Origin: Terriglobia bacterium
Lineage (GTDB): Bacteria; Acidobacteriota; Terriglobia; 20CM-2-55-15
Reading direction: 5' to 3'
DNA length: 36,943 nucleotides
NCBI GenBank assembly: GCA_036496425.1
Contig: DASXLG010000036.1
Span: 1 to 36,943 of the forward strand
Position numbers and translations under genes: made by a program. Below are positions 1 through 36,943 of the stretch, one piece after another. The stretch's first letter is position 1; each line of letters begins with the position of its first letter. The notes beneath the pieces are model-generated. The model worked only from the letters and a program-made list of their open reading frames with translations, had not been told where the DNA came from and searched no databases.

Positions 1-279
1 GTGGTATTGCTGAAAAACGAAACCGATGTAGCGCTTGTTGAGCTCGATACGGTCTTTCGGCTTCATCTTGTGGACCGCTTCGCTGAGGAAGTAAAACTCG
101 CCCTGCCAGTTGCTGTCGAGCATTCCGAGGATTGCGAGCAGCGTGGACTTTCCCGCACCGGACGGCCCCATGATCGTGACGAAGTCGCCCTGTTTGATGT
201 CGACGCTGATCCGGCGCAGGACGAATGTCTTGCCTGCAGCGGTCTCGTAGAATTTTTCCAGATTGCGAAGTTCGATCAT
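1..279 (-). CDS. ABC transporter ATP-binding protein, partial (N-terminal 93 residues)
   Basis: This minus-strand gene starts with ATG at 277-279 and runs off the left edge of the window. The visible part begins MIELRNLEKFYETAAGK and carries a Walker A motif (GPSGAGKST, about residues 37-45) and a Q-loop (FVFQQYH, about residues 87-93). The signature, Walker B and H-loop lie outside the window. The pattern is that of LolD/MacB-type ATPases, which power MacB or FtsX-like permeases at the inner membrane. It starts only 4 nt after the stop of the preceding ATPase gene, so it belongs to the TolC-HlyD-ATPase operon. A second ATPase in a row suggests that one or more permease genes follow beyond the edge. 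The domain call is firm; the exported substrate is unknown. Confidence 0.88.
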   Translation of the reverse strand, partial: MIELRNLEKFYETAAGKTFVLRRISVDIKQGDFVTIMGPSGAGKSTLLAILGMLDSNWQGEFYFLSEAVHKMKPKDRIELNKRYIGFVFQQYH

Positions 280-283
280 ATTT

Positions 284-985
284 TCAGTGCGCAGTCTGCT
301 CTTCCAGGAACGCCTCGTCGACGACACGACCGTCGAACAGATGGATGGTGCGTTCGGCGTAGCGCGCATAGCGCGGATCGTGGGTGACCATGCAGATCGT
401 CGCTCCTTCGCGATGCAGTTCGCGGAGAAGGTCCATGACGGCTTCGCCGTTTCTGGAATCGAGGTTTCCTGTCGGTTCATCCGCCAGCAGGATAGCCGGC
501 TGCCCGCCGAGAGCGCGGGCAACGGCGACGCGCTGCTGCTGACCTCCGGAAAGCTGCGACGGATAGTGCTTGATGCGGTGCGCCATCCCGACCTTCTCGA
601 GCGATTCGAGCACGCGCTTCTTGCGCTCCGAAGAAGGCATGCCGCGATACGTCAAAGGAAGCTCGACGTTTTCATAAACCGTGAGATCGCCGATCAGATT
701 GAACGCCTGAAAGATGAATCCGATCTCGCGATTGCGCACCCGCGCGCGTTCACTCATCGAGAGATCCTGAACCGGCTTCGCGTTCAGAAGGTACGCGCCT
801 TCCGACGGGCTGTCCAGCAATCCCAGGATGGAGAGCAGCGTGGATTTTCCGCAGCCCGAAGGGCCGGAAATCGAGATGTACTCGCCGCGTCTGATTTCAA
901 GATCGACGCCCGCAAGCGCGTGCGTTTCCACTTCATCGGTCAGGAAAACCTTCTTCAGGCCCTCGAGATGTATGACATTGTCCAT
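284..985 (-). CDS. ABC transporter ATP-binding protein, LolD/MacB type
   Basis: A complete ABC ATPase with every nucleotide-binding motif: Walker A GPSGCGKST, Q-loop FIFQAFNL, signature LSGGQQQR, Walker B ILLADEPTGNLD and the switch histidine in MVTHD. These features place it with LolD/MacB/FtsE-type ATPases, which couple ATP hydrolysis to permeases that work mechanically across the periplasm. I chose ATG at 985 (MDNVIHLEGLKKVF), which gives the usual family N-terminus and has AGGG about 11 nt upstream. A TTG six codons earlier (1003) would instead overlap the stop of the adaptor gene by 4 nt. It sits directly after the HlyD-type adaptor and 4 nt before a second, paralogous ATPase. The substrate cannot be told from sequence. 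Confidence 0.93.
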   Translation of the reverse strand: MDNVIHLEGLKKVFLTDEVETHALAGVDLEIRRGEYISISGPSGCGKSTLLSILGLLDSPSEGAYLLNAKPVQDLSMSERARVRNREIGFIFQAFNLIGDLTVYENVELPLTYRGMPSSERKKRVLESLEKVGMAHRIKHYPSQLSGGQQQRVAVARALGGQPAILLADEPTGNLDSRNGEAVMDLLRELHREGATICMVTHDPRYARYAERTIHLFDGRVVDEAFLEEQTAH

Positions 986-999
986 GGTCGTCTTCGCCC

Positions 1000-2253
1000 T
1001 CAATTAAGTCTCACGCGATCGTAGGCATCCCACGCGGACATATCCGACAGGATGACCTGTTCTCCCTCGTGCAGACCGTCCAGTACTTCGATTTGATTCA
1101 CCGAGCTGCGCCCGAGTTTCACCTGGACTCGATGCGCTTCCCCGTTCGCCGTCACCTTGAACATGCCGACCGTGCTGTCCGCCTGCCCGTAGGCGGGACG
1201 GCCGACATACAGAACATCTACGAGACGTTCCAGGTCGATTGTTCCATCTACGCTGAGATCGGGCCGCGCAATTTTGGAATAATCCCCGATAAGATGCACA
1301 TCGACCTTCACTTGTCCATTGACGGCAGCCGGGTCGATTCGGATGACCTGTCCCGGAATAATTCCGTTCCGGGTATCGATCGACGCCATCTGCCCGATGG
1401 TGACGTCCTTCACCTGAGTCTCCGCAATCTGCACTTCCGCTTTCAGCCTGCCGGGCTCCGCGACCTTCGCCAGAATTGTGCCGGGGGCGACGTGCTGACC
1501 GGCCTCCACCGGCACCTGTTGGACAATACCGACAGCGCCCGCCCGAACGTTGAGCTCGTCGAGTTGTTTCTTCCGCAGATCGTAGGCCGCGCGAAGCTGA
1601 TCGACTTTCACCTGTTGAGCGGCGATTCGCGCTTCAGCCGACTGCGAGTTGACCGCAACCTTTTTCTTCTCCATTTCATTCTTGGCCGCCAGTTCACGAG
1701 CGGACTCCTGCGATTTTTTGAGAATCACGTCCGCGATCAAGCCATCCTTATTGAGCTCCTGGTTGGCTTCGAAATCCAGCTTGGCGCGGTTGTAGTCGCC
1801 TTCGACGCCGGCCTGCGCGGCCTGCTGGTTGAGGATATCGGTCTGGAGCGTCGCCCGAAGGTTCGCGAGATCGGCTTCGGCGCCTTTGACCGCGAGTTCC
1901 GCATCGGTGGCGCGCTGGAGCACATCGGGACTGCTGAGAACCAGAATGATGCTGTTGGCGGAAACGCTGTCGCCGGCACGGGCCTTGACCTCTTCGATGA
2001 TGGCGTCCTCGGTCGCCGGGATCCAGCGAACTTCTTCGGGAACCAGAGTTCCAATGCCGTGCACCTGCCGCAGCATTTCTCCGCGCTTCACCGTGTCCCG
2101 CCAGACCGTCGCGCTGTCGACCGAAGGCGCGGCGGGCTTCATGCGCGACAGACCCAGGCTGACGGCGGCGATCGCGATCAGCGCGAGAATCAAAAGGACC
2201 GCGCGCTTGATTTTCTTATTCCGCGCTACGGACTGTGGACGTGCAACATCCAT
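1000..2253 (-). CDS. HlyD/MacA-family periplasmic adaptor subunit
   Basis: A membrane-fusion protein of 417 residues that would link an inner-membrane ABC permease to the TolC channel. A short basic N-terminus is followed by one membrane anchor (about residues 17-35, rich in L, I and A). A lipoyl-like half-motif, a long alpha-hairpin (about residues 120-235, rich in A, E, K and Q), the second lipoyl half (AGQHVAPGTILAKV) and beta-barrel segments follow. The ATG at 2253 has an excellent Shine-Dalgarno (GGGAGGG, about 6 nt away). The first 38 nt overlap the 3' end of the TolC-like gene in another frame, so translation is probably coupled. MacA-like is the best comparison because ATPases follow; an RND partner is less likely. 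Confidence 0.92.
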   Translation of the reverse strand: MDVARPQSVARNKKIKRAVLLILALIAIAAVSLGLSRMKPAAPSVDSATVWRDTVKRGEMLRQVHGIGTLVPEEVRWIPATEDAIIEEVKARAGDSVSANSIILVLSSPDVLQRATDAELAVKGAEADLANLRATLQTDILNQQAAQAGVEGDYNRAKLDFEANQELNKDGLIADVILKKSQESARELAAKNEMEKKKVAVNSQSAEARIAAQQVKVDQLRAAYDLRKKQLDELNVRAGAVGIVQQVPVEAGQHVAPGTILAKVAEPGRLKAEVQIAETQVKDVTIGQMASIDTRNGIIPGQVIRIDPAAVNGQVKVDVHLIGDYSKIARPDLSVDGTIDLERLVDVLYVGRPAYGQADSTVGMFKVTANGEAHRVQVKLGRSSVNQIEVLDGLHEGEQVILSDMSAWDAYDRVRLN

Positions 2254-3925
2254 AATTCCCTCCCGCGGCCAGTTTCTCGATCTCGATATTATTCTTTCTC
2301 AATGTTCTTCCTACAGCCCTATCGTAATCGACAAGGGCTTTCGAATAATTGACGAGCGCCTGAATGTGCGTCGTCTCGGCATCGGTCACATTGCGCTGCT
2401 CCTCCAGAACGAACCGGAGCTGCGAGATGCCGAGCTGAAATTTTTTCTGCTCCGCCTCAAGCTGCAGACCGGCCAGTTCCAAGGCTTTTTCCGCCGCGGC
2501 GATCTGGGCCTTGTTCATGATGACGGCCGTCTGGGCGTTGCGGACTTCTAATGCGATCTGCTGCGCGGTCTGCGTCCGCTTCGCCTGCAACGCATCTTTC
2601 TGGGTAACCGCCCGGGCATTGTCGGCGCGAGCGGCTTTGTTGGTGAGCGGAATCGAAATATTGAAGCCGACCGAGTAGCCCGTGTAGTTATAGCCGAACA
2701 ACTGTCCGAATGCATTGCCCAGGCCGCCGTTGATCACCGAAACGATATCGGACCCGCCCAGCCCCGACCGGATCGTTTGAACGCCCCCGACACCGCTCTG
2801 GGTATAACTGCCGCCGACGGTCAGATTCGGCAGCAACTGATTCCTGGTGTACTGGACATCGATATCGCTGTTCTGGAGCAGCACATCCAGCTGCCGCATT
2901 TCCGGCCGGCTTTCAAGCGCGGATTTGATGGCATCGCCGATGGGCATGAGGTCGTCATCCTGCGGCTGGCGGGGCATCTCGATCGGATTGATTTGCGCGG
3001 AGACCAACGCCGGGTCGCCAAAACTCGTGATGATTTTCTTGACCTGGTCCTGGGTCTGATCGGCGACGTACGTGGTCGTGACCATTTGAACTTCACGCTG
3101 CGCGACCTCCGACTCCGCCTGAACGACCTCGATGCGGGCCATGGTTCCGATCTGCACCTGCCGTTTGTTGTCGGACAGCGTCTTCTGCGCCAGATCGAGC
3201 GCCGCCTTGTGAACCTTGATATTTTCGCGCTGGTAGACGAGGTCCCAATACATCTGCTGGGCCGCAGTCACGAGATCGATGGTCTGCATCTCGAAACCAA
3301 TGTCCGACATCTTCTGGTTGTTTTTCTGGATGCGGATCAGATGCGAATTGATATTGCGGCCGAAGTTCTGCAGCAATGGCTGGAGAGCGGAATAGGTGAC
3401 GTTGCCCGAATAGTACGGGTTGAAGGTGCTGAAAGCGCTATTCGACGAATTGCGATTCACGTTCAGATTGACGCTCAATTGGGTGCCGGCCTGAAGCGTC
3501 TGGCCATAGCCGATCGAGTAATAATGGCTGAGCGAACTCAACGAACTCGCGCCACTGAGCTGCGATGCCGAAGGCGTGGTGCTCCGCACCACTTGCCCTC
3601 CGACGTTCAACCTGGGCTCGAAAGGCAGGAACAGCGTGTTAACGATGTATTCCTGAGCAATCGGGTTGAACCGGTTCACCGTCACATCGAGATTGCTTGC
3701 CAGCATCAGGTGAACAATATCGGAAACCGAAAGCGGCAACGCCCCCTGCTGGACCATCGGCTGCCAGGGCTCGCCCGAACCCGGCGGATTCACGCCATAC
3801 GGCGTGGCGAGGTTCAGCGGTTTGTAACGACTCAAAAACTGTCCCACCCAGTTGGATTGGGCAGACAGGCTCGTCGCGAATACGATGAGGAGGCCGGCGG
3901 CAATAAATGCTTTGATCTTCAACAT
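2216..3925 (-). CDS. TolC-family outer-membrane efflux protein
   Basis: A 569-residue outer-membrane factor. Residues 1-22 form a signal peptide (basic start, hydrophobic core, cleavage near LSAQ). The mature part has two helical OEP repeats, seen as long A/Q/E-rich stretches near residues 240-290 and 440-500, and Asn/Ser/Tyr-rich strand segments near residues 130-190 and 365-415. The latter matches the duplicated TolC architecture (two strands plus two long helices per half). ATG at 3925 has AGGGAA 8 nt upstream. It is the first gene of the minus-strand efflux operon and overlaps the adaptor gene by 38 nt. It is divergent from a sigma-54 activator and kinase, which are probably its regulators. 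The substrate is unknown. Confidence 0.93.
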   Translation of the reverse strand: MLKIKAFIAAGLLIVFATSLSAQSNWVGQFLSRYKPLNLATPYGVNPPGSGEPWQPMVQQGALPLSVSDIVHLMLASNLDVTVNRFNPIAQEYIVNTLFLPFEPRLNVGGQVVRSTTPSASQLSGASSLSSLSHYYSIGYGQTLQAGTQLSVNLNVNRNSSNSAFSTFNPYYSGNVTYSALQPLLQNFGRNINSHLIRIQKNNQKMSDIGFEMQTIDLVTAAQQMYWDLVYQRENIKVHKAALDLAQKTLSDNKRQVQIGTMARIEVVQAESEVAQREVQMVTTTYVADQTQDQVKKIITSFGDPALVSAQINPIEMPRQPQDDDLMPIGDAIKSALESRPEMRQLDVLLQNSDIDVQYTRNQLLPNLTVGGSYTQSGVGGVQTIRSGLGGSDIVSVINGGLGNAFGQLFGYNYTGYSVGFNISIPLTNKAARADNARAVTQKDALQAKRTQTAQQIALEVRNAQTAVIMNKAQIAAAEKALELAGLQLEAEQKKFQLGISQLRFVLEEQRNVTDAETTHIQALVNYSKALVDYDRAVGRTLRKNNIEIEKLAAGGNYGCCTSTVRSAE

Positions 3926-4062
3926 GCCGAGTTCCCTAAAGCACCCATAAAACCATTCCGATCTGCTGGATTATCAACGACGTAGCTGCTGATCCTCAGC
4001 CGCAGGTGTCCGCTATTGGGACGGCGGTTCGCGGGACCGAACAGTCTCCAAACCCCTTCCCG

Positions 4063-4076
4063 ACGTAAATATACGT
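4063..4076. promoter_or_regulatory. Short dyad in the efflux/sigma-54 regulator divergent region
   Basis: A perfect inverted repeat ACGTA-N4-TACGT lies in the 235-bp divergent region between the TolC operon and the sigma-54 activator gene, about 20 bp upstream of the sigma-54-like promoter at 4096. Its position would suit an activator or repressor site. It is short and AT-rich, so chance cannot be excluded. No second copy was found nearby, which weakens a sigma-54 enhancer reading. Confidence 0.25.
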
Positions 4077-4095
4077 AAACAGCGGCAAAAGAGTT

Positions 4096-4111
4096 TGGAA
4101 CGAAACTCGCG
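4096..4111 (+). promoter_or_regulatory. Candidate sigma-54 promoter (-24/-12)
   Basis: TGGAACG-N4-TCGCG matches the sigma-54 consensus TGGCACG-N4-TTGCW at the invariant GG (4097-4098) and GC (4109-4110) with the obligatory 10-nt spacing. The -24 part matches 6 of 7 positions and the -12 part is weaker. It lies 50 bp upstream of the start of a sigma-54 activator gene and points towards it, giving a predicted leader of about 40 nt. Autoregulation of the activator would make sense. This is a by-eye match only. Confidence 0.4.
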
Positions 4112-4160
4112 AATGAAGGCGCTTCGATACGGCCAGGGAATTCTGTATCCTTCACACGTC

Positions 4161-5531
4161 ATGAAGACTTCTTCACCTCGCGTTCTGATCGCCGACGACC
4201 AGACGGATGTACTGGAAGCCCTCCGGCTTCTCTTGAAGTCCGAGGGTTATCAGCTCGAGTCCGCGAGTTCACCGTCCGCTATCATCAGCGCCCTCGACGC
4301 CCGCGACTTCGACGCGGTCCTGATGGATCTGAACTACACGCGGGACACAACGTCGGGCGCCGAAGGCCTTGAAGTTGTTTCACGCATCCATGGCATGGAT
4401 GCGACATTGCCGGTCGTTGTGATGACGGCGTGGGGCAGCATCGAACTTGCGGTCGAAGCGATACGGCGCGGGGCGCGGGACTTCGTACAGAAACCGTGGG
4501 AGAATCCGCGGCTTCTTACGATTCTCGGCACCCAGGTCGAACTCGGGCGCAGCCTGCGCAAAGAACAGCGACTCGAAGCGGAAAACGAAATACTCCGGGC
4601 TGAGGGCCGGCCGGCATTCATTGCGCAGGCGCCGTCGATGCAGCCGGTGCTGCAGCTCATCTCCCGCATCGGGCCTTCCGACGCCAACGTGCTCATCACC
4701 GGCGAGCATGGCACCGGAAAGGAAGTCGTTGCAAAAACGCTTCATGCGCTATCGAATCGCGCATCGACACTGATGGTGACCGTAAACGTGGGAGGCCTGC
4801 CGGAGGGTGTGTTCGAAAGCGAGATGTTCGGGCATGTCAAGGGAGCTTTCACGGATGCCAAAACCGACAGAGTGGGACGGTTTGACCTGGCGGACGGTGG
4901 GACTTTATTCCTCGATGAAATTGCCAACGTTCCCGTGAATCAACAGGCAAAGCTGCTTCGCGTCCTCGAGACCGGAGAGCTCGAACGCGTGGGCTCGTCG
5001 AAGACGCATCGAGTGGACGCGCGCATCATCTCTGCGACCAACGCCAATCTCGGCGAAGAGGTTTCGGCGGGACGTTTTCGCGGAGATCTCCTGTTCCGGT
5101 TGAATACGATCGAAATTCACCTGCCGCCGTTGCGCGACCGGCGCGAGGACATCCCCGCTCTGGCGGCGCACTTTCTCGGAGTGCATGCCGCCCGCTATCG
5201 AAAACAATTGTCGGGCTTCGACCAGGGAGCGATGCAGGCGCTGCTGCAGCACGCATGGCCCGGCAACGTCCGGGAACTGGATCATGCGGTTGAACGCGCT
5301 GTCCTGATGGCGCAAAAAACCGCAATCATGGCGGGAGATCTCGGTATCGGCGGCGGACGCGAGTCTTCGATTCCACAGGCGCGGCTCGAAGACATGAGCA
5401 TGGAAGACGTGGAATCCTTCCTGATCCGGAAGGCGCTGGCGCGTTACGGCAACAACGTCAGCCAGGCCGCGAATGCCCTGGGATTGAGCCGCAGCGCGCT
5501 TTATCGGAGAATGCAACGGTATGGACTGTAG
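4161..5531 (+). CDS. Sigma-54-dependent response regulator (REC-AAA+-Fis HTH)
   Basis: A 456-residue NtrC-type activator. The receiver spans about residues 5-120, with phospho-acceptor D56, K111 and an extended loop after D56 ([15 protein letters not shown]). The AAA+ domain has Walker A GEHGTGKE (181-188), the sigma-54 contact loop GAFTDA (228-233, where the consensus is GAFTGA), Walker B LFLDE (249-253) and LFRL near residue 311. A Fis-type helix-turn-helix closes the protein (about 431-452). I chose ATG 4161 because [13 protein letters not shown] gives the normal receiver start; a TTG 22 codons earlier would overlap the candidate sigma-54 promoter. It is followed 40 nt later by its probable kinase and is divergent from the TolC efflux operon, its likely target. 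Confidence 0.93.
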
Positions 5532-5555
5532 TCGCGGGCTTTAGCCCGCGGCTAC
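5528..5555. repeat. Palindromic repeat overlapping a stop codon
   Basis: A near-perfect hairpin with two 13-nt arms around a TT loop: GTAGTCGCGGGCT and AGCCCGCGGCTAC, with one T/C difference that would still pair as G-U in RNA. It contains the TAG stop of the sigma-54 activator (5529-5531) and ends 17 nt before the GTG start of the kinase gene, filling most of the 40-nt gap. Such GC-rich palindromes are typical of dispersed REP-like elements. I saw no second copy in this window. In mRNA it would form a strong stem between the two cistrons and could protect the 3' end or modulate expression of the kinase. Confidence 0.6.
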
Positions 5556-5571
5556 AACAGGATTTGAAACG

Positions 5572-6927
5572 GTGTTACTCAAACTCGACGTCGACAAATC
5601 GCGACGACAGTTTCGTCTGAGTTACGAACGCCGCATTTTTGCGCTCGCCGTTCTGGCAGGCCTGCCCGGAACCGTCGTTGCTCTCATCCTTCTATGGACG
5701 GGATCGTTCACCTCCCAGCTGCAATGGACGCTCACAATTCTTATCGCGCTACTCTGGCTCGGCCTGGCGGGCGAAATCCGCCAGCGCGTTGTCTTTTCGC
5801 TGCAGACGTTATCGAACATTCTCGCCGCGCTTCGCGAAGGCGACTACTCCATCCGCGGACGCAACTCGCGAAACGAGGATGCGCTTGCCGAGGTCACCCG
5901 CGAAGTGAACGGCCTCGCCGACACGCTGCGCGAGCAGCGCATGGACGCCATCGAAGCGACGACGCTTTTGCGTAAGGTCATGGAAGAAATCGACGTCGCT
6001 GTTTTCTCCTTTGACGGCGAAGACAAGCTAAGACTGGTGAACCGGGCAGGCGAACGGCTGTTGAGCCAACCTTCGGAACGTTTGATCGGATCGAGAGCCG
6101 AAGATATCGGACTTGCCGGTCTGTTGCATGAGGGCGGAAATTCCCGCGTGATCGATGCCGCTTTTGCCGGCGGCTCCGGACGATGGGAAGTCCGGCGCAG
6201 CGTCTTTCGCCAGGGCGGGTTGCCGCATCAATTGCTGGTTTTTTCGAACGTCAGCCGGGCGTTGAGAGAGGAAGAGCTGAGAGCCTGGCAGCGCATCGTC
6301 CGGGTCATCGGCCACGAACTGAACAATTCACTTGCCCCGATTAAATCGATATCGGGAAGCCTGACATCACTGCTCGATAAAAAACCGCGCCCGGACGATT
6401 GGGAACAGGACATGCAGCTTGGTCTTGGCGTGATCGGCTCGCGGGCCGAATCGCTCAGCCGTTTTATGGCCGCATATGCGCAGCTGGCCAAGCTTCCGCC
6501 GCCGAAGTACAGGGACGTGGATGCCGGCACACTGGTCCGCCGGGTCGCCGGCCTCGAAAGCCGAATGAAGGTGGCCGTGGACGCGGGCCCGGACCTCGCG
6601 ATTCATGCGGATCCCGATCAACTCGAACAACTGCTCATCAACCTGATCCGAAACGCCGCAGACGCTTCATTGGAAACCGGCGGCGGCGTTCACATCACCT
6701 GGGCGCTCACGGGACGCACGCTGGATATTGTCATCACAGACGACGGCCCGGGAATATCGAACACCGCCAACCTCTTCGTTCCCTTCTTCACCACGAAACC
6801 CAGCGGCTCCGGCATCGGGCTGGTCTTAAGCCGCCAGATTGCCGAAGCCCATGGCGGCTCGCTCACGCTCCAGAACCGGAAGGATGCGCGGGGATGCGAC
6901 GCCAGATTACAGCTGCGTCTGTCCTGA
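5572..6927 (+). CDS. Membrane sensor histidine kinase, NtrY-like
   Basis: A 451-residue kinase with two N-terminal membrane helices (about 23-43 and 51-68) and almost no periplasmic loop. A HAMP-like linker (about 70-125) and a PAS-like domain (about 130-230) follow. The H-box is GHELNNSLAPI with H248, the form seen in NtrB/NtrY kinases that serve sigma-54 activators. The ATPase domain has an N-box (LINLIRNAADAS, about 355-366), a G1 box (DDGPGIS) and a G2 box (GSGIGLVLS). The start is GTG at 5572 with AGGA 9 nt upstream. It is co-directional with the sigma-54 activator and is almost certainly its partner. The short sensor region suggests detection within the membrane or cytosol, for example envelope stress; that is inference. 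Confidence 0.92.
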   Translation: MLLKLDVDKSRRQFRLSYERRIFALAVLAGLPGTVVALILLWTGSFTSQLQWTLTILIALLWLGLAGEIRQRVVFSLQTLSNILAALREGDYSIRGRNSRNEDALAEVTREVNGLADTLREQRMDAIEATTLLRKVMEEIDVAVFSFDGEDKLRLVNRAGERLLSQPSERLIGSRAEDIGLAGLLHEGGNSRVIDAAFAGGSGRWEVRRSVFRQGGLPHQLLVFSNVSRALREEELRAWQRIVRVIGHELNNSLAPIKSISGSLTSLLDKKPRPDDWEQDMQLGLGVIGSRAESLSRFMAAYAQLAKLPPPKYRDVDAGTLVRRVAGLESRMKVAVDAGPDLAIHADPDQLEQLLINLIRNAADASLETGGGVHITWALTGRTLDIVITDDGPGISNTANLFVPFFTTKPSGSGIGLVLSRQIAEAHGGSLTLQNRKDARGCDARLQLRLS

Positions 6928-6937
6928 ATCGATCCAT

Positions 6938-7321
6938 TCAACATCCCCCGATATAGTCTTCGACAATCGCCTGCAGGCCTTCCGGCTCGACAGGTTTGGG
7001 CACACATTGGATGCAACCCGCCTGTAATGCCCGAGCGGCCCAATCGCCCTCGCAATGGGCAGAAACCGCGATCACGGGCGTGCGAGACAATGCCGGAATA
7101 GATAAAATTCGACGCGTCGCTTCGTAACCGTCCATGACGGGCATACGGATGTCCATTAAGATCAAATCCGGCTTGTGCTCGATTGCAGCCGCGACCGCCT
7201 CCAGACCATCCCGCGCCGTCAATGCGTTGCAGCCCGTGATGCGCAAGAGCGCCGCCACCAGGTTGGCGATATCCTCCGTGTCATCGACCACGAGAACTGT
7301 CTTACGTGCCTTATCGGACAT
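6938..7321 (-). CDS. Stand-alone response regulator receiver (CheY-like)
   Basis: A 127-residue single-domain receiver with the acidic pair D13-D14, phospho-acceptor D57 (LILMDIRMP), switch residue S87 and K109 (VPKP). It has no output domain, so it would act as a phosphate shuttle or by protein contact, as with DivK or Spo0F. It is convergent with the NtrY-like kinase (10-nt gap) and divergent from the next receiver gene. Several hybrid kinases nearby are possible partners. No convincing ribosome binding site precedes ATG 7321. Two cysteines near residues 103-106 (AGCIQCVP) just before the conserved lysine are unusual. Confidence 0.88.
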   Translation of the reverse strand: MSDKARKTVLVVDDTEDIANLVAALLRITGCNALTARDGLEAVAAAIEHKPDLILMDIRMPVMDGYEATRRILSIPALSRTPVIAVSAHCEGDWAARALQAGCIQCVPKPVEPEGLQAIVEDYIGGC

Positions 7322-7402
7322 GCATCTAAAGCTTATTCATGAGGACAGCGCAGACGCAAGCTGTCCGGGTTTCCGTACGAATGCGTACATAAGGAAATTC
7401 TA

Positions 7403-7849
7403 TTGAAAAACAGCCTTTCGACTATTACCTTCTTTACAGCTCTTATGCAGGAAGTCACACATAAGCCGCGTGTCGCGATTCTCGAAGACCACGACGACAC
7501 TCGGGAGATGCTGCGAATTGGCCTGGAAGCCCGTTTCGCGACGGTCGCTTATCGGAGCGCCGCTGAATTGCTCGACGCCCTGGAACGGGAAAATTTCTCG
7601 GCTATCGTGGCGGATATCATGCTGCCTGGTCTTGACGGGTTTGGATTTATCAAGATGATCCGCCAAAATGTGCGTTTCGCGGACATCTGCGTTATTGCCG
7701 TGACGGCTTTGGCTATGGCGAGTGATCGGGAAAAAGGCATCGCGGCCGGCTTCACGGCGTATCTGGTTAAACCGATCACCCCTGAAGAGATATCGACTGT
7801 TCTGTGGAATCATATCGGCCCTTCGCAAGACAAATCCCCCGCCGCCTGA
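7403..7849 (+). CDS. Stand-alone response regulator receiver
   Basis: A single receiver domain with D29/D31 in the acidic pocket (ILEDHDDT), phospho-acceptor D71 (IVADIMLPGLDG), T102 and K123 (YLVKPI), then a short tail. I kept the TTG start at 7403 because AAGGAA lies 6 nt upstream. ATG at 7445 (MQEVTHKPRVAIL) gives a tidier receiver N-terminus but has no visible ribosome binding site. The gene is divergent from the other stand-alone receiver and upstream of the MEDS-PAS kinase, with about 190 nt between. Without an output domain it probably acts within a phosphorelay. Confidence 0.85.
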   Translation: MKNSLSTITFFTALMQEVTHKPRVAILEDHDDTREMLRIGLEARFATVAYRSAAELLDALERENFSAIVADIMLPGLDGFGFIKMIRQNVRFADICVIAVTALAMASDREKGIAAGFTAYLVKPITPEEISTVLWNHIGPSQDKSPAA

Positions 7850-7971
7850 CGACAGCGCAAAGCCAGTTGTTCGATCCTTCCTCTGCCCGATGAATGGCAC
7901 CTGATTACCACCCCTATTTTTTGCTCCTAAAAGTGCTCGAGATGTCCATTCGCAGCTCCGATTTTTGCGCA

Positions 7972-7999
7972 GTTCGGCTGCCCGAACCGGTGCTACATT
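7972..7999 (+). promoter_or_regulatory. Possible promoter and operator dyad before the MEDS-PAS kinase
   Basis: An inverted repeat GTTCGG-N4-CCGAAC (7972-7987) is followed by TGCTACATT, which resembles an extended -10 element (TGn plus TACATT, 7994-7999), 40 nt before the start at 8039. No good -35 is present, as expected for an extended -10 promoter, and the dyad occupies the -35 position, so a bound regulator could block or aid polymerase. This rests on pattern reading alone. Confidence 0.25.
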
Positions 8000-8038
8000 T
8001 AAGGGACACGCGTTTTAATCCTGGGAGGTTGCCCCGCG

Positions 8039-10270
8039 ATGAGTCATGCGCCAATGCCAACGGATCGCAGCGATTTGCCGCCGTTTCACCAACATCGTTC
8101 TGCTACGCACCAGCACGCTGTCCAGTTTTATGAATCGGACAACTACCTGAGCGCCGAGGTGGCGCGCTACCTGGCGCATGGTTTTCGCAACGGAAATGCA
8201 ATGGTCGTGATTGCCTTGCCCGAGCACCGCACAGCTTTCAAAAAGCACCTGGACAGTCAAGGCTTCGACGTTGATGCAACGATTCGAAGCGGTCAGTTTA
8301 AGGAATTCGATGCCCACGAAACGCTTCGAGCCTTCATGGATTCGGAACTGCCCAACCGGGAACGCTTCAGGACAGTCATCGGGCAGGTGATCGACGAGTG
8401 CAGAAATAGATACCAACCCGCGCCGGTGCTGGCTTATGGCGAGATGGTGGACATCCTCTGGCGTGATGGAAAACACGAAGCCGCCATCCGTCTGGAAGAG
8501 CTTTGGAACGAACTCGCCGAAGACCGGCACTTTGACTTGTTTTGCGCATATGCGTTGAACGGTTTTTATAAAGGAGACCATCACCCGCAATTTGAACGCA
8601 TCTGCCGGACTCATTCGCTGGTTTATCCGACCGAACGGTACATGGAACTGGGAGAGCAGGAACGGTTGGTCCGGATCAGCGTGCTCGAACAACAATCATT
8701 CGCGCTTCAGGCTGAAATCCAGGTCCGGAAAGAGGCTGAAAAGGCGCTGCTTGAAGCCCTCGATGAAAAAAGGCATACGGAGGAAAAGCTGCGGCAGACC
8801 GAATCGGAGCTTCGTGGTGTGCTGCAGACTGCGGCCGAAGGGATTCACTGGGTTGATGCCGGCGGCCGCATCCTTTGGGCAAATGCGGCGGAATTGGCGA
8901 TGATGGGTTATAGGGCCGATGAATACATCGGTCATGACATTCGCGAATTTCACCTCGATGCGGATGTGATCGCGAACATTTTCGATCAGCTCGTCAAAGG
9001 CGAGACTCTCCTGAATTACTCCGCCCGCCTGCGGGCAAAGGATGGTTCGATCCGGCATGTTTTGATCAATTCGAACGCGTTTCTGCAGAACGGACAGTTC
9101 CTCCATACCCAATGCTTTACCCGCGACATCACAGAACTTCACTATGCGCAGGATGCCCAGGGTTTCCTTAGCGCCGTCGTGGCATCGGCGGATGACGCGA
9201 TAATCAGCAAGACACTCGATGGAATCATTACAAGTTGGAATCCGGGAGCGCAGCGGATTTTCGGATATTACGCGGAAGAGGTCATCGGGAAGCCGGTGGC
9301 CATTCTCATTCCACCCGACCGCGACAATGAAGAACCCGATATTCTCGCTCGCCTCAAAAAGGGCGAGCGGATCGACCATTATGAAACCAAGCGGCTCCGG
9401 AAAGATGGAACGATTCTCGATATATCTCTCTCCGTGTCGCCGGTTCGCAACCGGCGCGGGCAGATCATCGGGGCCTCGAAAATCGCCCGGGATATTACCT
9501 ACCGAAAGCGTCTGGAAGTAGAACGAGTCAAGCTTCTCGAACAGGAACGCGCCGCACGCAGCCAGGCGGAAGCGGCCAACAGGATCAAGGATGAATTTCT
9601 GGCGATCCTTTCCCACGAATTGCGCACCCCTCTCAATGCCATCATGGGCTGGATCAGCATCCTCGAATCACGGCAGGACGTTGACCTCGTTGAACGCGCC
9701 ATCGATGTGATCAAACGAAATGCGGGAGCCCAGAAAAGGATGATTGAAGACCTGCTGGATGTGGCGCGGATTCTAACCGGAAAAATGGTAATCGATACCG
9801 ATCCAATCGATTTCCGGAGCGTCGTGAATGCGGCGGTGGACAGCGTCAGCCCTGCGGCTTCCGCCAAGACGATCCGCATGGATACGGATTTTCAAATGCC
9901 GATTCCGATCATCACAGGTGACGCGGACCGGTTGCAACAGGTGGTGTGGAACCTGCTTTCAAACGCAATCAAATTCACGCCTGAAGGCGGATATATACAG
10001 CTGCGGCTGGGTCAAACGAACTCGCACCTGGAATTCAGCGTCCGGGATAGCGGGCAAGGGATTGCGCCTCAATTCCTCGGCCGGGTTTTCGACCGGTTTG
10101 CGCAAGGCGATTCCAGTACAACCCGCGTCCACGGCGGCCTGGGCATCGGTCTTGCGGTAGTGCGGCATCTGGTTGAAGTTCACGGCGGCAGCGTCCATGC
10201 CGAGAGTCCCGGCGAAGGGCTGGGCGCGACCTTCACCGTGCGGCTGCCGGTGGCTACAGCGGCGGAATAG
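8039..10270 (+). CDS. MEDS-PAS-PAS sensor histidine kinase, soluble
   Basis: A 743-residue kinase with no membrane segment. Residues about 24-200 form a MEDS domain (the DcmR-type sensory fold), seen from HAVQFYESD at the start, a Walker-less RecA-like core and GEMVDILW near residue 134. A coiled linker (about 205-255) leads to two PAS domains (about 256-368 and 376-490). HisKA has H526 in [12 protein letters not shown], followed by an ATPase domain with N-box (WNLLSNAIKFTP), DSGQGI and GLGIGLAV. There is no receiver, so phosphate must pass to a separate regulator. GGGAGG 10 nt upstream supports ATG 8039. A paralogous MEDS domain occurs as a separate protein at 22400-23290, coupled to another kinase. 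Confidence 0.92.
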   Translation: MSHAPMPTDRSDLPPFHQHRSATHQHAVQFYESDNYLSAEVARYLAHGFRNGNAMVVIALPEHRTAFKKHLDSQGFDVDATIRSGQFKEFDAHETLRAFMDSELPNRERFRTVIGQVIDECRNRYQPAPVLAYGEMVDILWRDGKHEAAIRLEELWNELAEDRHFDLFCAYALNGFYKGDHHPQFERICRTHSLVYPTERYMELGEQERLVRISVLEQQSFALQAEIQVRKEAEKALLEALDEKRHTEEKLRQTESELRGVLQTAAEGIHWVDAGGRILWANAAELAMMGYRADEYIGHDIREFHLDADVIANIFDQLVKGETLLNYSARLRAKDGSIRHVLINSNAFLQNGQFLHTQCFTRDITELHYAQDAQGFLSAVVASADDAIISKTLDGIITSWNPGAQRIFGYYAEEVIGKPVAILIPPDRDNEEPDILARLKKGERIDHYETKRLRKDGTILDISLSVSPVRNRRGQIIGASKIARDITYRKRLEVERVKLLEQERAARSQAEAANRIKDEFLAILSHELRTPLNAIMGWISILESRQDVDLVERAIDVIKRNAGAQKRMIEDLLDVARILTGKMVIDTDPIDFRSVVNAAVDSVSPAASAKTIRMDTDFQMPIPIITGDADRLQQVVWNLLSNAIKFTPEGGYIQLRLGQTNSHLEFSVRDSGQGIAPQFLGRVFDRFAQGDSSTTRVHGGLGIGLAVVRHLVEVHGGSVHAESPGEGLGATFTVRLPVATAAE

Positions 10271-10278
10271 CTACCGGT

Positions 10279-10309
10279 CGGCGAGCTTCGCACCGATCGG
10301 AGCTCGTCG
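10279..10309. terminator. Possible hairpin between convergent kinase genes
   Basis: Arms CGGCGAGCT and AGCTCGTCG pair at 8 of 9 positions across a 13-nt loop in the 55-nt gap between two convergent genes. There is no T-tract on either side, so if it terminates transcription it is not a classic intrinsic terminator. It is recorded because convergent gene ends often carry such stems. Confidence 0.25.
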
Positions 10310-10325
10310 GCTCGTCCGCCATATC

Positions 10326-16628
<6,303 letters not shown>

Positions 16629-16664
16629 TTGGTGGCCTGCCTTTTTCGCTATCTGGAAGAATTC

Positions 16665-18791
16665 TTAAAAGCGCTGTTCGGTCCTGTGGAGTTTTTCGGA
16701 CTTCGTCTGCCGTGCATCCAGGCACTCCAGAATTCTGGTGGCATCGACGGGTTTGACAAGATGAACATTGAATCCGGCCTCCGATGACCGGCGTTTATCG
16801 TTGTCATTGCCCCATCCGGTGATCGCAATCAGAACGATCTCGCGGCTCCAGGGCCGCTCGCGGATACGCCGGGCTGTTTCATAGCCGTTCAGTCTGGGCA
16901 TTCCCAAGTCGAGCACGATGACATCGGGCAGGACCTGTTCCGCCTTTTCGAGCGCTTCCATACCGTCAAACGCGGTGTACACCTCGTGACCATACATCCG
17001 GAGCATGACTTCGAAGCTCTCGACAACATCCGGATTATCGTCGGCGATCAGAATGCGCCGCCTCGTGAGCGGTTGTCGGGGGCCGGAGGAGTGGGCCGCT
17101 GACGACAGGTCCTGGCGTACTGTCTCGCGAACCGGCAGTCGAACGATAAATTCACTGCCCTTACCAATCCCCTCGCTCAAGGCTTCAATGGTTCCCCCGT
17201 GCATTTCCACAAGCCGCTTCGCTAACGACAAACCAATGCCCAAGCCCCCCTCGGATTGGCCGATAGAACGGCCAACCTGAGTAAACATTTCGAACACCCC
17301 CGCCAACAAGGCGGGATCAATGCCAATACCAACATCCTGGACTCGGATCACGGCAGTCGAACCTTCCTGCTTCGCAGTGAGGGAAATTCCTCCTGTCCCT
17401 TCCGCTCGCTTGCTGTACTTTGCGGCATTGTTGAGGAGGTTCGAAAACGCCTGGGCCAATCGCACCGGATCGGCGTCGAGATATATCGGCTCAGAGGGAA
17501 TAGCCAACGCGAGTTCCAGACCATACTGTTCAATCAATGCGTGATTCGTTTCGACCGCGGCGGCGATAATCCGTGCCAGTTCGACTGGCTCCTTCCTCAG
17601 TTCGAGCGCATTGCGGCTGATGCGATTAACATCAATAAGCTCCTCAATCAGTCGACTCATGTGTTGCGTCTGGCGCTCAACTATGTCCATAGCCCGTTTG
17701 TATTCCATGGTGGCCGGGTCTTTCACGGCAAGGACCTTGAGCGAGTACCGCACCGGTGCTAACGGGTTGCGCAGTTCGTGAGCGAGGGTTGCCAGGAATT
17801 CGTCCTTGCGGCGATCCGACTCCCGTAATGTATCTTCAAGACGCTTGCGCTCGGCGAGTTCGCTGCGAAGCGACCGCTCGGCTAATTTCCGCTTGCTCAG
17901 ATCAACACTGACGCCGAGTATTCGCGTGGAGTTGCTGTTGGAATCGTGAACTATCCGGCCACGATCGGCAATCCAGACGATGCTACCGTCCGGGCGAACC
18001 GCCCGGTATTCGGCCTCAAAATTACCAGTGCTCGCCGCTCGCTGAAGAGCAGCTTCGGGGACGCCGATGTCATCGGGATGAACGGCATGCGAAATTCGCG
18101 AGTCCGGGCCAAAGGCGCCTGGGGGAAAGCCAAAAACGACCTCTGGGTCTGCAGACCATCGCATTTTTCCGGTCGTCAAATCCCACTCCCAGGTCGCGAC
18201 CTGCGCAACGGCCAGGGCCAGGCGCAGCCGCTCTTCATTGTCGCGAACCTCTTGATTCGCACGGGCCAGTTCTGCAGTCCGCTCAACGACACGGGTTTCC
18301 AGTTGCTCCTTCGCGAGCCGCAGAAGCTCCTGCGCGTTCTGGCGCTCCGCGACTTCGGCGTTTAGCGCCTCAACGGCCGATGCCAATGCCCGAGTCGTAC
18401 GAAACAGATTGGCAAAAACGGCGACTTTCGACCGGAGAACATCCGGATTGATGGGCTTGCTCAAAAAATCAGCCCCGCCCACGCCATAGGCATGAACGAC
18501 CTGCTTTTCATCCATGCTGTGCGCCGTCAGAAAGAGAATTGGCACGTGCTCACTGCGCTTGCGCTGCTTGATGAGCTTCGCCAATTCCAGTCCGTCCGTA
18601 CCTGGCATTTTGATGTCGAGCACAATTGCCGCAAAGTCATTGTGCAAGATCGCGAAAAGCGCTTCGTCAGCCGTTTGCGCTCGCACGAGCGTGCAACCGC
18701 TCGAATCCAGGATGCTTTCAAGCGCATCCAGGTTGCGAGGCTCGTCATCTACGAGCAGAATGCGGACTACTTCATTAACAGAATCCTTCAC
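16665..18791 (-). CDS. REC-PAS-histidine kinase-REC hybrid
   Basis: A soluble hybrid kinase of 708 residues. The N-terminal receiver has D59 and K112. A coiled linker (about 140-185) is followed by a PAS domain with a PAC tail (about 186-300). HisKA carries H338 in LAHELRNPLAPV, and the ATPase domain has FSNLLNNAAKYS, DVGIGI and GLGIGLSL. A C-terminal receiver (about 585-700, VLDLGMPRLNG) ends the protein. I chose GTG 18791 (MKDSVNEVVRILLVDDE), which has CGGAGG about 10 nt upstream and gives a normal receiver start; a TTG at 18830 adds 13 residues. A receiver at each end allows both input from another kinase and onward transfer. It lies 36 nt upstream of the poly-HAMP kinase gene. Confidence 0.92.
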   Translation of the reverse strand: MKDSVNEVVRILLVDDEPRNLDALESILDSSGCTLVRAQTADEALFAILHNDFAAIVLDIKMPGTDGLELAKLIKQRKRSEHVPILFLTAHSMDEKQVVHAYGVGGADFLSKPINPDVLRSKVAVFANLFRTTRALASAVEALNAEVAERQNAQELLRLAKEQLETRVVERTAELARANQEVRDNEERLRLALAVAQVATWEWDLTTGKMRWSADPEVVFGFPPGAFGPDSRISHAVHPDDIGVPEAALQRAASTGNFEAEYRAVRPDGSIVWIADRGRIVHDSNSNSTRILGVSVDLSKRKLAERSLRSELAERKRLEDTLRESDRRKDEFLATLAHELRNPLAPVRYSLKVLAVKDPATMEYKRAMDIVERQTQHMSRLIEELIDVNRISRNALELRKEPVELARIIAAAVETNHALIEQYGLELALAIPSEPIYLDADPVRLAQAFSNLLNNAAKYSKRAEGTGGISLTAKQEGSTAVIRVQDVGIGIDPALLAGVFEMFTQVGRSIGQSEGGLGIGLSLAKRLVEMHGGTIEALSEGIGKGSEFIVRLPVRETVRQDLSSAAHSSGPRQPLTRRRILIADDNPDVVESFEVMLRMYGHEVYTAFDGMEALEKAEQVLPDVIVLDLGMPRLNGYETARRIRERPWSREIVLIAITGWGNDNDKRRSSEAGFNVHLVKPVDATRILECLDARQTKSEKLHRTEQRF

Positions 18792-19031
18792 CAGCGAAAG
18801 GCCTCCGAAACTGCAAGAGTGCGTAATCAAGCACCTGCGATTCCTTTACATAAGGACTGCCTTTGCTTGGGGTTGCGTGGGTATCGGCGTTTTGAAGGTA
18901 TTGAAATTCTTCCGCAGTATTTCGAACTGTCAGGGAAATTCTACGCGTCGCCAGGAACATTTACCGGGCTAGACGGCTAGACCCCCGTTGCTTTTTGTGT
19001 TCCCTTCCCTTCCCGCGCGAAACGCGCCGGT

Positions 19032-19537
19032 TCATCCCTTTTGTCGCGCCAAGGAGTCCTCTTGAGCGGAACCGGCAACCAGGCGCATCACTCCGTGTCC
19101 CACGATCACAAGCAGGACGTACACGGTAGCGTCCGCCAGGACAGGCGCGACACCGGGAGAGAATATGATCCAATTCGGAAATACCGCGGCGATCCAGTAA
19201 TCGCGTGGCGGACCGATGATCGCCGAAGCCAAGACACACACCGCCAGTCCACGTCCTCCAAACCGGCGAGCCACTCGCCAGGTGAGAAGGTAAGCGGGGG
19301 CACACGAGACCGCGAATCCGAGCCATAGCAAAACTGAAAGTGCGGCCCGGACTTCGGGACGCGCCACCAGCCCAAGGCCTCCGCGAGCGCGATGGAGGCA
19401 AGAGCAACCGCCCCAAAACCCACTCCTCCCGCCAGAGCTCCTCCAATTCGGCGCGACCCCGCCCGGGTAAAGTAAGCCGCGGCCAAGAAAGCGCCCCCAT
19501 ACAAAAGAACCATCAGGAAGACTTCGCTTGTTGTCAT
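19032..19537 (-). pseudogene. Small multi-pass membrane protein gene, apparently frameshifted
   Basis: Two overlapping frames look like halves of one gene. ATG 19537 opens MTTSEVFLMVLLYGGAF, with hydrophobic stretches typical of two membrane helices (about residues 5-22 and 30-52), and keeps sense up to EALGWWRV. After that the same frame turns into non-hydrophobic, Ser/Arg-rich nonsense. The neighbouring frame takes over at about 19370 with ARPEVRAALSVLLWLGFAV, two or three more helices and the ending HGVMRLVAGSA, stopping at 19032. A single-base slip near 19360-19375 would join them into a protein of about 167 residues. It could be a real pseudogene, a sequencing error or, less likely, programmed frameshifting. 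The function is not recognised. Confidence 0.55.
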
Positions 19538-19751
19538 GAATCTCGAACGGAGTATGGGCGATGGAGGGAGTGGTCAGGCAGGTTCACCGGTATCCGCATG
19601 GATGAAGGCGTACTTCGATGCCGGCGTTTAAACATACGGCCCGTCTATGTGCCACCGTTTTTTTGCTCCTGGGTGTACGGTAGCGTACCAAGCCCACCGG
19701 CACTTTTCTGTAATTATCTTTTGTGGTAATAATCGCGTCAACTTCTTTTGT

Positions 19752-19949
19752 ATGCCTAGACTGAACGTTGGTGACAAAGTAAAGATCCTGCCGGCAATGG
19801 AAACTGCTTTCATCGGCGCAGAAGGTCTCGTTAACGAGATCCAGCCGAATGACCGTGGTATTAGAGACCTCGACCGCTATGTAGTGCAGTTCAAATGGGG
19901 CGAGAAAAAGACATTTTATGATGCGCAGCTGATGCGGATAGAAACCTGA
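19752..19949 (+). CDS. Small basic/beta-rich protein of unknown function (65 aa)
   Basis: I chose ATG 19752, which gives MPRLNVGDKVKILPAMETAF and a compact 65-residue protein. An upstream in-frame start would add 35 residues of unlikely composition. The alternation of V, K and I around VGDKVKIL, GLVNEI, YVVQFKWG and TFYDAQLMRI suggests a small SH3-like or KOW-like barrel. No catalytic motif is visible. It stands alone on the plus strand, divergent from the frameshifted membrane gene, and is followed by a good intrinsic terminator 66 nt downstream, which supports it as a separate transcription unit. No clear Shine-Dalgarno is present. Confidence 0.6.
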   Translation: MPRLNVGDKVKILPAMETAFIGAEGLVNEIQPNDRGIRDLDRYVVQFKWGEKKTFYDAQLMRIET

Positions 19950-19955
19950 TTCAGG

Positions 19956-20018
19956 TATCGGCGGTGGCGGCCAACGATGCTTTCGATGACGGCCGCTAGC
20001 TCAGAATATTCGAGAGGC
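19956..20018 (-). pseudogene. Relic of the C-terminal end of a receiver domain
   Basis: These 63 bp align without gaps to 23834-23896, the last 63 bp of the hybrid kinase gene at 23833-25566, with 9 differences, all of them transitions. Read on the minus strand the relic encodes PLEYSELAAVIESIVGRHRR, matching the final PLEYSELVTVIENIVGRHRQ of that kinase. No other part of a kinase is attached. It sits just 3' of an unrelated hybrid kinase gene and partly under a terminator stem, so it looks like what remains of a lost paralogue. Confidence 0.65.
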
Positions 20019-20055
20019 ACAAAGGGCCTGATTTGTGCCTTTTGGCGTCTTTTTT
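20016..20055 (+). terminator. Intrinsic terminator
   Basis: Perfect 8-bp arms GGCACAAA (20016-20023) and TTTGTGCC (20032-20039) around an 8-nt loop are followed by TTTT and then, after a short gap, TTTTTT. The T-tract lies on the plus strand, so it would end transcription of the 65-residue protein gene. It also lies directly beyond the stop of the minus-strand hybrid kinase (20054), where the stem could act weakly in the other direction. Confidence 0.7.
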
Positions 20056-22396
20056 AACTCAGGCGTGGAATCGAGGCAAACAGGGCTTGTAAAGTATCCA
20101 GCTCGACGGGTTTGACGATATGGTGATTGAACCCGGCGGTTTTTGTCCGATTCCGATCTTCGTCCTGGCCCCATCCTGTCAAGGCGATCAAGAGCATATC
20201 CGAGAATTCCAGGTCCTGCCGTACTCGCCTCGCGACTTCATAGCCATCCAAGCCCGGCATGCCGATGTCGAGGAAAAGCACCGACGGGTTGTAAACGCCG
20301 AGCTTGTCCAGGGCCGATTGGCCGTCGTAAACGATCTGTACCTCCGCGCCGAGAAGCGTCAGCAGCAATCCCAGGCTGTCCGCCGAATCCTTATTGTCGT
20401 CAACCACGAGAACACGTGGAGTGGCGGAAGCCGGCGGTTTTTGAAGTTGGTGTGGAAGCGTCATCTGCAAGTCGTCGCGTAACTGCCCTTCAGCCAAGGG
20501 AAGGCGCACAACAAACTCGCTGCCGCGACCCGGCCCATCGCTGTGAGCCTCGACGCTGCCGCCATGCATTTCGACGAGGGTGCGTACCAGGTTAAGGCCG
20601 ATGCCCAGGCCGTCCTGGAAGCGGCGAAGTGCATTGTCCACCTGCGTGAACATATCGAAGACACGGGAGAGCATCTCGGGCGGGATGCCGACACCCGTGT
20701 CCCGGATCGATACCACGGCCGCAGTGTCCTCCCGCCTCGCCTCGACCGTGATGATTCCGCCGGGCTCCGTATACTTCGCGGCATTGTTCAGCATGTTCGC
20801 GAATATTTGTGCAAGCCGGACCAAGTCGCCGTCCACAATGACAGGCTCATCGGGCTGGGAGACTACGATCTGGTGGCCGGCAGCATCTATTATCGGTTTG
20901 CTCGCCTCCACGGCCGACCTCAGGACCGTGGCCAGATCGATCCGTTGTTTTTTAAGTTCGATTTTCCCGTGGCTGATACGGGACACTTCAAGCAGGTCAT
21001 CGACCAGGCGGACCATATGGGACACTTGCCGGTCCATCATCTCGAGGAAAGGCACTCCAGCGGGCGCGGAAGTCCCGGAAATTCGCATCGTTTGAAGCCA
21101 GTTGCGAATGGGAGCGAGAGGGTTGCGCAGTTCGTGAGCAAGGGTGGCGAGGAATTCATCCTTATGACGGTCAGCCGCGCGCAGCTGCGCCTCCGAGTCC
21201 GCGAGCGCCTGCCGAGCCTGCACTTGAGCTGAGATATCCCGGAAGTAGCACACCAGACCGAAGCACCCATCCGGCAAAGTGATCCGGTCCAGCCGCCATT
21301 CATAAAATTCGACGATGCCTCGATCCAGCCGCCGTTCCGCTCGCTCGGCAGTGATATAGGGCTCGCCCGTTTCCAGCGTATGGCGGAAAATGCCCACGAT
21401 TTCATCGGCGTATTGCTGCTCCCAGAGCACATGCATGACTTCGCCGAGATCGAGGCCGATGACTCCGCCGGCGATAGCTCCGAAAACCGGCAGCGCGACC
21501 GGATTGACTTCGCGAATTCGAAGGGCGGAATCGACCAGGAATACTCCCATCGGAGCCTGATTCAAAAGCGTCTCAAACTGCTCGCCCCGATTGCGCAGCA
21601 CCTCCTCCATCTGTTTGTGCCTGGTGATGTCCTGGAAGTTCAGAAGGATCGCGCCGCCGCGGTTAAAAGGAAGGGCTCGCGCGTCGAGCAGAAACGTCCT
21701 GCGGCCCAGTCCCTCCGCTTCGCGGTCGATCTCGCGAGGCTCGAATTTATTTCCGCCGGCGACGATCGCTTTCAGCGAATCCCACGGCCCGAAATCCTTC
21801 CACTGGCGATCGCCGAGTTCCCGGAGCGGGACACCCTGGCTCTGCTCGCGGGAGACGCCGCACATCACATAAAACGCGCGGTTTGCAGTCTGCACTCGAA
21901 GCTCCGAGTCCAGGACAACGAGCGGCTCGCTCATGGCGTTGATGATGGTTTTCGCATACTCGCGTTCGTAGACCGCCTGCTCGACACTCTCGAGCAAAGC
22001 GGTCACATTCGTGAATGTCAGCATCCCGCCTTTTTCGCCGTGGGCGCCCGCATAGGAGGTCAGCCGCATGATGAAACGGCGGTCGCCATGCCGGATCTCA
22101 CGGCGGCAGGGCAGCGCATTGGCCATAATCTGTGTGAAGACAGCCTCAAATTCCTTCACCTCTCTCAGGACTGCGATGCTGCGGGCAGGCCTCCCGATAT
22201 CCGCTGCTTCCAGCCCAAACATGTCCATTGCCGCCTGGTTGAAGCGGCTCAGGCTGCCCTCGGAGGTCATAATCATGATGGGAAAATCGAAGGATTCGAG
22301 AAGGGCAATGACTTCACTGCCGGCGTAGTCCTCAACGGCGGGACGTTCTGCGCCGCGAGAATCGGGCATGCCGTCAGGGACTGCGCTCGACCGCAT
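20054..22396 (-). CDS. Three-PAS hybrid histidine kinase with C-terminal receiver
   Basis: A soluble 780-residue kinase. Three PAS-type domains can be traced (about residues 25-135, 145-262 and 268-392), the second and third ending in PAC-like FQDITRHK and FRDISAQVQ. HisKA has H421 in LAHELRNPLAPI. The ATPase domain shows ANMLNNAAKYTE, DTGVGI and GLGIGLNL. A receiver follows (VLFLDIGMPGLDG, with the conserved lysine in HIVKPVE). ATG 22396 lies 3 nt after the stop of the MEDS protein gene, with AGGAAG inside that gene as ribosome binding site, so the two are translated together. The pair is a split version of the fused MEDS-PAS kinase at 8039-10270. Confidence 0.93.
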   Translation of the reverse strand: MRSSAVPDGMPDSRGAERPAVEDYAGSEVIALLESFDFPIMIMTSEGSLSRFNQAAMDMFGLEAADIGRPARSIAVLREVKEFEAVFTQIMANALPCRREIRHGDRRFIMRLTSYAGAHGEKGGMLTFTNVTALLESVEQAVYEREYAKTIINAMSEPLVVLDSELRVQTANRAFYVMCGVSREQSQGVPLRELGDRQWKDFGPWDSLKAIVAGGNKFEPREIDREAEGLGRRTFLLDARALPFNRGGAILLNFQDITRHKQMEEVLRNRGEQFETLLNQAPMGVFLVDSALRIREVNPVALPVFGAIAGGVIGLDLGEVMHVLWEQQYADEIVGIFRHTLETGEPYITAERAERRLDRGIVEFYEWRLDRITLPDGCFGLVCYFRDISAQVQARQALADSEAQLRAADRHKDEFLATLAHELRNPLAPIRNWLQTMRISGTSAPAGVPFLEMMDRQVSHMVRLVDDLLEVSRISHGKIELKKQRIDLATVLRSAVEASKPIIDAAGHQIVVSQPDEPVIVDGDLVRLAQIFANMLNNAAKYTEPGGIITVEARREDTAAVVSIRDTGVGIPPEMLSRVFDMFTQVDNALRRFQDGLGIGLNLVRTLVEMHGGSVEAHSDGPGRGSEFVVRLPLAEGQLRDDLQMTLPHQLQKPPASATPRVLVVDDNKDSADSLGLLLTLLGAEVQIVYDGQSALDKLGVYNPSVLFLDIGMPGLDGYEVARRVRQDLEFSDMLLIALTGWGQDEDRNRTKTAGFNHHIVKPVELDTLQALFASIPRLS

Positions 22397-22399
22397 TAT

Positions 22400-23290
22400 C
22401 TACTTCCTGGGAGAGGTATAGAGGTTGTGGCTCCGGCTCAGCACCGAATCCGCGACCAGGGGAAGACTCTGACGCAACGCCATAAGCAAAGCCTGAGATC
22501 TCGGCATCTGGAACGACGCTGAAAATTGAGCTAACAACTGTTGTTCAAGGACGGAAGCCTCGTCGGCGCCGACGGTCTCGCGGAGCGCGTCACTGACAGC
22601 GCGCTCCAGACGCGCGTAGTCCTCGACCGGGATCAAGTGCGAATGGTTTTGCCCAAGCCGCGGCAGCATGCGGGAGTGAACCTCGCTATTGAAGTTATCC
22701 ATGACAAATGAACAAAAGATTGCGATGTCATGGTGGTGGGCGAGTTGATCGAATTGATCTTCCAAATCCATACTTGCCCCCACATCCCCTCGTTCCCAAA
22801 GGACATTCACCATCTCCCCCCACCAGCGGACCTTCGGGCAACGGCTTCCGCCGCGGGCCCGGCTGATGACATCGGCGGCGAGACCGAGAAAGACCGGGGC
22901 ATCCGGCATGGCATCGCGCATGAATTTGGGCAACAACTCGTCGGCGTCAACGATCGTAAGCTGTCCGCGGCTTTGCGCGCCTTTCACATCCACCCCTTCC
23001 GCCTGAAGACGGGGACGAAATGCATCCCAATGTTCTTGCGTTGGAACGAGGATCACAGCCTCGCCATTGGCCAGCGCGCCCGCGGCGAACCGGCAGACGG
23101 CGCGGCGCAGGAATTCCTGGTCCTGATAAAGCTGCACGATATGATCGCGCGGCTTCGCATCCGCCAGAAGAGATCGCCACGGCTCATTAGCAAAGGCGCC
23201 GTCGCTGTCGTCGCTCCTGAGGGCCGCATCATGGAGATGAATGTTGGCGGTCCGATCCGTTGCTTGCTGCAATGCTCTTTGATCTTTCAT
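22400..23290 (-). CDS. MEDS-domain sensory protein
   Basis: A 296-residue protein whose residues about 45-220 match the MEDS fold (DcmR-type sensory domain): it opens with HIVQLYQDQEF, continues through AVILVPTQEHW and has WWGEMVNVLWERGD. The same landmarks (HAVQFYESD, GEMVDILW) occur in the MEDS-PAS kinase at 8039. The tail (about 225-296) is helical and could contact the coupled kinase. I chose ATG 23290, with GGGAG 9 nt upstream, over a TTG 12 codons earlier. It ends 3 nt before the three-PAS kinase gene and is probably its sensory partner. The ligand is not known. Confidence 0.87.
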   Translation of the reverse strand: MKDQRALQQATDRTANIHLHDAALRSDDSDGAFANEPWRSLLADAKPRDHIVQLYQDQEFLRRAVCRFAAGALANGEAVILVPTQEHWDAFRPRLQAEGVDVKGAQSRGQLTIVDADELLPKFMRDAMPDAPVFLGLAADVISRARGGSRCPKVRWWGEMVNVLWERGDVGASMDLEDQFDQLAHHHDIAIFCSFVMDNFNSEVHSRMLPRLGQNHSHLIPVEDYARLERAVSDALRETVGADEASVLEQQLLAQFSASFQMPRSQALLMALRQSLPLVADSVLSRSHNLYTSPRK

Positions 23291-23832
23291 TGGCGTTTGC
23301 TCCCGCTGAATTGTTACGCAGCGCAATCACACGAATTGCATGATCTGTTTCGAGTTGTGCCAAGGCTGGCTCGCCCGCTAATTGTCGCGCTGCTGCTGCT
23401 TTGTGATCACTTACGGATGTCCTCAATAAACTACCATGCACCGCCATCTCAAGCTTGAACGAAAATTCAGGGACAGACGGTCTTGCATTTTGCATGGCAT
23501 GGAAGTGGTAACCGCATACCACCCGCTCTTTTTGCCACAGCGACCTGATCATGAAAGTCTGCATCACCAGATGATGAAAAGCACTCAGGAAAAACCTGAT
23601 TTAAGAAGGTAAAAACCTTACATTGATGCGCAACAGTCTGAACTCTGCGAGCAACACGATGGTCGATGCCGCCGCGCGCCGCCGGCGTATTCATGTTTGC
23701 TTGCAGACGCGCTCTATGACCGCCCTCATTGGGGTACGAATGGCAGAGTTGGCCGCCTCAGCTCTGCTCGGCGCAGTGAGGTCAAAGAGTAGCCGGGTTC
23801 AATTGAGAATCGGATTCAGACGGTAAGCAGAG
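23291..23832. other. 542-bp region without a convincing gene
   Basis: Short open frames occur on both strands (longest about 110 codons) but have no family-like features, good starts or codon pattern like the neighbours. The right-hand side of the minus-strand MEDS operon probably holds its promoter (see 23335-23363). A weak stem AAGGT-AAAA-ACCTT is near 23606-23619. Nothing else was recognised. The region separates the MEDS-kinase operon from the 3' end of the Kai operon. Confidence 0.5.
23335..23363 (-). promoter_or_regulatory. Candidate sigma-70 promoter for the MEDS-kinase operon
   Basis: On the minus strand TTGGCA (23358-23363) and TGCAAT (23335-23340) are separated by exactly 17 nt, matching 4 of 6 positions at each box. 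The predicted start near 23328 would give a leader of about 38 nt before ATG 23290, with its Shine-Dalgarno in place. This is a by-eye match. Confidence 0.35.
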
Positions 23833-25566
23833 CTATTGGCGGTGGCGGCCGACGATGTTTTCGATGACGGTTACCAGCTCAGAGTATTCGAGGGGCTTCG
23901 CCACATGCATCTCGTACCCCGAGCGGAGCACGCGCAAGCGATCCTCGGTCCCGGCATACGCTGTGAGCGCGACAGCGGGAGTCCGTCCTCCACGGTCTGC
24001 GGGCAGGGTCCGGAGCGTCTGCATTAACTGATAGCCATCCGTGCCGGGCATCCCGATATCTGCGACGATCAAATCGAATTTCGATTCGTTCAGTGCTGCG
24101 AGAGCGCGTTCGGCGGAGGGAGCAACTGTTACGCTGGCTCCGGATCTTTCGAGCATGATCTTAACGAGATCGCGCGCATCGGGTTCATCGTCGACAGCAA
24201 GCACGCTGAGGCCTTTCAGCCGGTCCGAAGATTCAACATCCGGCAGCGCATTGCGGATGGCTTCGGGCCGGACGGCCTTGCCGGAATTGGGGCGATCGTG
24301 GCGTGAGACAAGCGGGAGTTTTACAATGAACGTCGCACCCTGTCCCTCTCCCTGACTATAGGCGTGGACCTCTCCTCCGTGAAGTTCGACCAGGTGCCGG
24401 ACAATACTGAGACCGAGGCCGAGCCCTCCATGCGAGCGCGTGATGGTCGAGTCCGCCTGACGGAAGCGGTCGAAAACAAGCGGCAGAAAGTCCTGCGTAA
24501 TGCCCTTCCCTGTATCCGCCACGACGATTTCAGCGTCGGATCCGAGGCGCCCGAGGCGTACTTCAATGGCCCCGCCGCGCGACGTGAACTTGATAGCGTT
24601 GGATACGAGATTCCAGACAATCTGCTGCAGGCGGTCGGCATCGGCGGAAATCTCACCAACCGCCGTGTTCAAAAGTTTAGTTATCCGGACGCCCTTCGCT
24701 CCGGCGGCAGGCTCGAGCGCGTCAATCGCGGCGTTGATATAGGCTACCGGATCGATAATGCGGACATCCAGACGGAGCTTACCTGTGATAATCCGTGAAA
24801 CATCGAGCAGGTCTTCAATGAGTTGCTTCTGAGCCCGCGCGTTCCGCTCGATCGTCTCCAGCGCGGCATTGATTTGTTCGGACTCGAAAGCTCCGGAACG
24901 TAGAATGCTGGCCCATCCCAATATCGCATTCAGCGGCGTGCGCAATTCGTGAGACACGGTAGCCAGGAATTCGTCCTTCAGCCGATTGGCAGCTTCAGCT
25001 TCGGCACGCGCCCTCCGTTCCATGACGAGCAGTGCTTCCCGTCTTTCGTGATGCTTTTGTGAAGTCAGGTCCGTAATCAGCGCACCGAGAGCAGCGCCAC
25101 TATCGGGAGGCAGCCTGTTGAATGTGATCAGAACAGGTATTGGAACGTTGTCTGCCCGTTGAATACGCACTTCGCCCTGGCTCGGCCCGCTTTTTCCCTT
25201 CTGGAGCGAATCCTGATATAACAAGCGGTCTTCGGCGAGGATTGCTTCGGTTAGAGGAAGGCCGATCAGTTCCTCCTGCTGCCTTCCGAGCATTTCCGCG
25301 AATCGCAAATTGCTGTATAAGACGGTTCCGTTATCATCCAGCGTTATTGCACCCTGCTGCATCTCCTCCACGAGCAGACGGTAAGGGCGGTCGGCGCTTT
25401 CAAGCGTGTAAATGCGATGTCCTGCCGGCGCCTGCACGACCAGGGCGTCGACGTCGCCGCTTTGTATTGCGCGGAGCGTCTCCTCGGCTTCTTCCAGCCG
25501 GCGCCGCAATTCGGCGATCTCTTCGTTGACCGTATCGCTTTCGGGACGCTTATATCGCAAGCTCAT
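23833..25566 (-). CDS. PAS hybrid histidine kinase coupled to kaiBC
   Basis: A 577-residue soluble kinase. An N-terminal coiled coil (about 12-38) precedes a PAS domain (about 58-172). HisKA has H206 in [12 protein letters not shown], and the ATPase domain has WNLVSNAIKFTS, DTGKGI and GLGLGLSI. A receiver (about 455-575) contains VDDEPD, VADIGMPGTDG and AKPLEYSE. Its ATG overlaps the stop of the second kaiB by 4 nt (ATGA), so it is the last cistron of the kaiC-kaiB-kaiB operon. Unlike cyanobacterial SasA it has no KaiB-like N-terminal domain, so Kai input would have to act through the PAS or coiled-coil part. It is the probable output kinase of the Kai system; that is inferred from gene order. 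Confidence 0.93.
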   Translation of the reverse strand: MSLRYKRPESDTVNEEIAELRRRLEEAEETLRAIQSGDVDALVVQAPAGHRIYTLESADRPYRLLVEEMQQGAITLDDNGTVLYSNLRFAEMLGRQQEELIGLPLTEAILAEDRLLYQDSLQKGKSGPSQGEVRIQRADNVPIPVLITFNRLPPDSGAALGALITDLTSQKHHERREALLVMERRARAEAEAANRLKDEFLATVSHELRTPLNAILGWASILRSGAFESEQINAALETIERNARAQKQLIEDLLDVSRIITGKLRLDVRIIDPVAYINAAIDALEPAAGAKGVRITKLLNTAVGEISADADRLQQIVWNLVSNAIKFTSRGGAIEVRLGRLGSDAEIVVADTGKGITQDFLPLVFDRFRQADSTITRSHGGLGLGLSIVRHLVELHGGEVHAYSQGEGQGATFIVKLPLVSRHDRPNSGKAVRPEAIRNALPDVESSDRLKGLSVLAVDDEPDARDLVKIMLERSGASVTVAPSAERALAALNESKFDLIVADIGMPGTDGYQLMQTLRTLPADRGGRTPAVALTAYAGTEDRLRVLRSGYEMHVAKPLEYSELVTVIENIVGRHRQ

Positions 25567-25910
25567 GATTCAGTCTTCCGGCGCAAATCCAACCCCAACA
25601 ACACCCGCTCCTCATCCGAGAGATTGCCGACGAACCGGCGCAGCGGTTTGGGCAGCTCCTTGATCAATGTAGGAACGGCGATGATTTGTTCGTCTTTCGC
25701 AAGACTGGGATTCTTATAAATATCGATTACTTCCAGTATATAACGGCCATGAAGGTGTTCCTCGCAGATGGCTCGGATCGTCGCAAGAGCCTCCATCGAG
25801 CGGGCGGTCATTCCGGTCAAATACAGCCGCAGGACATACTTTTCGTTCGAAGCATCTTTCAGAGCCTGCTCGAACTCCTTGGTCGCCTTGTATTTCTTCC
25901 CCGGCGCCAT
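25563..25910 (-). CDS. kaiB: KaiB-family protein (second copy)
   Basis: A 115-residue thioredoxin-like KaiB homologue. The hallmark stretches are YVLRLYLTGMT, ICEEHL, LEVIDIYKNP, the proline-rich turn VPTLIKELPKPLRR and NLSDEERVLLGLDL at the end. KaiB binds the KaiC CI ring after a fold switch and resets its phosphorylation. The TAATG junction with the first kaiB (1-nt overlap) and the ATGA overlap with the kinase gene show tight translational coupling. By eye it is roughly half identical to the other KaiB here, so the two probably have different partners. It differs at the normally conserved AGxT/S turn (TGMT). Confidence 0.9.
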   Translation of the reverse strand: MAPGKKYKATKEFEQALKDASNEKYVLRLYLTGMTARSMEALATIRAICEEHLHGRYILEVIDIYKNPSLAKDEQIIAVPTLIKELPKPLRRFVGNLSDEERVLLGLDLRRKTES

Positions 25911-26266
25911 TACTGGGCTCCCGGCGAACCGGCGCCGGGCCTTCCGGGCCTGAGCTGCAAGCCGATCAACGTTCGTTCTGTATTGCTCAGGTCGCCAACG
26001 ATTTTGCGCAGCGGTTCGGGAAGTTTTCGCACCAGCGTCGGAATAGCCACAATCTCATCGCCTGCGGCGAGTTGAGGATTCTCCAGAAGATCGATGACCT
26101 CGATCGAATATTGTCCCGGCAGGTACTCTTCGCAGATCTTTTTCAAATTGGAAAATGCAAACAATGACTTTGGCGACCGGCCGGCAACATACAACCGGAG
26201 TTCCCAGGGGAACTCTTTGGCAGCCCCGGCGCGTCCGGCGGGTTTCGATGGTTTCCTGTCTTTCAT
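25910..26266 (-). CDS. kaiB: KaiB-family protein (first copy)
   Basis: A 118-residue KaiB homologue with [49 protein letters not shown] and [15 protein letters not shown], followed by a short Gly/Pro-rich tail. It keeps the usual AG-S turn and the prolines needed for the fold switch, so it is the more canonical of the two copies. ATG 26266 overlaps the kaiC stop by 4 nt (ATGA). The N-terminal 18 residues are basic and Pro/Ala-rich, an extension not seen in typical KaiB. It probably binds the KaiC encoded just upstream. Confidence 0.92.
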
Positions 26267-28017
26267 TTGCGGCGGCCCCGGCGCGGGAGGTGGAGATCTT
26301 CCGCGTCTCGATCTGCCTGACGGCTGACCGACATGCGTTCGCGGTCGTCTTGAACAACCTGTTCCTGACTCTTGAGTTGTTCGATCAGGCGCGCGGCCTC
26401 TGCCTCTTCGACTTCAAATTCCTTTCGCAGCGAGGCAATCTGCGCCTCCACGGCCGTGCGCCGGCGGCCGAGATCCCGCTGCCTGGCTTCGATTTCCTCT
26501 TCTCTCACTTTAGCCTCGGCCTTCTCGCGAGCCTCCTGCGACTTTCTGGCTGAACCTGTAAGCACGCCTTCGGACCCCAGGTACACATCCTGCAATTCGA
26601 TGCCATGATCGGTCAGCAAAAACTCGCGCACCTGGTTGGAGTGCTCCATGCCACGCGATTTGAGAACGTACAGCAGCCGGTTTCGTTCCCCGCCATTCTC
26701 AACGTCCCGAAGCAGCAGCCAGGTGTCTACGAGCGATGAAACATCGACATCGGTCTGTTCCAGATAGCCCTCTTTATCGGAGGTCAGACTCGTCAGCAAT
26801 GCAGTGATATTTTTCATTTTCAGGAAGTCGATAAGACGCGTCAGCATGGTTGAGGCATCTCTGCGGGTTCCTGCCCGGATGACACTGCTGATGGGATCGA
26901 AAACGACGACCTGCGGTTGTAAGTCCTCGACCTGTTTGTGAACGGTCGCCAGATGTAATTCCAGCCCCTGGGAAGTCGCACGTTCAGATCGCAAGACCAG
27001 AAGGCCCTGCTTGATCCAGGGAGCCAGGTCCAATCCGATCGAACGCATGTTGCGGCTGAGTTGGCCCGGCGACTCCTCCAGAGAAAGATACAGACAGCGT
27101 TCGCCCCTTTTGCAGGTTGCATCCACAAACTGTGAAGCGATGCTGGTTTTCCCCCCTTCCGCCGAACCCGACACCAGCACGGTGGTGCCGCGATAATAGC
27201 CGCGGCCGCCTAACATGGCATCCAATCGAGGTATCCCCGTGGTGATCCGTTCGTTGCTGGCGGCGTGTTGCAGGCCGAGTGAAGTGATGGGTAAAACGCT
27301 GAAACCTTTTTCGTCGATCAGAAACGGGTACTCGTTGGTTCCGTGAACCGATCCCCGGTATTTGACAACTCTGATCCGGCGCGTCGCAATCTCGTCGATC
27401 ACGCGGTGGTCGAGGACGATCACACAGTCGGAGACGTACTCTTCCAGCCCGTGGCGGGTGAGAGTACCGGCGCCCCGTTCTCCGGTAATAACGGCCGTTA
27501 CACCCTTCTCTTTCAACCAGCGGAACAGGCGGCGGAGTTCAGCCCGCAAAATTCCTTCATTGGATAAGCCGCTGAACAAGGTCTCGATCGTATCCAGCGC
27601 CACGCGTTTGGCGCCAATCGAATCGATGGCATGGCCGAGCCGGATGAACAATCCCTCCAGATCGTAATCCCCGGTCTCCTCGATTTCATGACGCTCGACA
27701 CGAACGAAGTCAATGGCGAGTTTTTTCTGCTTGACCAGGGCTTCCAGATCGAAACCCAGCGATCGGACGTTTTGCGCCAATTCCCCGGCAGTTTCCTCGA
27801 AGGACATGAAGACGCCGGGCTCGCCGTACTGTGTGGCGCCGCGGACCAGGAACTCCATCGAAAGCAGAGTCTTTCCACAGCCTGCACCACCGCATACGAG
27901 CGTCGGCCGCCCCCGGGGAAGTCCACCCCCGGTAAGCTCATCTAATCCCTCGATCCCGGTTTTGGCTTTCGGAAACTGTTTTGCCAGCTCCCCGCGACTC
28001 TGAGTTGTCTTTGACAT
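26263..28017 (-). CDS. kaiC: KaiC-family ATPase with C-terminal coiled coil
   Basis: A 584-residue double RecA-type ATPase. CI has Walker A GGAGCGKT (43-50), catalytic E74-E75 (SFEET) and Walker B ending at D142. CII has Walker A GSAEGGKT (284-291), E314-E315 (SLEES) and Walker B VVVFD (D374). At the place of the cyanobacterial phospho-sites S431-T432 it has S427-S428 (DVSSLVDTW). Cyanobacterial KaiC is about 519 residues; here the tail is extended by a heptad-like, E/R/A-rich coiled coil (about 492-562) and a basic end, in place of the KaiA-binding tail. No kaiA is nearby. KaiCs with such a tail, for example in Rhodobacter, are known to work without KaiA. It is the first gene of the kaiC-kaiB-kaiB-kinase operon. 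Confidence 0.95.
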
Positions 28018-28079
28018 GGGCAGTCTGTTGGCGAAGTGACACGAATCAGTGGCACAAATAAAAATGGACTACATATATG

Positions 28080-28107
28080 AATATATACCGCGGGGGCCGG
28101 CGAACAA
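28080..28107 (-). promoter_or_regulatory. Candidate promoter of the kai operon
   Basis: On the minus strand TTGTTC (28102-28107) and TATATT (28080-28085) are 16 nt apart. The -10 matches 5 of 6 positions and the -35 is weak. The -10 lies in a short TA-rich near-palindrome (TATATATTCATATATG). The predicted leader is about 56 nt. No Shine-Dalgarno is visible before kaiC, so initiation may be weak or leader-dependent. The 102-nt gap to the upstream peptidase gene leaves read-through possible. Confidence 0.4.
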
Positions 28108-28119
28108 TAGAAAACGAAG

Positions 28120-29226
28120 TCAGCCAGCCGCCGCTATGCCGCAATGGCGTGCAGCTGCCATGAGACTGCGAAGCTCCTGATGGCGTTGTGCGAAGGGCTT
28201 TTTGGATAGGACTTCGACGGCAGCGTTGAATTTCGGGATATCGCCGCCGTTCTGCTGAAGCAAACGCTGGAAAGGCGGCAAGTAGTCATAGTAATTGGCG
28301 ACGGTGTTGAGTTTGGCGTTATTCAGGTCGCGCGCGAACCAGTCATCGTAGCCGGAATAGCCGCCCCACTTTGTCTTGAGTTCCTCATATTGATGGCGCA
28401 AATCATCGAAAACGCGCTGTTTCTCGCGGCGCAATTCGGCTGGCGGGCCCGGCGGGGTTCGAGCAGCCGTGACGCTGCCGTCCTTACCTACCATGTCGCC
28501 GTACACTTTTTCCAGCAGGGCGCGGGCGTCCATGACCAGGTGCACGAACTCGTCATCGCGTTGGATTGCGGCGTTATATTGCTCCAACAGACTGGTTTCG
28601 CCCCTTGAGCGCAGCCAGAGCCGCGCGCCTTCCTGGCCGACGGTTGTCGCGTAGGCTTCATTGAAGTCGGTATCACCGGCGGCAAAAATGCGCTTGTGGG
28701 CAAGTTCGTGGAACAGCAGTTCAGCCAACTCCGCTTCGGTGTTGTCGATGAACGTACTCAGCAGGGGATCCTTGAACCAGCCAAGCGTGGAGTAGGCATC
28801 GACGCCGTCGACGTATACGTCGAATCCCTTTTTTGCCAGACCTTTACCGTAATCGTTTGCGCTCTTCTCGGAAAAATAGCCGCGGTACTCGAGGCTCCCG
28901 ACGAAGGGATACCGCCAGGCCTTGGGCTGAAGTGAAAATTCCGGCGCTGCCTGGACGTCCCAGACGACATACTTCCGGTGCACCTCGACATACTTATCGT
29001 AATCGCCATCGACTGGAAGTTTGAGCTCATTCATGGCGAACTGGCGGAGTTGCTGGACGAGCTGCAATTGTTGCCGGAGCTTTTCGGGCGTTTTGGCTTC
29101 GGCAATCAGTTTATCTATCGATTGACGGTGCGTGAGCAGCTGGACCTCACCGTGAATGGCTTGCAGGTAATAGCCAAACGGCAGAATCGCCAACCAGACC
29201 AGGCAGAGACTTAAAATACCGTTCAC
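28120..29226 (-). CDS. Predicted zinc aminopeptidase (Aminopep family)
   Basis: A 368-residue protein with a zinc-binding HELAH motif (about residue 174, ELLFHELAHKRIF) and a downstream glutamate region FNEAYATTVG, the layout of the predicted aminopeptidases of the Aminopep family. The N-terminus (MNGILSLCLVWLAIL) is a hydrophobic anchor or signal followed by GYYLQAIHGEVQLL, a family landmark. In most relatives a lipobox cysteine stands just before this stretch, and here the only cysteine is at residue 8. The start is GTG 29226, since an in-frame TGA lies directly upstream. It is probably an envelope-located peptidase. It is upstream of kaiC on the same strand, but a link in function is not evident. 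Confidence 0.85.
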   Translation of the reverse strand: MNGILSLCLVWLAILPFGYYLQAIHGEVQLLTHRQSIDKLIAEAKTPEKLRQQLQLVQQLRQFAMNELKLPVDGDYDKYVEVHRKYVVWDVQAAPEFSLQPKAWRYPFVGSLEYRGYFSEKSANDYGKGLAKKGFDVYVDGVDAYSTLGWFKDPLLSTFIDNTEAELAELLFHELAHKRIFAAGDTDFNEAYATTVGQEGARLWLRSRGETSLLEQYNAAIQRDDEFVHLVMDARALLEKVYGDMVGKDGSVTAARTPPGPPAELRREKQRVFDDLRHQYEELKTKWGGYSGYDDWFARDLNNAKLNTVANYYDYLPPFQRLLQQNGGDIPKFNAAVEVLSKKPFAQRHQELRSLMAAARHCGIAAAG

Positions 29227-29257
29227 TCAAAAAAGCATAGCGCTTTTCGCAGGCGTC

Positions 29258-29332
29258 CTCCCATCGATACACGATGGGAGTTGACACCCACGCCTGATTT
29301 ATCAGATCATTCTCCCATCGACAAGCGATGGA
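29258..29332 (+). promoter_or_regulatory. PadR promoter bracketed by two matching dyads (probable operators)
   Basis: Dyad 1 (29258-29280) is CTCCCATCG-N5-CGATGGGAG, a perfect 9-bp inverted repeat. Dyad 2 (29312-29332) repeats the left arm exactly with the same 5-nt spacer and a right arm that pairs over 6 bp (CGATGG). TTGACA (29281-29286) directly follows dyad 1, and GATCAT, 18 nt later (29305-29310), is a possible -10 just before dyad 2. Dyad 2 runs into the ATG of padR (29328-29330). The dyads are 54 bp apart, about five helical turns. This is the arrangement of a repressor that controls its own operon and is the strongest regulatory signal in the window. Confidence 0.65.
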
Positions 29333-29654
29333 AACACAAAATCTACTGCCCGGCACGCTCGATCTCTTGATTTTGAAAACCCTGACGCAAGGCTCGAAAC
29401 ACGGCTACGCGATCGCGGAACATCTCCGCGCCGTTTCCGATGACGTGCTTCAGGTGGGCGAAAGCTCTCTGTATCCGGCCCTGCAGAGGTTGCTGGTCAA
29501 TGGCTGGGTGAAGGCGGAATGGGGCGCATCGGAAAACAACCGGCGCGCCCGTTATTACACGCTGACGGCGGGCGGCCGCAAGCAGTTGCGCTTCGAAGAA
29601 CAGGATTTCGACCGGATGATTGCCGCAATCCGGAAAGTCCTGCAGACCGCTTGA
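29328..29654 (+). CDS. PadR-family transcriptional regulator
   Basis: A 108-residue winged-helix repressor of the short PadR type. LLPGTLDLLILKTL at the N-terminus, the recognition helix region ESSLYPALQRLLVNGWV and the wing NRRARYYTLTAGGRKQL are diagnostic. The C-terminal helix (FDRMIAAIRKVL) would make the dimer. It is followed 12 nt later by an ADOP permease, a pairing that is very common in Acidobacteriota. Its start codon lies within one of two matching dyads, so it probably represses its own operon. Its inducer is unknown. Confidence 0.93.
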   Translation: METQNLLPGTLDLLILKTLTQGSKHGYAIAEHLRAVSDDVLQVGESSLYPALQRLLVNGWVKAEWGASENNRRARYYTLTAGGRKQLRFEEQDFDRMIAAIRKVLQTA

Positions 29655-29666
29655 GGATCGGATTCT

Positions 29667-32348
29667 ATGGTTAACCTGCTACGCCGGCTCGCATATTGGT
29701 TTCGCCAGCGCCGCGCCGATCGCGAGCTGGTGGAAGAAATCGAAACCCACCGGGTGCTCCGGCAAAAAGAGATCGAGAAATCCGGACTGTCTCCGGCCGA
29801 TGCGGAGCAGGCGAGCCGCCGCGCCATGGGCAACGTCCTGCTGGCGCGCGAGAATGCACGGAGCGCCTGGATTTCGTCGTGGCTGGATCAACTCTGGCAG
29901 GACATCCGATACGGCATACGGCAGCTCCGGAGCCATCCCGGTTTCACATGCATAGCCGTGGCGACCCTGGCGATCGGAATCGGAGCGAACACCGCTGTCT
30001 TTACGATCGTCAACGGCGTTCTGCTGGAATCGCTGCCGTACAAGCACCCGGAGCAGCTCGTGATGATGTTCGAACGGCTTCCAGGCTGGCCGGAGAAGTT
30101 CGGTTTCTCACCGCCGGATTTCGAACTCATCCGGCGCGAGTCGCGTTCTTTCTCGGGAATGGCGGCCTATCGAACCGCCTCTTACGAATTGGCCGGCATC
30201 GCCCAGCCGCAACGCCTTAGCGGAGTGCGCGTATCGTCCGAACTATTTTCAGTCATCGGTGTCGAGCCCTTCATCGGACGGCCGATCACATCCGATGAGG
30301 ACCGGCAGCAGGCTCATGTCGTCGAAATCAGTTATGGGCTGTGGTCTCGAGAGTTCGGCCGGGATTCTTCGATCATTGGAAGAACGATCCAGCTGGATCG
30401 CGAACCGTATGTGATCATCGGCGTTATGCCAAGGTCGTTCGATTTTCCTTCTCGTGGGCCGAAGATCAACGGGGACCCTGCGGATGTATTCCTTCCGATA
30501 TCGTTTTCGCAGGAGGATCGCGAAGCCTGGGGCATGCGGTACAACAACACGGTGGTCGCGCGCCTGGGACCGGGAGTGACATTAGATCAAGCACGCGCGG
30601 AAATCGCGAGCCTCGTGAAGCCGCTTATTCAACACTATCCGGCGATGATTTCCGGCTTCATCACAGGCTTGGCGATCCCCGTGATTCCCTTCGACGAGGA
30701 AGTCGTCGGCACGAGCCGGCGAATGCTGCTGATGTTAACCGCCGCCGTGGCGATGGTGCTTCTGATCGGCTGCGCCGATGTGGCCAACCTGATACTGACG
30801 CGGTCGAGCTCCAGGCAACGCGAGATGGCGATCCGGTCATCGCTCGGAGCCGGCCCAACGCGGATTTTTCGCCAGCTCCTCACCGAAGGACTGACGCTGG
30901 CGGCAGCGGGAGGAGCGCTGGCGCTGCTTCTGGCATACGGCTCGAAACGGCTTCTTCTTGCTTTCGCAGGACAGACGCTGCCGCGGGCGGAATCAATCAG
31001 CCTCAATTACCGCGTCGCCGGTTTTACCGCTCTGATCTCGCTGCTGACTCCGCTGATTTTCGCTGTCCTGCCCGCCTTTCGCGCCGCGCGGTTCTCTGAT
31101 GGCGATGCGTTGAAGCAGAGCACCCGAAACTCGACTCCCGGTCAGGGCCGCAGCCGCCTGCTGGGGATATTTCTCGTCGCACAAGTCGCGCTGGCGCTCA
31201 TACTTTCGATCGGCGCCGGGCTGCTCGTTCGCAGTTTCACGCGGCTGATGAGCACAGAACCCGGCTTTCGACCGGAGCAGGTCATCCACATCGCCATCAC
31301 TCTCCCCTCCGGCAGCTATGCGACGGGCCAGGCGATCAAATCGTTTTATCGTGAGGCCGTCGAAACCATGCAGCGGATTCCCGGCGTGAGCACCGCCGGA
31401 GCCGGCACGGATCTTCCACTGAGCGTTCGTGACCGGCGCACGTTCACTGGCGAAGGAACGACACGGCAGATTCCGGCATCAAGCCGGACGATTGCGACGA
31501 CCTGGGCTTCCGCCGGTTACCTCGAAACCCTGGGCATTCCGATCAAGCGGGGCCGCTCTTTGACGGATGCGGATACCCAGAGCAGTCCGCCGGTAGTCAT
31601 CATCAACGAGGCTGTCGCGCAGATGCTCTGGCCGGGCACGGATCCAGTCGGACATCGCATGAAATGGGGGATCGATGCCTCGGAGACGCCATGGATGACC
31701 ATTATCGGAGTGGCAGGCGATGTAAAACAGAGTACGCTGGACGTTCCCACCATCCCGCAGGCGTATGTGCCGGCATTCCAGGAGGGTGACGCTGCTTTCA
31801 CCGGCTTCAATCGAACCGTGCATGTCGTTGTTCGATCGAGCCGCGATGCCGATTCGCTGATCCCGGAGCTGCGCACCTCCATCCGCCAGATGGATCCGGA
31901 ACTTCCGGTAAAAGCACAGACGCTCACAGACGTGATCGGCGCATCGCTGCAGCCGCAGCGGTTCAGCATGAGCATCGTCATGCTCTTTGCTGTAATCGCA
32001 CTCGGCCTTTCCGCGATCGGAATTTACGGAGTTCTGTCGAATATCGTCAGCCAGCAGACGCAGGAGATCGGCGTCCGCATCGCTCTTGGAGCAACTGCTG
32101 GCAGCGTCATCTGGATAGTGCTTCGCCGGGCTCTGAAATTCATGACGATAGGCTTGGGGATCGGAATCATTGGAGCCTACGGCCTGACGCGACTGATGGC
32201 CGGCCTGCTTTATGAAGTCAGCCCCACGGACGCTGTCGCTTTTTTGGGAGCCGCAGTGGCCCTGACCCTTCTCGCGGTCGCGGCAAGCCTGGTGCCGGCA
32301 TGGCGAGCAGCAAGGATCGACCCGCTCACCGCGCTGAAGTTGGAATGA
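29667..32348 (+). CDS. ADOP-type duplicated ABC permease (MacB/FtsX fold)
   Basis: An 893-residue membrane protein. The N-terminal region (about 1-85) has the ADOP start with LADRELVEEIE-like helices. The first membrane helix (about 93-118, AVATLAIGIGANTAVFTIVNGVLL) is followed by a large MacB-like periplasmic domain (about 120-345), an FtsX core (about 350-470), a second periplasmic domain and a final FtsX core (about 770-890, ending AARIDPLTALKLE). Such orphan permeases are encoded without an ATPase gene, as here. AGGA lies about 8 nt before ATG 29667. It is co-transcribed with padR. A role in export or envelope signalling is likely; the substrate is unknown. Confidence 0.93.
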   Translation: MVNLLRRLAYWFRQRRADRELVEEIETHRVLRQKEIEKSGLSPADAEQASRRAMGNVLLARENARSAWISSWLDQLWQDIRYGIRQLRSHPGFTCIAVATLAIGIGANTAVFTIVNGVLLESLPYKHPEQLVMMFERLPGWPEKFGFSPPDFELIRRESRSFSGMAAYRTASYELAGIAQPQRLSGVRVSSELFSVIGVEPFIGRPITSDEDRQQAHVVEISYGLWSREFGRDSSIIGRTIQLDREPYVIIGVMPRSFDFPSRGPKINGDPADVFLPISFSQEDREAWGMRYNNTVVARLGPGVTLDQARAEIASLVKPLIQHYPAMISGFITGLAIPVIPFDEEVVGTSRRMLLMLTAAVAMVLLIGCADVANLILTRSSSRQREMAIRSSLGAGPTRIFRQLLTEGLTLAAAGGALALLLAYGSKRLLLAFAGQTLPRAESISLNYRVAGFTALISLLTPLIFAVLPAFRAARFSDGDALKQSTRNSTPGQGRSRLLGIFLVAQVALALILSIGAGLLVRSFTRLMSTEPGFRPEQVIHIAITLPSGSYATGQAIKSFYREAVETMQRIPGVSTAGAGTDLPLSVRDRRTFTGEGTTRQIPASSRTIATTWASAGYLETLGIPIKRGRSLTDADTQSSPPVVIINEAVAQMLWPGTDPVGHRMKWGIDASETPWMTIIGVAGDVKQSTLDVPTIPQAYVPAFQEGDAAFTGFNRTVHVVVRSSRDADSLIPELRTSIRQMDPELPVKAQTLTDVIGASLQPQRFSMSIVMLFAVIALGLSAIGIYGVLSNIVSQQTQEIGVRIALGATAGSVIWIVLRRALKFMTIGLGIGIIGAYGLTRLMAGLLYEVSPTDAVAFLGAAVALTLLAVAASLVPAWRAARIDPLTALKLE

Positions 32349-32362
32349 CGAGAAGGGAGAAA

Positions 32363-32419
32363 CCACAAGAAGCACAAGAAAAGAATTGGCGACTTCTGTG
32401 CCTCTTGTGCTTTTTGTGG
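32363..32419. repeat. Inverted repeat of the CACAAGAAGCACA family between convergent genes
   Basis: Arms at 32363-32379 and 32403-32419 pair over 17 nt with one mismatch (CCACAAGAAGCACAAGA against its complement). The stem lies 15 nt after the ADOP stop and about 30 nt before the end of the convergent barrel gene, so it may act as a two-way terminator. The same core sequence recurs in the larger inverted repeat at 33927-34011 on the other side of the barrel gene. Confidence 0.6.
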
Positions 32420-32448
32420 GCCCTCCCCACTTCGCAGACCTTGGGGCT

Positions 32449-33906
32449 TCAGAATCGGTTTTTGCCGTTGTCCTTGAAGTTCACCGCAAAGTAGGAATAG
32501 TTGAAGTTGGGTCCGGACGTCGTGTGGGCCAGGAACGAGCCGGGCATCAGATGTCCCACTCCGGCGCCGACGTTGACGTGACCGTTCAACTCGTACCAGC
32601 TGTAAACATCGCACTCTTCGCCGATGTGCGTTCCCGATCTGCCCGTTGCATCGCGAACGATCAAACCGCCGGACGTGTTGTAAAGGCCGTCGCTGGCTGT
32701 TGCCAGCGAAAAGTTGATGTATTGCGCCGTCAGAGTCCAGCGATGATGCGGCTCAACCGTAATGCCGCCGCGAGAGGCGGAAATATTCTGCCAGCCAAAC
32801 TGATCCGTGATCCCGAATCGATCGTGGGCCGTGGGATACATCGTGTCGAAAGTGCCATGAATCCCATCCGTGGAGTGGCTGTCCCCCGCAGCAAAATCGT
32901 ATTGCGTGAACAAACGCGGCTGCCCACGCAGGCTTTCGAATCTATATGCAACCCCGATGGTCGACGCCCACGCGTGAATCGCATTGGGACCGTCCGAACC
33001 GCGTTCGGCAATTGCTTCCGCCGAGTAATCCAGCATCCCTTTTGCTTTTCCCTTCAGGCGGACTCCGTAAGCTCTTTCGTTTTGTTTACCGTTCCTGCTC
33101 GCTGCGGCTTCCAGGGCAACGCTCGGCTGCGTACGCCATAGAACAAAGGGCTCGAGCACCGCGCCGGAAAATACATCATTGACGTAACCGTACGCCCCGT
33201 AAACGTCATTGCCTTTTTCGTGGCGGCTGATTCCGAAATCCCGTGTGATGACTGCCGATGCAGCAAATAGCCCTAACCGGTACCGCCTGTAATGAAGATT
33301 GCCGGCGACGGCATCGTAGGAACGTCCCTGATCGCGCCATTCCGAATTGGCAATGATCGTGTTGTTGTAATTGATCAGTTGCCTGCCGGCGCGCACGCTG
33401 AACCATTGCTTCTCGGGATCGCCGGCCTGCACATACGCGAGCTTCAAGTCCCATGTGTTTTCATTTGGCGGGCCGATCGGCGGATTTTCCGAGATCGGCC
33501 GGGCATCCTGGACCTGAGACACGATTTTCAGCCAATTGGTGGGCTGCAGATCCATCTGATACCGGAACCTGTTCAAAGAGTAGCCGTCGTCACTGCCCGA
33601 TTTGAAATTGGCGTCGTGGTTGTTCTCGTATCGAAGACGTTCTTCCGCCCCAAAACCGATCCACTTCGGCAGATGACGATTGAGCAGGCTTGCGGGATCG
33701 AAATTCCGGAAGTCGTAGGGTTCCACCGAACCGAATGTGCGGTACGCGGGCCCATTCAGAAAACTCAGAGGGTTCGACGCCGGACCGGTGATGAACGCGC
33801 CTCCAGCTGCGCTGGAGGCGTTCTGGGTGGTGACGTCATCCTGAGCGGCGAGCGGGACTGTAAAAATAAAAACAGATAAAACAACGAACAGTAGACTACG
33901 AAACAT
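32449..33906 (-). CDS. Alginate-export-like outer-membrane beta-barrel protein
   Basis: A 485-residue protein with a signal peptide (about 1-22, cleavage after PLAAQ). The mature part is rich in alternating aromatic and polar residues (RLRYENNHDANF, WFSVRAGRQLINYNNTII) and ends with F, as expected for an outer-membrane barrel. The RAGRQ...YNNTII stretch and the overall length match AlgE-type alginate-export proteins. It stands alone: no alginate synthesis gene is near, so it is better read as a porin of that fold. It is flanked on both sides by inverted repeats with the same core. Confidence 0.85.
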   Translation of the reverse strand: MFRSLLFVVLSVFIFTVPLAAQDDVTTQNASSAAGGAFITGPASNPLSFLNGPAYRTFGSVEPYDFRNFDPASLLNRHLPKWIGFGAEERLRYENNHDANFKSGSDDGYSLNRFRYQMDLQPTNWLKIVSQVQDARPISENPPIGPPNENTWDLKLAYVQAGDPEKQWFSVRAGRQLINYNNTIIANSEWRDQGRSYDAVAGNLHYRRYRLGLFAASAVITRDFGISRHEKGNDVYGAYGYVNDVFSGAVLEPFVLWRTQPSVALEAAASRNGKQNERAYGVRLKGKAKGMLDYSAEAIAERGSDGPNAIHAWASTIGVAYRFESLRGQPRLFTQYDFAAGDSHSTDGIHGTFDTMYPTAHDRFGITDQFGWQNISASRGGITVEPHHRWTLTAQYINFSLATASDGLYNTSGGLIVRDATGRSGTHIGEECDVYSWYELNGHVNVGAGVGHLMPGSFLAHTTSGPNFNYSYFAVNFKDNGKNRF

Positions 33907-33926
33907 CCGTTGTAGCTTAACGGGAA

Positions 33927-34011
33927 ACGGAACACAAAAGGCACAAGAAGCACAGGAAATCGGGGTTCAAAAACCGATTTTCTTGTGCTTCTTGTGCCTC
34001 TTGTGTTCCGT
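33927..34011. repeat. 85-nt inverted repeat of the CACAAGAAGCACA family
   Basis: Arms of 37 and 38 nt (33927-33963 and 33974-34011) pair with about two mismatches and one indel across a 10-nt loop. The arms contain GGAACACAA, AGGCACAAGAAGCACA and ATCGG. The stem fills the gap between the DUF3300 gene stop (34026) and the start of the barrel gene (33906), so it is probably in the 3' end of one message and the leader of the next. Its size is far above a normal terminator and its core recurs at 32363-32419. Confidence 0.75.
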
Positions 34012-34025
34012 TCCTTATCTAACTG

Positions 34026-35429
34026 TTATCGTCGGCCTCCACCGCCACCGTGCGATCCGCCACCATGTGATCCGCCACTACTGTGCGATCCGCCGCCGCC
34101 GTGGGATGAGAAGGATCCACCGCCGCCGCGAGAAACCGACGGAGCTGCCGAGCGTGCCATCGGCGCGCTGGACCGAGCTTGAGGTGCAAACGATCGAGCC
34201 TGCGGAGCGTTAGATCGTGCCTGCGGAGCATAGGACTGTGAAGGCGCCGCATACGAACGGTACCCGTTGCCCGGATTCCGCGACCGAGTGGCAGCGAAGG
34301 AATTCCTATTCGCGAAGCCTTGCGCCGTGGACCGGTTGGCAAACGACTGCCGCGGCGCGGCGCTCGGCATCGATGCGCGAGGAGATGCGGCAAAGCTGCG
34401 CGCCATCGGAGCTGCGCTACGCACGCCCGCCGTTCTCGGAGCTGCTATCCCAGCCTGACGGGCCGCCGGAGCGAATCGTTGAGCCACTGCATGATTCGAA
34501 TAAGGAACTCCCTGTCGATGGAATACATCGTGAGACCAAACCGACGTTCCCCTGAAGCCCGCAACGCGTGAGTTGAAGTTGAACCGGTTGGTAAACCCGT
34601 GGTTCACAAAGATCGTACGGCTGCCCCATCCCGGATGCCAGCCCCAGGCTCCCCAGCCACCCCAACCGACGCCGAAGAAACCGCCGATTCCGATACCGGC
34701 GCCGAAGAACAGTCCTGCGCTGAGCGGCGGATAGTACCAGGACGGGTACGGATAGTAGATCGGCGGGCCCCAGACGTACGCCGGATCATAAGACGGCACG
34801 TAGATAACGTCCGGATTTGCCGGCACAATCTGAACGACCGGCTGACCCGCGTCCGTCGTATTGATCACCTGCTGCTGCGGTGTTGAAGCAAGTTTTCCCG
34901 ACTGTTCCGCGGACACCCTCAGACGTTGAATGGCGCCCATGACGTCCGCCTGCTGATTCAAGAAAGCATTTCCGAGAGCGGTAGTCCAGGAAACGTCTTC
35001 GTTCAGCCGCTTCAGAACGTCCGGAAACATCACCAGCGCCTGGACGCTCGGATCCCAATTCTGAGAGGCGGCGGCCTGAGTCAGCGCCTGCCCCGACAAT
35101 TCGGGATGCTGCTGGAGCCACTGATTCGCTTCAACAACCTCAAGAGGGTAAGTCGACGCGACCAGGATCTGGCTGATCAGGGGATCGGGATAGAGCGCCA
35201 GAGGCGCAACTAATCCATCCATCTGATTGGGCGCGAGAACCTGCTGGTTCGCGGCCGGCACAGGAATCGGCTGGCCGGGAACCTGCTGTGCGGGAAACGG
35301 CTGCCCCGCCTCAGGTACAGGAATCGGCAGCGGAGCCTGCGAAAAACCCACTGCGGGTATAGACACCAACCCCAGCATGCAGATCCCTGCTACTGCTTGG
35401 CGAACATATTTCGTTATTTTTTCTCTCAT
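34026..35429 (-). CDS. DUF3300 secreted protein with low-complexity tail
   Basis: A 467-residue protein. A signal peptide (cleavage near VGFSQA, about residue 32) is followed by a Pro/Gln-rich linker and a DUF3300 domain (about 65-220), recognisable from MDGLVAPLALYPDPLISQILVASTYPLEVVEA and VIYVPSYDPAYVWGPP. A Tyr/Pro-rich and Gly/Trp-rich stretch follows. The last 130 residues are Ser/Ala/Arg-rich with repeated APQARS units and end in a Gly/Ser/His tract. I chose ATG 35429, preceded by GGGGGA about 5 nt away; a GTG ten codons earlier is possible. The function of DUF3300 is unknown. It lies 40 nt after the PEGA-like gene and is probably co-transcribed with it. Confidence 0.88.
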   Translation of the reverse strand: MREKITKYVRQAVAGICMLGLVSIPAVGFSQAPLPIPVPEAGQPFPAQQVPGQPIPVPAANQQVLAPNQMDGLVAPLALYPDPLISQILVASTYPLEVVEANQWLQQHPELSGQALTQAAASQNWDPSVQALVMFPDVLKRLNEDVSWTTALGNAFLNQQADVMGAIQRLRVSAEQSGKLASTPQQQVINTTDAGQPVVQIVPANPDVIYVPSYDPAYVWGPPIYYPYPSWYYPPLSAGLFFGAGIGIGGFFGVGWGGWGAWGWHPGWGSRTIFVNHGFTNRFNFNSRVAGFRGTSVWSHDVFHRQGVPYSNHAVAQRFAPAARQAGIAAPRTAGVRSAAPMARSFAASPRASMPSAAPRQSFANRSTAQGFANRNSFAATRSRNPGNGYRSYAAPSQSYAPQARSNAPQARSFAPQARSSAPMARSAAPSVSRGGGGSFSSHGGGGSHSSGGSHGGGSHGGGGGRR

Positions 35430-35469
35430 TGAATCCCCCGTTCCAGGAAACCTTGCCACTCACTTACCC

Positions 35470-35886
35470 CTACAGTTTAATATCAACTGTTCTTCCCGGG
35501 AGTACCTGAACCTTATCGTGGAACAGTGTCTGTCCGGCGCTGTTTCGCACTTCTATATCATGGTTGCCGGTCTGAAGAGGAAAGTGTTTCAGTTTTCCAC
35601 TTGATCCGGCAAATCCGCCATCAACATAGATGGAAGCGTCCTTCAAGTGCGTCTCGATTTTCACATCGCCGTGTGGCGAAACGCCGTAAATGCCGGCTGC
35701 CGGGTAATAGCCCGGGTAGTACCCCGAATAGTAATACGGTGAATAAAAGGCCGGACCCCAGCCAAATCCAAATCCATAGGCTGCATGAGGCCGGACTACG
35801 AAGCGCTGCGCCGCACCGGTTTGGGGCAGGACAACTATTGCCAACATTAGAGTTAACCCAGCTAACAAGCATTTCCGGAATGACAT
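35470..35886 (-). CDS. Secreted PEGA-like protein
   Basis: A 138-residue protein with a signal peptide (about 1-26, ending TGAAQ), then a Tyr/Pro/Gly-rich segment (about 38-65) and a small beta-sandwich in which DASIYVDGGFAGSSGKLKHFPLQTGNHDIEVRNSAG matches the PEGA pattern. PEGA domains are small surface or periplasmic modules. ATG 35886 has a very strong Shine-Dalgarno (AGGAGGG). It precedes the DUF3300 gene, and the shared aromatic-rich stretches suggest the two act in the same envelope compartment. No more specific role can be given. Confidence 0.82.
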   Translation of the reverse strand: MSFRKCLLAGLTLMLAIVVLPQTGAAQRFVVRPHAAYGFGFGWGPAFYSPYYYSGYYPGYYPAAGIYGVSPHGDVKIETHLKDASIYVDGGFAGSSGKLKHFPLQTGNHDIEVRNSAGQTLFHDKVQVLPGRTVDIKL

Positions 35887-36064
35887 GGACCCTCCTTTTT
35901 GGTCTCTTCTGCTCCTGATGTAATGGACGGGCGCAAGATTAAGCCACGATTAAATGGAGGTTATTTGCTGTTAAGAATCGGATTCCAGAGGAGATCGGTG
36001 AAAATCCGGGCCTCATCAGTATTTCGTCAGGGTGCGGCACCCATAAAAAGATCCTAATGACTTA

Positions 36065-36083
36065 GACGCCGGCTGTGGGCGTC
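36065..36083 (-). terminator. Possible terminator of the haem-protein gene
   Basis: Arms GACGCC and GGCGTC pair over 6 bp around a 7-nt loop, 20 nt after the stop of the minus-strand haem-protein gene. A run of T follows only about 15 nt later on that strand, so the signal is weak. The rest of the 217-nt gap to the PEGA-like gene shows no recognised element. Confidence 0.25.
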
Positions 36084-36103
36084 CGCTTCTTCTGAGTCGG
36101 CAA

Positions 36104-36943
36104 CTACATGTGAACGCTGGGCTTGGTATCGCGAAGGATTTCGAGAATCGCCCGCCGGTCGGCGGCGGAAAGATGGGCATATTTCGGGCTCTGATCCTTC
36201 CCGGACAGCACTTCGTCCAGACGCTGATACACGCGGTTGCGCGCAGCGCCTGGGAGATTTTCGAAAATATCGCTATAGATCATGTACGAGAGCGGATAGC
36301 GGAACAGGCGCTTTTGCAGATCGAAATCTCGAAGCGACCGTCCCTGCGAGTCGTGCGGACCCCGCTGTGGGAAAGTGGCCGTGAACGCGGATACACCCTT
36401 CACGGGATCGTGGAGCGGAGCCTCGTGGACAAACAACATGTAATCGACCATCTCGTCGACTGCACGATTCAGCGCTACCTTTGAACTGTCCAGCGTACCG
36501 GACGCAGATGCGCGGCGGAATTGCTGGCCGACACTCATCATGTCATTGGTCATGCGGGCCTGATGTTCGAGCGTCATCAAGGCAACGATATCGCTGGTGG
36601 GCGCCAGATACTTCGTCGTATCGATCTTCGAGTCGAGGGTCGTCAGATTCTGTGTGCCTTCTTTTTCGAGGTCGAACGGATGATCCGGGTCCGGCGCAAT
36701 GGCGTTGCCCATGTGGTGCACCGCACCGTGCGTCCCCGTGACGTACCATCCGCCCCACCGGTTTTCCAGCGGCGTGCGCTGATCGATACCTTCAAAGAAA
36801 GTACCGGTAACGAATGGCGTTCCATCCTGCTGCGGGTATACGGAAGAGACCACCAGTCCATTCGCCGGAGCGTGGCAGTTCAGACATTCGCTGGATCGCC
36901 TTTCGAAGCGTGGCTTTTCGGTCTTTTCCGTGTCGAGCGTGTA
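36104..36943 (-). CDS. c-type cytochrome-like protein, partial (C-terminal part)
   Basis: The frame is open to the right edge, so the start lies outside the window; 279 residues are visible. Close to the edge it has CLNCH, a CxxCH haem-attachment motif, followed by SVYPQQDGTPF and NRWGGWYVTGTHG, a landmark of multihaem-cytochrome-like periplasmic proteins. Further His residues are spread through the first 120 residues (HHMGN, LEHQAR), and only one CxxCH is seen in this part. The C-terminus (RLDEVLSGKDQSP to TKPSVHM) is helical. It is probably periplasmic and may be a haem protein of an electron-transfer chain. The family name is not certain. Confidence 0.75.
   Translation of the reverse strand, partial: YTLDTEKTEKPRFERRSSECLNCHAPANGLVVSSVYPQQDGTPFVTGTFFEGIDQRTPLENRWGGWYVTGTHGAVHHMGNAIAPDPDHPFDLEKEGTQNLTTLDSKIDTTKYLAPTSDIVALMTLEHQARMTNDMMSVGQQFRRASASGTLDSSKVALNRAVDEMVDYMLFVHEAPLHDPVKGVSAFTATFPQRGPHDSQGRSLRDFDLQKRLFRYPLSYMIYSDIFENLPGAARNRVYQRLDEVLSGKDQSPKYAHLSAADRRAILEILRDTKPSVHM

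Follow-up and report, generated by a model that had tools for sequence, protein, structure and literature searches.

Two hairpins around an alginate-export-like gene belong to a dispersed family of REP-like palindromes placed mostly behind stop codons

An outer-membrane barrel gene enclosed by two inverted repeats of the same family raises the question of whether the repeats once moved the gene or belong instead to the genes on either side of it. We examined this in the window, that is, the whole 36,943-nt stretch of Terriglobia DNA analyzed here (contig DASXLG010000036.1 of assembly GCA_036496425.1; contig C36 of genome G000 below). The alginate-export-like barrel is encoded on the minus strand at 32449–33906 (Alginate_exp PF13372, 192 bits), between an ADOP-family duplicated permease on the plus strand (29667–32348; TIGR03434, MacB_PCD/FtsX) and a DUF3300 protein on the minus strand (34026–35459; PF11737). 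Stem 1 (32355–32427) fills the convergent gap in which the permease and barrel stops face each other, 6 nt past the former (32348) and 21 nt from the latter (32449), and stem 2 (33926–34012) lies 13 nt past the DUF3300 stop (34026), which faces it, and 19 nt ahead of the barrel start (33906). Their placement about the barrel gene is thus asymmetric, and because one adjoins the permease stop and the other the DUF3300 stop, both can be explained as 3'-end hairpins of the neighboring genes.

That two stems of one family surround the barrel gene, as the original prediction held, is borne out by inverted-repeat search and by folding, at about the places given and with an exact copy of CACAAGAAGCACA in each. 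The ungapped search pairs 34-nt arms in stem 2 (33926–33959 and 33979–34012; 94% complementary, spacer 19 nt) and 25-nt arms in stem 1 (32355–32379 and 32403–32427; 84% complementary, spacer 23 nt); at those settings the whole window holds four inverted repeats, the two besides the stems being 73% and 76% complementary. The plus-strand folding energy is -65.5 kcal/mol for stem 2 (shuffles average -22.7; z -13.6) and -40.3 kcal/mol for stem 1 (shuffles average -19.3; z -6.7), with minus-strand z values of -12.2 and -5.5, respectively; for both stems and both strands, none of 200 shuffles folded as well as the stem itself.

The two stems are far from alone. The core CACAAGAAGCACA, with at most one mismatch, occurs at 320 sites (160 + 160) in the 6,164,651 bases and 407 contigs of the genome, as compared with eight for the reversed pattern. 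Our detailed survey covered 80 fetched stretches plus the window (795,406 bases), in which 117 seed clusters reduced to 102 family sites, 67 of them full hairpins and 35 single arms; because, at one mismatch, 99 hits came from the reversed seed pattern as compared with 323 from the seed itself, lone approximate seeds were left out, and only clusters with an exact seed, or with two or more seeds, counted as sites. The G000 stretches were picked around known copies, which inflates densities there; some of those from the relatives G002 and G005 were picked by core hits. A covariance model built from 12 copies (R1) recovers stem 1 at 32354–32431 and stem 2 at 33923–34018, and its matches listed outside the fetched stretches add 13 sites, bringing the family to at least 115. 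Only 11 of the 102 sites, and three of the 67 full hairpins, fall inside called genes, some of them perhaps through errors of the simple gene caller; of the other full copies, 41 lie between tandem genes, 19 in convergent gaps, two in divergent gaps and two at segment edges. Among the single arms, four of 35 sit at contig ends (the starts of C192, C259 and C260 and the end of C251), and since these contigs terminate within a family arm, the repeats probably broke the assembly. An exact-sequence literature search for the unit sequences, outside which most subscription journals lie, returned only matches that by their titles concern unrelated subjects.

These numbers bear directly on the suggestion that an element acting on the two repeats moves the barrel gene as a cassette. 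In its favor are the enclosure of the gene by two copies and the lack of conservation of its neighbors in the loci L036–L039, which carry barrel orthologs of 60–67% identity. However, a family of more than 100 copies, most of them just after stop codons and many at the ends of unrelated genes, does not mark a mobile cassette. In the fetched segments, three of 14 successive pairs of full copies enclose a single gene, and simple arithmetic on density (67 copies x 115 sites / 5494 genes) predicts about 1.4, so there is no clear excess. Nor was any family seed present in the flanking DNA examined at L036–L039, where the gene order of the window is not kept except for a 35%-identical ADOP match at L036 and a homolog of the 29328–29654 gene at L037; a further locus, L040, contains a single seed. 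Named relatives of the barrel come from Bryobacteraceae, Bryobacterales, Acidobacteriia and Terriglobia metagenome-assembled genomes. The surroundings of the barrel are variable, and nothing connects this variability to the hairpins. Given the copy number, the dispersal, the count of single-gene pairs and the seedless orthologs, we reject the cassette as scarcely credible: paired repeats around one gene need not imply one.

What the copies do share is their position behind stop codons. Full copies are faced by 78 gene ends (limits -60 to 120 nt), and the core begins 7–20 nt from the stop in 56 of them. Between genes of the same direction, the distance to the upstream stop is at most 20 nt for 28 of 34 family palindromes, against a mean of 18.3 and a maximum of 27 in 2000 trials of uniform placement within those gaps; five sibling genomes show the same tendency, with 39 of 61 palindromes this close (null mean 25.4, maximum 35). 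The preference did not exceed the null maximum among palindromes built of other tandem words (15 of 22; maximum 15) or in a GC-rich, GTAG-like group (seven of 14; maximum 9). According to the excerpted text of PMC1590033, bacterial stem-loops generally favor gene 3' ends, and placement alone therefore neither demonstrates function nor is new.

Could the family then be one of strong, bidirectional intrinsic terminators, kept for termination alone, in which a good terminator has been copied? The resemblance to Rho-independent terminators lies in a hairpin after the stop codon followed by T enrichment: T frequency is 0.45–0.58 at 11–15 nt past the core and about 0.23 farther out. The stem base GGGGAAGG is GC-rich, and the 19 copies in convergent gaps can be set against 107 convergent pairs among 637 gene pairs. 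Against this, the family stem of 20–40 bp mostly lacks a run of five T, such runs occurring within 25 nt at only nine of 69 gene ends, and a consensus terminator scan called neither window stem. Copies are also found between closely spaced genes of one direction (prfB-recG, for example), an arrangement in which complete termination would silence the next gene; single arms exist; and in another palindrome family of this genome, that of the CGCAGATGA words, the 5' ends are rich in T and the 3' ends in A. The earlier suggestion of strong terminators of a shared family is thus supported in part, and termination as the sole reason for the family seems to us unlikely, though far from implausible.

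The hairpins are not peculiar to this genome, and the idea that its relatives lack them was overturned by covariance-model matches in genomes of the same genus. Allowing no more than one mismatch, the exact 15-mer is present 216 times in this genome and 2, 13, 0, 11 and 13 times in the same-genus genomes G001–G005, yet at least 101–140 R1 matches are listed in four of these five, and one in G001, which indicates that the genus carries the hairpin in dialects such as GCCACAAAAAGGCACAAAATTCACAAA. In further genomes, five R1 matches are listed in G006, none in G008, at least 128 in G038, 63 in G050 and at least 128 in G294; all these counts, drawn from at most 150 scored candidates per genome, include a palindrome on each of its strands, and some low-scoring matches could be hairpins of another kind. 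A degenerate pattern of 9-nt period is found in 13 of 297 genomes of the phylum, at 114 sites here, 58 in G130, 34 in G294, 27 in G242, 26 in G312 and 10 in G097 (where the reversed control gave four), with 1 to 4 in the others. G097, G130, G242 and G312 belong to one distant genus and have CACAAAGAA-type words, and G294 has CACAAGGGA-type words. Judged from these comparisons of sequence, what appears confined to this genome is the exact word and not the hairpin.

A search blind to the family (ungapped score of at least 17, loop of up to 70) returned 110 palindromes in the G000 stretches and 12, 33, 12, 32 and 13 in 199, 285, 193, 394 and 183 kb of G001–G005, with none in 60 kb of G050 and none in first-order resamples, for which G000 was represented by a subset. 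Several groups of these palindromes are built of other near-tandem words (CGCAGATGA, GAAGCCA, GGATTTC, CAATGAC and ATTGGATC), and others resemble, by eye, GTAG-REPs or transposase-linked repeats. Three AGCCAGA units with at most one mismatch occur in six of 149 phylum genomes, at eight sites in G166 and one or two in the others. Near-tandem 7-nt words also make up the cyanobacterial STRR and the heptamer hairpins of the tRNA-Leu intron P6b. The TAACTGA heptamers of Beggiatoaceae, as the consulted portion of PMC4679880 describes them, are likewise near-tandem 7-nt words in intergenic DNA that recur in distant lineages, but they form direct repeats mainly ahead of start codons rather than palindromes after stops.

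The gene ends themselves can be compared across species. Among 639 reciprocal best pairs, 631 were usable (eight were dropped for short flanks), and counting as an end palindrome any that scored at least 16 and started within 40 nt of the stop, we found one at both ends of 25 pairs, at one end of 110 and at neither end of 496. This co-occurrence has a Fisher value of 5e-7, which is overstated because pairs share genes. Palindromes occur in at least two genomes for ten of 164 orthogroups when G000 is included, a weak excess over the 6.1 expected (73 of 2000 permutations), and for nine of 127 without the ascertained G000 (3.0 expected; one of 2000 permutations). The sequences at such ends differ: 22 of the 25 both-end pairs have no common 7-mer and three have three or more, and the CACAAGAAG hairpin is absent from all 25 sibling gene ends displayed for seven of eight queried proteins. 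At the end of ftsH, for example, CACAAGAGG words stand here, GAAGCCA words in G002, GGATTTC words in G001, and 58-nt arms with GAATTGA words in G005. Permissive sites could explain co-occurrence at orthologous ends as well as function could.

Some of these ends have gained DNA. Where neighbors are conserved and only one of two species has a palindrome, the gap in that species is longer by a median of 61.5 nt (quartiles -3 and 91; n = 64 comparisons, which share genes and are not independent), as compared with a median absolute gap difference of 17.5 where neither has one (n = 300). With gene names that are our reading of the sequences, the prfB-recG gap is 79 nt here and 3, 8 and 21 nt in relatives (although 111 and 206 nt in two relatives with no scored palindrome), that between lpdA and the next gene is 98 here and -4, -4 and 25 in relatives, and that at the end of an ipms-like gene is 87 here and -4 in a relative (with 116 in G003 as the exception). 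The ipms-like protein (L165) ends 9–12 residues earlier than L166, L168, L169 and L172, at the point where the hairpin begins; insertion of the hairpin may be the source of the new stop.

Each arm has two parts: a purine-rich head (GGGGAAGGAAC, GGGAAGAAACC, GGAACGGAAC, GATTAGCC or a variant) and, after it, near-tandem CACAARRRV words, about two to four of them, with a period of 9 nt; the opposite arm is its complement. Among the 57 family palindromes that have CACAA in the 5' arm, this arm is purine-rich without exception; the same holds for 37 of 40 other word-built palindromes, against 66 of 115 of the remainder. Over the outer 10 nt, agreement in the 66 motif-defined full copies is 0.727 between the paired arms of one copy and 0.531 between arms of different copies, and none of 5000 permutations reached the within-copy value; we used motif-defined copies since the same comparison on blind-found palindromes is biased by their selection as palindromes. 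Agreement fades 10–12 nt outside the core and holds within head subtypes (outer 0.698 versus 0.612, core 0.857 versus 0.813, each reached in none of 5000 permutations; three subtypes with at least six copies, 53 copies in total). Such agreement would follow if selection acted on pairing or if one arm had been copied from its partner. Loops behave differently: four of 1225 pairs among 50 loops share a word of at least 12 nt, where the longest shared word in 20 sets of shuffled loops is 11 nt, and one of the four pairs consists of a C161 copy and the window's stem 2. Some copies are thus true duplicates, yet arms are far more alike than loops. Among the single arms, many are intact with no detectable partner and a few have a decayed one.

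How such a family spreads is a separate matter, and non-autonomous elements of the REP or MITE type, mobilized by a RAYT or other HUH transposase, would account for its high copy number, its species-specific expansion and the copies gained at empty sites. There is one Y1_Tnp match in this genome, and PF01797 (Y1_Tnp) has eight matches in G294, which has a related expansion. However, the match here scores 52 bits, below the NCBIfam RAYT cut-off of 80, and the gene is flanked by a different inverted repeat, found at 41 sites; no PF01797 match occurs in G097, G130, G242 or G312, all of which have CACAAAGAA expansions. Counted in the 25 nt beyond the core at the two arm edges of 65 copies (130 edges in all), the GTAG/CGTC tag is not enriched (GTAG 12, CTAC 3, CGTC 2 and GACG 14, with about 11 of each expected), and the same number of copies shows no excess of flanking direct repeats such as the target-site duplications of MITEs (longest match 4.05 on average against 4.16 permuted, 253 of 300 permutations being as high), although the fuzzy edges of the element mean that short target duplications could be missed. 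RAYT mobilization is therefore unsupported, and mobilization by any such transposase is improbable. As REP/BIME elements (GTAG, CGTC) are described in the portion of PMC3733652 drawn on here, with a total REP length of 20–40 bp, the family resembles them in being a short, high-copy, extragenic palindrome, often close after stops, with lineage-specific expansions, but differs in having longer arms of near-tandem 9-nt words and neither the tag at one end nor a cognate RAYT. In placement the hairpin family is REP-like, and it stands outside the tagged, RAYT-linked REP families.

The occurrence of both single arms and inverted pairs of one word, with species dialects and pairs at 3' ends, also recalls DNA uptake sequences, in which single arms would aid uptake and inverted pairs would terminate, as in Neisseriaceae; the portion of PMC3630211 cited here describes a like pattern, a head-to-head word forming an intergenic stem-loop in species dialects. 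But the word here has a 9-nt period and is rare within genes (11 of 102 sites), and 320 core hits in 6.16 Mb are far from the hundreds to thousands of mainly single copies, many of them in genes, that mark uptake sequences, which leaves this reading very improbable.

The Y1 (HUH) transposase gene (L031:1279–2154) appears to belong to a repeat family of its own. It has inverted GGGGCGCACACCTGAATTC flanks at about 1343 and 2161, and GGGGCGCACACCTGAATTC with at most two mismatches occurs at 41 genome sites, the reversed pattern at none. Gene and repeat together fit a TIRYT-like element, a type whose TIR repeats are described, in the part of PMC3733652 used here, also for Acidobacteria. Those repeats share the phylum and a dispersed, palindromic nature with the hairpin family, and one such family is seemingly present in this genome; the GGGGCGCACACCTGAATTC repeat is unrelated in sequence to the hairpins, however, and flanks its own transposase gene.

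Taken together, we consider it probable, at about 0.7, that stems 1 and 2 belong to a lineage-specific set of REP-like 3'-end palindromes, most likely serving as terminators or 3' stabilizers, for whose spread no RAYT link was found. Rfam, at its gathering score, had no match in the whole window. The stems belong to a dispersed, non-coding palindrome family of at least 115 sites, whose full copies are predicted to form, as RNA, a hairpin of 20–40 bp at the 3' end of an mRNA. Such hairpins would likely act as REP elements or bidirectional terminators do, ending or pausing transcription and blocking 3' exonucleases, and termination or 3' protection is the likeliest role that we can predict for them; a hairpin very close to the stop may in addition slow ribosome release. 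At a few loci, a copy has been gained relative to species in which the orthologous genes are tightly spaced or overlap. Some orthologous ends have, in relatives, palindromes of other words, which suggests that a hairpin-bearing end may be kept, or recurrently refilled, while its sequence is replaced.

Two of these observations were unexpected: at some orthologous gene ends, the palindrome of a sister species is built of other words, and copies have their arms, not their loops, in common. We tentatively propose, as a speculative account of these features, that the palindromes are built of words independently of a transposase: one arm, made of near-tandem words of 7–9 nt, would settle after a stop, its partner would be copied in place by foldback template switching, and, with a word set particular to each species, palindromes would replace one another at conserved gene ends. 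Foldback copying in place would leave the arms of one copy matching while loops differ. Should this pattern hold up, there are gene ends in the genus at which a hairpin is retained or restored even as species-specific words take the place of its sequence. Such ends would form a natural series in which to study the origin and spread of extragenic palindromes with no evident transposase, and to ask whether hairpin function or the permissiveness of sites maintains them.

Several loci combine different repeats. On C7 (C7:3732, L001) and C153 (C153:23283), single arms of the CACAAGAAG family adjoin or surround palindromes built of other words (ATTGCATC or CGCAGATGA), and the same type of composite occurs at C173:7198–7299, C178:29304–29402 and C203:14304. 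Related words also turn up in contigs classed as viral, which we excluded from all counts: one stretch has CACAAGARG x2.5 (L269; one seed, no partner arm) and 18 have CACAAAGRR, with about 240 nt inspected in 18 of these 19 loci. In three of them (L271, L272 and L280), the CACAAAGRR words lie in stretches that seem, by eye and without gene calls, to be intergenic. Finally, a larger repeat with units like CGACAATCTCCTGGGACGGGTCCAAGCAC, both tandem and inverted, is present at C367:26396, C178:33208 and C198:42241.
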